NCBI GenBank assembly: GCA_027623295.1
Contig: JAQBXR010000015.1
Span: 1-64,000 of the forward strand
Direction: 5' to 3'
Length of the DNA stretch: 64,000 nt
Source: Planctomycetota bacterium
Lineage (GTDB): Bacteria > Planctomycetota > UBA1135
Shown here: positions 1-64,000 of the stretch, one piece after another
Position numbering within the stretch: the first letter of the stretch is position 1
How the letters are laid out: each line of letters starts with the position of its first letter
Program-made: the position numbers and the translations under genes
The notes under the pieces: model-generated
Database searches by the model: none
Told to the model about the DNA's origin: nothing
The model's input: only the letters and a program-made list of their open reading frames with translations

Positions 1-489
1 ATGCACTTGGCGTGCTTCCCCCGCAAGCAATGGTTGCGCGAGCTGGGCTTCATTGCCGTCGTAGGCCTGGTCGGTTGGCTGCTGGATTCTGCGCTGCATG
101 TTTTTGGAGCCATCGGCTATGCGACCTCGGAACCTGCTTGGGGTTTGCGTTTGTCGCCCCCCTGGATCCTGGGTCTGTGGCTAGGCTTTGCCAGCATGCC
201 CCGCTTTTCCCTGGCTTGGTTGGGCCGCTATCCCTGGGGATTGGCGGCAGCCTTTGGGGCTGTGGGGGGGGCCCTGGCCTTCTACAGCGGAACCCGGTTG
301 GGGGCCATCGAAGCCGGCCTTGGGTTGTCGACCTACGCGCTGCTGCTGGTCGAATATGCCCTGCTGACCCCGCTAATGATGCTTTCCTACCGCAGACTCG
401 TCTTTCCTGGGCACTATGGGGCAGGGCGTGGGCTCCAGGGCTCCGTTAAAGCCGGGGATAAGTTGCCTGGAAAGGATCTGAGGCTATAG
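1..489 (+). CDS. DUF2878 family membrane protein, 3' part
   Basis: Integral membrane protein of the DUF2878 family, whose function is unknown. The visible part has about five hydrophobic segments and the family's typical run PPWILGLWLGFA (about residues 53-64), followed by GGALAFYSGTRLGAI. The frame is open from the first base. In this family roughly 30 further residues normally precede the Arg/Lys-rich loop seen here at residues 8-13, so the ATG at base 1 is probably an internal Met and the gene enters from outside the window. The stop is TAG at 487-489. The next 200 bases, up to the end of the convergent FG-GAP gene, hold nothing I recognise. Confidence 0.75.
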   Translation: MHLACFPRKQWLRELGFIAVVGLVGWLLDSALHVFGAIGYATSEPAWGLRLSPPWILGLWLGFASMPRFSLAWLGRYPWGLAAAFGAVGGALAFYSGTRLGAIEAGLGLSTYALLLVEYALLTPLMMLSYRRLVFPGHYGAGRGLQGSVKAGDKLPGKDLRL

Positions 490-691
490 CGGGGTCTGCG
501 GGTTGGTGATAGGCTGGTACTGAAGTTGAGGCGCTCTGGCGGGCAGTTCTTCGACAGCTCCGTGCAGCCGATTCTGTTTTACTGACCAATCACTTTACTA
601 GGCTGCCGCAGCATCTTGCTAATATTGCGGGATACCGCGGCTCTACAGCTTCACGCTATTCTTGATTCATGCACTAACGCCCCGGTAGACG

Positions 692-2254
692 CTAAGGAAC
701 GACCTGCACGGTGCGCGCGACGGAGCTCATGCGTCCGACGGCGGGGCCGGTGTCGAAGGTGGCGGCGGCAAAATAGATGGTGCGGCCAATGATGGGCGCC
801 AGCGCGGAGGTGGCCTGCAGCGTCGCTTGTGCATGGGCGTTCGCATCAAGCGTGCCGTTGGCACCCTGGAGTGGGGGCGGCGCACCACCGCTGGCAAAGC
901 GGTCGAAAATGTTGTCCTGCGTCAACGGGATGTCGAGCCCGGCCATGGTCGTCGGCCCTGTACCGCGGAGTGAGGCAAGCACTGCGTAGCGCGCTCCGGC
1001 CTCGCTGGCCGGGAAGTCCAGGTCGAGTTGCAGATTCCCTGCGCCGGACGCGCTGATGGAATCCGCGCTCGTCTGAAGGAAGGGGTTCAGGGAGTAGACG
1101 TAGGCGGAGCCCGCTTCCGTCAAGCCGCCCGGATCCGCGTTGGTCGCTCCCACGATCACGTCGTCGAAGCCATCGCCGTCGACGTCGCCTGCTCCCGACA
1201 CGGAGTTCCCCAGTTGGTCGTAACTCGCCTGCCCGTCGAACTGCCAGATCAGGTTGCCGGTCGCGCCGGAGTAGACGTAGGCGGAGCCCGCATCCGTCAA
1301 GCCGCCCGGATCCGCGCCCCACGCTCCCACGATCAGATCGTCGAAGCCATCGCCGTCGACGTCGCCTGCTCCCGACCACAACGTACGTGAGACCCCCAGT
1401 TGGTCGAAACTCGCCTGCCCGTCGAACTGCCAGATCAGGTTGCCGGTCGCGCCGGAGTAGACGTAGGCGGAACCCGCAGACGACACGCCGCCCGGATCCG
1501 CGCTGGGCGCGCCGACGATCAGATCGTCGAAGCCATCGCCGTCGACGTCGCCTGCTCCCGACACGGACCACCCCAGTTTGTCGAGTCTCACCTGCCCGTC
1601 GAACTGCCAGATCAGGTTGCCGGTCGCGCCGGAGTAGACGTAGGCGGAACCCGCAGACGACACGCCGCCCGGATCCGCGCTGGGCGCGCCGACGATCACA
1701 TCGTCGAAGCCATCGCCGTCGACGTCGCCTGCTCCCGACACGGATATCCCCAGGATGTCGCTACTCGCCTGCCCGTCGAACTGCCAGATCAGGCTGCCGG
1801 TCGCACCGGAGTAGACGAATGCGGAGCCCGCATCCGACAAGCCGCCTGGATCCGCGCCGTGCGCTCCCACGATGACATCGTCAAAGCCATCGCCGTCGAC
1901 GTCGCCTGCTCCCGACACGGATCTCCCCAGTTGGTCGGCACTCGCCTGCCCGTCGAACTGCCAGATCAGGCTACCGGTCGCGCCGGAGTAGACGAATGCG
2001 GAGCCCGCTTCCGTCAACCCGCCCGGATCTGCCCAGAGTGCACCCACGATCAAATCGTCGAAGCCATCGCCGTCGACGTCGCCTGCTCCCGACACGGAAA
2101 ACCCCAGTAAGTCGTAACTCGCCTGCCCGTCGAACTGCCAGAGCGTCTCCCACTGCCCGCCAACCATTTGCGCGTGCGCGGGTGCGGCTGAGAGTAGGGT
2201 GGCCAGGATCGAGGAAACGATGCAGGTGAGGGTGCGGTGGGGGAAGGAGAGCAT
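692..2254 (-). CDS. Secreted FG-GAP repeat (integrin alpha-like beta-propeller) protein
   Basis: Predicted exported protein of 520 residues. I chose the ATG at 2254 because it directly begins a clean signal peptide (Arg/His-rich start, hydrophobic core, AAPAHA cleavage site); an in-frame ATG at 2335 would bury it. Six FG-GAP repeats of 59 residues follow (about residues 39-387), each with the calcium-binding motif DVDGDGFDD and the phrase GSAxVYSGATG. Repeat 5 carries a 3-residue insertion (SRTLW). The last 130 residues form a separate beta-sandwich-like domain of the kind that ends many secreted planctomycete proteins. The family mediates calcium-dependent adhesion or surface binding; the ligand here is unknown. 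The gene is richer in G+C than its neighbours, and a broken copy of its first 70 codons lies at 12108-12326. Confidence 0.85.
   Translation of the reverse strand: MLSFPHRTLTCIVSSILATLLSAAPAHAQMVGGQWETLWQFDGQASYDLLGFSVSGAGDVDGDGFDDLIVGALWADPGGLTEAGSAFVYSGATGSLIWQFDGQASADQLGRSVSGAGDVDGDGFDDVIVGAHGADPGGLSDAGSAFVYSGATGSLIWQFDGQASSDILGISVSGAGDVDGDGFDDVIVGAPSADPGGVSSAGSAYVYSGATGNLIWQFDGQVRLDKLGWSVSGAGDVDGDGFDDLIVGAPSADPGGVSSAGSAYVYSGATGNLIWQFDGQASFDQLGVSRTLWSGAGDVDGDGFDDLIVGAWGADPGGLTDAGSAYVYSGATGNLIWQFDGQASYDQLGNSVSGAGDVDGDGFDDVIVGATNADPGGLTEAGSAYVYSLNPFLQTSADSISASGAGNLQLDLDFPASEAGARYAVLASLRGTGPTTMAGLDIPLTQDNIFDRFASGGAPPPLQGANGTLDANAHAQATLQATSALAPIIGRTIYFAAATFDTGPAVGRMSSVARTVQVVP
1094..2140 (-). 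repeat. Tandem 177-bp coding repeats (six units)
   Basis: Six head-to-tail units of 177 bp (the fifth 186 bp, the sixth slightly short) encode the FG-GAP blades. Long blocks such as the stretch coding for GAGDVDGDGFDD are nearly identical between units at the DNA level. This points to recent unit duplication or gene conversion, and the tract is prone to copy-number change and assembly collapse. Confidence 0.9.
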
Positions 2255-2342
2255 GGTGGATTCTGAATGGGGGGAGACGACTGTCAGGGACAAAATCCAG
2301 CGTAGCAGAAGAAAAAATGTGGTGGGGTGAAACAAAGTCTGC

Positions 2343-2384
2343 CCTCAAAACAGAAAAGGTCACCGGACGAATCCGGTGACCTTT
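2343..2384 (-). terminator. Intrinsic terminator of tRNA-Asn
   Basis: A perfect 13-bp stem (arms 2355-2367 and 2372-2384) closes on a TTCG tetraloop as read on the minus strand. A T-rich tail (complement of 2347-2354) follows. It lies 7 bases beyond the CCA end of the tRNA gene. Confidence 0.9.
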
Positions 2385-2390
2385 CTGATT

Positions 2391-2466
2391 TGGCTCCCTG
2401 AACAGGACTTGAACCTGTGACAAGCTGATTAACAGTCAGCTGCTCTACCAACTGAGCTATCAGGGA
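2391..2466 (-). tRNA. tRNA-Asn (GTT)
   Basis: A 76-nt cloverleaf on the minus strand. The acceptor stem pairs TCCCTGA with TCAGGGA, the discriminator is G and CCA is encoded. The D-arm reads AGCTCAGTTGGTAGAGC, the anticodon loop CTGTTAA has anticodon GTT, and the T-arm contains GGTTCAAGTCC. It stands alone and is followed by a strong terminator. Confidence 0.97.
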
Positions 2467-2546
2467 TTATGAGCGGCAAAGTATAGCGGCGAGATGTTCT
2501 GTTGGCCAGAGCTTCCCGTTTTTTGAGCGCTCAAGTAGAGGAGAAT

Positions 2547-3023
2547 TCAACTCTGCTGCTTCGAGCGAAAGCTCTGCAGCATTTGATCCAAGGCCCCTAG
2601 GTCAAAATCGGCCTCAATCACCGCATGGACGCCGGAGCGCTCCAGGGTGGCGCGGTCTAGGCAGTCCTCGATAGGGGCCTGAAGTAGGACCATCGGGCGC
2701 TGGCGGAGCGGTACACAGAGTGCAGCGCAGAGGCTCATGCCACAGATGCCTTGAAAGCGGCCATCGACAATTAGGTAGTCAATCGGCTGTTTGCGCATGT
2801 CGGCGCGGCGCAAAATGGAGGCAGCGCCGGCGGCGGAAGTCGCTTCACGAGTTTGGATGCCGAAGCTCCCAAGACGCCTAAGTAGGCGGCTTCCTAGGAC
2901 CACATCATGCGACAACACCAAAGCCGTGGGTTGATCCAGGCAAGGGCCAAGCGAGAGCCGTAGTGGAGAGGAGTCGGTATCCATGATGCAGATATTACTA
3001 TCGGCCGAGGTCGACCAAAACAT
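2547..3023 (-). CDS. Degenerate response-regulator receiver-like protein
   Basis: A 158-residue protein with a CheY-like receiver fold: a first strand with TALVLSHD, a central YLIVDGRF that places an Asp where the phosphorylated residue sits, and a final helix ending LDQML. The acidic pair after strand 1 is reduced to SHD, and the conserved Lys of strand 5 is absent (VIEADFD), so normal phosphotransfer chemistry is doubtful. No output domain is attached. The start is either 3023 or 2984 (MDTDSS); neither has a clear ribosome binding site. It is the last gene of an rpe-accD operon, 20 bases after accD, so a partner kinase cannot be inferred from context. Confidence 0.6.
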   Translation of the reverse strand: MFWSTSADSNICIMDTDSSPLRLSLGPCLDQPTALVLSHDVVLGSRLLRRLGSFGIQTREATSAAGAASILRRADMRKQPIDYLIVDGRFQGICGMSLCAALCVPLRQRPMVLLQAPIEDCLDRATLERSGVHAVIEADFDLGALDQMLQSFRSKQQS

Positions 3024-3043
3024 TCGTGATTTATTGCGGCCGC

Positions 3044-3880
3044 TTAGCCGTTCATCACAGAATTTTGTTGATCGGCATAGCTCAGAAGCACTCCAAGGCG
3101 CTCTCGCATGCTGGAACGCTCCACAATCATGTCCACTTGGCCCTTTTCCATCAGGAATTCAGAGCGCTGGAAGCCATCGGGCAGTTCCTGGCGGATGGTG
3201 TTTTGAATCACCCGCGGGCCAGCAAATCCAATTAAAGCATTAGGCTCGGCCACGGTGATGTCACAAACACTGGCAAAACTAGCGGTCACGCCACCCGTGG
3301 TTGGGTTGGTCATGATCGAAATGCTGAAGCCGCCGCCATCGTGAAAGGACTTCAAAGCTCCACAGGTTTTCGCCATTTGCATGAGGCTGATGGCGCCCTC
3401 GTGCATGCGCGCGCCGCCCGATGCGGAGAACAGGAGCACTGGGATTCCCTTTTCACCAGCAAGCTCTACCGCAAGAGTGATTTTCTCACCGACGACTTCG
3501 CCCATGGAACCACCCATAAAGGTGAAGTCAAGCACTGCCAAAACCACTTCATGGCCACCAATGCGGCAAGTGCCGGCAAGGCAGGCATCGGCGTTTCCGG
3601 TCTTCTCTTGCGCTTTCCTGATCTTTTCCGCGTAAGGAATATTATCGATGAAACCGAGGCGGTCGGATGGCGCCAGGTTGGTGAAGGTTTCCACGAAGGT
3701 GCCAGGGTCCGCGGTGATTTCAATCCGCTTGCGAGCAGAAATCGTGTTGTGGAAATCGCACTCCGGGCATACGAACATATTCTGCTCGAGCTCCTTGGAG
3801 TAAATCATCTTTGCACACTCCGGACACTTGCTCCACAAGCCGCCGGGCATATCCTTCTTTTTCCTTAGACGAAACGCCAT
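3044..3880 (-). CDS. accD: Acetyl-CoA carboxylase carboxyltransferase subunit beta
   Basis: Transfers the carboxyl group from carboxybiotin to acetyl-CoA, together with the AccA subunit, to make malonyl-CoA in the first committed step of fatty acid synthesis. The 278-residue length is normal. The N-terminal zinc ribbon is intact (Cys19, Cys22, Cys38, Cys41). The crotonase-like core shows the ASGGARMHEG and MTNPTTGGVTASFA motifs that line the acyl-CoA and oxyanion sites. The gene sits between rpe (27 bases upstream) and the receiver-like gene in a minus-strand operon. AccA and the biotin components are not in this window. Confidence 0.97.
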   Translation of the reverse strand: MAFRLRKKKDMPGGLWSKCPECAKMIYSKELEQNMFVCPECDFHNTISARKRIEITADPGTFVETFTNLAPSDRLGFIDNIPYAEKIRKAQEKTGNADACLAGTCRIGGHEVVLAVLDFTFMGGSMGEVVGEKITLAVELAGEKGIPVLLFSASGGARMHEGAISLMQMAKTCGALKSFHDGGGFSISIMTNPTTGGVTASFASVCDITVAEPNALIGFAGPRVIQNTIRQELPDGFQRSEFLMEKGQVDMIVERSSMRERLGVLLSYADQQNSVMNG

Positions 3881-3907
3881 GTGCGTATTGTACTTGGACG
3901 GTGTAGT

Positions 3908-4594
3908 TTAGGTGAGAGTGCCGTTTTCGTGGGGCACAGTGGCTTCGATGGCCTGGTGGAGGGCACGCACGGCCGCTGGCATGGAAGCTGCCTTGTAGAG
4001 GTAGGTGCCAGCCACAAAAACGTTGGCGCCGGCGCTGGAGCAGGCGCCAATGGTGTCGTTGGTAATGCCGCCGTCGACCTGAATGTCGCCACGGAAACCC
4101 CAGGAGCGCAGCTGCTCGACTTTGGTGAGGACCTCGGGCATGAAACTCTGCCCGCCGAATCCCGCATGCACCGACATGATGAGGACCAGGTCAAGTTGCT
4201 CGAGGTAGGGGCGGATGACGTCGACCCCGGCAGGTGGGTTAAAGGCCACGCCGACGGCCTTTCCGGTGCCGCGGAACTGCTCAAGGGTGGCATCGAAATT
4301 CGCGGCGGCGGCTTCATAGTGGAAGCTGAGGATGTCCGCACCGGCATCTGCATAACGCTCGGCCCAAGCACCCGGCTCCTCGATCATGAGGTGGACATCG
4401 AGTGGAAGCTTGGCGCACTTCTTTGCGGCGGCAACCACCGGCAGTCCGATGGAGAGGTTGGGCACAAAGTGGCCATCCATGACATCGACGTGGTGCCAAT
4501 CGGCATCGGCTTCCTCGGCACGTGCCATCTCCTCGCCTAAACGCGCGAAGTCACTGGCCAGAATGGAGGGTGCGATGCGGTTGGGGAGCTGCAT
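3908..4594 (-). CDS. rpe: Ribulose-phosphate 3-epimerase
   Basis: Interconverts D-ribulose 5-phosphate and D-xylulose 5-phosphate in the pentose phosphate or Calvin pathways. This 228-residue TIM barrel has the family's opening IAPSILASDFARL, the metal ligands His35 and Asp37 (HHVDVMDG), DGHFVPN, LDVHLMIEEP, and the second catalytic Asp in IQVDGGI. Length and motif order are standard. It is the first gene of the rpe-accD-receiver operon and starts 53 bases from the divergent small membrane protein gene. Confidence 0.97.
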   Translation of the reverse strand: MQLPNRIAPSILASDFARLGEEMARAEEADADWHHVDVMDGHFVPNLSIGLPVVAAAKKCAKLPLDVHLMIEEPGAWAERYADAGADILSFHYEAAAANFDATLEQFRGTGKAVGVAFNPPAGVDVIRPYLEQLDLVLIMSVHAGFGGQSFMPEVLTKVEQLRSWGFRGDIQVDGGITNDTIGACSSAGANVFVAGTYLYKAASMPAAVRALHQAIEATVPHENGTLT

Positions 4595-4647
4595 AATCCC
4601 AGTTTACCAGGATTGGGTTAGAAAGCCTGAGGTGATATCCTGCACCC

Positions 4648-4983
4648 ATGTACGACAAGCTCCCCCCGTTGCTCCAGGATTACGTGAACTACTTTGACAC
4701 CAGTCCCATTTTGGCGGTGTTGTTAGGCCTGGTTGTGGTTTTGATTGCGGTTGCACTCTTGCGCGTAGCTATGAAGCTGTTCGTGTTCTTCTTGTTGCTG
4801 CTTGTCGTTGCTCTAGTCGCTTCTTACTTCTTTGTAGGCGAAGAAGCCACCAATGATGCCTTGCGTCGTGGTGCAAAAGATGCCGGCGAGAAGGTGGAAG
4901 AGGTTATGGAGGATGGCAAAGAAGCTTTGGAAAATGAGTTGCTAGAGGAGTACAAGAAGCGTCAAGAGGATCCTGAGAAGTAG
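4648..4983 (+). CDS. Small two-helix membrane protein with charged coiled-coil tail
   Basis: A 111-residue protein of no family I recognise. Residues 20-40 and about 44-67 are two closely spaced hydrophobic segments. The last 40 residues are almost wholly charged (Glu/Lys-rich, predicted helical coiled coil). It could be a small inner-membrane scaffold or stress-type protein. The ATG follows a short intergenic gap divergent from rpe. About 110 bases without an obvious terminator separate it from the convergent nrdB gene. The call rests on coding character and membrane topology only. Confidence 0.6.
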   Translation: MYDKLPPLLQDYVNYFDTSPILAVLLGLVVVLIAVALLRVAMKLFVFFLLLLVVALVASYFFVGEEATNDALRRGAKDAGEKVEEVMEDGKEALENELLEEYKKRQEDPEK

Positions 4984-5096
4984 GGAGGGTTTATCCTTCC
5001 GCCGGGCGCGAAAAGTAAAGCCACCCGCTGGGCCGGATGACTTCTTCTTTCGGATATCGAGCCCTCATAAACGGAACTTCGCTCTTCGTTCGAAGC

Positions 5097-6107
5097 CTAA
5101 AACGCTTCGTCGAAGCTCACCTCTCCGGTGACTCCCATTTGATATGCCGAAACCCGGCGCTCAAAGAAGTTGGAGAGTTCTTGGACGTCTTGTAGCTCCA
5201 TGAAAGCAAAAGGATTCTTGGAACCGTAATGCTTCTCCATGCCGAGGTTTGCCAAACGCTGGTCAGCACAGAACTCCAAGTAAATACGCATGTCACTTGG
5301 GGAGAGGCCAGGTACGCCGCCTTCTAGAAGGTCATCGGCAAAAGTCATTTCGCATTCCAAGGCTTCTTCCATCATTTCGATGACTTGCGCACGCATGCGA
5401 TCATCGAACAAGTGCGGGCTTTCTTCCCGCACGGTGCTGACGACTTCAAAGGCGAAGTTCATGTGGCAGCTTTCATCGCGGAAGACCCAGTTGGTTCCCG
5501 AGGCTAAGCCGTTAAGCAAGCCTTTTGAACGCAAGAAGTAAACGTAAGCGAAGGCAGCGAAAAAGAACATGCCTTCAATCACGGCTGCAAAGCAGATGAC
5601 GTTGAGCAAGAATTCGCGTCGATGCTCTTCGGTTTCAATTCGGTCTAAAGATTGGACCGAATCAATCCACTTAAAGCAGAAGTCGGCCTTCTTCTTGATC
5701 GACGGAATGTTATGAATCGCAGCAAAGGCTTGGTTGCGTTCCTTCGGCTCTGGAATGTAAGAATCCAAAAGAGTGAGGTAAAACTGCACGTGCAGAGCCT
5801 CTTCGTACAGCTGACGCGAGAGGTACATACGTGCCTCCGGCGAGTTGATGTGCTTGTACAGATTCAGCACCAAGTTGTTCGACACAATCGAATCACCGGT
5901 TGCGAAGAAGGCAACCAAACGATTGATGAGGTGCCGTTCACTCGGTAGCAAACGTTCCCGCAAGTCCACGAGGTCGGTCGAGAAATCGACTTCATCCACG
6001 CTCCATGTGTTCTTGATGGCGTCTTTGTACATGTCAAAGAACACCGGATAGCGCATGGGGCGCAGGGTCAGGTCGAAACCTGGATCTAAAATGGAAACTC
6101 TCTTCAT
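5097..6107 (-). CDS. nrdB: Class I ribonucleotide reductase small subunit
   Basis: Holds the di-metal centre and radical that drive ribonucleotide reduction by NrdA. I start at the ATG at 6107, two bases after the nrdA stop, rather than at an in-frame ATG inside nrdA. The ferritin-like core has the first metal ligand Asp72 (GDSIV), then Glu103-x2-His106 with Tyr110 four residues later. That Tyr is in the place of the stable tyrosyl radical, which argues against the Phe-bearing class Ic type. The second E-x2-H occurs in DESCHMNF. Length is 336 residues. It is co-transcribed after nrdA and would share NrdR control. Confidence 0.96.
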   Translation of the reverse strand: MKRVSILDPGFDLTLRPMRYPVFFDMYKDAIKNTWSVDEVDFSTDLVDLRERLLPSERHLINRLVAFFATGDSIVSNNLVLNLYKHINSPEARMYLSRQLYEEALHVQFYLTLLDSYIPEPKERNQAFAAIHNIPSIKKKADFCFKWIDSVQSLDRIETEEHRREFLLNVICFAAVIEGMFFFAAFAYVYFLRSKGLLNGLASGTNWVFRDESCHMNFAFEVVSTVREESPHLFDDRMRAQVIEMMEEALECEMTFADDLLEGGVPGLSPSDMRIYLEFCADQRLANLGMEKHYGSKNPFAFMELQDVQELSNFFERRVSAYQMGVTGEVSFDEAF

Positions 6108-6109
6108 CG

Positions 6110-8509
6110 TTAGCCGCAGGCGTTGCAAGCTTCAGGGTTTTCGAGAGAGCAAATTACGGCTTCCTCATCGGTGTAGGTTTTACTCGCGACGGCTCCATCG
6201 CCAGAATCGGTTTGGCGAATGCGGGTGGCTGGACGGGAACGCAAGTAATAGGTGGTCTTAATGCCTTTCTCCCATGCATACATATACATGGAGGACAACT
6301 TGCCAATGCTCGGAGTTTCCATGAACAAGTTCAGGGACTGGGCTTGGTCGATGAAAGCACCACGGCCAGCAGCCATGTCAATCAAGGATCGCATTGGAAC
6401 TTCCCATGCGGTGCGGTAAAGCTCCTTCAGCTCTCCAGGGATTTCCTCAATGTCTTGAATCGAGCCTTCCGCCTTCTTGATGGCACTGCGAATGGATTCC
6501 GTCCACAAGCCACGTTCTTTTAGGTCGGCTACCAAGTAGTTGTTTACTTGGAGGAAGTCACCCGAAAGCGTTTCGCGCTTGAACAGGTTGGAAACCTGTG
6601 GTTCGACGCATTCGTAACATCCGGCAATCGAGGAGATGGTTGCGGTCGGCGCAATTGCAATGGTCAAAGAGTTACGCAGACCGAACTTCATGATGTCCTC
6701 GCGCAGAGCATCGAAACGCTCCGGTTGAGTTGGGGTGGTGCCCCAGAGATCAAACTGCAACTTGCCTTCTGCTGCACGGGTTTCCGCGAAAGCTTCATGT
6801 GCGCCAGATTCTTGCGCGATCAGATTTGAGGTCCACATTGCGTGGTAATAAATTTCTTCCTGCACACGAGCAGAAAGATCTTTAGCCTCTTGACTATCAA
6901 ACGGCAGCCGCAGTTTGAAGAAGGCGTCTTGTAGGCCCATGAGGCCAAAGCCGACTGGCCGCCAACGATTATTGGAACGTGCTGAATCTTCCGTTGGGTA
7001 GTAGTTGAGGTCGATGACACGGTCAAGGAAACGAACCGCGGTGCGTACCACTTCTCCAATGCGCTTAAAGTCAACCGCACCATCTTTGATCATATGACCA
7101 AGGTTGATGGAGCCTAAGTTGCACACCGCCGTTTCCTTGGCGCTGGTGACTTCGAGAATTTCGGTGCACAGGTTCGACAAGTGAATGACGTTTTCCGGCT
7201 TGCCAGTCTGGTTCGACTTGGCATTGCACGCATCTTTAAAGGTCATCCAGCCGTTTCCGGTTTGCGCCAGGCAACGCATCATTTTGGAATAAAGATGACG
7301 TGCCTTTATTACCTTTTTGGCAAGGCCAGCTTGCTCAGCTTGGTCGTAAATGGCTTCGAACTCGGCGCCAAAGGTATCGACCAGTAGGGGGACATCTTTC
7401 GGGTCAAACAGAGCCCAATCGCCATCTTTCTTGACGCGCTTCATGAACAAGTCAGGAACCCAGTTAGCCAAGTTCAGGTTGTGCGCGCGACGCATTTCAT
7501 CGCCAGTGTTTTCGCGCAGTTCTAGGAACTCTTCAATGTCTGCGTGCCAAGTCTCCAGGTAAACACAAGCCGCGCCTTTACGGCGTCCACCTTGGTTTAC
7601 TGCCGCCACGGAGCTGTCCAGTGTCTTCAAGAAAGGCACAATGCCGTTCGACTTGCCGTTGGTGCCCTTAATCAGAGAACCTCGAGAGCGCACGCGACTG
7701 AACGACAATCCAATACCACCGGCATACTTCGACAAGCGTGCGATGTCGCGGTAGCGGTTGTAGATGGAATCGAGGTCGTCGAGAGGACTGTCGAGTAGAT
7801 AGCAAGAGCTGAGTTGGGTGCGCTTGGTGCCAGAGTTAAACAGCGTTGGCGAGCTCGGCATGTAGGCCAGCGAGCTAATCAGGCGATAGAAACCAATCGC
7901 TTCACTTGGGTTTTTGGATAAGCCACAAGCGACCCGCATAAAGAAGTACTGTGGAGTCTCGGTCACCAAACGGCTTTCCGGATCCTTCAGCAAGTATCGG
8001 TCGTACACGGTGCGCAGGCCGAAGTAGCGGAACAAGTTGGTGCGATCCTTTTCAATCGCATCGTTCAGCTTGCGGCGATTGGCGCGCACAAAGTCATAAA
8101 CTTCCTGGTTGATCAGGCCTTGCTCAAATCCATACCGGATCGACTGCGAGAAAGACTGGATGTCCAAAGTGCGAACTTCTTTGCCAATGTAGGCTCCAAG
8201 AAGACGGCTAGCAAGGAAGGAGTAACTCGGTTCATCACCAATCAGCGAAGCTGCTGTTTGGATCGAAAGGCGATCCAACTCAGCAGTGGTGGCCCCGTCG
8301 TACAGGCCAGAGATGGTGCGGGTGGCCACACGCATGCTGTCTACTCCTTCCAGGCCTTGAGCGCTGCGGGTAATCGCGCGCACAATCTTGTTAAGGTTGA
8401 CGGGTTCTAGGGATCCGTTCCGCTTTTTAACCTGCATGCCGACGTCTTGGTTGGTGCTTGCGGTGGCGTCGGTCGGGGGGGCGCAGTTTTGCGCTAGGGG
8501 GGCGTCCAT
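6110..8509 (-). CDS. nrdA: Ribonucleoside-diphosphate reductase large subunit
   Basis: Catalytic subunit that reduces ribonucleoside diphosphates to deoxy forms. The 799 residues begin with an ATP-cone allosteric domain (about residues 27-115, opening VKKRNGSLEPVN). The ten-stranded barrel follows, with SSCYLLD, the NLCTEI/CNLGSINL active-site loop and PTATISSIAGCYECVEP. The C-terminus EACNACG carries the mobile CxxC pair that is re-reduced by thioredoxin or glutaredoxin. The ATP-cone suggests overall activity control by ATP/dATP. It is the first gene of the nrdAB operon; the 220 bases upstream hold a probable NrdR operator and a TATAAA box. Confidence 0.97.
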   Translation of the reverse strand: MDAPLAQNCAPPTDATASTNQDVGMQVKKRNGSLEPVNLNKIVRAITRSAQGLEGVDSMRVATRTISGLYDGATTAELDRLSIQTAASLIGDEPSYSFLASRLLGAYIGKEVRTLDIQSFSQSIRYGFEQGLINQEVYDFVRANRRKLNDAIEKDRTNLFRYFGLRTVYDRYLLKDPESRLVTETPQYFFMRVACGLSKNPSEAIGFYRLISSLAYMPSSPTLFNSGTKRTQLSSCYLLDSPLDDLDSIYNRYRDIARLSKYAGGIGLSFSRVRSRGSLIKGTNGKSNGIVPFLKTLDSSVAAVNQGGRRKGAACVYLETWHADIEEFLELRENTGDEMRRAHNLNLANWVPDLFMKRVKKDGDWALFDPKDVPLLVDTFGAEFEAIYDQAEQAGLAKKVIKARHLYSKMMRCLAQTGNGWMTFKDACNAKSNQTGKPENVIHLSNLCTEILEVTSAKETAVCNLGSINLGHMIKDGAVDFKRIGEVVRTAVRFLDRVIDLNYYPTEDSARSNNRWRPVGFGLMGLQDAFFKLRLPFDSQEAKDLSARVQEEIYYHAMWTSNLIAQESGAHEAFAETRAAEGKLQFDLWGTTPTQPERFDALREDIMKFGLRNSLTIAIAPTATISSIAGCYECVEPQVSNLFKRETLSGDFLQVNNYLVADLKERGLWTESIRSAIKKAEGSIQDIEEIPGELKELYRTAWEVPMRSLIDMAAGRGAFIDQAQSLNLFMETPSIGKLSSMYMYAWEKGIKTTYYLRSRPATRIRQTDSGDGAVASKTYTDEEAVICSLENPEACNACG

Positions 8510-8623
8510 TCTTGGCGTTGCTCCTTTTTGGATCTAACTGGGTAACTAAGTGGCTTGCCTGTAGGGATTTAGGCAGTAATGGCGGGGCGCGAATGAGTGG
8601 GCAGTCGCTGCTTGTCCCATCAA

Positions 8624-8678
8624 GCACAATATGTAGTGCCGAGCCCCAGTTCAAGCCCTGTATCTGGTAGATTTTATA
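8624..8678 (-). promoter_or_regulatory. Probable NrdR operator and promoter of nrdAB
   Basis: Bases 8624-8639 read GCACAATATGTAGTGC, matching 14 of 16 positions of the NrdR-box consensus as I recall it (acaCwATATaTwgtgt). A weaker box at 8655-8670 (GCCCTGTATCTGGTAG, 9 of 16) lies exactly 31 bp away centre to centre. This is the three-helical-turn spacing usual for paired NrdR boxes. On the minus strand a TATAAA (complement of 8673-8678) stands just upstream, so the boxes would cover the start region of the nrdA transcript. The NrdR gene itself is not in the window. Confidence 0.7.
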
Positions 8679-8730
8679 CAAGTAAAAAACCTAGTAAGTC
8701 CTCCTGTGCGTAGCGTTAAGATTTCCGCTG

Positions 8731-9525
8731 ATGTCCAGCTTCACCCGATGCGAGATGCACCCAAGTGCCTTATGCGATACGGTGGAGTGCTGCGAAGAGC
8801 TTTATGTAAGGACTCGCGCTTCGGAACCGCCCATAAAGGATGAGCGGGAAACGCGGATTTGGCGTTCGCCGACGGTCCAAGCGGGAAACGCTGAGGCCTT
8901 TCTCTTTTTTAAGGAGTACCGCATTCCAGGCACGCGCTTTTGGTTTAGTGGTGCTGCGCGCAGTCGGGCTTCACGGGAGTTCCGTGCCCTCTTGGCCATG
9001 GACTTGGCGAATTTGCCAGTGGCGAAGCCGGATTGGTTTGCGGAATCACGCAAAGGGCCTTTCCTGAAGTCTTCGGTTTTGGTCACGCAATGCCTGGGTC
9101 CGGTGGAACCGTTTTCCGATTGGCTGCGCGCTCGGGTGAATGAAGAGGGCGTCACTTTGCCGGTTTGCGCCATGGTTGGCGGCATCGCCCGAAAGCTGCA
9201 TGACCTTGGCTTTGGGCATTTCCGCATGCAGGCGAAAAACTTCATGGTTTGTGGAGAAGGGGAGTTGCAGGTGAAGATGATTGATGTGCCGTACACCTGT
9301 CGTTGGCAAGGAGCGGTAGGCCCACGCATACGCAAACTCGATTTGGAAGACTTGTGCGGCGCCCATTCGGTGTTTTCGCCTGCCCAAACTGACGCCGTGC
9401 TCCAGGCTTACCATGGTTTTGAGCTACTCGGCGATTATCGCCCAGGATTGCGCAGTCGATGGGGACAGAAGCTGCGCCGAATTGCGTATTATCTAGGCGC
9501 GATTTGGAGCGGCCACCGCCCCTAA
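8731..9525 (+). CDS. Lipopolysaccharide-kinase-like protein lacking the catalytic Asp
   Basis: A 264-residue protein resembling the WaaP/KdkA-type lipopolysaccharide core kinases. It keeps the strand-3 Lys (Lys61 in FFKEYRI), a helix Glu in SREFRALLAM, Asn170, and the metal-binding Asp185 (MIDVP). In the catalytic loop, where the family has H-R-D-L, it reads His163-Phe-Arg165-Met, so the catalytic Asp is replaced by Arg. It may be a pseudokinase or a strongly altered enzyme. It starts divergently from nrdA. A methyltransferase gene follows 14 bases later, so the pair may act on the same surface glycolipid; that link is inference. Confidence 0.6.
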   Translation: MSSFTRCEMHPSALCDTVECCEELYVRTRASEPPIKDERETRIWRSPTVQAGNAEAFLFFKEYRIPGTRFWFSGAARSRASREFRALLAMDLANLPVAKPDWFAESRKGPFLKSSVLVTQCLGPVEPFSDWLRARVNEEGVTLPVCAMVGGIARKLHDLGFGHFRMQAKNFMVCGEGELQVKMIDVPYTCRWQGAVGPRIRKLDLEDLCGAHSVFSPAQTDAVLQAYHGFELLGDYRPGLRSRWGQKLRRIAYYLGAIWSGHRP

Positions 9526-9539
9526 CCGTCACCCCAAAA

Positions 9540-10187
9540 ATGACACTTCCGGAACGACTCGCTGCCTATCACGCCGCCGATGGTGCGGAAGAGTACCTCG
9601 ATGAGTACACCAAACTGCATCGCAAGATTAGTGATAAGCGCGAACGCAAGCTTCTGGACGGTTACTTTAAGCGGATCGGCTCGGTGAGCACGGCTCTAGA
9701 CTTGCCCTGCGGATGGGGGCGTTACATGCCCATGTTGCGCGCGCAAGGTGCAGAGGTGATTGAAGCTGATTACAGTGGCAGCATGGTGGAGAAAGTGGTC
9801 GATGTCTTCCCGAACACGCCTTTGCTCGGTCGCATGCGTTGCTTCGGGCACCAAATTCCCTTGCATGACAAAGCCATGGATGTTGTGTTCTCCATGCGTC
9901 TGAATCACCACCTGGTAGACCCAACGGTGCGCCGCGAACATGTGGAAGAACTGTTCCGTGTGTCCAAGCGTTTCGTGATCTTCTCCTACTTTGACAGTGC
10001 TTCGTTGAAGAATGTCATCCGTAGAGTCCGCACCAAAATAGGTCTATCTAAGAAACGCCCGAAGAACACCTTGCGCCGTACTCAAGTGCAAGCGCTGGCT
10101 AAAGAGGCGGGCTTCAGGATCTTGGAAGACCCTATGCTTTTTGTGGTCGGATCCGGGCACCGCTTGGTTTTAGCCGAACGGATTTAA
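9540..10187 (+). CDS. Class I SAM-dependent methyltransferase
   Basis: A 215-residue Rossmann-fold methyltransferase with motif I ALDLPCGWGRYMPML, an acidic residue ending strand 2 (VIEADYS) and a motif IV region DVVFSMRLNHHL. The ATG at 9540 is preferred because the longer in-frame extension runs back into the kinase-like gene, whose stop is 14 bases upstream. The substrate is unknown. Pairing with a lipopolysaccharide-kinase-like gene suggests lipid or sugar methylation, as inference only. The gene ends convergently with pgk, with 85 bases between them and no convincing terminator. Confidence 0.75.
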   Translation: MTLPERLAAYHAADGAEEYLDEYTKLHRKISDKRERKLLDGYFKRIGSVSTALDLPCGWGRYMPMLRAQGAEVIEADYSGSMVEKVVDVFPNTPLLGRMRCFGHQIPLHDKAMDVVFSMRLNHHLVDPTVRREHVEELFRVSKRFVIFSYFDSASLKNVIRRVRTKIGLSKKRPKNTLRRTQVQALAKEAGFRILEDPMLFVVGSGHRLVLAERI

Positions 10188-10272
10188 CCCGGAACCCCGT
10201 TTTCGGTTTTGCGCCCGGCATTGGCCAGGCCATGCGTCATTGGAAAACTTTTGTGCTTCGGATGCGGCTTGC

Positions 10273-11466
10273 TTAAGCGTCGTCTAAAGCGGCAATGCCT
10301 GGCAGTTCTTTGCCTTCCAGCATTTCCAAGAACGCGCCTCCACCGGTGGAGATGTGCGTGATGCGTGACTCGACTTTGTTCTTCTTAATCGCAGCGACGG
10401 AATCGCCCCCGCCTACCACGGAGAGGTTGTCGGTTTCTGCGAGCACTTTTGCAATCGCGGAAGTGCCATGGCTGAAGGCTTCCATTTCGAAGACGCCCAT
10501 TGGGCCGTTCCACACCACGGTTGCGGCTTCACGCAGCTTTTGCGAGTAAAGGGAAATGGTTTTGGGTCCGATATCCAGGCCCATCCAGCCATCCGGTATT
10601 TCGCCATCCACAATCTGAGTGTTGGCGTCATTCGCGAACGCATCGGCAATAAGGTGATCCATGGGGATTAAAACCTGAACTCCCTTTTCCTTTGCCTTGG
10701 ACATGATGGAGCGGGCAACATCGAATTTTTCTTCTTCGCAGAGGGAGCTGCCAACGCCAATGCCTTTTGCGCCGAGGAAGGTGTAGGCCATGCCACCACC
10801 GATAAGCACGGTATCGACTTTGTCGAGTAGGCTTTCTAACACCACGATTTTATCGGAGACTTTGGCGCCACCGACGACGGCAACCACAGGACGTTTCGGT
10901 TTCCCAAAGGCCATGTCAAAAGCTTCGATTTCTTTTTGCAGCAACTTCCCTGCAACAGCAGGTTTCAGCAACGCCGGCACGCCAGCGGTTGACGCATGCG
11001 CACGATGGCAGGTACCAAATGCATCTTGCACGAAGACGTCGGCCAAGTCGGCAAGGCTTTGCGCAAGCTTGGGGTCGTTCTTGGTTTCGCCTTCTTCAAA
11101 GCGCAAATTTTCGAGCAGCATGACTTCACCAGGAGCGAGACTTGCAGCGGTGGACCTGGCTTCTTCGCCTTGGACTTGGCTGACGGCCTTGACTATGGTT
11201 TGCGAGCCGAGCAATGCCTGGAGGTGAATCGCAACCGGAGTCATGCGCAATTCTTCTACCACCTGACCCTTGGGGCGGCCAAGGTGTGAGCCCAAAATCA
11301 CCGAACCACCACCCGTAAGAATCGACTGAATGGTGGGAAGGGCGGCGCGAATCCGGGTGTCATCGCCAATCACGCCATCTTTGAGTGGCACGTTGAAATC
11401 CACACGCACGAAGGCGCGTTTGCCGCGAAAATCAATGGAATCGAGAGTTTGCTTGGCGAGGCTCAT
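10273..11466 (-). CDS. pgk: Phosphoglycerate kinase
   Basis: Interconverts 1,3-bisphosphoglycerate + ADP and 3-phosphoglycerate + ATP in glycolysis. The 397 residues open at the ATG at 11466 with MSLAKQTLDSIDFRGKRAFV and the signature RVDFNVPLKDG. Other hallmarks are ILGSHLGRPKG, VQDAFGTCHRAHAST, VVGGAKVSDKI and the nucleotide-binding WNGPMGVFE and GGGDSVAAI. A longer reading to 11511 only adds a Pro-rich lead. It is divergent from the UPF0114 gene and lies near gapA, though the two are not co-transcribed. Confidence 0.97.
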   Translation of the reverse strand: MSLAKQTLDSIDFRGKRAFVRVDFNVPLKDGVIGDDTRIRAALPTIQSILTGGGSVILGSHLGRPKGQVVEELRMTPVAIHLQALLGSQTIVKAVSQVQGEEARSTAASLAPGEVMLLENLRFEEGETKNDPKLAQSLADLADVFVQDAFGTCHRAHASTAGVPALLKPAVAGKLLQKEIEAFDMAFGKPKRPVVAVVGGAKVSDKIVVLESLLDKVDTVLIGGGMAYTFLGAKGIGVGSSLCEEEKFDVARSIMSKAKEKGVQVLIPMDHLIADAFANDANTQIVDGEIPDGWMGLDIGPKTISLYSQKLREAATVVWNGPMGVFEMEAFSHGTSAIAKVLAETDNLSVVGGGDSVAAIKKNKVESRITHISTGGGAFLEMLEGKELPGIAALDDA

Positions 11467-11535
11467 GGAGTGCGATGGGGGAGATTTGAGGGGGTGCGGT
11501 GGGTTCTCCACCGTGGGGCGGGTAGATTACCAACG

Positions 11536-12087
11536 ATGACTGATTCAAACGATACTTCCTCACCGTCCAAGCACGTGGAAACTGTGGTGGAGAACATGCT
11601 ATGGCGCAGCCGGTTTGTGGTCATGCTCGCCGTGATTGGAAGCTTGGTCACCGGAATCATCATGTTCGTGGTTTCCAGTTTCGATGTCTATGAACTTGTG
11701 CAAAGCATGTTCCATTACTTCGCGTCCGCGGAGGTCAACCATGCTGCGGACCGGCACCATATTGTGTCCGGCGTGGTCGAAATCATCGATGGCTACCTCT
11801 TGGGCACCGTCCTAGTCATATTCTCGCTCGGCCTTTACGAGTTGTTCATCTCGCGCCTCGATCCTGCGATTGAAAACGAGTTGTCTGCCAAGGTGCTGAT
11901 CATTAACTCGCTTGATGATCTAAAAACGCGCCTGGGTAAAGTGATCCTTATGATTCTGATTGTGAATTTTTTCCAACATGGAATCAGCATTCAGGTCAAT
12001 ACGCCCATGGACTTGCTTGCCTTTGGCGGCGGCGTTGCACTGATTGGATTAGCGCTTTATCTGACGCATAGTAAGTCAGAGAACTAG
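11536..12087 (+). CDS. UPF0114 (YqhA) family membrane protein
   Basis: A 183-residue inner-membrane protein with four hydrophobic segments, of unknown function. It matches UPF0114/YqhA in the opening VENMLWRSRFVVMLAVIGS, the central EIIDGYLLGTVLVIFSLGLYE block and LDDLKTRLGKVI. The ATG at 11536 (MTDSNDTSS) is preferred over in-frame Mets inside the pgk leader. It is transcribed away from pgk and followed by a remnant of the FG-GAP gene. Confidence 0.85.
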   Translation: MTDSNDTSSPSKHVETVVENMLWRSRFVVMLAVIGSLVTGIIMFVVSSFDVYELVQSMFHYFASAEVNHAADRHHIVSGVVEIIDGYLLGTVLVIFSLGLYELFISRLDPAIENELSAKVLIINSLDDLKTRLGKVILMILIVNFFQHGISIQVNTPMDLLAFGGGVALIGLALYLTHSKSEN

Positions 12088-12107
12088 TCTTCTTGTGGCG
12101 CACAGCT

Positions 12108-12326
12108 TCACCTCGGAGCCGCGTTAAGCGCTCCCACGATCACATCGTCGAAGCCATCGCCGTCGCCGTCGCCTGATCCCGACACGGAGTACCCCAGCAA
12201 GTCGCCACTCGCCTGCCCGTCGAACTGCCAGAGCGTCTCCCACATTTGCGCTTGCGCGGGTGCGGCTGAGAGTAGGGTGGCCAGGATCGCGGAGACGATG
12301 CAGGTGAGGATGCGGTGGGGTGACTT
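12108..12326 (-). pseudogene. 5' fragment of the FG-GAP repeat gene
   Basis: On the minus strand this encodes, without a start codon, a signal peptide (LTCIVSAILATLLSAAPAQA) and half of one FG-GAP blade (WETLWQFDGQASGDLLGYS, then GDGDGDGFDDVIVGAL). It stops at TGA 12108-12110. Both protein and DNA closely follow the first 70 codons of the intact gene at 692-2254. A small deletion removes VGGQ, and divergence at the 5' edge removes the ATG. It is a dead partial duplicate about 10 kb from its parent, lying between the convergent UPF0114 and gapA genes. The rest of the 390-base intergenic stretch holds only the gapA terminator. Confidence 0.85.
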
Positions 12327-12405
12327 GTTTCCACCTCGGTGCCACTCCTGGGAGGAGTAGAGATCACATAATCATTTAAGCCTAGCGACGACTCTTACGC
12401 GGATA

Positions 12406-12443
12406 CCAAAAAGAAAACCGCCACATCCAAAGATGCAGCGGTT
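12406..12443 (-). terminator. Intrinsic terminator of gapA
   Basis: On the minus strand, arms 12443-12432 and 12427-12416 form a 12-bp stem with two G-T wobbles around a 4-base loop. The tail TTTTCTTTTT follows. It lies about 35 bases beyond the gapA stop. Confidence 0.85.
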
Positions 12444-12477
12444 AGTTCAGGCGTGAAGCCCGAATTTAGAGGATGCT

Positions 12478-13485
<1,008 letters not shown>

Positions 13486-13575
13486 AGTATTAAGATTCTG
13501 AGAGTGAGAATGGGGGCGGCCGGAAATCCCGAAAGGGGGGTATCCACGGGCCGTTGGAGCAGGGATTCTAGTGCC

Positions 13576-14517
13576 ATGCTTGCTCATGCGGCAGACCGAA
13601 TCCACAGCTTCGCGCCCTACCCAAAGGGGCAGCGGGTGATTTTGGCTTGTTCTGGAGGTGCCGACTCCACCTTCCTTGCCCTCGCTTGGCGCTTTGCAGT
13701 GGCCCATTTGCCGAAAGACGTGGTCCATGCTCTGCCCAAGGCAACCGTGGTCATCGTTGACCATGGCCACCGCCCAGGCTCGGATTCTGATGCAATACAA
13801 GCCCTGAGCCTTTATTCCGCTCTCGGCCTGCCCGCTGAAATCCGTACGGTCGGTGCCGCTGCTGACTCCAATGAGTCTGATTTACGCAGCCTCCGCTATC
13901 AGGCACTGCTCCAAGCCGCCGCCGACCTCAAGGCATCCCGCATCCTGTTCGCCCATCACGCCGATGATCATGCCGAAACCGTCTTGCTCCGTATTCTTCG
14001 TGGCACTGGCCTAGCGGGCCTCGCTGGGATTCCAGCCCGCCGCCCGCTCTCACCCGATGTCGAGCTCCTGCGCCCACTGCTAAATCTGCGCTCCGAAGTC
14101 ATCCGCCAATCCCTGCGCGATGCCAATCAACCGTGGATTGAAGACCCAAGTAACGCAGACCCAGCCCTTGCCGCACGTAATCATCTGCGCCACCAAGTGC
14201 TCCCTCAGCTCGATGCCCTCGCCTCTGCCGAACCGACCACGGCCTTGCTGCGTCTCTCTGCAGAAGCCTCCGAGTGGCGCAGTGCACGCGATGAAATCCT
14301 CGACACCTATGGTGACTTTCAAAAACTGCCGTCGTACTTAAAGCGCTGCGTCATCCAGCGTCACTTGCAAGAGTGTGGTGAAACCGTTTCGCCATCTCGC
14401 CTGCGTGATCTTGAAGGTGCGCTGCAACAGCGCAACCGCGCCGGCATCGACGCTACTCGGACTCTGGTGTATAAAAAAAGCGGTCGACTCCAGGTGGTGG
14501 AGTCGACCGCGCAGTAA
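13576..14517 (+). CDS. tilS: tRNA(Ile)-lysidine synthetase, short form
   Basis: Converts the wobble cytidine of the AUA-reading tRNA-Ile to lysidine using ATP and lysine. The PP-loop SGGADS is at residues 26-31, followed by [21 protein letters not shown] and the family motif [11 protein letters not shown]. The ATG at 13576 is chosen because upstream frame belongs to the gapA leader region. At 313 residues it lacks the C-terminal domain of long TilS proteins, as in many bacteria. Its last 15 codons double as a terminator hairpin for the convergent DUF1570 gene. Confidence 0.93.
14473..14510 (-). terminator. Terminator of the DUF1570 gene, inside the tilS coding end
   Basis: Arms 14480-14492 and 14498-14510 form a perfect 13-bp stem with a 5-base loop. 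On the minus strand it is followed at once by seven T (complement of 14473-14479), an ideal intrinsic terminator for the gene ending at 14528. On the plus strand the same bases encode the C-terminus of TilS. Confidence 0.9.
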
Positions 14518-14527
14518 ATGTTGAAAT

Positions 14528-17239
14528 CTACTCGTCGTCTTCGGAAATAGAGACTGGCCAGAAGGCAGTGCTCGGGCGGATTTCAAGGTTGCTGTACAGA
14601 ACCGCTGAATTCTCGTAGGCCGTAATCGCAAAACCACCGGTGAGCATTGCTTTGCGGAATTCTTTAGGCAACTCCGCTTCGAATTCACCGTTGATCACAA
14701 TTTTGCCAGTGCCGTCTTCCTTGACGTCCATCTGGAAATCGATTTTCTTGGTGCGGTCCCAGCTAAATCCACCCACTTGTTCCAAGCGCAAACTGGCCTT
14801 GCCTTGGCGCGAGTCAACCGAGAAGGCGGAGGTCTTTAACAACAGCGCATCTTTAACCGTGTTGTAGTTTTCAAACATGATGTAGCACTGTGGTTTTCCA
14901 GAGCGATCAATCCCGAGAGGAATTGCAGCCCCCATACCATCTAGTTGCACGGTTCCGCGCATGGAGAAAGGCGGTGCCAAGTACTGCAAAGTACTGACGG
15001 TGCTGAATTCAAAGCCAGGCGCTGCCCAACCCTCAGGGTCGTAAATCAGAACGCCATCGTCCTCGTAAAGCACCACGTCCACCAAGTCTCCACTGTCGGT
15101 GGTGGCTTTACGATTAGCCTCGGTACCTTGAATGAAAGCCGCTTGCCAAACACGTAAGTCTTGGCCAGCAATCTCAGACATTTCCTTTGCCTGCTCAATG
15201 AGATCTGGGAACTGCAACTGGAATGCTTGCATGGAGTGAGTTGCGTAAAGCGTGGCCAAGATAGGGTGACCATCACCGAGTGCAGCTTCCATGTTGGCAC
15301 GGGTTTGGGTCAACGCCAATTTGGTTGGCTCGATGTAGTTTTGCACGATGGCTTTTCCACCGTTGTTAGCAATCCACTCTTCTGCTTCCTGGGTAGCGAT
15401 TTCATCGCCGGCAGGCCAAGAACTTTCCCAGTGACGAACCATCCAGTACATGGCATCGCCTTCTAGACCTTCACCTGCGTTGGCAAAGGCAAGAAGACGG
15501 TAAGTCTCGGCATCGTTAGGACGCTTGAGGTCAGCTTGCTCTGCAGAGGTCCGCGCACGTTCGTAGTCTTCGGCCAAGACATAGCCGCGAGAACGAGATT
15601 GGAGTACATCTGCGAATTCTGGTCCGGACAACATTTCACCATAAAGGCTGTTGGTGAAGCGACGCCAGCGATCTTCAAAAGCTTCCCAGTTCGGAACATC
15701 TGGATCGCCAATCTCATCGACGAAAATGCGTTGTGCCACCTCGAAAGGAAACTGTTGTGAGTTGTCCTCGTTGCCTTCTTCGGCAAAGAAGTCAATGTAT
15801 TTGTTGTAGGCTTCGCGGTACACCAGCTTGCCCGCTTTGCGCACCGTTTTGTATTCCGATGGAATTTCTTTACCTGGAGTGATCGGTGGGGCATAAACCC
15901 GACGGTCATTCTCTTCGTAGTTGAGCAAGAAGTACACGAAGGCCCAACCGTAAGGGTAGTAAATGCCTTCATAGCTAAGGGTGCCGTTCTCCGGGCCCGT
16001 GTTGCGCGCGTGTGCAATCAAGTCCTCCAAAGATTTACGCTGGGTGGATTGTTCGATCGACCACCAGCTACGCAAGCGATGCTCGGCAACGTTGTTCTTT
16101 AAAATGGTGCCGTCGGCCTTAATCACGCAACCTTCAAAGTAAGAAGCAGCGCCTTCGTTTAGCCAGGCTGGAGTGAACATGCCTTTACGCACACTTTTCT
16201 CCATGATCAACGACATGAACTGGTGACTGGCTTCGTGGAACAAGGTGTTCCACAGGTCGGCGCGGGTTTGGTTTGGATCGCCCATGGAACGGTCATAAGC
16301 CACAACCGTTTTTAGACCGTTCACCCAGTACCCACCAATCGCTTCGCTTTGCATAGGACGCCCGAGAATCTCTTGCGAGAAGCGATCGAAATCCGAACGT
16401 TTGCCGTGCACTGCGAGACGCGCGCGACCACTCTTCTTTTTGTAGGCGTAGATGTCGCGATAGAATTGGTTCATCTCGTCCATGGCCGCGGCCAGGGTTT
16501 CGAAGAACTCAAAGTCCATGTTAGTTTCGATATCGTAGTTCTTGGTCTTCTTGGTCCAACGCTCTTCCCATTCGGAATGCTTCGCGTTGTTCTTGGCTAA
16601 CCACTTTGCACTTTTACGCTTCACCTGGTCGGAAACAAAGGCGCCGCCGGACACTTCGTTACCCGCTTTGTCGATCAACTTGTCGTAGGTTTTCAGAAGC
16701 TTTTTGTCGGATGGGTTGAGGTCCAACAACTTGTTCATCAGGTGCCCGGCAAGGCGGAACTGTTTCTTACCCGAAGCGCTATTCACGGCCTTTTCTACAT
16801 TCTCACTCCACTCCGCCAAGGTGGCTTCGTCGGTATTCCAGCCTTCATAGATTTCATTGAGCTTGGAACTGATGACCTCTAGCTCGGTCTTGTTGCCACT
16901 TGCAGCAAAAGACCAAGTGAGCCACTTTCCCCAACGCAACATAGCTTCGACGTCAGGCTCCGGCTGTGCACGCGCAATGTCGAACATCAGCAAATAGCCT
17001 TCCGTGTTGTAGGGGTCGCGGCCGAGTTCTTTGACAGCTGCAGCTTCCGCTTCGTCTAGCTTGCCTGCGGCAAGCAGTTGTCGCGCATCCTCGAACCCAT
17101 TTGAATCTAGTGTGCTGGCATGTGAGAACGCCAGTGCTCGTGCCGGGACGGAATCCGTATACGGAGCAGGAGAGGGGAGTGCCGCTGCGGTAAACGCACC
17201 GAGGGCGAGAAGCGTGTAAAGGAGAGATGTCTTCAACAT
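14528..17239 (-). CDS. Secreted DUF1570-type zinc metallopeptidase
   Basis: A 903-residue exported protein, starting at the ATG at 17239 that opens the signal peptide. A TPR-like region (about residues 50-180) leads to a gluzincin core: His335-Glu336-x2-His339 (HEASH) and the downstream Glu362 in WLNEGAASYFE. This is the active-site arrangement expected of DUF1570. Further helical repeats (about 530-640) and a C-terminal beta-sandwich (about 720-900) that may bind a polymer complete it. The substrate is unknown. It stands alone, convergent with tilS, and uses a terminator located inside tilS. A related but inactivated protein is encoded at 37353-38639. Confidence 0.82.
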   Translation of the reverse strand: MLKTSLLYTLLALGAFTAAALPSPAPYTDSVPARALAFSHASTLDSNGFEDARQLLAAGKLDEAEAAAVKELGRDPYNTEGYLLMFDIARAQPEPDVEAMLRWGKWLTWSFAASGNKTELEVISSKLNEIYEGWNTDEATLAEWSENVEKAVNSASGKKQFRLAGHLMNKLLDLNPSDKKLLKTYDKLIDKAGNEVSGGAFVSDQVKRKSAKWLAKNNAKHSEWEERWTKKTKNYDIETNMDFEFFETLAAAMDEMNQFYRDIYAYKKKSGRARLAVHGKRSDFDRFSQEILGRPMQSEAIGGYWVNGLKTVVAYDRSMGDPNQTRADLWNTLFHEASHQFMSLIMEKSVRKGMFTPAWLNEGAASYFEGCVIKADGTILKNNVAEHRLRSWWSIEQSTQRKSLEDLIAHARNTGPENGTLSYEGIYYPYGWAFVYFLLNYEENDRRVYAPPITPGKEIPSEYKTVRKAGKLVYREAYNKYIDFFAEEGNEDNSQQFPFEVAQRIFVDEIGDPDVPNWEAFEDRWRRFTNSLYGEMLSGPEFADVLQSRSRGYVLAEDYERARTSAEQADLKRPNDAETYRLLAFANAGEGLEGDAMYWMVRHWESSWPAGDEIATQEAEEWIANNGGKAIVQNYIEPTKLALTQTRANMEAALGDGHPILATLYATHSMQAFQLQFPDLIEQAKEMSEIAGQDLRVWQAAFIQGTEANRKATTDSGDLVDVVLYEDDGVLIYDPEGWAAPGFEFSTVSTLQYLAPPFSMRGTVQLDGMGAAIPLGIDRSGKPQCYIMFENYNTVKDALLLKTSAFSVDSRQGKASLRLEQVGGFSWDRTKKIDFQMDVKEDGTGKIVINGEFEAELPKEFRKAMLTGGFAITAYENSAVLYSNLEIRPSTAFWPVSISEDDE

Positions 17240-17296
17240 GATGACCACTGACCTCTAGTCTACTGCACCGTCTAGGGCGCGCCTAGATTGAGAATT

Positions 17297-18388
17297 TCAA
17301 TCCTTTTGGGGCGCTGCACTCGCTTCCTCGGCCGAGCTGAGATTGACTTGCGTTTCTTCGACCAAAAATCCATAACCCACGTCCTTCAACCAAGCGTGAA
17401 TGGTTTCGAGAGGCACAGCAAGCCCCATGTGCGTAATGACTTGCGGGCGGTAGTTGCCGTGCGTGTAAATCTTGGAAAAAATGCCGACGAGCTCGTGAGT
17501 TTCTTCCAGAAATACTCCGCCGCCGGAGTTTCCGAAATAGGCGGGGGAGGACACCATCCAGTAAGGCTGCTCATCGACCACCCAATCATCGCGGGTAATC
17601 TCACCGCGCGTGGCTTGGGCGTTGGTTCCGAGTGGGCATCCCACCGTGTAAACCGAAGAAAAGGCGTCGACCAAATGGCGGCGCTCTAGAGGTGCGAGCT
17701 GAGCAACAGAACCAAGATCTCTATTCGTGTTGATCCGCAAAAGAGCAAGGTCCGAATCAATTTTTTCGGCAAGCATGACACCCTTTAAGAAGACCGGTCC
17801 TTCTTCCATTTGGTCAAAGATGCTCTCGAACTCCACAGCATGCGGATCGATGCCATCGTCATTGGCCACGATGTCGCGTAATACGTGATACGCACTCAAT
17901 GCAAGGTAGTAAGCCCCTTGCTCATCTTTCCCGTGGTAAATCAAAACGGCACTTCCCACGGCATCGTCCCCGGTCACTTGGAAAACAGGTCGCAAGATGT
18001 CTTTGCGCAATTGCTTGCGTCGCATACTTGGGGTTTCAATCGGTGCGGCCGATGCAGCGAGAACGGCTTGCGCATTGACCGAATCACGCAGTCCATCGAG
18101 GCGTAGGAAGCCATTGGCCAGTTGCATTTCCTGAACCTTCAAGCGTCCGGTTTGAGTCAGAATCAAGTCGCTTTGTTTTTCCAAAGCATCACGATAACCC
18201 ACGATGCCACCTTGCATTTCCAACTGCATGTTCGTGAGGCGCTGGACCTCTTGCTTGAGGTCTTGAATCTGCCCGCCTTGCAACTCGGCATTCTCTGAGA
18301 AGCTAACTACACGGGGTAGGCCAACGAGGGCACCTCCCACCAAGACGGCGACGAGAGCTAGAAAGGACGGATTGCGGAACAGATGCAC
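17297..18388 (-). CDS. Membrane-anchored trypsin-like serine protease
   Basis: A 363-residue protein with an N-terminal transmembrane anchor (residues 8-24), a coiled coil (about 32-110) and an S1-type protease domain. The triad is His168 (LSAYHVL), Asp213 (DSDLALL) and Ser288 (GNSGGG). There is no PDZ domain, so it is not a full DegP/DegQ. The coiled coil suggests oligomerisation in the periplasm. It lies upstream of the DUF1570 peptidase on the same strand, separated by 57 bases; joint transcription is possible but not shown. Confidence 0.8.
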   Translation of the reverse strand: MHLFRNPSFLALVAVLVGGALVGLPRVVSFSENAELQGGQIQDLKQEVQRLTNMQLEMQGGIVGYRDALEKQSDLILTQTGRLKVQEMQLANGFLRLDGLRDSVNAQAVLAASAAPIETPSMRRKQLRKDILRPVFQVTGDDAVGSAVLIYHGKDEQGAYYLALSAYHVLRDIVANDDGIDPHAVEFESIFDQMEEGPVFLKGVMLAEKIDSDLALLRINTNRDLGSVAQLAPLERRHLVDAFSSVYTVGCPLGTNAQATRGEITRDDWVVDEQPYWMVSSPAYFGNSGGGVFLEETHELVGIFSKIYTHGNYRPQVITHMGLAVPLETIHAWLKDVGYGFLVEETQVNLSSAEEASAAPQKD

Positions 18389-18482
18389 ATCTTCCCATCG
18401 GCGATTTGAAGAATCCTATTGAGGCCTTGCCTCTCCCAGCCGACAGAGCAGGAGGTACAATGGCTGGTTCGGAGGTCCATTT

Positions 18483-19742
18483 GTGACATACGCAAGCGTT
18501 GAACAGGCACTAGAAGCGATTTCGGCAGGTCGAATGATCATCTTGGTAGATGATCCCCGGCGTGAAAATGAAGGTGATTTGGTCATGGCTGCTGAAGCCA
18601 TTACTCCAGACGCCATTAACTTCATGCGCAAAGAAGGAGGGGGCTTAATTTGCCTCGCGCTTGAAGGCGAAATATGCGATCGCATGAATCTGCGCCCTCA
18701 GGTCGCAGACAACACCTCCAGCATGGGGACGGCCTTTCTTGAGTCCATCGAGGCTCGCAAAGGCGTCACCACTGGCATTTCGGCGGCGGACCGTGCTACC
18801 ACGATCCTTGCTGCTGTGGCCGATGGCGCAAAACCTGCTGACCTTGCTCGCCCGGGGCATATTTTCCCGCTGCGTGCCAAAGAAGGCGGCGTCCTAATGC
18901 GTCCAGGTCAAACCGAAGGCTCCGTCGATGTCGCGCGCATGGCTGGCTGTACTCCTGCCGGTGTGATTTGCGAAATCATGAATGAAGACGGCACTATGGC
19001 CCGTATGCCGGAATTGGAGATTTTCTCCAAGAAGCATGACCTGCCCATCCTGACGATTGAGGATCTCATCGAGTACCGTCGACGCCGCGAGGTTTTGGTG
19101 GAGCGTCGTGTGTCAAATGTGAATCTGCCGACCGCGTTTGGTGACTTCAAAATGCACCTCTATAAGTCGTTGACCGATAAGAAGGAGCACTTCGCCCTGA
19201 CTTATGGCTGGGAGAATCCTCCCGCAAATGGTGAGGCCTTTGACCGCCTCGAGGACGCTGTCACGGTCCGCGTGCATTCGGAATGCCTCACCGGAGATTT
19301 GCTGGGCAGTTTGCGCTGTGATTGTGGACCGCAATTGCATGCCGCCCTGCGTTCCATCGCCCAGGCAGGGAAGGGTGTTCTGCTTTATGTGCGCCAAGAG
19401 GGTCGCGGAATTGGCTTGGAGAACAAGCTGCGCGCCTACCAGCTGCAGGAAGAGGGGCTAGACACGGTGGAGGCCAACGAAAGGCTTGGTTATCCAGCCG
19501 ACATGCGCGATTACGGAATGGGAGCTCAGATCCTCAATGATTTGGGGGTCCGAAAAATGCGCCTTTTGACCAATAATCCCAAGAAATTGGCTGGTTTGAA
19601 GGGCTATGGCTTGGAGATTGTGGAGCAGGTGCCGATTCAGGTAGAGATGCAAGAGCACAACGAGAACTACCTCCGCACTAAGCGTGACAAGATGGGGCAC
19701 TTGTTTCCGCACTCTCGATCGTTTGTAGACAAGCCACAATAA
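18483..19742 (+). CDS. ribBA: Bifunctional 3,4-dihydroxy-2-butanone-4-phosphate synthase / GTP cyclohydrolase II
   Basis: Supplies both riboflavin precursors, from ribulose 5-phosphate and from GTP. It starts with GTG at 18483, seven bases after a clear GGAGG. The RibB half (about 1-200) shows [17 protein letters not shown] and the GHIFPLRA loop. The RibA half (about 205-415) has the zinc cysteines in [15 protein letters not shown], the catalytic RQEGRGIGL and RLLTNNPKK. Both halves look functional. Other rib genes are not in the window and no FMN riboswitch fits in the short upstream gap. Confidence 0.97.
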
Positions 19743-19799
19743 GTACCGATAGGCTAGGAAGATGCCCCGTAGAGAGGGCGTCTTAAATCCATCGTGTCC

Positions 19800-20366
19800 A
19801 TGTCCTTGCCTAATAAACCGAACCCACCGCAGCCTAAGGTTGCGCCGCCGCAGCTCGAGGAGCTGTTTCGGGATTATGGTTCGAAGATTTATGGCCTTGC
19901 CTTGCGCGCGGGCCTTGCCCCAAAAGATGCGGAAGATGGGGTTCAAGAAGTCTTTTTGAAAGTACAGCGGCGTATTAGTACATTCCGTGGCGAGGCTGCG
20001 TTGTCCACTTGGCTTTATCAGGTGGCGCTCAATACTTTGCGCGATCATCGTCGCAAGGTGGTGCGTCAAACCCGCGCCATGGATATGAGTGTGGTGAGCG
20101 ATCAGGCCGCCGATCCAACTTTTCCGAGCAGCGCTCCCTCGCCTGAGGACGAAGCGTCGCGCGGAGAACGAGCTCAGTTAGTCCGAGATGCCTTGGACCG
20201 CCTCCCTGAAAAGTTTCGCGAAGTCTTGGTGCTACGCGAACTGCAGGGACTGGCTTACCGCGACATTGCTCGGATTTTAGGCGTGAAGCAAGGAACCATT
20301 GAATCGCGCATTTTTCGTGCGCGGGAACGCATGGTCAAAGAAATGAAAAGCATGGGAGTAGAATGA
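19800..20366 (+). CDS. ECF-type RNA polymerase sigma factor
   Basis: A 188-residue extracytoplasmic-function sigma-70 factor. Region 2 (about 20-85) contains DAEDGVQEVFLKVQRR and FRGEAALSTWLYQVALN. Region 4 (about 128-182) has LPEKFREVLVLRELQGLAY and a helix-turn-helix ending GTIESRIFRARERM. The ATG at 19800 is preferred; a GTG two codons earlier (19794) is possible. The anti-sigma gene overlaps its stop by four bases, so the two are translationally coupled. The operon continues into GspL/GspM-like genes, which suggests control of envelope or secretion functions. Confidence 0.93.
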   Translation: MSLPNKPNPPQPKVAPPQLEELFRDYGSKIYGLALRAGLAPKDAEDGVQEVFLKVQRRISTFRGEAALSTWLYQVALNTLRDHRRKVVRQTRAMDMSVVSDQAADPTFPSSAPSPEDEASRGERAQLVRDALDRLPEKFREVLVLRELQGLAYRDIARILGVKQGTIESRIFRARERMVKEMKSMGVE

Positions 20367-20821
20367 TGAAACCGCATTCTTCAGAGGGAAGTGCCAATAA
20401 GGATTGGCAAGGGCGTTTAAGCGCTTGGTTTGATGGCGAGTGTTCCGACCTCGATGCCGCGGAAGTGCGAGCCCATCTCATGGGAAGCCCGGAATCGCGG
20501 GCGCAGTTTCAAGAGTGGCGCAGTTTGCGTGAAGATCTTGCGCTCCTGCAACCAAAGGAGGCGAGTCAAGACCGGCTGGAACGCATGCGTCTTCGTTTTG
20601 AAGATGGCATGGCCAACGAGGTCTTTCAGGTTTCCCGTGCACTGCGCTCTTGGAATGTCGCGGCCGCACTCCTGTTGACCTTAGGTATGGGCATGTGGCT
20701 TAGCGACCGCTTTTTGAGCAGCGGGCCACAAGACACCTATGCCAGTCAAGCTAGCGACCTTGATGCCGCGATTGAGGAGCTCCTGAATCGTCCGCCAGCC
20801 GACTCGACTGCCACGCATTAA
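20363..20821 (+). CDS. Membrane-bound anti-sigma factor
   Basis: A 152-residue protein with an RseA-like cytoplasmic start (LSAWFDGECSDLDAAEV), one transmembrane helix (about residues 93-110) and a short periplasmic tail. The start overlaps the sigma gene as ATGATGA. By family and position it should hold the upstream ECF sigma at the membrane until a signal releases it. No zinc-binding HxxxCxxC motif is visible, so it is not the ZAS type. Confidence 0.8.
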   Translation: MMKPHSSEGSANKDWQGRLSAWFDGECSDLDAAEVRAHLMGSPESRAQFQEWRSLREDLALLQPKEASQDRLERMRLRFEDGMANEVFQVSRALRSWNVAAALLLTLGMGMWLSDRFLSSGPQDTYASQASDLDAAIEELLNRPPADSTATH

Positions 20822-21213
20822 TGGGCACTGCAACCTGGAAACGCATCCTTATGCCTGCTCTGGTCACTTTTTTGGCTGGTGTCTTGGTCGGACAGTCCAT
20901 TTCCCTAGATTCCAAGGATGAAATGCTCGAGGAGCTGCCGTCCGATCTCCGCTCTTACGCCGAGGGCATGATTAGTGCCCTGCGGCTCGATTCCGCCCAG
21001 GCCGATGACCTCCGCATTCTCCTATTCCATTACGAGCGCCAACGAGGTAGTTTACTCGACCAGCAAATGGCTGCCGTGGACACCGAATGGGTGCACCTCG
21101 ACCAGCGATTTGAGTCTCTTTTTGCTAACCGCATCCTCCGCGCCGACCAACGTTTGGCGGCGGCGGATTTTCGTAAAGCTCGCACGGTAGCCCCGAGCGC
21201 TCCTTCTCGTTAA
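20821..21213 (+). CDS. CpxP/heavy-metal-sensor-like periplasmic protein
   Basis: A 130-residue protein: signal anchor at residues 8-24, then helices with LRLDSAQADDLRILL and a long amphipathic stretch. The arrangement resembles the periplasmic metal-sensor/CpxP-like family (CnrX, ZraP). It starts on the last base of the anti-sigma stop (TAATG), so coupling is tight. A role as the sensing partner of the membrane anti-sigma is a reasonable inference. Sequence similarity is weak and no metal-binding His cluster is evident. Confidence 0.6.
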   Translation: MGTATWKRILMPALVTFLAGVLVGQSISLDSKDEMLEELPSDLRSYAEGMISALRLDSAQADDLRILLFHYERQRGSLLDQQMAAVDTEWVHLDQRFESLFANRILRADQRLAAADFRKARTVAPSAPSR

Positions 21214-21230
21214 CCTGATGGTCTGATCGC

Positions 21231-23030
21231 ATGGCAACCAGCCTCGGTATACATCTACAATCTCACGGATTTGACTACGTTCTGCTGGAAGGCAGTGCGA
21301 AAAAGCATTCTGTGAAATCATCCGGTGGAGCGGTTTACCGCCCCGAGGATCTCAAAAATAGCAAGCTTCTTGGCAAGCTGATCTCCGACACCGTCAAAGG
21401 CGGCAAGGCAGATCAGGTTGTGGTGACTCTGCCGGCATCCGGTGTGGTCATGCGCGAGTTGAGCCTACCTTTCAGTGACCGAGAGAAGGTCATGCAGGTG
21501 CTCAAGTTCGAAATTGAATCGGAGCTGTACCACCTCTCTTTCGACGACGTCATGGCTGACTTCATCGAACTGAGTGATGGCCGCGCCACACCTACCTTGT
21601 TGGTGAGTGTGTTGCAGAAGGATCGGGTCTCTGCTGCTCTCGACATCTTGGGTGCTGCTGATTGGGATCCACCCATCATCACACTTTCGCATGGCAGTTT
21701 GTATACCGCCTTGCAAGCTTTGCCGCGCACAACCACCGCCGATGGCGAGCAACTGGAAACTTACTTGGAAGTTGGTTCCGAGTCGAGTTTGCTCTTAGTG
21801 CTCAATGCCGACGGCACCCTACGTGGCTCCCGCGCACTTCCTATGGGTTGGCGCGAGTTGACTCGCGGTGCTTTCCTTGCCGTTGCCGTCGTCGAGCCCG
21901 TCGCAGAGGAATTTGCTGAAGGGGACGAGGATGAGGAAGGCCAAGACGGAGAAGATGCCAGCGCTTCTTTTGGCGATGAAACTGAAGCCACCAAGTTGGC
22001 ATTAGGCGGCGATGCCTCCCTGCCTTTCGGTATTGGTTTCTCCACAGCACTTGAAATGGCCAGTGAAGGCCAAATTCAAAGCTTCCTGACCAGCATTGCC
22101 AAAGAAGTGCGCCGTGCCTTGGTTGCCTTAGGCAGTCAGGAAGGTCCGGTTTACTTGCTCGGTGCCAGCATTCCAGGATTAGAAGAACACCTGCAAGCTC
22201 GCCTCGGACGGGAAGTCGCTCCACTCTCATTAGGCATGGCTAGCGCCAAAGGAGAGGAGCCAAACGCAGTCGCGCTCGGTGCTGCCATGCGCGGCATCGG
22301 CGTAAATACGGCAACCATGAACTTCCGCCAGGAAGAGTACCGTTATGCGCGAGGTTTAGAGCGAATCGAAGGATCGCTAACTCTAGCTTTGGTTGGCCTG
22401 ATCGTTTTCTTTGCTTTTGAGTTAGCCATCAACTTGAAAGTCGCTCAACAGTACAAGTTAGATTCCGCAGCAATTTTTGACCGCGCGAATTCCAAAGTTG
22501 TGGTGTTGAACACGAAGGTCATGGAAGACGAAGAGTATCCCGACGAGTGGATTATTAAGAACAACTTCGCTGGCGTCGATGTCTCGGAAGCTGGGCGGAT
22601 TAGTTTGTTAACCAGCAACGTGATGAAGGCTCAAAAGCAACTTGATGAGTTGATGGGAGAGTCGGATCTTGAAATGCCACCTTCCTGTTTGGAAGCTTGG
22701 CGTTTGCTCATGATCTTCTTGGAGGAGGAAATGAGCGACTACGCCGGGCGCTGGATGATTGAGAATTTCGCCTTCACTTCTGTGGACAGCAATGCGCGTG
22801 AAGATGGGCACGTCAACGTGAAGTTTGGCATCACAATCTTCCCGGATGGCAGTGGCAGTTTCATCGGACGGTTTGACCGTTTGCTGGCCAACTTGAAGGC
22901 GGAACCATGGACGATGGGCAGCCCAACCTTGCCGAGTACTGAAAATGCTGCCGAAGGTGGCGGAAAAACGGGCATCGTCTCGGTCAAAATCTTGGCGGGG
23001 AAACCGATTGGTCCGGAGGCGGGTAAATGA
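21231..23030 (+). CDS. GspL/PilM-like assembly platform protein
   Basis: A 599-residue protein. Residues about 1-340 form an actin-like PilM/GspL domain, with VVVTLPASGVVMRELSLPF followed by KVMQVLKFEIESEL. A single transmembrane helix (about 380-400) leads to a periplasmic C-terminal domain. This is the GspL arrangement, or a PilM-PilN fusion. An unusual acidic insert at about residues 224-250 (EGDEDEEGQDGED) interrupts the cytoplasmic domain. It starts 17 bases after the CpxP-like gene, and its stop overlaps the GspM-like gene by four bases. The core type II secretion or pilus genes are not nearby. Confidence 0.75.
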   Translation: MATSLGIHLQSHGFDYVLLEGSAKKHSVKSSGGAVYRPEDLKNSKLLGKLISDTVKGGKADQVVVTLPASGVVMRELSLPFSDREKVMQVLKFEIESELYHLSFDDVMADFIELSDGRATPTLLVSVLQKDRVSAALDILGAADWDPPIITLSHGSLYTALQALPRTTTADGEQLETYLEVGSESSLLLVLNADGTLRGSRALPMGWRELTRGAFLAVAVVEPVAEEFAEGDEDEEGQDGEDASASFGDETEATKLALGGDASLPFGIGFSTALEMASEGQIQSFLTSIAKEVRRALVALGSQEGPVYLLGASIPGLEEHLQARLGREVAPLSLGMASAKGEEPNAVALGAAMRGIGVNTATMNFRQEEYRYARGLERIEGSLTLALVGLIVFFAFELAINLKVAQQYKLDSAAIFDRANSKVVVLNTKVMEDEEYPDEWIIKNNFAGVDVSEAGRISLLTSNVMKAQKQLDELMGESDLEMPPSCLEAWRLLMIFLEEEMSDYAGRWMIENFAFTSVDSNAREDGHVNVKFGITIFPDGSGSFIGRFDRLLANLKAEPWTMGSPTLPSTENAAEGGGKTGIVSVKILAGKPIGPEAGK

Positions 23031-23560
23031 ATAATCGCACCACCCTCTACTTACTCATGGGTATAGCGGTTGCCGCCTTAGGCGGTCGCTCTTGGTCCAT
23101 TTCCTATTTGAAGGATTGGGATCAGGCCCTGGAGAATCATAAGCGCAGCTACAAGATTGTTTGGGAGTCGGCAGATGACCTAGCCATACGGCGCGAGAAC
23201 GCTCCAAAGAGCAACGAGGAGTTTTACTTCCGCGCTCACTTCCAAGCCCAGGCTTATGATCCTGCGCAAATGGGCACGATTAACGTCAAAATGCGCGAGC
23301 GTCCGCAGAAGAACCACGAGGACAAGATCTTTGAAATCGAGTTCCAAGAGGGGGATGCCGGGTTTCGTCGCGATCAGATGCGAGCCTTTTTGTTCAACTC
23401 GGAGCTGCTCATGCCACGCGTGCGCACCACCATCTTGAACTTGCAGCCGGTGAGCCAAGGTGGCCGAGGGCGCAAGGTTGATGCTGGGATCGACCGCGAG
23501 GATTTGTGGCAGATTACCAAGTTGGAGTTCCGTCAGCGTTCTCCCGTAGCCAACCGCTAA
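23027..23560 (+). CDS. GspM-like bitopic membrane protein
   Basis: A 177-residue protein with one N-terminal transmembrane helix (about residues 7-23) and a periplasmic domain. Its start overlaps the GspL-like gene as ATGA. Position and topology match GspM/PilO, the usual partner of GspL/PilN in the inner-membrane platform. The sequence itself is divergent, so the assignment relies mainly on context. It ends three bases from the convergent TIGR04282 gene. Confidence 0.55.
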   Translation: MNNRTTLYLLMGIAVAALGGRSWSISYLKDWDQALENHKRSYKIVWESADDLAIRRENAPKSNEEFYFRAHFQAQAYDPAQMGTINVKMRERPQKNHEDKIFEIEFQEGDAGFRRDQMRAFLFNSELLMPRVRTTILNLQPVSQGGRGRKVDAGIDREDLWQITKLEFRQRSPVANR

Positions 23561-23563
23561 GGA

Positions 23564-24190
23564 CTAAGCGCGCGGAATCAGACCTTCAGATTGTAAAATC
23601 TGGAGGTCTTCTAAATTGTCTAGGTCCCTAAGGGGCGGGCCGAGCGCCACTTTGAGGCCTAAGGACTCAGCGCGTTCCAGAGTTCGTGGCAACACGGCTT
23701 CCGTACTCCAGGGCATGTCTAGAAATAGACCGGGTTGAGGCTGGCGGAGGGCCATGAGTGCATAACCGCCATCGAAAGTTGGGATGAGGGAGACGTCGAC
23801 GTGGTCTAGTGCGGCACCGGCCTCGAGAATGACCTGGGCGTCTAGAGCGGGGCAATCGGTGCCAATTACTGCCGCCCAAGGACAGCTTCTTGCTTGTTCA
23901 AAGGCAGCCGACATGCGGGCGCCCAAGTCGCCTTCGGGTTGCAGGAAGGCATGGCTGGCGCCCTGCAGCCATTCTTCGCAGCTTTCACCGTGGTTCTCAG
24001 GGGTGGCCCACAAATGGCGCTCCAGCAATGGGTTAGCGATGCCTGCCCAGAGGCTTTCGACCATGGCACGATAGATTTCCCGGGCGCGGTCCTGGCCAAT
24101 GCTGGCCGCAAGCCGCGTTTTTACCGGCCCAACTGCCCAATGGCGTGCCATGACCAAAATGGCGGGGCGTGGAGGTGCTGAAGAATTCAT
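23564..24190 (-). CDS. TIGR04282 family glycosyltransferase (arsenosugar cluster)
   Basis: A 208-residue nucleotide-sugar-transferase-fold protein of the TIGR04282/DUF2064 family found in arsenosugar biosynthesis clusters. It shows the opening ILVMARHWAVGPVKTRLA, the metal-binding GTDCPAL, and TFDGGYALMAL with LFLDMPWST. It is transcribed divergently from the DUF547-arsM-arsS operon, 28 bases from that gene's start, which supports shared regulation. It probably acts with the TIGR04283 enzyme at 29385; the exact donor and acceptor are not established from sequence. Confidence 0.88.
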   Translation of the reverse strand: MNSSAPPRPAILVMARHWAVGPVKTRLAASIGQDRAREIYRAMVESLWAGIANPLLERHLWATPENHGESCEEWLQGASHAFLQPEGDLGARMSAAFEQARSCPWAAVIGTDCPALDAQVILEAGAALDHVDVSLIPTFDGGYALMALRQPQPGLFLDMPWSTEAVLPRTLERAESLGLKVALGPPLRDLDNLEDLQILQSEGLIPRA

Positions 24191-24218
24191 GGGATTATTC
24201 TGTCACGAAACCCTGTCC

Positions 24219-25085
24219 ATGTCGAAAACTCCTGTGATGACGACAATCGCATACGGAAGAGGACTAAGAAGACTGCTGGTGGCCGGGGCCCTCCTGCTTG
24301 GGGGAGTAGTAGATGCCCAAGAATCGGCCGCCAGTTTTTTCGACCAGGAGCATAAGGTGTGGAACGCCTTGCTCCAAGAGCATGTGCATGAAGGTGGCTT
24401 GGTGGACTATGTGGGGCTCGGCCGCAAGCGCAGCCAGTTCGACCTTTATATCTCAAGCCTTGAAGGCGTGACCGCCAAGGAGTTTCGCACTTGGAAAGCA
24501 CCCGAGCGTGAGGCCTTTTGGATCAACGCTTACAACGCCTATGCCATCCAGTTGGTGCTGGATAACTACCCCGTAGATTCGATTAAGGACATGGGCGGCC
24601 TCTTCTCCAGCGTTTTTGATAAGCGATATATACCCCTCCAGCATCTGGTGGTGGTCGATCCTCGAGCCAAGGCGAGCCGCAGCAAGGCTTTGACTTTGGG
24701 TGAAGTGGAGCACGAGATTTTGTTTCCAATCTCGCAGAAACCCTTGTTTCACTTCGCGATTGTGTGCGCATCGACTAGCTGTCCTGTACTGCTTGACGAG
24801 GCTTACACCGCCGCGAAGCTAGAGGAACAGATTGAGCAGCAGACGCGCATGTTTTTGGCTGACAGCTCGCGGAACAATGGGAGCATTTCCAGTGGCAAGC
24901 TGGGCATTTCGAAGATTTTCGAATGGGCAGAGGATGAGTTAGACACCTACCCTGGTGGAATCCGTAAACTACTGCTCGACTTCGGCCCTCCCTCCCTGGT
25001 GAAGGATAAGGCGCTGTCGAAGGCAAAACTGAAATACCGCGATTACGATTGGTCCCTGAATCAATGGCTTCCCCCGAAAGATTAG
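24219..25085 (+). CDS. DUF547 domain protein, exported (arsenosugar cluster)
   Basis: A 288-residue protein with a signal peptide (cleavage after GGVVDA) and a DUF547 domain covering most of the rest. The domain has EREAFWINAYNAYAIQLVLDNYP, HFAIVCASTSCPVL and a C-terminal YRDYDWSLNQ. The family is thiol-protease/transglutaminase-like, with a conserved Cys (here in CASTSCP), but its function is unknown. The ATG at 24219 is preferred; 24237 is an alternative just before the signal peptide. It is the first gene of the long plus-strand operon and overlaps arsM by 22 bases. Confidence 0.85.
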   Translation: MSKTPVMTTIAYGRGLRRLLVAGALLLGGVVDAQESAASFFDQEHKVWNALLQEHVHEGGLVDYVGLGRKRSQFDLYISSLEGVTAKEFRTWKAPEREAFWINAYNAYAIQLVLDNYPVDSIKDMGGLFSSVFDKRYIPLQHLVVVDPRAKASRSKALTLGEVEHEILFPISQKPLFHFAIVCASTSCPVLLDEAYTAAKLEEQIEQQTRMFLADSSRNNGSISSGKLGISKIFEWAEDELDTYPGGIRKLLLDFGPPSLVKDKALSKAKLKYRDYDWSLNQWLPPKD

Positions 25086-26149
25086 AAGATCTCCAACAAC
25101 GCACCGTGAACGATGCCGTCTCTGCACGGTATGCAGAAGGTGCGAACGCCGTGCAGCCGGAACTTTGCTGTCCGGTGGATTACGATGCCACCTATCTCAA
25201 GGTCATGCCCGAGGAAATCCTTGAACGTGATTACGGCTGTGGCGATCCATCGAAGTATGTGAAGAGGGGTGAGACCGTGCTCGACCTGGGCAGTGGTGGT
25301 GGCAAGATTTGTTACATCGCGAGCCAGGTGGTAGGCCCGGAAGGTCACGTGATTGGAGTCGACATGACTCCGGACATGCTGGATCTCGCGCGTCGTCATA
25401 AAGATGGCTTGGCCGAGAAAATCGGTTGGAGCAACGTAGACTTTTTCCGCGGCAACATTGAGAACCTCAAGCTCGATCTTGATCGTCTCGATGGCTGGCT
25501 GGCCAAAAACCCAGTGGCGAATGTTGCGGGTTACGAAGCCATGCAAATGGAAATCGAACGCCTCGGTCGTGAGGAAATCATGGTCGCCGATGAAAGCATC
25601 GATGTCGTGGTTTCGAACTGCGTGTTGAACTTGGTAGCGCCGGAACTCAAATGCCAGATGTTTGAAGAGATCTTCCGCACCTTGAAGCCAGGCGGCCGCG
25701 CGGTCATCTCGGACATCGTTTGCGATAAGGAAGTTCCATTGCACTTACAGCAAGATTCCGACTTGTGGTCCGGATGTATTTCGGGCGCCTTTGAGGAAGA
25801 AGCTTTTTTGCAGGCATTCCTCGACGCAGGCATGGAGGACGTAGAAATCTTGGTGCGTCAGTCGGAGCCATGGCAAGTGGTCGAAGGCATTGAGTTCCGC
25901 TCCATGACTGTGGTCGCCTACCGTCCCGTCGAAGTGGATTGCTGCGCCGTAGGTGGAGAAGTGGTCTACCACGGTCCGTTCTCCGAAATCGCCGATGACG
26001 CGGGCAATCTGTACTCTCGCGGTTGTCGCGTGGCGGTCGATGCCCATGCGTTTGAGAAGTTGAGCAAAGAGCCTTTCGTTGGCATGTTCACGCGGATTAG
26101 TGAGCAGGGTGAAACCGTTGCCGATGCGCCTTCTTCGGGTTGCTGTTAA
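25064..26149 (+). CDS. arsM: Arsenite S-adenosylmethionine methyltransferase, arsenosugar type
   Basis: Methylates trivalent arsenic in successive SAM-dependent steps. A 361-residue protein with the ArsM signature YGCGDP before motif I (VLDLGSGGGK), and conserved cysteines in ELCCPVDY, VSNCVLNL, SDIVCDKE and SGCISGA that can bind As(III). A C-terminal domain of about 80 residues ends SSGCC, which may add a metal-binding pair. The ATG at 25064 overlaps the DUF547 gene. The next gene, arsS, starts on the last base of its stop, so arsenic methylation and adenosylation are coupled in one transcript. Confidence 0.92.
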   Translation: MASPERLEDLQQRTVNDAVSARYAEGANAVQPELCCPVDYDATYLKVMPEEILERDYGCGDPSKYVKRGETVLDLGSGGGKICYIASQVVGPEGHVIGVDMTPDMLDLARRHKDGLAEKIGWSNVDFFRGNIENLKLDLDRLDGWLAKNPVANVAGYEAMQMEIERLGREEIMVADESIDVVVSNCVLNLVAPELKCQMFEEIFRTLKPGGRAVISDIVCDKEVPLHLQQDSDLWSGCISGAFEEEAFLQAFLDAGMEDVEILVRQSEPWQVVEGIEFRSMTVVAYRPVEVDCCAVGGEVVYHGPFSEIADDAGNLYSRGCRVAVDAHAFEKLSKEPFVGMFTRISEQGETVADAPSSGCC

Positions 26150-27108
26150 TGCCTGAAACCCAGATTGCGGTTTTCCCGCCGATTCGGAAAACGCAGGTCA
26201 CGGTGCTTCAGTTCAACATTGGCCGCCTGTGTAATCAGGCATGCCAACACTGCCACGTTGACTCTTCTCCCAAGAAGAGTGGGTCGGGCGATAACGCACC
26301 CGCAGAACTCATTGATGAAGTGCTTGGCTTTCTCAAGGCGAACCCGGCTGTCAATACCCTCGATATCACGGGGGGCGCCCCAGAGTTGAATGCGAACTTC
26401 CGCCGTCTGGTTGTAGGCGCGCGTGCCTTACATCGAAAGGTGTTGGTGCGGCATAACCTTACTGTGCAGTTTGAAGAGGGCATGGCGGACTTGCCGGAGT
26501 TCTTTAAGCAGAACCAAGTGGAGTTGTTTTGTTCCTTGCCGTGTTACTCCGCAGAGAACGTCGACCAGCAACGTGGACGTGGCGTTTTTGAGCGCAGCAT
26601 TCAGGGACTGAAGGACTTAAATGCGGTGGGATTCGGCGAACCAGGGAGTGGCTTAGATTTGCATTTGGTTTACAACCCGGTGGGAGCTAACTTGCCTCCT
26701 GCACAGGAAGATTTAGAGCCGGCTTATCATGCCGAGCTGAAGCAGCAATTTGGGATTGTGTTTAACAATCTGCTCACCATTACCAATCAGCCGATTCATC
26801 GCTTCAAAGGCTGGCTTGAACGTACTGGTAACTATGACTCGTACATGGATTTGCTGCGTGAAAGCTACAATCCATCTACCTTGGCTGCGGTGATGTGCCG
26901 TAATGCTTTGAGTTTACGTTGGGATGGCCGCCTGTTTGATTGCGACTTCAATTTGGTGAAGGGGTTGGCCATGGTAGGTCCAGAGGGTCAGGCCTTAGGC
27001 TTATCCGATCTGGATAAAATGCACGGATTGGCGATTCAAGTCGACGATCATTGCTTTGCATGCACGGCCGGGGCCGGTTCCAGTTGCGGTGGCGCACTGG
27101 TGGTGTAA
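26149..27108 (+). CDS. arsS: Arsenosugar biosynthesis radical SAM protein ArsS
   Basis: Radical SAM enzyme thought to join a 5'-deoxyadenosyl group to dimethylated arsenic, the first dedicated step toward arsenosugars. The cluster motif is CX3CX2C (CNQACQHC) near residue 29. TLDITGGAPELN is the usual GGE-like element. A SPASM-like C-terminal part carries CRNALSLRWDGRLFDCDFN and CFACTAGAGSSCGG. Some relatives use selenocysteine; here the reading frame has only Cys codons and no internal TGA. The start overlaps the arsM stop by one base. Length is 319 residues. Confidence 0.93.
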   Translation: MPETQIAVFPPIRKTQVTVLQFNIGRLCNQACQHCHVDSSPKKSGSGDNAPAELIDEVLGFLKANPAVNTLDITGGAPELNANFRRLVVGARALHRKVLVRHNLTVQFEEGMADLPEFFKQNQVELFCSLPCYSAENVDQQRGRGVFERSIQGLKDLNAVGFGEPGSGLDLHLVYNPVGANLPPAQEDLEPAYHAELKQQFGIVFNNLLTITNQPIHRFKGWLERTGNYDSYMDLLRESYNPSTLAAVMCRNALSLRWDGRLFDCDFNLVKGLAMVGPEGQALGLSDLDKMHGLAIQVDDHCFACTAGAGSSCGGALVV

Positions 27109-27151
27109 TGATGATGTAACGTCATGTCCGTTCACACGAACACAGAACGAG

Positions 27152-27856
27152 ATGAAGAAAATCCTGCTTTTTATGTTGGTGATTGGAGCCGCGCTTGCCG
27201 CATGGTTCCTGTACCTCCAGGACCACCTTCCTGAGTTCATGGATTGGGTGCGCGGCCAAGGTTTGGTCGGCGCCTTAATTGTGGGCTTAGTCTATGTTGT
27301 TGCCACCGTGCTCATGATTCCAGGCTCCTTGATCACGCTTATGATCGGAGCGATTTACGGCCCATGGTTAGGTACGGCAGTGGTTTCTCCAGCCAGCGTC
27401 GTTGGAGCAACGGTTGCCTTTCTGCTTGGACGCAGCGTCTTCCGCTCCTCAATTGAACAGAAGATGGGGGACAACCCAAAGTTCAGTGCCTTAACTTCGG
27501 CAGTCGAAAAGGAAGGACTCAAAATTATTACCTTGGTGCGTTTGTCTCCAATCTTTCCTTTCTCCGTGGTCAACTACGCCTTTGGCCTGACCCGGGCAAA
27601 GCTATCCCATTATGTCTTGGGGTCTTTTGCTGGCATGCTTCCTGGCACCTTAATGTACGTTTACCTGGGCGCAGCCGTGGGAGACATCACCAAGCTCGCA
27701 AGTGATGGACTCGGTGACACCGGAACCGCTGGCTTGCTCATGAAATACGGAGGCCTTGCTGCCACCGTCGTGGTCACGGTGTTTGTGACCAAGGCCGCAA
27801 AGAAAGCTTTAGCGGAAGCTGCCCCGGATGCCGTTGCCGTTGGGGAGGAAAACTAA
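27152..27856 (+). CDS. TVP38/TMEM64 family membrane protein
   Basis: A 234-residue polytopic membrane protein of the SNARE-associated/VTT family, which includes lipid scramblase-like proteins. It shows the family core MIPGSLITLMIGAIYGPWLG and LVRLSPIFPFSVVNYAFGLT. The ATG at 27152 begins a signal-anchor-like helix. Members recur in arsenosugar clusters beside a mercuric-reductase-like flavoprotein, as here, where the next gene begins on the base after its stop. A transport or membrane-organising role is inferred, not shown. Confidence 0.9.
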   Translation: MKKILLFMLVIGAALAAWFLYLQDHLPEFMDWVRGQGLVGALIVGLVYVVATVLMIPGSLITLMIGAIYGPWLGTAVVSPASVVGATVAFLLGRSVFRSSIEQKMGDNPKFSALTSAVEKEGLKIITLVRLSPIFPFSVVNYAFGLTRAKLSHYVLGSFAGMLPGTLMYVYLGAAVGDITKLASDGLGDTGTAGLLMKYGGLAATVVVTVFVTKAAKKALAEAAPDAVAVGEEN

Positions 27857-29377
27857 ATGGTACTTCTCGAAAACGATTCTGCTGATCAAGAGCTGAAGTC
27901 TCACGTCGCCCCTAAGGACTGGGTCAACCCGCAAGCCCAATCGGTGTATGACTTGGTGGTCATCGGCGGAGGCACGGCTGGGCTGATCACATCTGCAATT
28001 GCTGCCGGGCTTGGTGCCAAGGTCGCCCTGTTGGAACGCGAGTTGTTGGGCGGCGATTGCCTGAACTACGGCTGCGTTCCCTCGAAGGGCTTGCTCTCGG
28101 TTTCAAAACGCCTCGGCATGATGCGTCGCGCCGCGGACTATGGCATCGAAACTGGTGCGGAAACGACGGCATCGTTTAGCGCCATCATGCAGCGCATGCG
28201 TAACTTGCGCGCTGGCATTGGCCATCACGATGGCGCCCCTAGGTTCCGAGATTTAGGCGTCGATGTCTTCCTCGGCGAAGGCCAATTCACCGCTGACAAT
28301 ATGGTGGAAGTGAAGTTGAACGATGGCAACCTGCGTTCCTTACGCTTTAAGCGTGCGGTCATCGCAACCGGTGCAAAACCATTGGTCTTTCCAACGCCCG
28401 GTTTGGAAGAAGCCGGTTATCTCACCAACCTCTCTTTGTTTGCGCTGACCGAGCTGCCGAAAAGTATGGTGGTGGTGGGCGCGGGGCCGATTGGTGTGGA
28501 AATGGCACAAGCCTTTGCGCGTTTTGGTTGCGAGATCACGATTGTCGCCATGGATCCGCACATCCTTCCTCGCGAAGATCCACAAGCTGCTGCCATCGTG
28601 CAAGCCGCTTTGGAGAAAGACGGCGTGAAGTTTGAGTTAGGTGCCAAAATGAGTCGCGTGGAACAGCGCGACGGGCACAAGGTTTTGATTTTCGAGCGCG
28701 ATGGAGGGGAAGGAGAAGTGTATGCCGAAGAACTTCTCGTTGCCATCGGGCGTAGCCCCAATGTGAATGGGATGGGCTTGGAAAAGGCTGGGGTTCAGTT
28801 CAGTAATCGTGGCGTGGTAGTCGACGATTGTTTGCGCACCACGAACTCACGAATTTTTGCGGCCGGCGATGTTGCGGGTAGCTTTCAGTTCACCCATGCG
28901 GCCGACGCTATGGCACGCATTGTGATTCGCAATGCCTTCTTCTTTGGGCGTGGCAAGGTGAGCGATCTCACCATGCCTTGGAGTACTTACACTGATCCGG
29001 AAGTTGCTCATGTCGGTTTATATGAAACCCAAGCAGAAGAAGCCGGGTGTGAGCTTTCGAGTTTGCGCATGGAGTTCTCAGAGATTGATCGCAATATCTT
29101 AGAAGGTGAGAAGGAAGGCTTTGCCAAAGTCATCTTTGAAACTAAGAGCGGGAAATTGCGTGGCGCCACTGCGGTGGGAGCTCATGCTGGAGAGTTACTC
29201 GGCGAAATGCTAATCGCCGTAACCAAGGGCATGAAAGTTTCAGAGCTCTCCGGGATCATTCATCCATACCCAACCTCGGTTTCGATTTGGGGCCGCCTCG
29301 GCGATAAAGCGAGTGGTGCACGTTTAACTCCAGGTGTTGCCAAGTTGCTGAAACGCATCATCGGCTGGCGACGTTAA
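27857..29377 (+). CDS. FAD-dependent disulfide oxidoreductase, mercuric-reductase-like
   Basis: A 506-residue flavoprotein of the pyridine nucleotide-disulfide oxidoreductase class I family. It has an N-terminal FAD site VVIGGGTAGL, the redox-active pair in GGDCLNYGCVPSK, an NAD(P) site VVGAGPIGVEMAQAF, a second FAD motif IFAAGDVAGS, and a dimerisation domain ending IHPYPTSVS. It lacks the N-terminal heavy-metal domain of MerA and the C-terminal Cys pair that binds Hg, so mercury reduction is unlikely; reduction of a thiol or arsenic-thiol intermediate is plausible. It abuts the TVP38 gene. Confidence 0.88.
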   Translation: MVLLENDSADQELKSHVAPKDWVNPQAQSVYDLVVIGGGTAGLITSAIAAGLGAKVALLERELLGGDCLNYGCVPSKGLLSVSKRLGMMRRAADYGIETGAETTASFSAIMQRMRNLRAGIGHHDGAPRFRDLGVDVFLGEGQFTADNMVEVKLNDGNLRSLRFKRAVIATGAKPLVFPTPGLEEAGYLTNLSLFALTELPKSMVVVGAGPIGVEMAQAFARFGCEITIVAMDPHILPREDPQAAAIVQAALEKDGVKFELGAKMSRVEQRDGHKVLIFERDGGEGEVYAEELLVAIGRSPNVNGMGLEKAGVQFSNRGVVVDDCLRTTNSRIFAAGDVAGSFQFTHAADAMARIVIRNAFFFGRGKVSDLTMPWSTYTDPEVAHVGLYETQAEEAGCELSSLRMEFSEIDRNILEGEKEGFAKVIFETKSGKLRGATAVGAHAGELLGEMLIAVTKGMKVSELSGIIHPYPTSVSIWGRLGDKASGARLTPGVAKLLKRIIGWRR

Positions 29378-29384
29378 TGCACTC

Positions 29385-30113
29385 ATGACCTACCCCCAAA
29401 CTCCTCTGAGCTTGTCGGTCATCATTCCGACTCTTAACGAGGAGTTTGCTTTGCCGGGATGTTTGCAGGCGATTAAAGCTCAGCAAACGTGTGGTTTGAA
29501 GGTCAAGGTTTTATTGGTAGATGGCGGCAGTACCGATGACACGATTTCAATCGGTATAGAGGGTGGCGCGGATGCGGTGTTGGAATCGGAGCCTGGCCGT
29601 GGTGTACAACTTCGTGCTGGGGCGGATGCGGCAACTGGGGACATCTTGTTGTTCTTACACGCAGATTCTTGGCTTCCACCAACTGCCTTTCTTGCGATTA
29701 AGAATGCCGTAGACCAAGGGCATCCTGCCGGCGCTTTTTATGTACACCATGTCTTGAGCGAAAATGCCGGACCCATGGTGAAGCGGTTGGTTGGAATCGC
29801 CGACGCCCGTTCGCGCAAAACCTCCATGCCTTATGGAGATCAAGCCGTATTCGTGACCGCCTCCCTTTATGCAGAGGTCGGTGGCATGCCCGAGCAACCC
29901 TTAATGGAGGACCTCGAGTTCGCAAAACGGCTGAATCAACGGAGCCGCTTTCACATCGTTTCCGAAATCGTCAGGACCTCTGCGCGACGCTTTGAATTAC
30001 AACCTATCCGTTCGGTTTTGTGCTGGTGGAGTTTTCCCACGTTGTATCGCTGGGGCGTTTCTCCGCAGCGATTGATGAAGATGTACGGACATCCACGGTC
30101 TACGCGCAAGTAG
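29385..30113 (+). CDS. TIGR04283 family arsenosugar glycosyltransferase
   Basis: A 242-residue GT-A family 2 glycosyltransferase. The nucleotide-sugar site reads VIIPTLNEE and LLVDGGSTDDT, with the metal-binding region LLFLHADSWLP and YGDQAVFV, then MEDLEFAKRL as the acceptor/catalytic segment. This is the TIGR04283 pattern. It starts seven bases after the flavoprotein gene and is followed nine bases later by the Ntn hydrolase gene. It probably transfers a sugar in late arsenosugar assembly, alongside the divergent TIGR04282 enzyme. Confidence 0.9.
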   Translation: MTYPQTPLSLSVIIPTLNEEFALPGCLQAIKAQQTCGLKVKVLLVDGGSTDDTISIGIEGGADAVLESEPGRGVQLRAGADAATGDILLFLHADSWLPPTAFLAIKNAVDQGHPAGAFYVHHVLSENAGPMVKRLVGIADARSRKTSMPYGDQAVFVTASLYAEVGGMPEQPLMEDLEFAKRLNQRSRFHIVSEIVRTSARRFELQPIRSVLCWWSFPTLYRWGVSPQRLMKMYGHPRSTRK

Positions 30114-30122
30114 GCTGGCTGT

Positions 30123-31193
30123 ATGTCTGACATCAACCGTCGCTTCTTTCTGCGCGTGACCGGAGCTGGCCTTGCAGCCGGCGCGGTACCCGGCGCTCTT
30201 AAAGCCAGCACAAATCCTGAGCTTTACTTGCCCAACAAAGGGGATTGCATTGCGATTAGTTCCGGCAATGGAGTGGAGGCCGTCGCGCGCGCGCGCAAGT
30301 TGGTCATGGAAGAAAACATGCGTCCGGTTTCGGCTGCGGTGCGTGGCGTCGCCATCGTTGAGGCGGACCCAAATGATTTATCGGTGGGTTATGGCGGACT
30401 CCCGAATGAACTTGGCGTGGTGCAGTTAGATAGTGCATGCATGGATGGACCCACCCATAATGCTGGCAGTGTGGCTTCTATGGAAGACATCATGCATCCG
30501 GCGCAAGTGGCGGAGTTGGTCATGGATCACACCGACCATGTGAACTTAGTCGGTCCAGGTGCGCGCCAATTCGCTTTAGATTATGGATTTAAAGCAGAAA
30601 ACCTGCTCACCGACCGCGCACGTGAGATTTGGCTGAAGTGGCGTTCGAAGCGAAGCGATGATGATCGTCTTTGGCCACTTGGCGATACCGTGCCAGCGGA
30701 CCCTGCTCTAGCCGATGAGCCACGGCCTTGGGGCACGATTCACTGTTCTGTGTTGGCTCCCGATGGCAACCTTGGGTGTTGCACCACCACCAGCGGTTTG
30801 GCTTTCAAAATCCCTGGTCGCATTGGTGATTCGCCCTTGATTGGGTGTGGGCTGTATTGCGATAACGGTGTCGGCAGTGCCGGCGCAACCGGACGGGGAG
30901 AAGCCGCGATTCTGAGTGGCGGCTCCTGGCTGATTGTCGAGCGTATGCGGGCAGGCGATACTCCAGAGGAGGCTTGTTTGTTTGCTTTGCGTCGAGTTGC
31001 GGAGCAGGCTGAGCGAAGTGCGAAGTGGCAACCAGCCTTGTGGAAGGATGGAAGTCCAAACTTTGGACTGACCTTTTACGCAGTGCGCAAAGATGGCCTG
31101 TATGGTTCCGCAAACATGCGTGGAAGTGCTTGGTTTGCAATCGCCGATGAGAAGGGCGCGCGGAAGGAAGCTTGCGCAGTCGCATTCAAATAA
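30123..31193 (+). CDS. Tat-exported N4-(beta-N-acetylglucosaminyl)-L-asparaginase family Ntn hydrolase
   Basis: A 356-residue glycosylasparaginase/isoaspartyl-peptidase family protein with a twin-arginine signal (NRRFFLRVTGAG). The precursor would self-cleave before Thr205 (WGTIHCS), the new N-terminal nucleophile. The GRIGDSPLIGCGLYCDN and ATGRGEAAI substrate-binding motifs follow, and NAGSVASMEDIMHPA is in the alpha part. The family splits GlcNAc-Asn or beta-aspartyl bonds outside the cytoplasm. Its position nine bases after TIGR04283 in the arsenosugar operon is unexpected; a role there is inference. Confidence 0.88.
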   Translation: MSDINRRFFLRVTGAGLAAGAVPGALKASTNPELYLPNKGDCIAISSGNGVEAVARARKLVMEENMRPVSAAVRGVAIVEADPNDLSVGYGGLPNELGVVQLDSACMDGPTHNAGSVASMEDIMHPAQVAELVMDHTDHVNLVGPGARQFALDYGFKAENLLTDRAREIWLKWRSKRSDDDRLWPLGDTVPADPALADEPRPWGTIHCSVLAPDGNLGCCTTTSGLAFKIPGRIGDSPLIGCGLYCDNGVGSAGATGRGEAAILSGGSWLIVERMRAGDTPEEACLFALRRVAEQAERSAKWQPALWKDGSPNFGLTFYAVRKDGLYGSANMRGSAWFAIADEKGARKEACAVAFK

Positions 31194-31211
31194 ACCGAAG
31201 TCGCGTGCATC

Positions 31212-33197
31212 GTGTTTAGAATCGGCGTCGATACTGGAGGAACTTTTACCGATGCCGTAGGGCAATTGGAGGATGGCTCTTGGCAAATTGTGAAATTGCC
31301 AACCACTGCGCAACGCCCCTCAAAGGCGATTTTAGCGGCGGTGGATCAGCTAGCACCAGCCTCGTCGGTTCCAGTAGAGATGGTGCATGGAACCACCCAT
31401 GCAACCAATGCCTTGTTGACCGGAAAATTAGGCAAGGTGGTTTTTGTGACCACCGAAGGTTTTCGCGATCTTCTCGCCATCGGCCGTCAAGATCGCGATG
31501 ACGTGTATGCCCTTGAGCCAAGTGCAAGTCGTCCGAGGCAGCCGCCGCAGCGCATTGTGGAAGTGAAAGAACGCATGGCCGCCGATGGTAGTGTGGTTCA
31601 AAAGTTGAGTGCAACAGAAATCCGACGAGTTGTGGAGGCGGTCAAGGCGAAAAAACCGGAAGCGATTGCGGTGGCTTGCTTGCACGCTTATGCCACACCG
31701 CTGCACGAGAAAAAATTGGGTCGTGCGCTGAGAAAATTAGGCGTACCGGTTATGTTGTCGCATGAAGTCGCTCCGGAAATCCGTGAGTATGAACGCGCAA
31801 CCACCACCTGGGCCGATGCCTCCCTCGCGCCAGTGGTGCGACGCGCTTTGTTGGATTTGCTGGATGGCTTGAAGGCGAAACACCACGCATCGACCTTGCG
31901 GATTATGCGTTCGGATGGTGGAACCGCCGCGGTCGAAGCTGCTGTGGAGCACCCGGTTACGCTTGCGCTTTCCGGACCAGCCGGCGGACTCAGTGCCGCA
32001 CTGGCTTTGGCCCAAGCACGCGGCGATGCGCAGATCATGACCTTGGACATGGGCGGCACCTCCACCGATGTCGCCTGGTTGGATTCTGCGCTACCTGAGA
32101 ACCGACCGATATCGGTAGGGCGTATTCCTTTGCTCGCGCGTGGCTTGCCGATTCATTCGGTGGGAACCGGAGGTGGGAGTTTGGCATCGGTGGATTATGG
32201 AGGCCTTCTTCAAGTCGGGCCTGAATCTGCCGGAGCCATACCTGGTCCCGCTTGTTATGGACGCGGCGGGAAGCGAGCGACGGTGACCGATGCTCATTTA
32301 CTTTGCGGGCGCCTGTTACCTAACGCCTTTCTTGGAGGAGACTTTCCATTGCAAACTTCGGCGGCGATGGAAGCCGTGGAGAAACTTGGGCGCTCTCTAA
32401 ACCAACCTGCAGCGCTCACGGCTCAACAGATTCTGCAAATCGCAAGCGCCGACATGGAGCGCGCACTGCGTCAGGTCTCTTTGGCCGAGGGTCGAGACCC
32501 GCGCGACGCCATGCTTTACTCCTTTGGCGGAGCTGGCGGCCTGCATGCTGCGTGGCTCTCGGAACGCTTGGGCATGCGTGGAGTGGTGGTGCCACCTTTG
32601 GCTGGAGCTTTTAGCGCATTTGGCTTACTCGGTGCGCCGCCACGTCGGCGCTTGACGCGTTCGGTGTTGCGAGATTTACCCAATGCTCGGGCGCGCAAAA
32701 ACCTGTTTACACCTTATATTAGTCAGTTAAAGCAGGAATTGAAAAATGAGGGATGCGCACCGCGAAGCCTTAAGGTGAAAAGCATTGTGGAGCTGCGTGG
32801 CCAAGGACAAGCCGGCGTACTTTCTTTGCAAGATGGCCCGAAACTGCGAGAACGTTTTCATGCTTTGCATCAGAAACGTTTTGGCTTCTCGCGCCCGGAT
32901 CGCCCAGTGGAGCTCCACGCCATTTCGGTTCAAGTAGATGGCACCACCATCGCCCCCTGGGAAAAGCAGAAGACCCGTAAGCAAAACGCTAAGTCGTGGG
33001 GGAGTGGCCGTTGTTGGTTCGGCACTTGCGGTCAAGACCAAGAAACACAGTACTTCGCGCGTGAGGCGATGCGTCCGGGCGCGGTCATTCATGGCCCCGC
33101 CATCATTACGGAATACTCTGCCACCACGGTGGTTCCTCCGCGATGGACCGCCGCACTCGATGCCTGGAATTGCCTAACCCTGCTGCCGCAATCATGA
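31212..33197 (+). CDS. hyuA: Hydantoinase/5-oxoprolinase subunit A
   Basis: ATP-dependent cyclic-amide hydrolase subunit with an actin-like fold. The 661 residues start at GTG 31212 with the nucleotide-binding RIGVDTGGTFTDAV. They contain HGTTHATNALL, HEVAPEIREYERATTTWADA, LSGPAGG, LDMGGTSTDVA and GTGGGS, all typical of HyuA/oxoprolinase A. The substrate (5-oxoproline, hydantoin or another lactam) cannot be decided from sequence. It is co-transcribed with HyuB, overlapping it by four bases, and 18 bases after the Ntn hydrolase. Confidence 0.93.
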   Translation: MFRIGVDTGGTFTDAVGQLEDGSWQIVKLPTTAQRPSKAILAAVDQLAPASSVPVEMVHGTTHATNALLTGKLGKVVFVTTEGFRDLLAIGRQDRDDVYALEPSASRPRQPPQRIVEVKERMAADGSVVQKLSATEIRRVVEAVKAKKPEAIAVACLHAYATPLHEKKLGRALRKLGVPVMLSHEVAPEIREYERATTTWADASLAPVVRRALLDLLDGLKAKHHASTLRIMRSDGGTAAVEAAVEHPVTLALSGPAGGLSAALALAQARGDAQIMTLDMGGTSTDVAWLDSALPENRPISVGRIPLLARGLPIHSVGTGGGSLASVDYGGLLQVGPESAGAIPGPACYGRGGKRATVTDAHLLCGRLLPNAFLGGDFPLQTSAAMEAVEKLGRSLNQPAALTAQQILQIASADMERALRQVSLAEGRDPRDAMLYSFGGAGGLHAAWLSERLGMRGVVVPPLAGAFSAFGLLGAPPRRRLTRSVLRDLPNARARKNLFTPYISQLKQELKNEGCAPRSLKVKSIVELRGQGQAGVLSLQDGPKLRERFHALHQKRFGFSRPDRPVELHAISVQVDGTTIAPWEKQKTRKQNAKSWGSGRCWFGTCGQDQETQYFAREAMRPGAVIHGPAIITEYSATTVVPPRWTAALDAWNCLTLLPQS

Positions 33198-34747
33198 AAA
33201 GACAATCCCATGCGGCGCTCCACGTTTTCCGTCACCTCTTCGCGAGTGTGACCGATGAAATGGGTTTTGCGCTACGTCAAAGCGCCGTCTCGCCCAATAT
33301 CAAAGAGCGTTTGGATTATTCCTGCGCTCTGCTCGATGCCTCTGGACGCCTTGCCGCACATGCAGCCTTCATTCCCGTGCATCTTGGCAGTGCACATCAC
33401 ACGGTGCCGGAAGTGCTCAAGGACATGGATCCTCAACCAGGCGATGTCATCGTGCTCAACGATCCGCACCGAGGTGGCACCCACCTCAACGATGTCACTG
33501 TGGTTGCACCACTCTTTCACGGTAAAATCCGCCTAGGTTTCCTTTTGAATCGTGCGCATCATGCGGACATCGGAGGGGCGGAACCCGGGTCCATGAGTGG
33601 TGCTCGTGACTTGTTCGGAGAGGGCTTACGAATTCCGCCAGTGCATTTGCGTCGAGCGGGCAAAGATGTGCCGGAGGTCTGGCAGATTTTCCAGGCCAAT
33701 GTGCGCGACCCGTATTCTGCGCAGGCAGACCTACTCGCTCAATGTGCAGCGCTGCATCGAGGTTCCCTCCGTTTTACCGATCTGGTGCAGCGCTATGGCG
33801 CAAAGGAAATCACCAGCGCTATGGCAGATCTGTTTGATTATGGATCACGTTTTGCCCGGAAACTCTTAAGTGACTGGCCGAAGCAGAGCGTTGAAGTTTC
33901 CGACACGCTTGATGGACCGGGTACTCCGCTCATTAAACTGAAGCTGCAGATTCAAAAAGGGAAACTGCACTTGGACTTCACAGGTTCCTCTGCGCAGATT
34001 CCGGGATCTTGGAATACGCATCGGGCGGTCACGACCTCGGCAGTGTTTTATGTCCTGCAAGCGCTCGGTAAAGGCGCATTGCCAGAAACTTCGGGAACTC
34101 TCAATGCGGTGAGCATTCAACTCCCTTCTGCCAGCTTGGTAGACAGCCAAGCGCCTTCCGGAGTTGCCTTGGGGAATGTTGAAACTTCACAGCGCTTGGT
34201 CGACTTACTCCTGCAAGCCCTCGGGAAACTTTTCCCCGGACAATATCCAGCGGCCAGCCAAGGCACGATGAACAACCTCCTTTTTGGCGGCACCCGAGCC
34301 GATGGCACACCCTTTGTCCATTATGAAACTCTGGCAGGAGGTGCTGGCGCAGGACCACACAGTCATGGAGTTTCTGCCGTGCAATCGCATATGACCAATA
34401 CGCGTAATACTCCGGTCGAAGTTTTAGAATCAGAATTGCCGTTGCGCGTGGAGCAGTTAAGTTTGCGTAAGAACAGTGGGGGCCGTGGTAAGCATCGCGG
34501 CGGAGATGGCATGATTAAGGCATTCACATTCCTGCAACCGGTGCGTTTAACCGTGGCAGCGAGTCGTCGCCATAGCAAGCCTCCAGGCAGCAATGGAGGC
34601 CAAGATGGCAAGCTGGCCTTCGACTCCATCGCGCAACCCGAAAGTCCGTTTCGCAGGCTCCCACCCGGGGAATCGGTCCTTTTAGAGCCAGGCGGTCGGG
34701 TGCGTATTCAAACGCCCGGTGGCGGTGGTTGGGGCAAGCCGAAGTAA
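33194..34747 (+). CDS. hyuB: Hydantoinase/5-oxoprolinase subunit B
   Basis: Partner subunit of HyuA. The 517 residues from the ATGA overlap at 33194 include [81 protein letters not shown] and the C-terminal GGGWGKPK. This is a standard HyuB of normal length, presumably forming an ATP-dependent ring-opening hydrolase with HyuA. It is the last gene of the operon that begins at 24219; a strong terminator follows 40 bases later. Confidence 0.93.
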
Positions 34748-34787
34748 ACATCGACTGAGCGAGGTTTGCGCCCACAAGTAAATGAAA

Positions 34788-34822
34788 AAAAGGTGCAGCC
34801 ACATGAAGTAGCTGCACCTTTT
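34788..34822. terminator. Bidirectional terminator between hyuB and the NYN gene
   Basis: Arms 34788-34799 and 34811-34822 form a perfect 12-bp stem around an 11-base loop. On the minus strand it is followed by a run of seven T, a strong end for the NYN gene. On the plus strand the stem ends in four T and would end the arsenosugar/hyuAB transcript. Confidence 0.88.
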
Positions 34823-34840
34823 GATCTCCAGGGGAGAGTA

Positions 34841-35596
34841 CTAGTCGTTTTGGTAGAGATGATCTTCGGTCAAGCGGTGGTACTGGTCCACGGCCTTGAT
34901 CAGAACATCGCTCATGCTTTCGCGGAATGCACAGCACTCGAACTTGGTGCCCTTTGCGCGAATCAGCGGGGCGACATCGGCGAAAACGCCATTGCCGGAA
35001 ACCACGATGATGCTGTCGACCTTATCGGCGATACGCAACATGTCCATGGACATTCCAATCTCCCACTCAGCTTTGCGCGATCCATCCATGCGCTCGATGA
35101 CTTCGCGACGCTGGACTTCAAATCCGCAGTAACGCAAGTGATCGGTGAAACTGACTTGGTCGATGCCTTCGCGATCAATGACGTAAGCCATGGAGCGCAC
35201 TAGGCGACGGTTATTCACACATGCGCGGAGCATGTGAGAGTAAGAAAGATTGCGTCCATAGGTTTTCTTGGCCGAGTGGTACATGTTCTGCACGTCGACA
35301 AAGACTGCTACGCGCTGACGCTTCAAGAAGCCGCCAGGAGAGGCATAGCCACCGTTACTTGGAATCCTGCCGGTGGTTGGATCTAGGTTTAGCTGGCGCC
35401 GCAAGCGCCACACTTCATCCTTAATATCCAGGTACCGATCTTCAAGATCTTCCCTATCGTAGTTGGTGATATCTTCCGTGGTATCTAAAACCAAGGAGGA
35501 TTCGAGGTGGGAAGCGGATGGCGAAGGGTTACCCTCTTCACCAGGATTGCCAGAGGTGACATTGTTGTCATCTCTGATGGTTGGAGTTTCAGTCAT
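34841..35596 (-). CDS. NYN domain (LabA-like) protein with altered acidic motif
   Basis: A 251-residue protein with a PIN-like NYN domain (about residues 94-240), preceded by an acidic, probably coiled-coil N-terminus. The first site is intact (VFVDVQNMY, Asp101 and Asn104), and Glu179 and Asp185 occupy the middle acidic positions. The usual SGDxDF loop reads SGNGVF (Asn202, Val204), so two metal-binding Asp residues are missing and RNase activity may be lost or changed. It is monocistronic, with its own terminator. A CCTCC rather than GGAGG precedes the ATG, so no normal ribosome binding site is visible. The 190 bases upstream hold nothing else I recognise. Confidence 0.75.
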   Translation of the reverse strand: MTETPTIRDDNNVTSGNPGEEGNPSPSASHLESSLVLDTTEDITNYDREDLEDRYLDIKDEVWRLRRQLNLDPTTGRIPSNGGYASPGGFLKRQRVAVFVDVQNMYHSAKKTYGRNLSYSHMLRACVNNRRLVRSMAYVIDREGIDQVSFTDHLRYCGFEVQRREVIERMDGSRKAEWEIGMSMDMLRIADKVDSIIVVSGNGVFADVAPLIRAKGTKFECCAFRESMSDVLIKAVDQYHRLTEDHLYQND

Positions 35597-35787
35597 TTTC
35601 TAGGAGGTGTTGCTGGGGGTAGCAAAGGCCTTGATAAAGCATCCGCAATAATCGCGGTTAACACCCCAAGGCTGAGAAGGGTGATTCTTGGTTCATTCTA
35701 ACTAAAATTTGAGATTGAAAACAGGGAATCCGCTTGTAAGGTTTGATTTCGACCGCGGAGCCGTAGGCAGCCTAAATCAGGCTTTCC

Positions 35788-36624
35788 CTAGATTGCGTGA
35801 ATCCTACGGGGAGATGCTGGAGGAGCATCGGGTTCGGCGCGTGCGCCAAGGACTCGGTCTAGCCGATAGCTCTTATAGAAGCCTGCTTCATGGCATAGGG
35901 CCTCCATCCAACCTTGACGACTCGATTTATAAAGCAGGCGGGGGGAAACCAAAGTGCGGAAAACACTACCGCTTTGTAAACGATAAGTGATTTGCACCGG
36001 AACACCATCCGCGATGGCATTTTGAAGAATGCCCGTCTGAGGGCTTCCTAAGGGCGGCTCAACGGAATGTGCATTTAGGGTTTTTCCCGTGCTCATGGAG
36101 GAAGTGCGAAATTCATTGCCGAACATCATTTCCATTTTGAACATAAGGTTCAGGGTGTGCTCTGCATCGGCGAGTGCGCGGTGATGCGCAGCAGCAGGCA
36201 GGCCAAGCTCTTTCACTAAGGCCTGGAGTGCGTGGGAAGGACGTTTCAGAAGTTTTCGTGAGGCCTTCAGCGTGCAGAGTGTGTCGTTGTCGGGCAGGTC
36301 CAGGCCATAGCGCGCTGCCTCGGCGGCAAGCACGGTTGCATCGAAGCGCACGTTGTGGCCCACCAGAGGGGCTTGCTTAACCCATTTAAGGAATGCAGGC
36401 AAAACCACTTCTGCAGTTTCAGCGTCTTTGACATCGCGATCCCGAATACCGTGAATCCGAATTACGGCAGGAGGAATAGGGCACTCGGGATAAACCAAGG
36501 CCTCAAATCGGTCGACCACATGTTGGCCACGCACCTTCAGAGCGCCAATCTCGAGCAGACGAGCGCCTGGAGGCATACCAGTGGTTTCGGTGTCGAATAC
36601 CACGAACTCGCGGGGTAAAGCCAT
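35788..36624 (-). CDS. DEDDh exonuclease with C-terminal WYL-like domain
   Basis: Residues 1-165 form a DnaQ-type 3'-5' exonuclease with all DEDDh residues: Asp11 and Glu13 (FDTETTG), Asp95 (GHNVRFDATVL), His148 and Asp153 (HHRALADAEHT). Residues about 198-260 resemble a WYL ligand-binding domain, with VQITYRLQSG, then GWMEALCHEAGFYKSYRLDRV. This fusion is uncommon and suggests an exonuclease gated by a small ligand or nucleic acid end. It lies 30 bases after the queuosine transporter gene, at the end of a five-gene minus-strand run. Confidence 0.8.
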   Translation of the reverse strand: MALPREFVVFDTETTGMPPGARLLEIGALKVRGQHVVDRFEALVYPECPIPPAVIRIHGIRDRDVKDAETAEVVLPAFLKWVKQAPLVGHNVRFDATVLAAEAARYGLDLPDNDTLCTLKASRKLLKRPSHALQALVKELGLPAAAHHRALADAEHTLNLMFKMEMMFGNEFRTSSMSTGKTLNAHSVEPPLGSPQTGILQNAIADGVPVQITYRLQSGSVFRTLVSPRLLYKSSRQGWMEALCHEAGFYKSYRLDRVLGARAEPDAPPASPRRIHAI

Positions 36625-36654
36625 ACACGAGTGTTCCTGCTGCTGGGCTCAGCG

Positions 36655-37392
36655 TCAAGCTTTTGCTTTTCCACCACGCATCCAACGTGGTAAATAAGCT
36701 GCACCCAGATAAAATAGGGGCGTATCTAATAAGGCGACCGATGCCTTGAACAGCCATAAATCTAGAATTACCCAACCCATTTGGGCGGGCGGCCATTTTC
36801 CGGCAAATAGAACGAAGACCACTAATGCCGAATCGAGTAGTTGGGAAAGCAAGGTGCTTGCATTGTTGCGCAACCACAAATGCTTTCCTTTGGTGAGGCG
36901 TTTCCAGAAATGGAAAATGCGAATGTCGACAAACTGAGCTACCAGGTAAGCCGTCATGGAGGCGCCAATCACGCGCCAAGTATTCCCGAACACCAGGGTG
37001 TAGATGCCATCGTCCACGGTCGAGTCGGCAATCGCTGGAAATTGATCTCCTAAATACAAGGTGATCAGAACCAAGATCGATGCCAGAAAACCACCAAACA
37101 CCACCAAGTTTGCGCGCCGTCGTCCGTAAATTTCGGACAGCAAATCGGTAATCAAAAAGGTGATGGGGTAGGGCAAGACCCCGGCAGACAAAATGAACTC
37201 GTGGCCCAACCAGTTCACATGAATGAATTTATTCGCGATGAGGTTGGTGACCACCAGCGAGCCAGTGAACAACGCTGCCAGCATGAGGAACACAACCTCG
37301 CTACGTCCCTCAAGGGGGTTCTCTGCGAAAGGCTCGTACTCTGGGCTAAGGTTCACTTCAGGGGGTAGGTCTCTTTGACCCACGCTGCCCAT
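36655..37392 (-). CDS. Queuosine precursor transporter (YhhQ/VUT family)
   Basis: A 245-residue inner-membrane protein with about six hydrophobic segments. The VUT/YhhQ hallmarks are VVTNLIANKFI, SAGVLPYPITFLITDLLSEIYGR and YLVAQFVDIRIFHFWKRLT. Members import preQ0/preQ1 for the tRNA modification queuosine; no queuosine enzyme gene is in the window. The ATG at 37392 overlaps the preceding gene by 40 bases. A later start at Met37 would remove the overlap but also a hydrophilic N-terminus that looks genuine. Confidence 0.9.
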   Translation of the reverse strand: MGSVGQRDLPPEVNLSPEYEPFAENPLEGRSEVVFLMLAALFTGSLVVTNLIANKFIHVNWLGHEFILSAGVLPYPITFLITDLLSEIYGRRRANLVVFGGFLASILVLITLYLGDQFPAIADSTVDDGIYTLVFGNTWRVIGASMTAYLVAQFVDIRIFHFWKRLTKGKHLWLRNNASTLLSQLLDSALVVFVLFAGKWPPAQMGWVILDLWLFKASVALLDTPLFYLGAAYLPRWMRGGKAKA

Positions 37393-38639
37393 TCTTCATC
37401 GGCCTTGGCGAAAGACCAACCCCAAACATCTTTGAGAATCTTGCGCTGCGTAGGAAGGTTGTTGGTGAGGTCGTCGGCAGTCTTGAGTTTGGTAACCCAT
37501 AGACCGAACTTTTCCGGGTCCTTTTGCATGAGAAACATCACCTTGGACCAAGAGGTTAGATGAGCTTCAAACCCGAGGTCGCCAAAGCTTCGAAAGCTAC
37601 TTAGGTCTGCAAAGCCTGGAGCCTCTCCCCTCACCACGTATTTGCGTACCAAGGGCTCCCATTCTTGGGCATCCTTTTGCAGCTTGACTGAGCCTTCATC
37701 CATATCGTAGAAGTTGTATTCATCGGAGTTGCGCTTCGACATGTAATGTCCCAAGCCAACACGTAACCAGACCGGAGCCTCCACAAGGTACAGCATGAAG
37801 CCATCTAGGAAGTTAATCGCAAAGTTGTGTTGCAGTCCATTGTGCAAATGCTGGTCGTGCTTCATCTCTTCGGCTTCGGTGGAAAGGCCAAACCAAAGCG
37901 AACGCGAAACTGGCTCGGTATCGGGCGGACGCCAGGTGCAATGCCAGCGCTGCGGATTCGAATCGAGGTGACCGATGTAATGCCGCTTGATCATGCCGAA
38001 ATCTTCTTCGTAGCGCATCATCAAGAACTCAAACTTCATCGGCATGCCAAAGTACTGGCCAAGGCCGACCCATAAGGGCATGCCTGGGGCGCGGTCCTGA
38101 TTGTCGATATAAATCTTTTCCAAGTCACCTTTCCAAGAACCGTTAGCTTCCGCATCGATGAATTCTTGTTCGGTAGGAAGGTAAAGGAACTGCTCCTCGG
38201 TGTAGCCGGTGAGACCGAGCAAATGCTGATAAGCCTTTTCCATACGAAAGGCCATGAGGTGAACACGCATCCACCGATCCAAAGTACTGGTTTTCTTCGG
38301 GTCGACTTTGGGGAACAACTCCTGCAGCTCGGTGAGTTCTGCGCGATAAGCCTTTTTATCCTTCACCGGGATTTTCCACGGCTCCAAGTCAGACCCAAAG
38401 CGAAAGTGGGTGCTCTCAAGCCACACCATGTTTTGCGCCCCAACCACGCGCTCGATGTCTTTCGAGTCAGAAATGAAGAATTGGAACGGGCCGTGGTTTT
38501 GAATGCCAGCAGCTTCCATGACTTTTGAGTCAAATTCGCAAACCGTGCAAACTTCTTCCTTTTTGTGTTGCGCGGAGGCAGGCAAAGTGAATAGGCACAG
38601 CGCTAATAGGACGCTGATAGGCAAAATGAATGATTTCAT
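37353..38639 (-). CDS. Exported DUF1570-like protein with lost metallopeptidase site
   Basis: A 428-residue exported protein (signal peptide cut after LPASA) with a CxxC pair just after the signal (Cys31, Cys34). Its middle resembles the peptidase core encoded at 14528-17239. Where that protein has HEASHQF it has NGLQHNF (only the second His, His271, kept), and where that has WLNEG it has WLRVG (Val294 for the zinc-binding Glu). Zinc proteolysis is therefore unlikely; a binding or chaperone role is possible. It sits between the HEAT protein (4-base overlap) and the queuosine transporter. Confidence 0.65.
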   Translation of the reverse strand: MKSFILPISVLLALCLFTLPASAQHKKEEVCTVCEFDSKVMEAAGIQNHGPFQFFISDSKDIERVVGAQNMVWLESTHFRFGSDLEPWKIPVKDKKAYRAELTELQELFPKVDPKKTSTLDRWMRVHLMAFRMEKAYQHLLGLTGYTEEQFLYLPTEQEFIDAEANGSWKGDLEKIYIDNQDRAPGMPLWVGLGQYFGMPMKFEFLMMRYEEDFGMIKRHYIGHLDSNPQRWHCTWRPPDTEPVSRSLWFGLSTEAEEMKHDQHLHNGLQHNFAINFLDGFMLYLVEAPVWLRVGLGHYMSKRNSDEYNFYDMDEGSVKLQKDAQEWEPLVRKYVVRGEAPGFADLSSFRSFGDLGFEAHLTSWSKVMFLMQKDPEKFGLWVTKLKTADDLTNNLPTQRKILKDVWGWSFAKADEEWAAWVKETYPLK

Positions 38640-39529
38640 AGTTTGGCTTTCCAGGCTTCCGCGCGCTCAATGATTTCTGTCATGGAGGGGCGGTCGAGTG
38701 GCTCTTCTTTGGAGATGATGACCCGGCAAGCGTTGATAGCTGCCAAACGCAAGGTGGTGTCTGATTCTGACAAGAAAGGTGCCAGTAACTTGGCTTGTTC
38801 TTCAACCCCAAACAACTCAAACATCCGAATCGCAGTGAGCTTTTCCTTAAAGTGTTTGCGCTGCAGCAAAGGAGTAATCTCGCTGACTAAGGGGCCGCGT
38901 TTTACACCGGCAAAATCTGCGCGAATACGAACAGATTCTTTTAACCATTTCTCCGCAACTTGGGCTTCGATCGCAGGCACTGCACTTGCAACACCTCGAA
39001 GAGCCAAACCGCGCGCTGCTTGATAGGCAAGCTCTGGATTCTCATGCGTCATGGACTCGGTCAGAAACTTTTTACTTTCTTTCAGGCTGCTTTCTGCCCA
39101 GCGTCGCACCAAATAAATACGCAGTGCATCTACGTGCTTTGTTTGAAGGCTATTCCACGCCAGCTCTAAATCGTCCTCGACCAAAATGGTGTCCAGCACG
39201 GTCCATAAGGAGTCCAAGCCTTTAGTGCCATCCATGCGCTTCACTGCATCGAAGGACAATGGAATCACGGCCTCGCCAAGCTCTAGTAATTGGGCAACAC
39301 CCTCAGCGACTTCCTCTTCTTTCTCGCCCTTCTCAATTAAGCGTAGAGCTTTTTGCGCGACCTTTTTGTTGGGGCTAGTTAAGCGCGCAAACTTTTCCTT
39401 CTTTGGCTTTGGTTTCTCCTCTTGCGAGTCCGTTTCCGGTGCAGGCTCTTGAAGTGCAGGATGGCAGAAAGGTAAACGCGCTGGTGTGGCCGGCGGGCAA
39501 AGAAGGGGGAGGAGGAGGGAAAGGATCAC
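38636..39529 (-). CDS. Exported HEAT-repeat-like protein
   Basis: A 297-residue protein with an N-terminal signal sequence, a Lys/Pro/Glu-rich linker (residues 30-47) and an all-helical remainder that reads as HEAT-like repeats. Examples are AYQAARGLALRGVASAVPAIEA and the segment around LLAPFLSESDTTLRLAAINACR. It is probably a periplasmic scaffold. It overlaps both neighbours by four bases (ATGA), so it is translationally coupled to the parvulin-like and DUF1570-like genes and may form a complex with their products; that is inference. Confidence 0.68.
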   Translation of the reverse strand: MILSLLLPLLCPPATPARLPFCHPALQEPAPETDSQEEKPKPKKEKFARLTSPNKKVAQKALRLIEKGEKEEEVAEGVAQLLELGEAVIPLSFDAVKRMDGTKGLDSLWTVLDTILVEDDLELAWNSLQTKHVDALRIYLVRRWAESSLKESKKFLTESMTHENPELAYQAARGLALRGVASAVPAIEAQVAEKWLKESVRIRADFAGVKRGPLVSEITPLLQRKHFKEKLTAIRMFELFGVEEQAKLLAPFLSESDTTLRLAAINACRVIISKEEPLDRPSMTEIIERAEAWKAKL

Positions 39530-40227
39530 TCGGGCTCAGGTGCGAGGCGGTTGCGGCGGAAGGATTGGGGAAGAGCGTTAAGAAGCTCCGGGTTTCCGCG
39601 TAGTGGCAGTGTATCCCAGTCTTTTTTGGCTTGAGTGCGGTCCGCAGGAGTTCCGACAGGGAACAGCATCCGATAGGCGGCGACCTGTGCGCGGTTACGC
39701 GGGCCATCAAAGCGCTGCTCTAGCAGGATGAGCTCCCATCCGTTGGAAGTGGCAATGGGGCCGCTCCATTCTCCATTTTCTAGGAGGGCGATGGCCGCAG
39801 CAGCGGCAGCACCAAGAGCAGAGGGATTGGGTTGGGTAATGGTGTCGGCTTCGGCTTCCCGGCCCATTTGTTTCGCCCAAGCAGTGTAAACCGGCAAGAA
39901 TTGACCCTCAGAACGGATTTTTTCTGCCCAGGTGTCCGCTTCTGCCTTGGCTGCGTCGCTCTCCCGAGGATGGGATTGGTGCAGGATGGCGGTTTCACCA
40001 AGGCCAAATTGAAGGAGATGGGAGCGGAGGATGGCGTCGCCCTCTGCGGAGAAGGAGTGGCGTAAAGCCTGCTCAGCCTCTGTAACTACTTGATAGCTAA
40101 GCTCGTAGGGGCCCACAAACAGACCCTCGGGGCGGCTGCAGCTGGGCTGTGAGGCTAGGGCCAAAAGGGCCATGCACCAAGGTAACCAGGTAGTGGGTTT
40201 AAATAGTGGAAGGTTCTGAGGGCTCAT
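39526..40227 (-). CDS. Exported parvulin-like protein
   Basis: A 233-residue protein with an N-terminal hydrophobic signal (about residues 13-28) and a Cys at 30 that could be lipidated, though the lipobox QPSC is poor. The only recognisable motif is ENGEWSGPIATSNGWELILLEQR (about residues 152-174). This is the typical end of a PpiC/parvulin prolyl isomerase domain. The rest is divergent. It is the first gene of the minus-strand operon and is divergent from the SurA-like gene at 40313, so two folding-factor-like genes share an 85-base promoter region. Confidence 0.6.
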   Translation of the reverse strand: MSPQNLPLFKPTTWLPWCMALLALASQPSCSRPEGLFVGPYELSYQVVTEAEQALRHSFSAEGDAILRSHLLQFGLGETAILHQSHPRESDAAKAEADTWAEKIRSEGQFLPVYTAWAKQMGREAEADTITQPNPSALGAAAAAAIALLENGEWSGPIATSNGWELILLEQRFDGPRNRAQVAAYRMLFPVGTPADRTQAKKDWDTLPLRGNPELLNALPQSFRRNRLAPEPE

Positions 40228-40312
40228 TTCCGTTCACAGGGGCTTGTGCAGTGTAAAATATCCGACCAACAGTATTGCTGGGTCTCCTGAAATCACAATT
40301 CTAGAATAGATC

Positions 40313-41872
40313 ATGTCTTCCATCCTCCTAGCGTTACTTGCTTTGCCTCTGCTTCAGCAGCCGGCTGCAGCCGCTCCTCCAACGGTTCAAGACGCAGCCA
40401 GCACCACGCAATCCGAACTCTCGGGCTCTATAAGCCATGAAGAGAAGGTCAAACGTGCTTATATCTTCACTACCGGTTCTCGTTATATGTTGCAGCGGAT
40501 GCTCGATGAGCTCCTTGCCGACGAGCAGAATCGCCGTAAGGAAGCCAGCCTGCCCCTCGGCGACATCAACATCAGCGAGGTCGAGCTAGAAAAGGCTCTG
40601 CAGGATCGCATCGACGCAGTGAAGGCCCAGGATCCGAACTTGGACTTTTGGAAACAGGTGATCGCACAAGGGTTCACCAAGGAAACCTTCCGCCAAGAAA
40701 TGCATCGCAGCTTGAAGGCGCGCGCCATGTTCTTCCCGATTGATCCAGAGCAATGGCCGGTTGATCAACTTGCCGTGATTCTTGGTGAGCAATACTGGGA
40801 AGGCATGATGAAGGAAGGCTGGGAGGAGCGCTTGGCTGCAAAGGCCAACAACGAGGATCTTGAGCAGATCAACTCGCAAACCTTGAACATGCTGCTCATG
40901 CCAACCGTGTGGCGTTACCTCATGGATGCAGCGGAAATCCTCTATCCATCCGATGGCCTGCCCGAGGGCGTGGCTATGCGCGTGAACGGCCGCGACGTGA
41001 TGACGGACGATGTCATCAAAACCATCAGTCCCTTCCTAGGTGCAACTGATCGTCAGTGGGCCGAGTCTTTCGTGGCCAATATTGAGGCTGCAGAAACGGC
41101 CCTCAAGGCGTCTGGTAAATGGCTTTCGATGGAGGCAGCCGCAGAACTACTCGCCGCCGAAGCTGCCGAATACGAAGGTACTTTCATCCCTCACGAAATG
41201 ATGGTCACCCAGTTCTTGGGCTACCCAAGCATGGAGATTTACACGCAGTTCTTCCGCGCGAAGCACTCCTTTAAGCAAACCATGCCTGCTGCTGACAGCG
41301 ATGAATACCGCAAAATGCAGGAAGCTCAAGTCGCCAAGCGCGGATCTTTCTACGGCGCGGGCAAAGTCAATGTCGACGTGATCATGATCAGCGCACGTGA
41401 CCTTTCCACGGGCAAGTTCAACTTGGAAGGCGATCCTTACATCTCTGCAGGTGAGCGCGCCAACGAAGTGGCTGACATCTTGGCGGGTGGTACCGACTTC
41501 GATGAAGTGCTCAATGAGTACTCGGATTACCCAGATAAGGTGCCTGGAAGTCAGGCTGCCATGCCGCAACCGCAGCGCGGGCACTTCCCTCCTCAGAGCC
41601 GCAACGATTTACGTGGCTTTATTGGAGAGAGCGATTACACCGATTTCCTTTTCGGTTACTCCATCTCCGATGACATCTTCTTCAACGCGGAAGAAGGTGC
41701 GATCTACGGTCCAGTACGGGGTCCTTTGGGCTACTACTTTTACCGCGTGAAGAGTCGCATTGAGGCTCCAAACAAGATGGATATCGACGCGAACGAGCGC
41801 GACCTTTACATTGTGAACGACGACTTGCTCACCATGAGCTTCTTGGGCTTCCTCGAAGGATTGTCTAAGTAA
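40313..41872 (+). CDS. SurA/PrsA-like periplasmic peptidyl-prolyl isomerase
   Basis: A 519-residue exported protein: signal peptide (about residues 1-20), a long helical SurA_N-like chaperone region, and a C-terminal parvulin-like domain (about 350-495). The latter contains ISAGERANEVADILAGGTDFDEVL and ends GAIYGPVRGPLGYYFYRVKSR. It probably assists folding of outer-membrane or exported proteins. Isomerase catalytic residues cannot be confirmed by eye. It is followed 43 bases later by the ABC exporter gene. Confidence 0.7.
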   Translation: MSSILLALLALPLLQQPAAAAPPTVQDAASTTQSELSGSISHEEKVKRAYIFTTGSRYMLQRMLDELLADEQNRRKEASLPLGDINISEVELEKALQDRIDAVKAQDPNLDFWKQVIAQGFTKETFRQEMHRSLKARAMFFPIDPEQWPVDQLAVILGEQYWEGMMKEGWEERLAAKANNEDLEQINSQTLNMLLMPTVWRYLMDAAEILYPSDGLPEGVAMRVNGRDVMTDDVIKTISPFLGATDRQWAESFVANIEAAETALKASGKWLSMEAAAELLAAEAAEYEGTFIPHEMMVTQFLGYPSMEIYTQFFRAKHSFKQTMPAADSDEYRKMQEAQVAKRGSFYGAGKVNVDVIMISARDLSTGKFNLEGDPYISAGERANEVADILAGGTDFDEVLNEYSDYPDKVPGSQAAMPQPQRGHFPPQSRNDLRGFIGESDYTDFLFGYSISDDIFFNAEEGAIYGPVRGPLGYYFYRVKSRIEAPNKMDIDANERDLYIVNDDLLTMSFLGFLEGLSK

Positions 41873-41915
41873 AGTAAAGACTCATTAGGTCGTCACTCCA
41901 TTCTCGGTTGACGCA

Positions 41916-43808
41916 TTGTCCAGAAAAAAAAGCAAAGGATCCATCCTTTCCGCTTTCCGCCGGTTGGCGCCTTATTTAAGGCCTTACCGGCGGCAAGCCT
42001 TTGGGGTGATCACACTCGGCGCCATTGCGGCCATGGGTGGGCGTGTAACGTTGCTTTTCTTTAAGCCGTTGACCGACCGACTAGGGCTTGGAGAAGCCTC
42101 GAACCAGGACGCTTCGGCTTCCATGCTTGAGGAGTTCACCAGTAATACCATGGAGCCATGGCTAGCGACCTTCTCCGATTGGGGTATGCCAGAGGGTGTG
42201 AGTCAGGTGGTGGTCATGCTGCTGCTGATGTGCTCCATAGCGCTGGTCATTTCGATCGTTCAGTTCTTCTTCTTGCGCCTCGCTCGCATGTTGTCCGTGC
42301 GCATGGTGACGGATTTACGGATTGAACTTGCGGACTACGTCATGAAGCTCGGTATGGGGTTTCATTCCGACCGACGTTTAGGCGACATCATCTCACGCCT
42401 CACCGTCGATGTTGCGGCAAGCTTACGCGTGATCAGCGTCATGTTGGAAGAGATTGTGCAAGCCCCGGTGGCGATTCTCGCTTCCCTTTTTGTAGCTTGG
42501 GCTGCAGAACCAACCGCCACCATGGGTATGTTGATTCTGATCCCTATCATTGCGCTTCCGATTGCAAAGATTGGTCCGCGCATTCGCCGTCGTGCGAAGA
42601 AGTCACAGGACAGCTTGGGCGATACCACGCAACGCCTCACGCAAATGCTTTCGGGTATTCGAGTGGTGAAGGCATTTCGCATGGAGCAGCAAGAGATAGC
42701 GAATTTCCGCCAAGCAAACGATGAGTTTGTGCATGAAACCGGGCGTATGATTCGAGCGCAAGCCACCAGTTTGGCGGTGACCGCATTCTTTGCGAATGGT
42801 GGCATTGGACTGGTTTTAGGACTGTTGGTGATTTTGCACTTGTCACTCATCGCCAGTGGACAAGGCGCGATTTTTAGTGGCGCTGGCACCATGGTGGTAT
42901 TCCTAACTTCGATCGGCATGTTGATGGCTTACGTCAAACGCCTCACTCGTGCCTTCGCGGCGATTTACGGGGCTTTAGGCTCAATCGATCGCGTATTTGA
43001 AGTTTTTGAGCTGAAGGCCGAAGCAGAGGACCAGCCAGGCGCACAAGCCTTCACTGGCTTGAAGCAAGGTATTCGCTTTGATCAAGTCGGGTTCACTTAC
43101 CCTGATGCAGCGCAGGGTGCACTGACTGGCATTCAACTTGAAGTCGCACGCGGAGAACGCATTGCCTTAGTCGGGTTATCCGGTGCCGGAAAAAGCACCA
43201 TCTTGGATTTGGTCGCCCGTTTCTACGAAGCTACCGAGGGCAAGATTCTGGTAGATGGCATCGACCTGCGTGATTTGCGTAAGAGTGATTGGATGGACCA
43301 CCTTGCAGTCGTGCAGCAACAGCCGTTTTTGTTTCAGGCCTCGATTCGCGACAATATCTGCTATGGAAGTTTGGATGCCAGTGAGGAAGACATCCTTGCT
43401 GCCTGTAAGGCGGCCCATCTCAGCGAGACTTTGCAACAGCTACCCGATGGCTTAGATACGCAAGTTGGCGATTCCGGTGCCCGCCTAAGTGGGGGCCAAG
43501 CGCAACGCGTGACTATTGCCCGTGCGCTGCTCAAGGACGCCGATGTGCTCCTTCTCGACGAAGCCACCAGTGCTCTCGATTCGGAGTCGGAGCGTAAGGT
43601 ACAAGATGCTCTGGAGAACCTCATGGAGGGTCGTACCACTTTCGTGATTGCGCATCGCCTTGGCACCATTCGTAGTGCCGATAAGATTCTCGTTTTGGAC
43701 AGCGGCCGCATTATTGAGAGCGGCACCCACGATGCCTTGATTGCCGCAGGCGGCAGTTACGCCACGATGTGGGCCCTCCAAGTGGGTGGCTTAGAGAGCG
43801 AAGCTTAG
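41916..43808 (+). CDS. MsbA-like ABC transporter, fused permease and ATPase
   Basis: A 630-residue half-transporter. The N-terminal six-helix domain (about residues 20-345) is followed by the nucleotide-binding domain with Walker A VGLSGAGKST, Q-loop VVQQQPFLFQ, signature LSGGQAQRV, Walker B VLLLDEATSALD and the switch His in VIAHRLGT. The architecture matches lipid A/lipid exporters such as MsbA, but multidrug or lipopeptide export is also possible. The start is TTG at 41916 (MSRKKSKG); no ATG is available before the first membrane helix. It ends with a 4-base convergent overlap with ispF. Confidence 0.92.
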   Translation: MSRKKSKGSILSAFRRLAPYLRPYRRQAFGVITLGAIAAMGGRVTLLFFKPLTDRLGLGEASNQDASASMLEEFTSNTMEPWLATFSDWGMPEGVSQVVVMLLLMCSIALVISIVQFFFLRLARMLSVRMVTDLRIELADYVMKLGMGFHSDRRLGDIISRLTVDVAASLRVISVMLEEIVQAPVAILASLFVAWAAEPTATMGMLILIPIIALPIAKIGPRIRRRAKKSQDSLGDTTQRLTQMLSGIRVVKAFRMEQQEIANFRQANDEFVHETGRMIRAQATSLAVTAFFANGGIGLVLGLLVILHLSLIASGQGAIFSGAGTMVVFLTSIGMLMAYVKRLTRAFAAIYGALGSIDRVFEVFELKAEAEDQPGAQAFTGLKQGIRFDQVGFTYPDAAQGALTGIQLEVARGERIALVGLSGAGKSTILDLVARFYEATEGKILVDGIDLRDLRKSDWMDHLAVVQQQPFLFQASIRDNICYGSLDASEEDILAACKAAHLSETLQQLPDGLDTQVGDSGARLSGGQAQRVTIARALLKDADVLLLDEATSALDSESERKVQDALENLMEGRTTFVIAHRLGTIRSADKILVLDSGRIIESGTHDALIAAGGSYATMWALQVGGLESEA

Positions 43809-44332
43809 GCTTTCCGTGCAGCGATAAGAATGACCACGGCCTGTACTTCCACAGCGCCGCCAAAACCACCTTCTGTGGTTTTCCCTTTTAGGTTTACCCG
43901 GCTCACTGGTAAATCCAGCATCTGTGCAAGATTGGCACGGATGGCGGCACGATGCGGTGCCAACTTTGGCGAATCGCAGATGACAACGAGGTCGGCCGAG
44001 GCCACGACCAAGTTCTGGGCGTGTAATAACGACACTGCAGCTTCGACAAACTGAGTGCTTGCTGCGCCTTTCCATTTAGGATCGGTGTCCGGGAACAGGG
44101 TGCCGAGGTCGTCTAGGCCGGCGGCGCCAAGCATGGCATCGCACAGTGCGTGGAGCAGGGCGTCGGCATCGGAGTGACCCTTGGGGCCAACCTCATTGGG
44201 GATTTCCACGCCACCTAAGATGCAGGAGCGTCCTTCGACTAGGGCATGACGGTCCCAGCCGAGGCCAATACGGGGTGCAGAATCAGGAACCAAAGTCGAG
44301 CGCCATCGAGTTGCGCAGGAGAGCTTCGGCAA
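43805..44332 (-). CDS. ispF: 2-C-methyl-D-erythritol 2,4-cyclodiphosphate synthase
   Basis: Fifth enzyme of the MEP isoprenoid pathway, forming the cyclic diphosphate. Zinc ligands lie in RIGLGWDRH and the His of GHSDADALLHALCDAMLGAAGL; other landmarks are LFPDTDP, a strand NLVVASADLVVIC and LKGKTTEGGFGG. The ATG at 44332 lies inside ispD and adds 13 residues that are unlike the family. A TTG at 44293, overlapping the ispD stop by 11 bases, gives a more typical N-terminus (VPDSAPRIG) and may be the real start. Confidence 0.94.
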   Translation of the reverse strand: MPKLSCATRWRSTLVPDSAPRIGLGWDRHALVEGRSCILGGVEIPNEVGPKGHSDADALLHALCDAMLGAAGLDDLGTLFPDTDPKWKGAASTQFVEAAVSLLHAQNLVVASADLVVICDSPKLAPHRAAIRANLAQMLDLPVSRVNLKGKTTEGGFGGAVEVQAVVILIAARKA

Positions 44333-44996
44333 GCAGAAGATCGCGCGGTAAAGTGATTTTGAAGTTGGGGCCTTGGCAAGGGACCAACTCCGGAGGGTGG
44401 CCGATGTTCTCCAACATCATGGATTCATCGGTAGGGAGGCCATCGGCAGCGGTGTCCCAGGATGAAAAAGCTTGGCGCATCCATTCGGTTTTGGCGACTT
44501 GCGGAGTTTGCGCGCGCCATAAACCTTCACGAGGAACCGTGGACTGGACGCGGGTGTCGGCACAACTTTGCTTCAAGGTGTCGGACAAAGGTTCCGCGGC
44601 TAATGCGGCACCGGTTTTTCGGGCGGCTCGCAAAACGGCCTCTAAATCTTCGGCTTGAAGCAGAGGGCGCGCGGCATCGTGCACCAAAAGATAGGGGAGG
44701 TCCGAGCCTGCCGCCCAGCAGCCATTCTTGCTCGACAACCAACGCTCTTCGCCGCCGGCAACGACTTGATCCACTCCCAAAGATGCAGGATCAGTGTGCC
44801 ATTCATCGGCTAGGCGCTGCACATCGAAATCGTTCATGACTAGGATAATCCGGCCGATTGACGGAGATTTGCGCAGGGTGTGCAGGCTGTATTCTAGCAC
44901 CGGGCGCCCGGCCAGCCGCATAAGAGCCTTGTTCACGCCCCCCATGCGGCGTCCCTGGCCAGCGGCGACCAATACGGCGGCGGTGTCTGCAGTCAT
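44283..44996 (-). CDS. ispD: 2-C-methyl-D-erythritol 4-phosphate cytidylyltransferase
   Basis: Third enzyme of the MEP pathway; joins CMP from CTP to MEP. The 237 residues open with AVLVAAGQGRRMGG, the CTP-binding glycine-rich loop, followed by NKALMRLAGRPVLEYSL, then LLVHDAARPLL, EPLSDTLKQ and WRAQTPQVAKTEWM. It overlaps ispF, the usual ispDF arrangement, so the two steps are co-expressed. A possible promoter lies in the 83-base gap to the divergent repeat-protein gene. Confidence 0.95.
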   Translation of the reverse strand: MTADTAAVLVAAGQGRRMGGVNKALMRLAGRPVLEYSLHTLRKSPSIGRIILVMNDFDVQRLADEWHTDPASLGVDQVVAGGEERWLSSKNGCWAAGSDLPYLLVHDAARPLLQAEDLEAVLRAARKTGAALAAEPLSDTLKQSCADTRVQSTVPREGLWRAQTPQVAKTEWMRQAFSSWDTAADGLPTDESMMLENIGHPPELVPCQGPNFKITLPRDLLLAEALLRNSMALDFGS

Positions 44997-45079
44997 GGCC
45001 TCAGGGTAACAGGAAGGGACCTTTGTAAAAAACTTGAAGGATTTCCTAACGTTCGACTACCTCGGTCGTTATAGAATCC

Positions 45080-48013
45080 ATGCTCAGGCTCCCCCTGACA
45101 CGAGAAATCATGCAACGCTTACTGCTTCCGATGCTCCTGTTGCTCGCTTTATGCGGCACAGCCCTCTTTTTCCTTTTCCAAACTACCGAGAGTGAGGACC
45201 CGATAGGTGAGTCCACTTTGGTGGAAGGGGATGCGCAGTTAGAAGCTGCAGATGACGTCGCGAAGGCGGGCGCCCTGGACTCCGAAGAAGGTGTGGAGGG
45301 CGCCACAAGTTTGACTCGTTCGGTGCAAGCACAAGGTGACGATGCCACCAACCGTGCGAAGATTGAAAACGCTTCCTATGTCCGTGCGCGCCTGGTCGAT
45401 GAGCAAGGGAACGCAATATCCGGAAGCAGTTTGAGTGCGCTGAAAACGCAACGCTTCGGCGATGGCGATTTGCTCAGCGAAGGTCAGAGTGATACCCATG
45501 GCAACATTCGTTTAGAAGTGCCTTCGGACATACCGTTGAATCTACGTAGCCGCGGTGATTTTTGGGCGCCTCAATCCTTTGAGTTAGCCGCGCTACAGCC
45601 AGGGGAAGAGTTGGATTTGGGTGCACTTACCATGGCCTCGGCCGACACTTTGACCGGGCGCGTGGTGGATCCAAATGGAAAGCCTGTGCCTAACGCAAGC
45701 ATCGACTTGGTGGAAAGTGGTTCTTCCATCATTAGTGGGTCCTCGGTGAATCGCAAAGCCACCACCGATGCGCGTGGCGTGTATCAGATTGGCGGAGTTC
45801 CGGCTGGAATCTACCGTTTGAATGCCATTTCCAAGGGGTTTTCGCCAGCCATGGCAGATCCCGTGGTCGTGAATGGACGCGGCGAAACCCAAGACGTGCC
45901 ACTGCAACTCGGTTCTGGACGAACTGTAACTGGCGTAGTGCTTGACGCCGATAATCGTCCCATAGAGGGTGCCACAGTGAGCCCTAATCGAGGTTTCTCA
46001 AGCACTAATTTTATCGAGATCGATGACTCTGGCATGGTGCAAAGCACCGATGGCGCGCTTACCAATGCGCAAGGCGAGTTTCGCATGACCGGTTTAGATA
46101 AAAATGAAAACTCGGTGGTGGTGCGTGGCAAAGGTTTTGCAACACAACGTCCAACCGTTCCTGAAACGGGCGAAGACTTGGTGGTTCACTTGGAACGCAG
46201 CTTGACCATCTCTGGGAAAGTAGTTGGCCCCAATGGCAAGCCGGTGGCCAATGCTGAGATCATATTGAATCGTATAAGCGGTTCGGAATTTGAAAACCAG
46301 ATTGAAAACCCGAGAGGGAATCTACGTAACGACAACAAGACCAAGGCCGACGGCGCCTTTGAAATCACTGGCTTGCGCGCCGGGGAATATTCCATCAACG
46401 CCTATGCGCCTATTGGACAAATCATCGACTTTCCTTTGAACTTGTCGCAAGATGTGACCGGCTTGAGCATTCCTTTAGAAGCTGCCCGCCATCTCGTGGT
46501 TTTGGTCTCCAATAGCGCCGGAGAGCCCGTTGCCGACGCTTCCGTAGCATTACGCACTGCAGGATCCGATGCCAGTTGGGGCGACTTGGAGTTCGAAGTG
46601 ACCCATAGCGGAAGTGCGGATGATGGAGATGGCGAAAGTGCAAGCACTCGTATTTCCTCCTTCTCGCCAGCCGTCCGCGGCACCACCGATGCCTTTGGCC
46701 GTGCCATGCTTTATGGCGTGCCATCGGGGTCCTATGACCTCACCGTCACTGCCGAAGATTATGCTGACCGCACTACCAGCTTGGAGCGCGTAGATCATGC
46801 GCAAGAGGAGCAAGTCACTTTGTCGGTCGCATCGCAGCTGGTGGTTTTTGCGATGACTCCAGATGAGGTTGCCTTGCCCGGCGTCGACATCTATCTAAAA
46901 CCACTCGATCGCGAAGGCGAAGTTCTAAGTCAAACCAGTGACACGACTGGCCGTGCGGTTTGGCCGCGCTTGGAGTCTGGGCGCTATGAAGTGGGTTACC
47001 GTGAAGCCAAAGCGCAAGCCGGCGACGGCATAGTGTTCAGCTTTGCCGGCGGTGGTCCAGAGAAGACTTTGCATCCAGTGGAGCAAGTCGATGTACAGGG
47101 CCTCGGTCGCACGGAGTTTGTCTTGAAGATTGAAGACCTCAGCCTGGCCACGGTTTTGGTCACCCGCAACGGCGCGCCAGCCGGTGGTGTGGAAGCCTGG
47201 CTTGAAAAACCGCCTAGTGGCCCCATGGCCGGCGGAATGGACTTGAATCGCCCCAAGGGCAACACCACCAATGCTGATGGCCGCACCTTTTTGGAGCCCA
47301 AAGAGCCAGGCAAGTACATCCTCGTAGTGCGCGCCGGACGTCAAGCACCACAAGTGTGCATTTATGTCGAACTCGTTATTGGTCAGCAGGAATTTGAAGT
47401 TGAGATTCCAGGCGCAACGGTCGTGGGTAATCTTTTTGCCGATAGCCGCCCCATGGTGGGTGCAAGTCTCAGTTTGGAGCGCGACACCACCGGTCAAGAA
47501 AACGCACCTCGGACCCAAAAGATTGCCATCATGATGGTGGACAACGGCGATGGCCCAGTCATGGAAATGGCAAGCGGAACCCCGGGTGATGCGAGTGCGG
47601 TTTCCGACCGCAAAGGTGATTTTCGATTCGTCGATGTGCCGGCAGGAAACTGGGTGGTGAAGTGTCGTGCCAAGGGCTATGAGCGATGGACTTCAGATCC
47701 TTTCACGGTTGGCGAAGGGAAAGACGTCGACCTTGGGACGCATCGTCTGCAGCAGGGTGCGAGTCTCTCCGGTGCCGATGCTTCTTATAATCCGGAATCG
47801 ACTGGCCGCAGCATGTTCGGTCGAAACTCACTGATCCTGTTGCGTGATGCTGCTGACGGCATGGTTGACATTTGCATGACCGGGGAAGACGGACGTTACT
47901 TCTTTAAGGATTTGGCTCCAGGTTCTTACACCGTGACGTATGGTGATTACACCTCTGAAGTGTTGGAGATTCAGGCTGGCGAACAGGTGAATCACGACCT
48001 TCCGAAGAAGTAG
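45080..48013 (+). CDS. Large exported protein of carboxypeptidase-regulatory-like repeats
   Basis: A 977-residue protein with an N-terminal hydrophobic anchor (about residues 15-34) and an acidic stretch. About nine beta-sandwich units of 80-100 residues follow, each opening with phrases like GRVVDPNGKPVPNASI, GVVLDADNRPIEGATV or GKVVGPNGKPVANAEI. These are CarboxypepD_reg-like/CnaB-type domains, which serve as rigid stalks or adhesive modules. No sortase or autotransporter signal is visible. A TATAGA only ten bases before the ATG at 45080 makes the second Met (45110) a possible true start. It heads a tightly packed operon that runs to purB. Confidence 0.8.
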   Translation: MLRLPLTREIMQRLLLPMLLLLALCGTALFFLFQTTESEDPIGESTLVEGDAQLEAADDVAKAGALDSEEGVEGATSLTRSVQAQGDDATNRAKIENASYVRARLVDEQGNAISGSSLSALKTQRFGDGDLLSEGQSDTHGNIRLEVPSDIPLNLRSRGDFWAPQSFELAALQPGEELDLGALTMASADTLTGRVVDPNGKPVPNASIDLVESGSSIISGSSVNRKATTDARGVYQIGGVPAGIYRLNAISKGFSPAMADPVVVNGRGETQDVPLQLGSGRTVTGVVLDADNRPIEGATVSPNRGFSSTNFIEIDDSGMVQSTDGALTNAQGEFRMTGLDKNENSVVVRGKGFATQRPTVPETGEDLVVHLERSLTISGKVVGPNGKPVANAEIILNRISGSEFENQIENPRGNLRNDNKTKADGAFEITGLRAGEYSINAYAPIGQIIDFPLNLSQDVTGLSIPLEAARHLVVLVSNSAGEPVADASVALRTAGSDASWGDLEFEVTHSGSADDGDGESASTRISSFSPAVRGTTDAFGRAMLYGVPSGSYDLTVTAEDYADRTTSLERVDHAQEEQVTLSVASQLVVFAMTPDEVALPGVDIYLKPLDREGEVLSQTSDTTGRAVWPRLESGRYEVGYREAKAQAGDGIVFSFAGGGPEKTLHPVEQVDVQGLGRTEFVLKIEDLSLATVLVTRNGAPAGGVEAWLEKPPSGPMAGGMDLNRPKGNTTNADGRTFLEPKEPGKYILVVRAGRQAPQVCIYVELVIGQQEFEVEIPGATVVGNLFADSRPMVGASLSLERDTTGQENAPRTQKIAIMMVDNGDGPVMEMASGTPGDASAVSDRKGDFRFVDVPAGNWVVKCRAKGYERWTSDPFTVGEGKDVDLGTHRLQQGASLSGADASYNPESTGRSMFGRNSLILLRDAADGMVDICMTGEDGRYFFKDLAPGSYTVTYGDYTSEVLEIQAGEQVNHDLPKK

Positions 48014-48022
48014 CATGGTCAT

Positions 48023-48601
48023 GTGGCAAAGCTGCGCATTTTGGGAATCGATCCTGGTAGCCAGGTTGTGGGTTGGGCGATTGCCGAATCCGACGGTCGT
48101 GGTCAGCTTGCCCGCATAGATTCCGGCGCCTGGACCCTCGGTCGCGCACCGACTGCAATGGGGGTCCGGCTGCATCGCCTTCACCAGCATTTGGTGGAAG
48201 TATTTGAGAAGTACCAACCGCAATCGGTGGCGCTCGAAGCGGCCTTCTTTGGGAAAAACGCACAGTCGGCACTACGTATTGGAGAGGCGCGCGGGATCGT
48301 TCTGATGACGTCAGAAGCCTATGGGGTGCCTCTGGTGGAGCTTTCGCCGGCCACCGTGAAGGTCCGCGTGGCTGGCACTGGCTCGGCGACCAAGGAGCAA
48401 GTTGAGCATTTGGTGCGTGTGCACTATGGATTGACCGACTTTGAGCCCGCTACCGCAGACGAGTCTGATGCTCTGGCGGTGGCCGCTTGCGCTCTCCTAA
48501 ACCCGGCCGGCCAAGATGCGACTTCCTTTAAAACGTCTGATTCTGGGGGATTGGAACCGCGAAATCGCGGTAAGCTTCCTCCAGGAGCGACTTTTCAGTG
48601 A
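48023..48601 (+). CDS. ruvC: Holliday junction resolvase RuvC
   Basis: Endonuclease that cuts Holliday junctions during recombination and fork repair. The 192 residues start at GTG 48023. Catalytic acidic residues are visible in LGIDPGSQVVGWA, ALEAAFFGKNAQSALRIGEARG and ADESDALAVAACAL. It is slightly longer than usual owing to a low-complexity tail of about 30 residues. RuvA and RuvB are not in the window. The following unknown gene overlaps its stop (GTGA), so the two are translationally coupled. Confidence 0.95.
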   Translation: MAKLRILGIDPGSQVVGWAIAESDGRGQLARIDSGAWTLGRAPTAMGVRLHRLHQHLVEVFEKYQPQSVALEAAFFGKNAQSALRIGEARGIVLMTSEAYGVPLVELSPATVKVRVAGTGSATKEQVEHLVRVHYGLTDFEPATADESDALAVAACALLNPAGQDATSFKTSDSGGLEPRNRGKLPPGATFQ

Positions 48602-49350
48602 CCCCCCCTAAGGAAAAGACGAGCTGGGATTTCGACGAATTTTCGAAGTGGCTCGCACATCATCCGGAATCCCTAGAACCAGGGATGCGGATGCTTGAGC
48701 ATGGATTGGATTTGGGGTCCGAGTTGACGGTGGAAGTTTGCGGCGTGGATGGTCTGGGCCGCCCGTGCCTCATGTTGCATGTGGAGCAGTTTCAGGCCTC
48801 CGTCTACGACAAAATCCTCCTGCTCATTGCAAGGTTGCGTGGAGGAGGCGAGCGCTATCGCGATCTCTTTGCGCGCCCGAATGAGCCGCGCCTTTTCTTG
48901 CTCGCCCCAAGTTTTCCGGATGCCGCCCGCGAGCGCTTGGAGTTGCTGGCCAGCGCCTTTCCCTTACGTTGCTTTCGCATTGGCCCGCCGGAAAATGGAC
49001 GAGCGCTTCCATCGATCCAACTGGTGGAAATGATTTCGAAGATACACAACTTGGAATACCTTTCCATGTTGGATCCAAAATTCGAAACACGGTTTGCACG
49101 CCGCCTGCTTCAAGCTTGCTCGGCACTGCAGCCAGCTGTGCTCTGCCAAGGTGGAGATTGGCCGCTGCTTTTGACCAGCGCCACCGGCCCCGTGGCCACC
49201 CTCATGCGCGGTGAAGACCATTTGTACTTTGCCGTACCCGGCAAACTTCGCGGTTCCTCTTTGCTCTTGCTCCAAGACGACGATGCCGTGGACCTCGCGA
49301 TTGACCATCTTTTGCGCATGCAGGAAAAAGGCGGGTCCAACGCAGCTTAA
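48598..49350 (+). CDS. Unknown protein coupled to ruvC
   Basis: A 250-residue soluble protein starting at GTG 48598 and overlapping the ruvC stop by four bases. I do not recognise the family. The stretch VEVCGVDGLGRPCLMLHVEQ (about residues 45-64) followed by helices and RLFLLAPSF vaguely recalls a PD-(D/E)xK nuclease core in which the Lys is missing; this is weak. Coupling to ruvC and closeness to a HhH protein suggest DNA metabolism, by context only. A HhH gene follows after 14 bases. Confidence 0.55.
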   Translation: MTPPKEKTSWDFDEFSKWLAHHPESLEPGMRMLEHGLDLGSELTVEVCGVDGLGRPCLMLHVEQFQASVYDKILLLIARLRGGGERYRDLFARPNEPRLFLLAPSFPDAARERLELLASAFPLRCFRIGPPENGRALPSIQLVEMISKIHNLEYLSMLDPKFETRFARRLLQACSALQPAVLCQGGDWPLLLTSATGPVATLMRGEDHLYFAVPGKLRGSSLLLLQDDDAVDLAIDHLLRMQEKGGSNAA

Positions 49351-49364
49351 GCCGTCTGCCAAGG

Positions 49365-49700
49365 GTGAAGAACTGGCACCACGACGTCTTGCTCGCCGCA
49401 CTTTTGCTGATTGCTGCCGTGCGTGGCGCTTCCCTCCCCAGCGCGGAGCGTTATCCGGGGTGGGCCGAGCCCGGCGGGGGACCGGAAAATCTTATTCCCG
49501 ATCTCGCTCACGACGATGCCCTGCGCTTAAGTTGGCTGCCAGGCGTAGGAGCCTACCGGGCTCAGCAAATCGTGAAGCAACGCCCCTTCCTGCAAGTGCC
49601 GCTCACCCCGCAACGCCTGGCCTTATTGCCAGGAATCGGGGAGACCACGGCGAAGGATGTGGCGGCGTGGTACGCGTCGTTAGAATATGGGGATGAATAG
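49365..49700 (+). CDS. Exported ComEA-like helix-hairpin-helix protein
   Basis: A 111-residue protein starting at GTG 49365, with an N-terminal hydrophobic segment (about residues 7-22). Two helix-hairpin-helix motifs follow, LSWLPGVGAYRAQQIV and LALLPGIGETTAKDVAAW, the ComEA-type arrangement that binds DNA without sequence specificity. In other bacteria ComEA receives incoming DNA in the periplasm during transformation. No other competence genes are present here. It overlaps nadC by eight bases. Confidence 0.8.
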   Translation: MKNWHHDVLLAALLLIAAVRGASLPSAERYPGWAEPGGGPENLIPDLAHDDALRLSWLPGVGAYRAQQIVKQRPFLQVPLTPQRLALLPGIGETTAKDVAAWYASLEYGDE

Positions 49701-50550
49701 AGGTTCGATATACCTCGAAGGTGTCGCGAGCACGGTGGCTTTGGCTCTCGAGGAGGACCACGCCATGGCGGATGCCACCTCAGGCGCTGTAGTGCCATCC
49801 TCTGCCCGCGCTAGGGCCGAGATTGTGGCGCGCGCCAATGGAGTCCTGTCGGGCTGTGCTTATGCACACGAAGCGCTTGTGCAATGCGATCCCAGCATGC
49901 AAATCCATTGGCTTAAATCCGATGGCAGCGCCGTGGTAGCAGGCGACCAAGTTTTGACTTGTGAAGGTTCTGCGATTGGAATCCTTGCCGCCGAACGCAC
50001 CGCACTGAACTTTTTGCAACAGCTAAGTGGAGTCGCCACGCAAACCGCTTTGGCGGTGGCACAAGCGGGAACGGTGCGAGTTTTGGATACTCGAAAAACC
50101 GTCCCACTCCATCGTGACGCGCAGAAGGCCGCCGTGGTCCATGGTGGGGGTGAGAACCATCGCCGCGATTTGGAGGATCAGTTGCTGCTCAAAGAAAACC
50201 ACTTTGCGCTTTCGGGTATGTCCTATGCCGCGACCGTTGAAGCCGCCATCGCACAGGCCATGGGCCGCAAGGTTGGCGTCGAGGCGGAAACTTATGAGCA
50301 AGCGCAAGAAGCACTTGCTGCCGGTGCCGCTTATGTGCTGTTGGATAACCTCAAGGGCAGTGCCTTGCGTGAAGTTGCAGGTCGCCTGCTCGAGGAGTTC
50401 CCACTTGCTGAGCTTGAGGCCAGCGGTGGCTATTCCATTGACGAACTCTCGGGCCTTGCAGGAATGGGCCTCCATCGAGTTTCCATAGGTGGCTTAACGC
50501 ACTCGGTTCCGGCCTTAGATCTCTCCATGCTGTTGCAGCCGGTGACCTAA
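49693..50550 (+). CDS. nadC: Nicotinate-nucleotide pyrophosphorylase (carboxylating)
   Basis: Converts quinolinate and PRPP to nicotinate mononucleotide in de novo NAD synthesis. The 285 residues show ERTALNFLQQLSGVAT, the phosphate/quinolinate-binding LDTRKTVPLHR, GGGENHRRDLEDQLLLKENH, VEAETYEQAQEAL and LEASGGYSID. The start at 49693 (MNRGSI) is preferred; an ATG two codons earlier is possible. It is packed between the HhH gene and the VanZ-like gene. NadA and NadB are not in the window. Confidence 0.96.
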   Translation: MNRGSIYLEGVASTVALALEEDHAMADATSGAVVPSSARARAEIVARANGVLSGCAYAHEALVQCDPSMQIHWLKSDGSAVVAGDQVLTCEGSAIGILAAERTALNFLQQLSGVATQTALAVAQAGTVRVLDTRKTVPLHRDAQKAAVVHGGGENHRRDLEDQLLLKENHFALSGMSYAATVEAAIAQAMGRKVGVEAETYEQAQEALAAGAAYVLLDNLKGSALREVAGRLLEEFPLAELEASGGYSIDELSGLAGMGLHRVSIGGLTHSVPALDLSMLLQPVT

Positions 50551-50552
50551 TC

Positions 50553-51047
50553 TTGAACTATGCTCGCCTGCTCGAACTTCCCAAGGTACTCCGCCTCGCA
50601 GCATGTTTGGGTGCCTTAGTCGCGGTGTACATTCTGGGTGGCTTGCCCGGTGCGTACCGCCCAGCCAACGCCGGCGGTGCATGGTCTTACTTCAGCAACT
50701 TTTTGCATCAGCCTTTGTATGCAGGGGTTGGTTTGAGTCTCCTTTTAGCTCTTGGAAGTTCCAGTAACGCCAAGCGCGAATGGGCTCTAGCTGTAGTTTT
50801 CGCGCTTTGTATTGGGGTTTTAGATGAAATCCATCAATTCCAAACTAGCGCCCGTTCCTCCTCTTTGTGGGATCTTGGCAGCGATGCCTACGGCGCTTTT
50901 TGTGGCGTTTACATCGCTCATCTTTCGCAGACTCCCAAATGGCTGGTGCATCACGCCTTGCTGCTGGGCTTTCTCCTCTCGCTAGGTTTGGCATGGAATT
51001 GCCTGCCCTCTTTCGCGCCGGAAACACCTCTTCCCTTCCTCCGATGA
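50553..51047 (+). CDS. VanZ-like membrane protein
   Basis: A 164-residue protein with four hydrophobic segments and the VanZ-like signature DEIHQFQTSARSSSLWDLGSDAYGA. Members are widespread and of unsettled function; the founding member gives low-level teicoplanin resistance. The start is TTG at 50553, two bases after the nadC stop, and the stop overlaps the purB start as ATGA. Confidence 0.82.
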   Translation: MNYARLLELPKVLRLAACLGALVAVYILGGLPGAYRPANAGGAWSYFSNFLHQPLYAGVGLSLLLALGSSSNAKREWALAVVFALCIGVLDEIHQFQTSARSSSLWDLGSDAYGAFCGVYIAHLSQTPKWLVHHALLLGFLLSLGLAWNCLPSFAPETPLPFLR

Positions 51048-52483
51048 CGGACATTCACGACACCTACTCTTCTCCTCTTGCAACGCGTTACGCCAGTGGC
51101 GCCATGCAAAGTAATTTTTCCTATCGCAGCCGATCTTTGGTGTGGCGCGATTTGTGGATTGCACTTGCGGAGAGCGAACGCGAACTTGGCTTGAATATTT
51201 CCGAGAAGCAAGTCCAGGAACTCAAAGCGGCACGCGAAGACATCGACTTCGATCGGGTTGCCGAGCTTGAGCGCGATTTGCGTCACGATGTCATGGCCCA
51301 CGTGCATGCCTATGGCGAAAAAGCTCCAAGCGCTATGCCGATCATCCACCTTGGTGCTACTTCCTGTTATGTGGCGGACGGCGCCGATCTCGTTTGTATG
51401 CAGCGCGGCTTAGGCATCTTGCGCGCACGCTTGGTGGGTGTGATTCGTGCCCTTTCCGTGTTTGTGAATGAGCAGAGGCACTTGCCGGTTTTGGGTTTCA
51501 CCCATTTCCAGCCCGCGCAGCCCACCACCCTGGGCAAGCGAGCCTCTCTGTGGTTGCAAGATTTCATGCTCGACTTGGAAGAGATCGAAGATGTATTGGC
51601 GCGCTTGCCTTTCCGTGGTGTGAAAGGAACCACTGGAACCCAAGCCTCCTTTTTGCAGTTGTTTGATGGCGACCACAAGAAAGTGCGCGAGTTAGATGAC
51701 CGCATTACCAAGCGCATGGGTTTTTCCCGCAGTGTTTCCGTTTCTGGTCAAACCTACCCGCGTAAATGGGATGGCGTGGTACTCAATGCAGTCTCTGGTA
51801 TTGCAGCCTCTGCGGCAAAGTTCGCAGTCGACATTCGCCTGATGGCGCATCGTCGCGAGTTGGAGGAGCCGTTTGGCAAGAAGCAGATTGGCTCTTCGGC
51901 CATGCCCTACAAACGCAATCCAATGCGCAGCGAACGGATTGGGGCCTTGTCGCGTTACTTGCTGAACTTGGCGCCAAACGCATTGGATACGGCATCCAAC
52001 CAATGGATGGAACGTACCTTGGATGACTCTGCGAACCGCCGCATTACGATTCCTGAATCCTTCCTCGCCGCGGATGCGATTTTGCTCTTAGTGCAAGATG
52101 TGGGGTCGGGCCTGGTGCCATACCCGAATGTCATTGGGCAAAACCTTGCCAAGGAAATGCCATTCATGGCTACTGAGTCGATCCTTATGGCTTGCGTGCA
52201 AGCCGGCGGAGATCGTCAGGAACTGCACGAACTGATTCGTGTGCACAGCCATGAAGCCGCGTATCGCTTGAAGGCCGGAGATGGCCACAATGACCTTCTA
52301 GAGCGCATTGCCGCGGATCCAGCCTTTGCCGCAGTTGCCGGTACTCTTGATGACCTGGTCGACCCGAAGCACTTCGTCGGACGCGCTCCCGAGCAAGTCG
52401 AAGAATACTTGAAGGAGGTCGTCGCGCCGGTGTTGGAAGAGCGCGCTGGGGTTTCGGTGCCAGAAGGTGGCATCAAAGTCTGA
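51044..52483 (+). CDS. purB: Adenylosuccinate lyase
   Basis: Fumarase/aspartase-superfamily lyase that acts twice in AMP synthesis, on SAICAR and on adenylosuccinate. The 479 residues contain HLGATSCYVADGADL, the catalytic-region THFQPAQPTTLGKR, and the flexible signature loop GSSAMPYKRNPMRSE. Length and order are close to the longer PurB group seen in animals and many bacteria. The ATG at 51044 overlaps the VanZ-like gene. It ends the operon; its terminator appears to have been split by the GC-rich segment that follows. Confidence 0.95.
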   Translation: MTDIHDTYSSPLATRYASGAMQSNFSYRSRSLVWRDLWIALAESERELGLNISEKQVQELKAAREDIDFDRVAELERDLRHDVMAHVHAYGEKAPSAMPIIHLGATSCYVADGADLVCMQRGLGILRARLVGVIRALSVFVNEQRHLPVLGFTHFQPAQPTTLGKRASLWLQDFMLDLEEIEDVLARLPFRGVKGTTGTQASFLQLFDGDHKKVRELDDRITKRMGFSRSVSVSGQTYPRKWDGVVLNAVSGIAASAAKFAVDIRLMAHRRELEEPFGKKQIGSSAMPYKRNPMRSERIGALSRYLLNLAPNALDTASNQWMERTLDDSANRRITIPESFLAADAILLLVQDVGSGLVPYPNVIGQNLAKEMPFMATESILMACVQAGGDRQELHELIRVHSHEAAYRLKAGDGHNDLLERIAADPAFAAVAGTLDDLVDPKHFVGRAPEQVEEYLKEVVAPVLEERAGVSVPEGGIKV

Positions 52484-52503
52484 CCCTCCATCCAGGCAAA
52501 AAG

Positions 52504-52516
52504 AAAACCGTCACCC
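52504..52516. terminator. Left half-stem of a split terminator after purB
   Basis: AAAACCGTCACCC lies 20 bases after the purB stop, preceded by AAAAAG. Its exact reverse complement is found only at 57713-57725, where it runs into seven T. Brought together they make a perfect 13-bp bidirectional terminator. No pairing partner lies nearby on the left side. Confidence 0.75.
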
Positions 52517-52522
52517 GCGTAA

Positions 52523-53302
52523 ACGCTCGAGCGCAGCGATCTGCCGCCTTGGCAACGCGCGCGCATCCACCAATTGCTGCGCCGTTTCAATGCCTTCGAG
52601 GGCTACACCCTGGATCGTTATCCCATCGCGACCGCGATCTCGCCGCTCGACCGCGACGCGTTGTTGCGCTTGCGACCGAATGCGCGCGTCGAGGTGATCG
52701 CGAACGGAGTGGACTTGGAGATGTTCCGTCCGTTGCCGGACGTGGCCGAGAAGCCCGACAATCTGATCCTGTTCGGCAACATGGATTTCCTTCCCAACGT
52801 GGACGCCGCGATCCACTTCGCGCGCGAAATCCTGCCGCGCGTGCGCGAGCGGCGTCTGCAAGCGAACTTCACGATCGTTGGCACGCGGCCCTTGCCCGAG
52901 GTGCGCTTGCTCGCCGAGGAATTGGACGGAGTGGAAGTCACCGGCGGCGTGCCGGATCTGAAGCCCTGGATTCAGCGCGCCACCATGCTGGTTGCGCCGA
53001 TGCGCTTCGGTGCCGGGATGAAGAACAAGATCCTCGAAACGCTTGCGATGGAGAAGCCGGTGGTGACCAATCCGACCGGCATCGAATCCTTCGAGAGCGA
53101 AGTGCGCGGGCTGTTACGCGTGGCCCACGATGATCAAGAATTCGCGGACCTGGTCTGCGACTTGCTCGACGCGCCGGATGAACGGCGCCGCATCGGCACG
53201 GATGGGCGCGCGTTGATGCAGCGGCGACACTCCTGGGAGGTCGCCGCCACGCGCTATGAAGAGATCTTCGCCGAGCTCGCCGCTACTGCACCGTCAGCGT
53301 GA
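52523..53302 (+). pseudogene. Glycosyltransferase family 4, 5'-truncated
   Basis: The frame opens right after an in-frame TAA at 52520, seven bases inside the left junction, and begins in the middle of a GT4 protein (TLERSDLPPWQRARIHQLLRR). It continues through AISPLDRD, VEVIANGVDLEMFRP, LFGNMDFLPNVDAAIHFA, VAPMRFGAGMKNKILETLAM and PVVTNPTGIE. This is the complete C-terminal nucleotide-sugar domain, but roughly 150 residues of the acceptor domain are absent. A TTG at 52574 could start translation of the remainder, which would not be active alone. It overlaps the convergent choice-of-anchor B gene by 20 bases. Confidence 0.8.
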
Positions 53303-55460
53303 GGAAATTCGAGTCGGCCATCGCGAATCCGGGGCCCGGCAGCCGCGCCGCCGCCTCGAGATGCACCGAACGCCCGGCAATGCCGAGCGGCACCGTCACG
53401 CTGAAGTTCGCTACGCCCGCTCCGTCTGTGGTCGCGCTCGCGATCAGTTGCACCGGGTCGGCAAGGTCGAACACGTGCCCGAAGCGCGTGGTGAAGGCGA
53501 GCGTGCGCGAGGCCAGCAACCAAGCCGGGGAGACGGCCGGAGCGCTGCTCAAGGAATAGTTCACGGACTGGCCGGGCGAGGCGCTGAAAGGCCCCGTGAG
53601 TTGCAGGCCGTCGCTGCCGGAAGGACGCAGCGAGTACAGCTCGAAGTCGTCCAGGTTCCAGCCGCCGAAGGTCATTCCGGTGCTGCCATCGAGTTCGAAG
53701 CGCACCACGACTGCGGCGCGTCCGTCGGCGAGCGCCGAGATGTCGAGATCCTGCAGCGACCAATCCTCGTCCCAATGCGCCGTGAGCTTGCTCGGATTTT
53801 CCCAAACCGTGACGCCGTTGACCAGGATGCGCGCTTCGTCCATGGAACGCGCGCGAATGGCGAGCCAGCGCTGGAAACGCAAGTGCACTCCGGCTCGCCC
53901 GCGGCAGTCGATCGGCGGTGAGTCGAGGAAGGAATGCGATCCGGCCAGAAATTTTCCGTTCTGTCCGTTGGCACCGAGGTCGTTACCCCAACTTTGCAGT
54001 CCCGATGCGGCGTGATCGGGATCTTCGGCGCGTCCTCGCGGCGTGCCGCGCTGCCAGTCGTCTCCGCCGCCCAGGGTGCCGTGCGTCCAACCTTCGTCCG
54101 ATGCTCCCTCGAAGCCGTTGGCGTAGATCGGAGTCCGCTCCCCGACGTGGAACAGGAAGGCGCCGCTGCGCGGTGCGCGCTGCAGCGCGCCGTCGGAGTC
54201 AACGGCCTCGATGCGGTAGAGAACGACTGCAGGCGAGATTTGACCGGGGAGATCCGCGGTCCAGATGCTGCCGCCCGCGTTTGTCATCGCGACCGACTGT
54301 TCGATCACGCCGGGGACGTGCCAGAACACTTTGGCGGAGACCGGCTGCGCCGCTCCGAGCGGAATCAAATCTGCGCTCACCGGATAGGGTCCCTGCTCGT
54401 CTGCGGTGTCCGCAAGCGGCGCGTGCACCACGTCAATCACTTCACCGTCGACCTTGAGTACGAAGAGGCCATGGTCGATGTCACTGGCAAAGACGATGCC
54501 GGAAGGGTTGAAGGGGTAGACGCCCCAGTTACCGACCGTCGCGGAACCCTTCAGGTTGGTGGTGTCGTAGCGTCCGATGAGACTCGGCGCGGCGGGATTG
54601 GCCAGATCCCAGCAAGTGAAGCCGGCGGCGTAGGTGGAGACGTAGGCGCGGCCGCTACTCAGGATGACGTTGTGGACGGTGGCGCCGAATGGGGACAGGG
54701 TCGAGAGCAGAACGGGCGCCGCTGGATTGGTGATGTCGTAGATGGCCACGTCTCCGCCCGAAGACTCGTCGGTCGTGGCGCACAGCGTGTCGGTCTCATC
54801 GGCCCAGGCGTTGTGCGTGAACGTTCCCGGAGTCGCGGTCGCGGAGAGGCTCGGAAAACTCGGCAGCGAGTTCACCGAGACGATGCGGTAGCGGCCGGTG
54901 TAGATCTCCGCGAGGTGCGCTCTACCGTGCTGGACGTGTCCGTCGTGTACGTACTGCGCGGTATAGGTGGCCACCCACGGCGGATTGCTCGGGCTCACGC
55001 TGAGGTCGAAAACCGGCATTCCGGACGGCGTGCCGCAGGCGTAGAGCATTCCTGTGCTCTGATCGATCATCAGGTTGTGGGAATGCCCGACTTGCGCGGT
55101 GCCGAAGGTGCGCACCAGCACCGGATTGGCCGGATTGGCGAGGTTGATCGCCTGAACGCCGGATCCTCCCTCGGTGACCACGTAGCAGTAGTCGCCGTAG
55201 GTCTTCATGTCGCGCCACTGTGAAGTCGGTCCGGGAATGAATCCGACTCGCACCGGCGCGCTCGGGACGCTGCAGTCGTAAAAAGCGGTGCCGGTATTGG
55301 TGCCGAGAATCGCGTACTCGACGCCGTTGGGAGCCGTGTAGCCCCAGATGTCGTTGTAGGACGAATACTCGTCCACCTGCGCGAGCAGGCGTACGCCGTT
55401 GCCGGGATCCGCCGATTGCGCTGTCACCGGAAGGAGGAAGAGGAGGCAGCCGAGCATCAT
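53283..55460 (-). CDS. Exported choice-of-anchor B family beta-propeller protein (copy 1)
   Basis: A 725-residue exported protein with a signal peptide. The choice-of-anchor B propeller (TIGR04312-type, LVIVD-like repeats; about residues 25-360) has WGYTAPNGVEYAILGTNTG, WRDMKTYGDYCYVVTEGG and GHSHNLMIDQSTGMLYACG. A carbohydrate-binding-like sandwich (about 460-610, with GWNLDDFELY) and a final beta-sandwich ending LTLTVQ follow. Such proteins are surface-linked in planctomycetes and related marine bacteria. It is the second gene of a pair, five bases after copy 2. High G+C and location mark it as part of the inserted segment. Confidence 0.85.
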   Translation of the reverse strand: MMLGCLLFLLPVTAQSADPGNGVRLLAQVDEYSSYNDIWGYTAPNGVEYAILGTNTGTAFYDCSVPSAPVRVGFIPGPTSQWRDMKTYGDYCYVVTEGGSGVQAINLANPANPVLVRTFGTAQVGHSHNLMIDQSTGMLYACGTPSGMPVFDLSVSPSNPPWVATYTAQYVHDGHVQHGRAHLAEIYTGRYRIVSVNSLPSFPSLSATATPGTFTHNAWADETDTLCATTDESSGGDVAIYDITNPAAPVLLSTLSPFGATVHNVILSSGRAYVSTYAAGFTCWDLANPAAPSLIGRYDTTNLKGSATVGNWGVYPFNPSGIVFASDIDHGLFVLKVDGEVIDVVHAPLADTADEQGPYPVSADLIPLGAAQPVSAKVFWHVPGVIEQSVAMTNAGGSIWTADLPGQISPAVVLYRIEAVDSDGALQRAPRSGAFLFHVGERTPIYANGFEGASDEGWTHGTLGGGDDWQRGTPRGRAEDPDHAASGLQSWGNDLGANGQNGKFLAGSHSFLDSPPIDCRGRAGVHLRFQRWLAIRARSMDEARILVNGVTVWENPSKLTAHWDEDWSLQDLDISALADGRAAVVVRFELDGSTGMTFGGWNLDDFELYSLRPSGSDGLQLTGPFSASPGQSVNYSLSSAPAVSPAWLLASRTLAFTTRFGHVFDLADPVQLIASATTDGAGVANFSVTVPLGIAGRSVHLEAAARLPGPGFAMADSNFLTLTVQ

Positions 55461-55464
55461 GGGA

Positions 55465-57627
55465 TCAAAGGACCGTCACGGTGAGCAGGTTCGAGTCCTT
55501 CCACTGCGAACCAGACTTGGACGCGACCTCGAAGTAGGCCGTGGCGCCGGAGGCGCCTCCGGGCACGTTGAGGGTGACGCTGCCGCCGCCGAGCGCGCTG
55601 GTGGTGCCGGTCATCAGCACCGTCACCGGACCGCCGATGTCGAATTGATGGCCGTTGTAGGTCAGCCCGTTGGCGCTGGAGCCTTTGAGGAACCAATAGG
55701 GCGCCGACGCCGGAGCGCTCGTGAAGTTCCAGGTCGAGGGCGCTCCCGCAGGAATACTGACGGGACCGGACAACACGATGGTGTTGCCGCCGCCGCCCGA
55801 GGTGAGCACGTAGAGCTCGAAGTCGTCGAGGTTCCAGCCGCCGAAGTCCACGCCGCCATCGGACTGCAGTCGGAAAGTGATCTGCACCGAGGGGTTGTTG
55901 TCGGCCCACTGCGAGATGTCGAGATCCATCGCGGTCCACGCCGTGTCGATCAAATCGACGTTAGCCGGGTTCTGCCACGCCACTTGACCGTTCACCTCGA
56001 TCGTGGCTTGGTCGTACTGGCCGGATTCAACCGTCAACCAACGCTGGAAATTCAGGCGCACGCCCACCTTGCCGGAACAGTCGATGGCGGGGGAGCGCAG
56101 GTAGTTGTGGACGTTCGGCTGATACGCGCCGTTGAATCCGGACGGGCCGAGGTCATTGCCCCAGCAGTTTGCGCCGGAGTAGGCCGAGCCGGGGTCGCCG
56201 GAGTTCCCTTGCGGGACGCCGCGCTGCCAATCGTCCTGGGTGGCGAGTTGCGCGTGGGTCCACCCTTCATCGGTCGCGCCGTCGAAGGAGTTGGCGTAGA
56301 TCTGCGTCAGCACGCCGACGCGGAACTCGTGCGCGCCGCTCGGCGGATCACTCACGCTGCGCGCGAGGTTGTCCGTGGCCGTGATGAAGTAATCCACGAT
56401 CGCGGGCGCGGACTGTCCGGGGATCGCCGCCTCCCAGACGTCGCCACCGAGGGGATTCATGCTCAGGGTCTGGGTGGCGCCTCCGTTCACGCTGTACTCG
56501 ACCTCCGCCGTGCTGATGAAGTTGTTGCTCAGCGGAGTGATCGTGGCGGTCACCGTGTACGGGCCGGTCTCGTTCTGGGTGTCGGTCAGCGGCGTGTGCG
56601 CGATGTCCATCACCGGTCCGTCCACGCGGAGCACGAAGAGTCCGTTGTCCATGTCACTGACGTAGGTCATGCCGTTCTGAGTGAACGGATAGACCCCCCA
56701 GGCGCCGTCGTAGCCGGTTCCGGAGGCGGCATTGGTGTCGTAGCTGCCGAAGACTTGCGGGTTGGCCGGGTTTGAGATGTCCAGGCAGACGAAACCCGCC
56801 GTGTACCAAGAAGCGTAGACCCGGTCTCCGAGGATCGTCGCGTTGTGGATCGTTGCTCCCGAAACGTCGTACCGCGACAAGAATTGAATGTTGGTCGGCG
56901 TCGAAGTGTCGTACAAGGCGAGGCCGCCGCCGGACGATTCGTCCGAGGTCGCGCACACGGTGTTGCCTGCGTTGGCCCAAGTGTTGTGGGTGAAGTTGCC
57001 CGGAGTCTGGATCGAATCCTGGCTCGGGAAGGACGGGAGGCTGGCGACCGAGACGATCCGGTAGTCGCCGTCGTTGATCTCGGCGAAGTGCGCCAGGCCG
57101 TTCTGCACGTGGGCGTCGTGCACGTAGCGCGCGGTGTAGGTCGCCGCGAGCACCGGACTGGTTGGGTTCGACAGGTTGATCACGGGCACGCCACCCGTCG
57201 CGCCGCAGATGTAGGCCATGCCTGCGCCGACGTCGATCGCGATGTTGTGCGCATGGCTCCAGATCGAAGTTCCCCAGGTCTGCAGCAGAACCGGAACCTC
57301 CGGATTCACCAAACTGACGATCTGCATTCCTGCGCCGCCTTCCGTCACGATGTAGCAGTACGGCCCGAGGGTCTTCATGTCCCGCCAGGTCGAGCTCGGA
57401 CCGGAGATGAATCCAACCCGGTACGGAGCGCTCGGGTTGCTGCAGTTGTAGAAGGCCGTTCCGTCACGCGTGCCGAGGATCGCGTATTCCCGACCGTCCG
57501 GCGCGGTGTAGCCCCAGATGTCGTTGTAGAAGGAGTACTGATCCACGTTCGACATCAGCGTCACGCCGTTGCCTTGCGCGGGGAGGGAGGCCGCAGCGGC
57601 GGCAAGCAGGATGAGGGTCGTGAGCAT
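55465..57627 (-). CDS. Exported choice-of-anchor B family beta-propeller protein (copy 2)
   Basis: A 720-residue paralogue of the adjacent gene with the same layout: signal peptide, propeller (WGYTAPDGREYAILGTRDG, WRDMKTLGPYCYIVTEGG), sandwich domain ending GWNLDDFELYVL, and a terminal beta-sandwich ending LTVTVL. The two proteins align over their whole length, so the pair arose by tandem duplication, though they have diverged considerably. It is transcribed first. Upstream there are only about 85 bases before the right junction, so any promoter must lie there. Confidence 0.85.
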   Translation of the reverse strand: MLTTLILLAAAAASLPAQGNGVTLMSNVDQYSFYNDIWGYTAPDGREYAILGTRDGTAFYNCSNPSAPYRVGFISGPSSTWRDMKTLGPYCYIVTEGGAGMQIVSLVNPEVPVLLQTWGTSIWSHAHNIAIDVGAGMAYICGATGGVPVINLSNPTSPVLAATYTARYVHDAHVQNGLAHFAEINDGDYRIVSVASLPSFPSQDSIQTPGNFTHNTWANAGNTVCATSDESSGGGLALYDTSTPTNIQFLSRYDVSGATIHNATILGDRVYASWYTAGFVCLDISNPANPQVFGSYDTNAASGTGYDGAWGVYPFTQNGMTYVSDMDNGLFVLRVDGPVMDIAHTPLTDTQNETGPYTVTATITPLSNNFISTAEVEYSVNGGATQTLSMNPLGGDVWEAAIPGQSAPAIVDYFITATDNLARSVSDPPSGAHEFRVGVLTQIYANSFDGATDEGWTHAQLATQDDWQRGVPQGNSGDPGSAYSGANCWGNDLGPSGFNGAYQPNVHNYLRSPAIDCSGKVGVRLNFQRWLTVESGQYDQATIEVNGQVAWQNPANVDLIDTAWTAMDLDISQWADNNPSVQITFRLQSDGGVDFGGWNLDDFELYVLTSGGGGNTIVLSGPVSIPAGAPSTWNFTSAPASAPYWFLKGSSANGLTYNGHQFDIGGPVTVLMTGTTSALGGGSVTLNVPGGASGATAYFEVASKSGSQWKDSNLLTVTVL

Positions 57628-57712
57628 TTTGATCGGGCGGGTCAGTCACGTTCCAGGATCAAAGGTCCGTGGAGCGCATCACAGGATCGAATGAAACAGG
57701 GGAGGAGGTATG

Positions 57713-57728
57713 GGGTGACGGTTTTTTT
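57713..57728. terminator. Right half-stem of the split terminator
   Basis: GGGTGACGGTTTT followed by three more T is the reverse complement of 52504-52516. It lies 12 bases from the stop of the Cys-rich lipoprotein gene, which converges on purB. This is where a shared terminator of the two genes would be expected if the GC-rich segment were absent. Confidence 0.75.
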
Positions 57729-57739
57729 AGGAATGATGC

Positions 57740-58399
57740 TTAGTTGGAAGGCTCAGCCGACTTGCTGGAGCAGCAAGAGGACTCTTCAGCTTTCACAGCA
57801 CTGGCCTGAGTTGCACCAGTTTTAACTGAAGCAGGAGCTTCTTCGCTCGAGCACTCGCTCTTAGCTTCGCCTGCAGCCTTAATGGTTTCGCACTCTGCTG
57901 GATCCTTGCCTTCGCACTGCTTCATGGGAGCAGCGATGGCTTTCTCAGCACATCCGCCACAAGCGTCTGCGACGGTCTTGCCTTCGCAGCAGCCTTCCCC
58001 AACGACGAGGCTTGCTTGAACAGCAAGGGAGGCAGCAACAGCTGCTTCAGCCTTCGCTTTTTCGATTGGGCATTCCTTGGTGCTCAATTCGGAGCACTCG
58101 GTGTTGGCCGCCGCCGCAGCAGTCGCGGCTGCAGTAGCTTTCTCTTCGCAGCATCCGCCCTCAACTTCGACGAGCATGGCAACTGCAGTGGCCTCAGCCG
58201 CTGCATCTTCACTGCACTCAGACTGGCCTTCCGTGCACTCGGAAGTCGCGGCTGCAGTAGCCTCGGATGAACAATCAGCACCGGAGCAATCCTTGGAATC
58301 TTCTAGAGAGGCTGGGGATGCGGTGGCGTTGTTGCCTTGGTTTGGCACTTGGCAAGCGCCAAAGGCGAGGAGAAGAACAGGCAGAAGGAATCGAATCAT
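57740..58399 (-). CDS. Cysteine-rich repeat lipoprotein
   Basis: A 219-residue predicted lipoprotein (hydrophobic start, FGAC lipobox with Cys16) of no family I recognise. The mature part has about 17 further Cys in a sea of Ala, Glu, Ser and Lys. They are arranged in roughly three units: a C-x6/7-C pair, an Ala-rich helix-like stretch, then a CC doublet (GGCCEEK, GEGCCEGK, SSCCSSK), with one CGGC. The pattern suggests metal binding or a disulfide-braced spacer in the periplasm. It converges on purB across the split terminator. A perfect inverted repeat lies 29 bases upstream of its start. Confidence 0.7.
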   Translation of the reverse strand: MIRFLLPVLLLAFGACQVPNQGNNATASPASLEDSKDCSGADCSSEATAAATSECTEGQSECSEDAAAEATAVAMLVEVEGGCCEEKATAAATAAAAANTECSELSTKECPIEKAKAEAAVAASLAVQASLVVGEGCCEGKTVADACGGCAEKAIAAPMKQCEGKDPAECETIKAAGEAKSECSSEEAPASVKTGATQASAVKAEESSCCSSKSAEPSN

Positions 58400-58427
58400 G
58401 TATCTTAGACCTCGGATGGTGCGGATT

Positions 58428-58490
58428 ATTCCGCGACAATTCCCGAGTTATTGCCATATTACAGCAAAACCTAGGGAATTGTCGCGGAAT
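58428..58490. promoter_or_regulatory. Perfect 17-bp inverted repeat between divergent genes
   Basis: Arms 58428-58444 (ATTCCGCGACAATTCCC) and 58474-58490 are exact reverse complements separated by 29 bases. Each arm contains ATTCC twice, 11 bp apart (one helical turn). The repeat lies 28 bases from the lipoprotein start and 45 from the isomerase-like start. GCGACA in each arm, with A/T-rich hexamers in the spacer, could form divergent promoters. It looks like an operator for a dimeric regulator serving both genes; no T-run follows, so it is not a terminator. Confidence 0.6.
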
Positions 58491-58535
58491 CCCAATCCTC
58501 TTTGACGGACGGAAAACCTTTCAATCCAGGTGAAA

Positions 58536-59399
58536 ATGGGCGAAAATGCTGGGATGGAGCTCGCCAACCTCTGGTTCAGAACTCAATCTAACTCCCTTAC
58601 TGAGCAATTGGATCAGGCACGCCTGCTTGGCTTTCGCGGTCTAGGCCTCTTAAACCTTGGTGCGGCCGCCCCCGAGGCGCCTCTCACCGCTCCGCATTAT
58701 GTTTCAGCCTTGAGCTTGGCGGGTCTGGGAGAAACCGAGAATGACGTTCCTTTGTGGAAGGAAATATCGATTCCAGCCACAATCCGGGCGCTCAAGCAAC
58801 ATGGGTGCGGTCAACTAGTGATCCCAGGCGGGCTAGATTCCCGTGCCGATGTCCGCGCCCGTGCTAAGAGGCTGCTGACACGCGTCCATGCAGGCGAGCG
58901 CATTGGAGTCCAGGAGGAGTTGCTGGAAGAAGTTCTGGTGCAATCGGAGATGGAATCTGAGCGGCAGCTAGAGCAATTTGCCGGATATCTTCACGATTTG
59001 CGCCGCGCAGCCCGAGGTTTGAAGATTGCGATTTGCCCAGCCGCATCCGCCGCAAGCTTGCTGAATCCGGCCAGAATGCGGCTTTTGCTACAGGAAATCA
59101 AGGGTTTGGAAATTGGTTTTTGGCACGATTCCGGACTGCTGGAAATGCGTCATGCTGGTGGCCTGGAGCACCCTGGAGAATGGCTTGATGGATTCTCTAA
59201 CTTACTTCAAGGAAGCACTTTGCATGATTTCTATGGAGGCGCAGAGCACTTGCCTCCGGGGATCGGTCAAGTCGACTGGGAGCTTGTCGCGGACTACCTC
59301 CCAAGGCAATCCACGCGTATTCTGGCGGTTGCGCCGTCGTACCCTAGTGGGGTCTTGGCTGAAGCCCGGACGACCCTAGAATCGCGACTTCAATCATGA
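58536..59399 (+). CDS. Xylose isomerase-like TIM-barrel protein
   Basis: A 287-residue protein resembling the sugar phosphate isomerase/epimerase (AP endonuclease 2-like) family. It has a start like FRTQSNSLTEQLDQARLLGF, IEIGFWHDSGL-type metal-site segments (GLEIGFWHDSGLLEM), LHDFYGG and a closing GIGQVDWELVADYL. Several usual metal ligands are not obvious, so the reaction is unknown. The ATG at 58536 follows AGGTG closely; a GTG at 58530 and an ATG at 58554 are alternatives. It overlaps the DHH gene by four bases. Confidence 0.65.
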   Translation: MGENAGMELANLWFRTQSNSLTEQLDQARLLGFRGLGLLNLGAAAPEAPLTAPHYVSALSLAGLGETENDVPLWKEISIPATIRALKQHGCGQLVIPGGLDSRADVRARAKRLLTRVHAGERIGVQEELLEEVLVQSEMESERQLEQFAGYLHDLRRAARGLKIAICPAASAASLLNPARMRLLLQEIKGLEIGFWHDSGLLEMRHAGGLEHPGEWLDGFSNLLQGSTLHDFYGGAEHLPPGIGQVDWELVADYLPRQSTRILAVAPSYPSGVLAEARTTLESRLQS

Positions 59400-60445
59400 A
59401 CGAAGAGCTCTTAAGCCGCTTCGCTGAGGTGCTACCTTCATCGGGAGCCCTTGTCCTATGCACACATCGCCACCCTGACCCTGATGGTCTGGGAGCGATT
59501 GTGGGTTTGGAGTATTTGCTCAAGAAGAAGTTCGGCTTGGAGTCCAGCTTGGTTTTGGAAGGGCGGATTCGCCGCGCCGAAAACGTCGCTATGAGAGAGC
59601 TGTTGGAGATCGAGGCCTTACCCAAGGGTGGAGTCGATCCAGCGAACTTTGCCGGCACCTTGGTGGTGGATACCCAGCCGTGTTTTAGCCACACGCATCC
59701 TCCGGGTGCTTTGCCGATTCTGGGCGTGATTGATCATCACGATGGCCCCAAAGTGGCAGGCGATGATGAAGCGGCAGATGCTTATCCATGGCAATGGGTG
59801 GATTCCTCCTATGGAGCCACTTCGACCATGGTGTATTTCCTGCTAAAACATTATGGCGTGGTGCCAGATAAGCGCACCGCCACTGCTTTGTATTGCGGGG
59901 TGCGTTACGACACCAACAATCTTTTGCGCGGTGCCACGGAGTTCGATGAAACCGCATTCCGCGCCTTGGAAAAGCTTGCTGACCGCCAGATTATTGGTGC
60001 CATCGACCAACCGCCTTTGTCGCGGAAATATTTCCAGCAAATGCGCGTAGCGATGGACTCGTGCCAGGACTTTGGGCCACTGCTCTTGACCTTGATGGGA
60101 GAGGTGCAGAGTCCGGAATCGGTGGCTGAGGTTGCCGACTGGTTTTTACGCTTAGAGGGCCAACAGTGGTCACTTGCGGGTGGTGCCTGTGACGGCCGTT
60201 ACCAGATTTCCTTACGCTGCGACATGGCCGATGCCGACGCTTACCCGGCATTGCGCTTTATCATCGGCGAGGAAGGCGCCTGTGGCGGTCACGGTCGCAT
60301 GGCTGGCGGGCAAATCAGTCTGGCGGAAATGGGCCTGGAGGAGATCCAAGATCTGGTCCGGTCGCGAGCGATGGATTTATTCGGTTTACAGGGCGAAGAG
60401 CCTCGAATGCTTTTGTCTCAAGATTCTCCGGCAAGCGGTCGTTGA
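59396..60445 (+). CDS. DHH/DHHA1 phosphoesterase (NrnA-like)
   Basis: A 349-residue phosphoesterase. The DHH domain has THRHPDPDGLGA (a variant of the usual DxDxDG site), VVDTQP, the naming motif VIDHHDG and GVRYDTNNL. The DHHA1 domain ends with GGHGRMAGG. NrnA-type members degrade short oligoribonucleotides and dephosphorylate pAp. The N-terminal motif begins HRH in place of the usual HxN, a small departure. It is coupled to the isomerase-like gene by ATGA; tRNA-Gly follows 41 bases after its stop. Confidence 0.85.
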   Translation: MNEELLSRFAEVLPSSGALVLCTHRHPDPDGLGAIVGLEYLLKKKFGLESSLVLEGRIRRAENVAMRELLEIEALPKGGVDPANFAGTLVVDTQPCFSHTHPPGALPILGVIDHHDGPKVAGDDEAADAYPWQWVDSSYGATSTMVYFLLKHYGVVPDKRTATALYCGVRYDTNNLLRGATEFDETAFRALEKLADRQIIGAIDQPPLSRKYFQQMRVAMDSCQDFGPLLLTLMGEVQSPESVAEVADWFLRLEGQQWSLAGGACDGRYQISLRCDMADADAYPALRFIIGEEGACGGHGRMAGGQISLAEMGLEEIQDLVRSRAMDLFGLQGEEPRMLLSQDSPASGR

Positions 60446-60486
60446 CAAGGGAGCCTGAGTGGCGTATCTTTTCGCCCCTCAACCAC

Positions 60487-60562
<76 letters not shown>

Positions 60563-60569
60563 AAAAAGG

Positions 60570-60604
60570 AACCGAGCCCCGCAAGGAGCTCGGTTTTCTT
60601 TTTT
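60570..60604 (+). terminator. Intrinsic terminator of tRNA-Gly
   Basis: Arms 60570-60577 (AACCGAGC) and 60588-60595 form an 8-bp stem, followed by TTCTTTTTT. Confidence 0.88.
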
Positions 60605-60661
60605 GCCCGGATGCAACGAGGGCTTCCAGCATGATGTGGGGGCGCAAAGGCCCTGTCGATG

Positions 60662-60928
60662 CTACATATCGGACTCAGTCGCCAGATCGGCGTTGGCCTG
60701 AATGAATGGAGCCCAGTCGTCTGGGACGTCATCTTCAGGGAAGATTGCGTCGACGGGGCATTCTGGCTCGCAGGCGCCGCAGTCGATGCATTCATCCGGA
60801 TGGATGAACATAGGGAGCATAAGGGTGCTTTTATCCGGATCGGTCTCGTAAATGCACTCTACAGGGCAAACATCCACACAGGCAGTGTCCTTAGTATTGA
60901 TGCAGGGTTCGGTGATGACGTAAGTCAA
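60662..60928 (-). CDS. Seven-iron (3Fe-4S/4Fe-4S) ferredoxin
   Basis: An 88-residue small electron carrier of the FdxA type. The first cluster motif [18 protein letters not shown] lacks the second Cys, as expected for a 3Fe-4S site. The second, [12 protein letters not shown], binds 4Fe-4S. The acidic C-terminus ([10 protein letters not shown]) is typical. It is monocistronic, convergent with the tRNA-Gly terminator and divergent from plsY. Its redox partner is not evident nearby. Confidence 0.92.
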
Positions 60929-61046
60929 AAGTCTTCTCTGATTGATGAAATGGCAGGGGGGATTGTTTCCTGTGAATGCATGTTGATAGCGTCGTTTGAG
61001 TTTGGGTCAAGTCTTTTTTGTTTTCGCCACGCTATCCTTGGCCTCA

Positions 61047-61625
61047 ATGCCCTCGACAATTACCCTTTTTAGCAGTGGAATCGCTAGCTATCTACTCGGA
61101 TCGGTGTCCTTTTCTTTGCTTTTCGCAAAGCTAAAAGGCGTAGACCTGCGTTCGGTGGGAAGTGGTAACCCTGGGGCCACCAACGCCGCCCGCGCCATGG
61201 GTAAAAGGGTTGGATTGGCGGTCTATCTGCTGGACATGCTCAAGGGCTTGTTACCGGTTTTGATCGCAAATTGGCTCTGGGGCGTAGAGGCCAGTGTGGT
61301 GGCGGGCGCGAGCGCTTACGCCGGACATATCTTTCCCTTCTGGAATGGATTCCGCGGCGGCAAAGGCGTGGCCACTTTGAGTGGAGCTTTTTTGGCTTTG
61401 GCTCCGTTGGTTTTCCTGGCTGCCGGCTTGTCATGGATTTTGGTGAAGAAAGGTTTCGGCTTGGTCGCGCTCAGCTCGCTGGCTTTTGGCTTGACTCTTC
61501 CGGTTGCCGCTTGGGCTCTCGGAGAACATGACTGGATTTTTTGGTTCGGTCTCGTCGGCGGCTTGTTTTTATTCGTCACCCATCGCAGTAACTTAAAGAA
61601 GATGATGCAAGGTACGGAGGTCTAG
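61047..61625 (+). CDS. plsY: Acyl-phosphate:glycerol-3-phosphate acyltransferase
   Basis: Integral membrane enzyme that acylates glycerol 3-phosphate at position 1, the first step of phospholipid synthesis. The three conserved loops are present: VGSGNPGATNAARA, GHIFPFWNGFRGGKGVAT and the C-terminal THRSNLKKM. The ATG at 61047 is preferred over an in-frame start at 60996, which adds a second hydrophobic lead. It lies four bases before gpsA, which makes its substrate, so the two form a natural operon. Confidence 0.95.
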   Translation: MPSTITLFSSGIASYLLGSVSFSLLFAKLKGVDLRSVGSGNPGATNAARAMGKRVGLAVYLLDMLKGLLPVLIANWLWGVEASVVAGASAYAGHIFPFWNGFRGGKGVATLSGAFLALAPLVFLAAGLSWILVKKGFGLVALSSLAFGLTLPVAAWALGEHDWIFWFGLVGGLFLFVTHRSNLKKMMQGTEV

Positions 61626-61629
61626 GACG

Positions 61630-62625
61630 ATGTCAGGAAAAAGCTTGGTCATCGGAAGCGGTGGATGGGGCATGGCGATTGCCATGTCATTATTTCGGGC
61701 CGGTCGGGAAGTCCATGTTTGGGGGCGCGATCCGGAGTACACCAAGGAGGTGGCTGCTACGCGTGAGAATCGCAAATACCTGCCAGGGATTGAGATTCCT
61801 GCCGATGTGTTGTGGACCCATGACATGAGTGCCGCGCTAGACGGGGTGGAAGACGTGTACAGCGTGGTGCCGACACAGTTTTTACGTTCCACCATCGAAT
61901 CCTTCGGTGGTCGCCTGGCGGGCCTCCCAGTGTTCTCTGCATCGAAGGGCTTGGAGCTTGCAACTTTAAAACGTCCCACTGAGATTTTGGCCGATGTCCT
62001 CGGCTCCGCGGCTCCACTTGGCGTGGTGACCGGCCCATCGCATGCGGAAGAAACCGCCCGCGGCCTTGCGACTTCCCTGGTGGCTGCTTCCCATGACCCT
62101 GCTCTTGCAGAAATGGCGCAAGCGCACTTGAGTAGCGATGGCCTTCGAGTTTATACGGCAACCGATTTGATTGGTGCCGAACTTGGAGGGGCCTTAAAGA
62201 ACATTATCGCGCTAGGTGCTGGCATCGCCGATGGCGTCGGCTTGGGCGATAACGCAAAGGCCGCACTAGTTTCTCGCGGTTTAGTCGAGATGGCGCGTTT
62301 TGGCGTGCATCAAGGCGCAGACAAGGAGACTTTCTTCGGCTTATCCGGTTCCGGTGACCTCATGGTGACTTGCTATTCGCAGCACTCGCGCAACCGATCT
62401 CTCGGTGAAGCGATTGGCAAAGGTGAGAAGTTGAATGACATCCTCGCGCGCACCGAAAAAGTTTCCGAAGGTGTGTGGACCTGCAAGGCGGTCTTTACCG
62501 CGGCCGATGACCTTGGTGTAGATATGCCGATTACGCGTCAGGTGTATGAAATCCTTTTTGAGGAAGTGGATCCGCGTGTTGCGGTGAAGAACCTCATGCA
62601 ACGTCCCACTAAAGCAGAACGATGA
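61630..62625 (+). CDS. gpsA: Glycerol-3-phosphate dehydrogenase [NAD(P)+]
   Basis: Reduces dihydroxyacetone phosphate to sn-glycerol 3-phosphate for phospholipids. The 331 residues start with the dinucleotide site VIGSGGWGMAIAM (GxGxxG). SASKGLE, GPSHAEE, the catalytic Lys in GGALKNIIALGAGIADG and FGLSGSGDLMVTCYS follow. A GGAGG lies just before the start. The stop overlaps the M3 peptidase gene by four bases. Confidence 0.96.
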   Translation: MSGKSLVIGSGGWGMAIAMSLFRAGREVHVWGRDPEYTKEVAATRENRKYLPGIEIPADVLWTHDMSAALDGVEDVYSVVPTQFLRSTIESFGGRLAGLPVFSASKGLELATLKRPTEILADVLGSAAPLGVVTGPSHAEETARGLATSLVAASHDPALAEMAQAHLSSDGLRVYTATDLIGAELGGALKNIIALGAGIADGVGLGDNAKAALVSRGLVEMARFGVHQGADKETFFGLSGSGDLMVTCYSQHSRNRSLGEAIGKGEKLNDILARTEKVSEGVWTCKAVFTAADDLGVDMPITRQVYEILFEEVDPRVAVKNLMQRPTKAER

Positions 62626-64000
62626 ATCCCTCCACCGCCACTTCCATTTCTCACCCGGCCCCTCCATTGCGTTACGTGCCGGAGGATTTTGCTCCCTTAG
62701 ATTTCGATTCCATGAAGTCTTGGCTCGAAGAATTAGAGCATCGGGTGTTGGATTCCAAGGAGGCCTTGGAGAAGTGGATTCTCGATCGTTCCGAGTTGGA
62801 CAGTTGTATGGGAGAGGAAGCGGTCGCGCGTATGTACGCCAGCGTTTGCAAAACCGATGACGCGGCTTTGGAGAAGGCTTACATGGATTTCCAAACCATC
62901 ACTCTGCCGCTAGTTAAGCCGATAGATGATCGCTTGGATCGGAAATACTTGGAGTGCGCTTTCCGCAAGGATTTGGAACCACAAAAGTGGGAGGTGTATG
63001 ACCGAGAAGTTGAGTTGGGTGTACGTTTGTTCCGTGAGGAAAACGTCGCGCTGGAGGCGGAAGAGGAGAAGCTGACCAATCAGTACGATCGCATTGTCGG
63101 TGCCATGACTGTGGAGTTCCAAGGTAAGGAACACACGCTGTCGGCTATGGCGAAGTACGTCGAAGATCCAGATCGGGATTTGCGCGAATCGAGTTGGCGC
63201 ACGACATCGGGGCGACGCATGCAAGATGCCGAGAAGCTGGAAGCCTTGTTTGAAGAGATGCTGGAGTTGCGTCAACGTCAGGCGAAGATCGCTGGCTTTG
63301 ACAACTACCGCGACTACATGCACGAAGCCAAAGGACGCTTTGATTACACGCCGGAAGATTGTTTGGCGTTTCAGGAAAACGTCGCCAAGTACGTTATGCC
63401 GGTGGCGACCCGCATGGCTGCCCGACGCAAGGAACTGTTGGGTATAGATCCACTACGTCCTTGGGATTTGGCGGTAGACCCAGAGTCCGACAAAGCTTTT
63501 GAGCCTTTCGCTAGTGCACAAGGACAGGTCGATGTCGCCGCCCAAATGATGTCCAAAGTGCGCGAGTCCTTTGGTGGTGAACTGCGTTGGATGTTTCAGG
63601 AAGGCTTGCTCGATTTAGAAACGCGTCCGCATAAAGCACCCGGCGGTTTTATGGAAACGCTGGAACGTCGCCGCGTGCCCATCATTTTCGCGAACTCCGG
63701 CACCACCCACGGCGATGTCGAGACTTTGGTGCACGAAGGCGGACATGCTTTAAACGGATTACTGTGCCGCGATTTGGAGCCGGTGGCTTATCGCATGCCG
63801 CCTCTTGAATTCGCCGAAGTTGCATCGATGGGGATGGAAGCTATGGCGACCGAGCATTACGCCGAGGTTTATCCCGCCAACGAGGCTCGGAGTACGCGCA
63901 TTGATGCTTTAGAAGGCATGGCTACCACTTTCCCTTGGGTGGCGGCCGTCGATGGTTTTCAGCAGTGGCTATACACGCATGAAAACCACACTCGTGAAGA
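62622..64000 (+). CDS. M3 family oligoendopeptidase (partial, runs off the window)
   Basis: The frame begins with ATG at 62622 (ATGA overlap with gpsA) and stays open to the window end, so about 460 residues are visible of a family usually near 550-600. The zinc site HEGGH (His371-Glu-Gly-Gly-His375) is present, and the third ligand Glu occurs in PLEFAEVASMGMEAM. The N-terminal half is the long helical domain typical of oligoendopeptidase F/M3B enzymes. No signal peptide is seen, so it probably digests peptides in the cytoplasm. Confidence 0.88.
   Translation, partial: MNPSTATSISHPAPPLRYVPEDFAPLDFDSMKSWLEELEHRVLDSKEALEKWILDRSELDSCMGEEAVARMYASVCKTDDAALEKAYMDFQTITLPLVKPIDDRLDRKYLECAFRKDLEPQKWEVYDREVELGVRLFREENVALEAEEEKLTNQYDRIVGAMTVEFQGKEHTLSAMAKYVEDPDRDLRESSWRTTSGRRMQDAEKLEALFEEMLELRQRQAKIAGFDNYRDYMHEAKGRFDYTPEDCLAFQENVAKYVMPVATRMAARRKELLGIDPLRPWDLAVDPESDKAFEPFASAQGQVDVAAQMMSKVRESFGGELRWMFQEGLLDLETRPHKAPGGFMETLERRRVPIIFANSGTTHGDVETLVHEGGHALNGLLCRDLEPVAYRMPPLEFAEVASMGMEAMATEHYAEVYPANEARSTRIDALEGMATTFPWVAAVDGFQQWLYTHENHTRE

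Follow-up and report, generated by a model that had tools for sequence, protein, structure and literature searches.

A foreign 5188-bp segment inside a split purB terminator is more likely an assembly joining error than a real insertion

Introduction

In interspecies chimeric contigs (translocation misassemblies) of short-read metagenomes, a segment of one co-assembled genome lies inside a contig of another, and such joins usually occur at sequence shared by both genomes. Illegitimate, that is, homology-independent, integration of foreign linear DNA leaves random donor ends and junctions that show little or no homology, involves no mobile element, and usually deletes DNA of the recipient. Palindrome-targeting insertion sequences and group IIC introns that insert at terminators have as their target a hairpin downstream of a gene. 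Insertion sequences aimed at extragenic palindromes are known (PMC1525189), and one study put misassembled contigs, of all kinds, at 7% per metagenome (PMC10174551).

Here we analyze a locus that has features of each. It lies in the first 64,000 nucleotides (the window) of a contig (JAQBXR010000015.1, here C1) from a planctomycete genome (GCA_027623295.1, here G000), in which the terminator between purB and a convergent gene for a Cys-rich lipoprotein is split by 5188 bp of foreign DNA. As in chimeric contigs, there are a k-mer-length overlap with a contig of the donor's bin, a jump in composition, and a loss from the donor bin; unlike in the usual chimeric join, the flanks share no k-mer and the detour comes back to the exact base that it left. 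Random donor ends, junctions with little or no homology, and the absence of a mobile element recall illegitimate integration, but no host DNA was lost and the match to the donor shows no divergence. Finally, the target is a hairpin downstream of a gene, as for the palindrome-targeting insertion sequences and group IIC introns, but the segment has no transposase, reverse transcriptase, intron structure, or defined ends.

Results

A Terminator in Two Pieces

The sequence AAAACCGTCACCC occurs exactly twice in the 64-kb window, at 52504-52516 on the forward strand and at 57713-57725 on the reverse strand (chance expectation in the window, 0.00), and in the whole 2.45-Mb genome it and its reverse complement are found once each, at the same two places. 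The initial annotation had drawn attention to this 13-nt repeat and its exact inverse copy, 5.2 kb apart after purB and before the lipoprotein gene, and had proposed that the two form a single bidirectional terminator for both genes. Indeed, in the sister genome G003 the region between purB and the lipoprotein gene contains a single uninterrupted terminator, AAAACCGTCACCCGCGTTAACGGGTGACGGTTTTTTTA; AAAACCGTCACCCGCGTAAACG (52504-52525) and GGTGACGGTTTTTTTA (from 57714) are the two pieces of its counterpart in the window. The closed hairpin has a stem of 14 bp and a folding energy of -17.2 kcal/mol as DNA (z = -6.8).

Alignment to the closed hairpin of G003 located the break. The left flank, which ends at 52525, comprises the 5' arm (14 nt), the loop (CGTAAA, 6 nt), and the first two bases of the 3' arm; the remainder of the 3' arm restarts at 57714. 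Thus, the segment does lie within the hairpin, as the initial annotation had it, but the break falls two bases into the 3' arm and not in the loop. When 52504-52525 is joined to 57714-57729, the result has the same length as its counterpart in G003 and differs from it by one base in the loop. Because the empty hairpin of G003 occupies the same place and has the same length, no base of the host has been lost or duplicated at the purB terminator. A lipoprotein gene of this type comes immediately after purB in seven relatives (G001-G006 and G010), and the uninterrupted arrangement is therefore ancestral. The purB contig of G008, a genome considered below, has a different arrangement downstream and is uninformative on the empty site. 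The features of the locus are collected in Table 1.

Table 1. Features of the purB-lipoprotein region of contig C1
Feature	Coordinates	Strand	Basis or remark
purB (adenylosuccinate lyase), left host flank	51045..52483	+	Start approximate; orthologues 69-84% identical in DNA across the family
purB terminator: 5' arm, loop, first two bases of 3' arm	52504..52525	+	Alignment to closed hairpin of G003
Foreign segment, 5188 bp	52526..57713	.	Composition, empty site in G003, donor match at right end; right end ambiguous by one base
TIGR03087 (PEP-CTERM/XrtA system) glycosyltransferase without its first ~160 residues	52526..53302	+	NCBIfam profile positions 169-395 of 397
Choice-of-anchor B family protein, 725 aa, intact	53283..55460	-	TIGR04312, E = 9.2e-48
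Choice-of-anchor B family protein, 720 aa, intact	55465..57627	-	TIGR04312, E = 1.4e-49
69-bp stretch identical to the start of G008:C214 (JAQBVK010000235.1); putative assembly-graph vertex	57645..57713	+	Exact identity
Split terminator: rest of 3' arm and T run, serving the lipoprotein gene on the other strand	57714..57729	+	Alignment to G003
Cys-rich lipoprotein gene, right host flank	57740..58399	-	Next to purB in seven relatives

The neighborhood of the terminator has some further peculiarities. The lipoprotein is rich in Ala as well as in Cys, has no match in Pfam or NCBIfam, and differs among relatives in length and in number of repeats; just upstream of its gene is a 63-nt imperfect palindrome (58428-58490) that is 83% self-complementary. 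In G003 (contig C24), the purB stop codon and the terminator are separated by an additional stretch of about 170 bp that resembles a small non-autonomous element, its ends (CCTAGGGAAACCCTGATTTAG ... AATCAGAGCTTCCCTATG) being partly complementary.

A Slice of a Family-Wide Chromosomal Locus

As had been remarked from the sequence, the segment begins with a gene that is cut at the junction. This gene, whose full-length homologues occur in relatives, retains the 3' two-thirds of a glycosyltransferase coding sequence. It and the two genes for anchor-B proteins are the only long frames in the segment that match a protein family; no gene for a transposase, recombinase, or reverse transcriptase was found among them. 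Nearly all of the genomes of the family (25/26) match the segment somewhere, and in several of them a glycosyltransferase gene is followed by anchor-B genes. The segment is thus part of a chromosomal locus shared across the family, and not an element.

Could the segment simply be native, inherited vertically and placed by accident between two chance repeats? The family does carry homologous loci, which speaks for this view. However, G000 already holds a full-length glycosyltransferase and anchor-B locus of native composition elsewhere (C18:15333-20152), the glycosyltransferase gene at the purB site is truncated at the junction, and purB adjoins the lipoprotein gene in the seven relatives. Given this synteny and the resident copy, together with the composition described below, we reject vertical descent as having next to no probability.

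The initial annotation had also raised the possibility of a mobile process that targets terminator hairpins; such a mobile or site-specific process would here depend on a recombinase supplied in trans. A hairpin target, a precise insertion, and the lack of a target duplication would suit such a process, and insertion sequences directed at extragenic palindromes offer a precedent. But what was inserted is an ordinary piece of chromosome with arbitrary ends, one of them within a gene. We found no terminal repeats, attachment-like ends, target-site duplication, or direct repeat at its ends, which are flanked by the host terminator arms only; the region 52000-58500 had no match of any kind in Rfam, group II intron RNA included, up to E = 0.5; and collections of plasmids and phages yielded no match to the segment. 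Nor was a second such insertion seen in the approximately 1 Mb of G000 that was examined. The proposal is not borne out, and we regard it as highly improbable.

Composition and Donor

The segment was described at the outset as visibly richer in G+C than its surroundings, and the difference is large: 64.7% versus 55-56% outside, with no other 5.2-kb stretch of the window exceeding 59.7%. Its tetranucleotide profile correlates at 0.92-0.95 with the profiles of C214 and the six long contigs of G008, a genome from another genus of the same family; the correlation with its own genome is 0.52-0.62. When a Markov model was trained on both genomes, it delimited the foreign segment at 52524-57626 and scored it three times as high as anything else in the window; in the approximately 1 Mb examined outside the segment, the runner-up was a contig end bearing a transposase. 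The only other G+C-rich stretch of the window (66%) is a gene with FG-GAP repeats (692-2335, reverse strand), probably a multicopy gene native to the genome. Contigs C6 and C10, whose ends overlap by 34 bp, each carry part of a second copy (91-93% identity) at those ends.

The right end of the segment provided a direct link to a donor. Positions 57645-57713 are identical (69/69) to the first 69 bp of C214 of G008, and the match ends exactly at the right junction. Beyond the 69 bp, this 4.2-kb contig continues the donor array with another anchor-B gene in the same orientation. The donor is G008 or a very near relative of it, probably a co-occurring species. The contig is listed as JAQBVK010000235.1, NODE_49308 of bin casp150-mb.178 (Caspian Sea), and Caspian Sea bins named in this way derive from metaSPAdes assemblies of 101-bp Illumina pairs (PMC9726936), the reads of which, from depths of 15, 40, and 150 m, are in BioProject PRJNA279271. 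Thus, the view that foreign DNA occupies a formerly intact terminator is upheld by the empty site of the sister genome, by the donor contig, and by the donor-like composition.

The left junction has no such counterpart. Exact and near-exact patterns found no donor contig upstream of it in 26 genomes of the family, 392 genomes of the phylum, or viral contigs, and a search of viral contigs for the closed hairpin and for the right end of the donor found neither. The left joint is documented by composition and the truncated gene only.

Contig Breaks and the 69-bp Overlap

Overlaps of the same size recur in both genomes. In G000, the contig ends C9R and C13L have exactly 69 bp in common; in G008, the first 69 bp of contig C202 also lie within C28, at the end of what appears by eye to be an insertion-sequence transposase frame. 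Both assemblies were therefore very likely made with a k-mer length of 69. Moreover, the contigs of G000 are listed in what looks like the order of length-ranked names sorted as text, in interleaved descending series of about 245-183, 157-87, 65-19, and 14.5-4 kb. From this order and the overlaps, we infer that G000 and G008 probably share one metaSPAdes assembly graph, in which 57645-57713 would be a vertex followed on one branch by the donor continuation and on the other by the lipoprotein side.

Contig breaks are also associated with strong hairpins, which we defined by stems of at least 11 bp and which are rare (about 21 per Mb). Two other breaks of G000 contigs are at such hairpins (C9/C13 inside one and C21L 9 bp away), and the break on the donor side is beside a 13-bp hairpin. 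The probability of two tips falling within 20 bp of strong hairpins is about 0.005, a statistic chosen after the data had been seen.

The break between C9R and C13L lies within a 14-bp terminator hairpin, one base into the 3' arm, much like the purB site. We considered it as a parallel case and rejected it: G003 has about 6 kb of other genes, and no strong hairpin, between the homologous regions. The other branch at the C9/C13 vertex was not found among the genomes of the taxonomic order.

Discussion

We favor the view that contig C1 is a chimera, in which flanks of G000 enclose a foreign stretch (52526-57713) from a co-assembled donor, the reason being the exact overlap of 69 bp with a contig whose genome probably comes from the same assembly. 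An assembly that joined foreign DNA at the palindrome was one of two explanations offered initially; we consider it probable, with the qualification that its k-mer-length overlap is seen at the right junction (57713), where the contig start that is matched carries on the donor array, and that no counterpart was found at the left. The overlap has the size seen at C9R/C13L and C202/C28, as for k-mer overlaps in one graph, and the node name of C214 and its bin are of the type used for metaSPAdes bins. The bin of G008 has no TIGR03087 gene, as though its copy were in C1. The segment is donor-like in composition without sign of adaptation; it has arbitrary ends and none of the genes, repeats, or duplications of a mobile element. 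The association of contig breaks with strong hairpins also speaks for a chimera. The site is uninterrupted in G003 and adjoined by the same genes in seven relatives, and the segment continues in the donor genome on C214.

How might such a contig arise? The likely trigger is the strong hairpin: in a short-read library, lost reads or template switching there would weaken the correct link between purB and the lipoprotein gene, and spurious graph links at hairpins would tie G000 to the donor stretch. The contig path would leave G000 for the donor at the purB terminator hairpin and exit through the vertex at 57645-57713, back to the other side of the same hairpin, with the assembler taking the detour. 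The real chromosome would have the ordinary order of purB, terminator, and lipoprotein gene, and the junctions of C1 would not exist physically. A gap-closing join by SPAdes at the right junction is unlikely, because the donor path runs past the vertex into C214 and hence offers no dead end.

Several considerations weigh against a chimera. Two separate false joins must have chosen the same donor locus, in consistent orientation, and restored the host without loss; the contig contains no N, and therefore no blind scaffold jump took place; the searches turned up no donor contig that ends at the left junction; the hairpin statistics were picked post hoc; and the common assembly is deduced. Furthermore, a segment truly shared by two genomes of one sample would likewise yield a 69-bp fork and a donor bin without the segment, and the 69-bp fork at the apparent insertion sequence of G008 indicates that real repeats do so.

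The main rival is a genuine and very recent horizontal transfer: G000 would have acquired a linear piece of a G008-like chromosome without the help of homology, for instance through end-joining where the extruded hairpin had broken or through template switching there, and the insertion would have spread in its population. The segment has both of the marks by which recent transfer is recognized, a foreign composition and a close relative that is foreign. The contig is free of gaps, its two junctions point to the same donor, orientation, and exact position, and the host sequence has neither lost nor gained a base; in addition, a false detour of low depth should have been pruned, the host contigs being far longer than those of the donor. 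Against such a transfer are the complete identity to the donor in the 69 comparable bp, the absence of a selectable gene or mobility function to account for a sweep, and breakpoints at hairpins, which break other contigs of this assembly as well. We judge it possible but rather unlikely; an assembly joining error is more likely than a real insertion. The broader idea that a strong terminator hairpin served as a site of breakage or template switching at which a large linear fragment of a neighboring species was captured with neither recombinase nor loss, such that terminators would be landing sites for random environmental DNA, seems to us doubtful.

If contig C1 is a chimera, it exemplifies the way in which false gene transfers reach public genomes: there are no gaps in it, the host sequence is perfectly restored at the joint, and the error is invisible to the quality statistics of the bin (estimated contamination, 0.08%). 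A k-mer-length overlap with a contig of another bin would then be a simple test for such chimeras. If the insertion is real, it would be a clean case in which foreign chromosomal DNA was captured at a terminator hairpin without a recombinase.

Another probable false join, or else a strain rearrangement, is present within G000, and as a false join it would add to the case for a chimera. The right end of C4 stops inside a gene and enters 70 bp that are also present within C23, where they belong to an ATPase gene (C23:4157-4226) that is read in antisense. Finally, the last approximately 1.5 kb of contig C26 (L144:18487-20000), after thyA, is foreign-looking; there, the C-terminal part of a Y2-type (IS91-like) transposase runs in frame into the beginning of a sulfatase gene, possibly as the end of a mobile element or as another misjoin.
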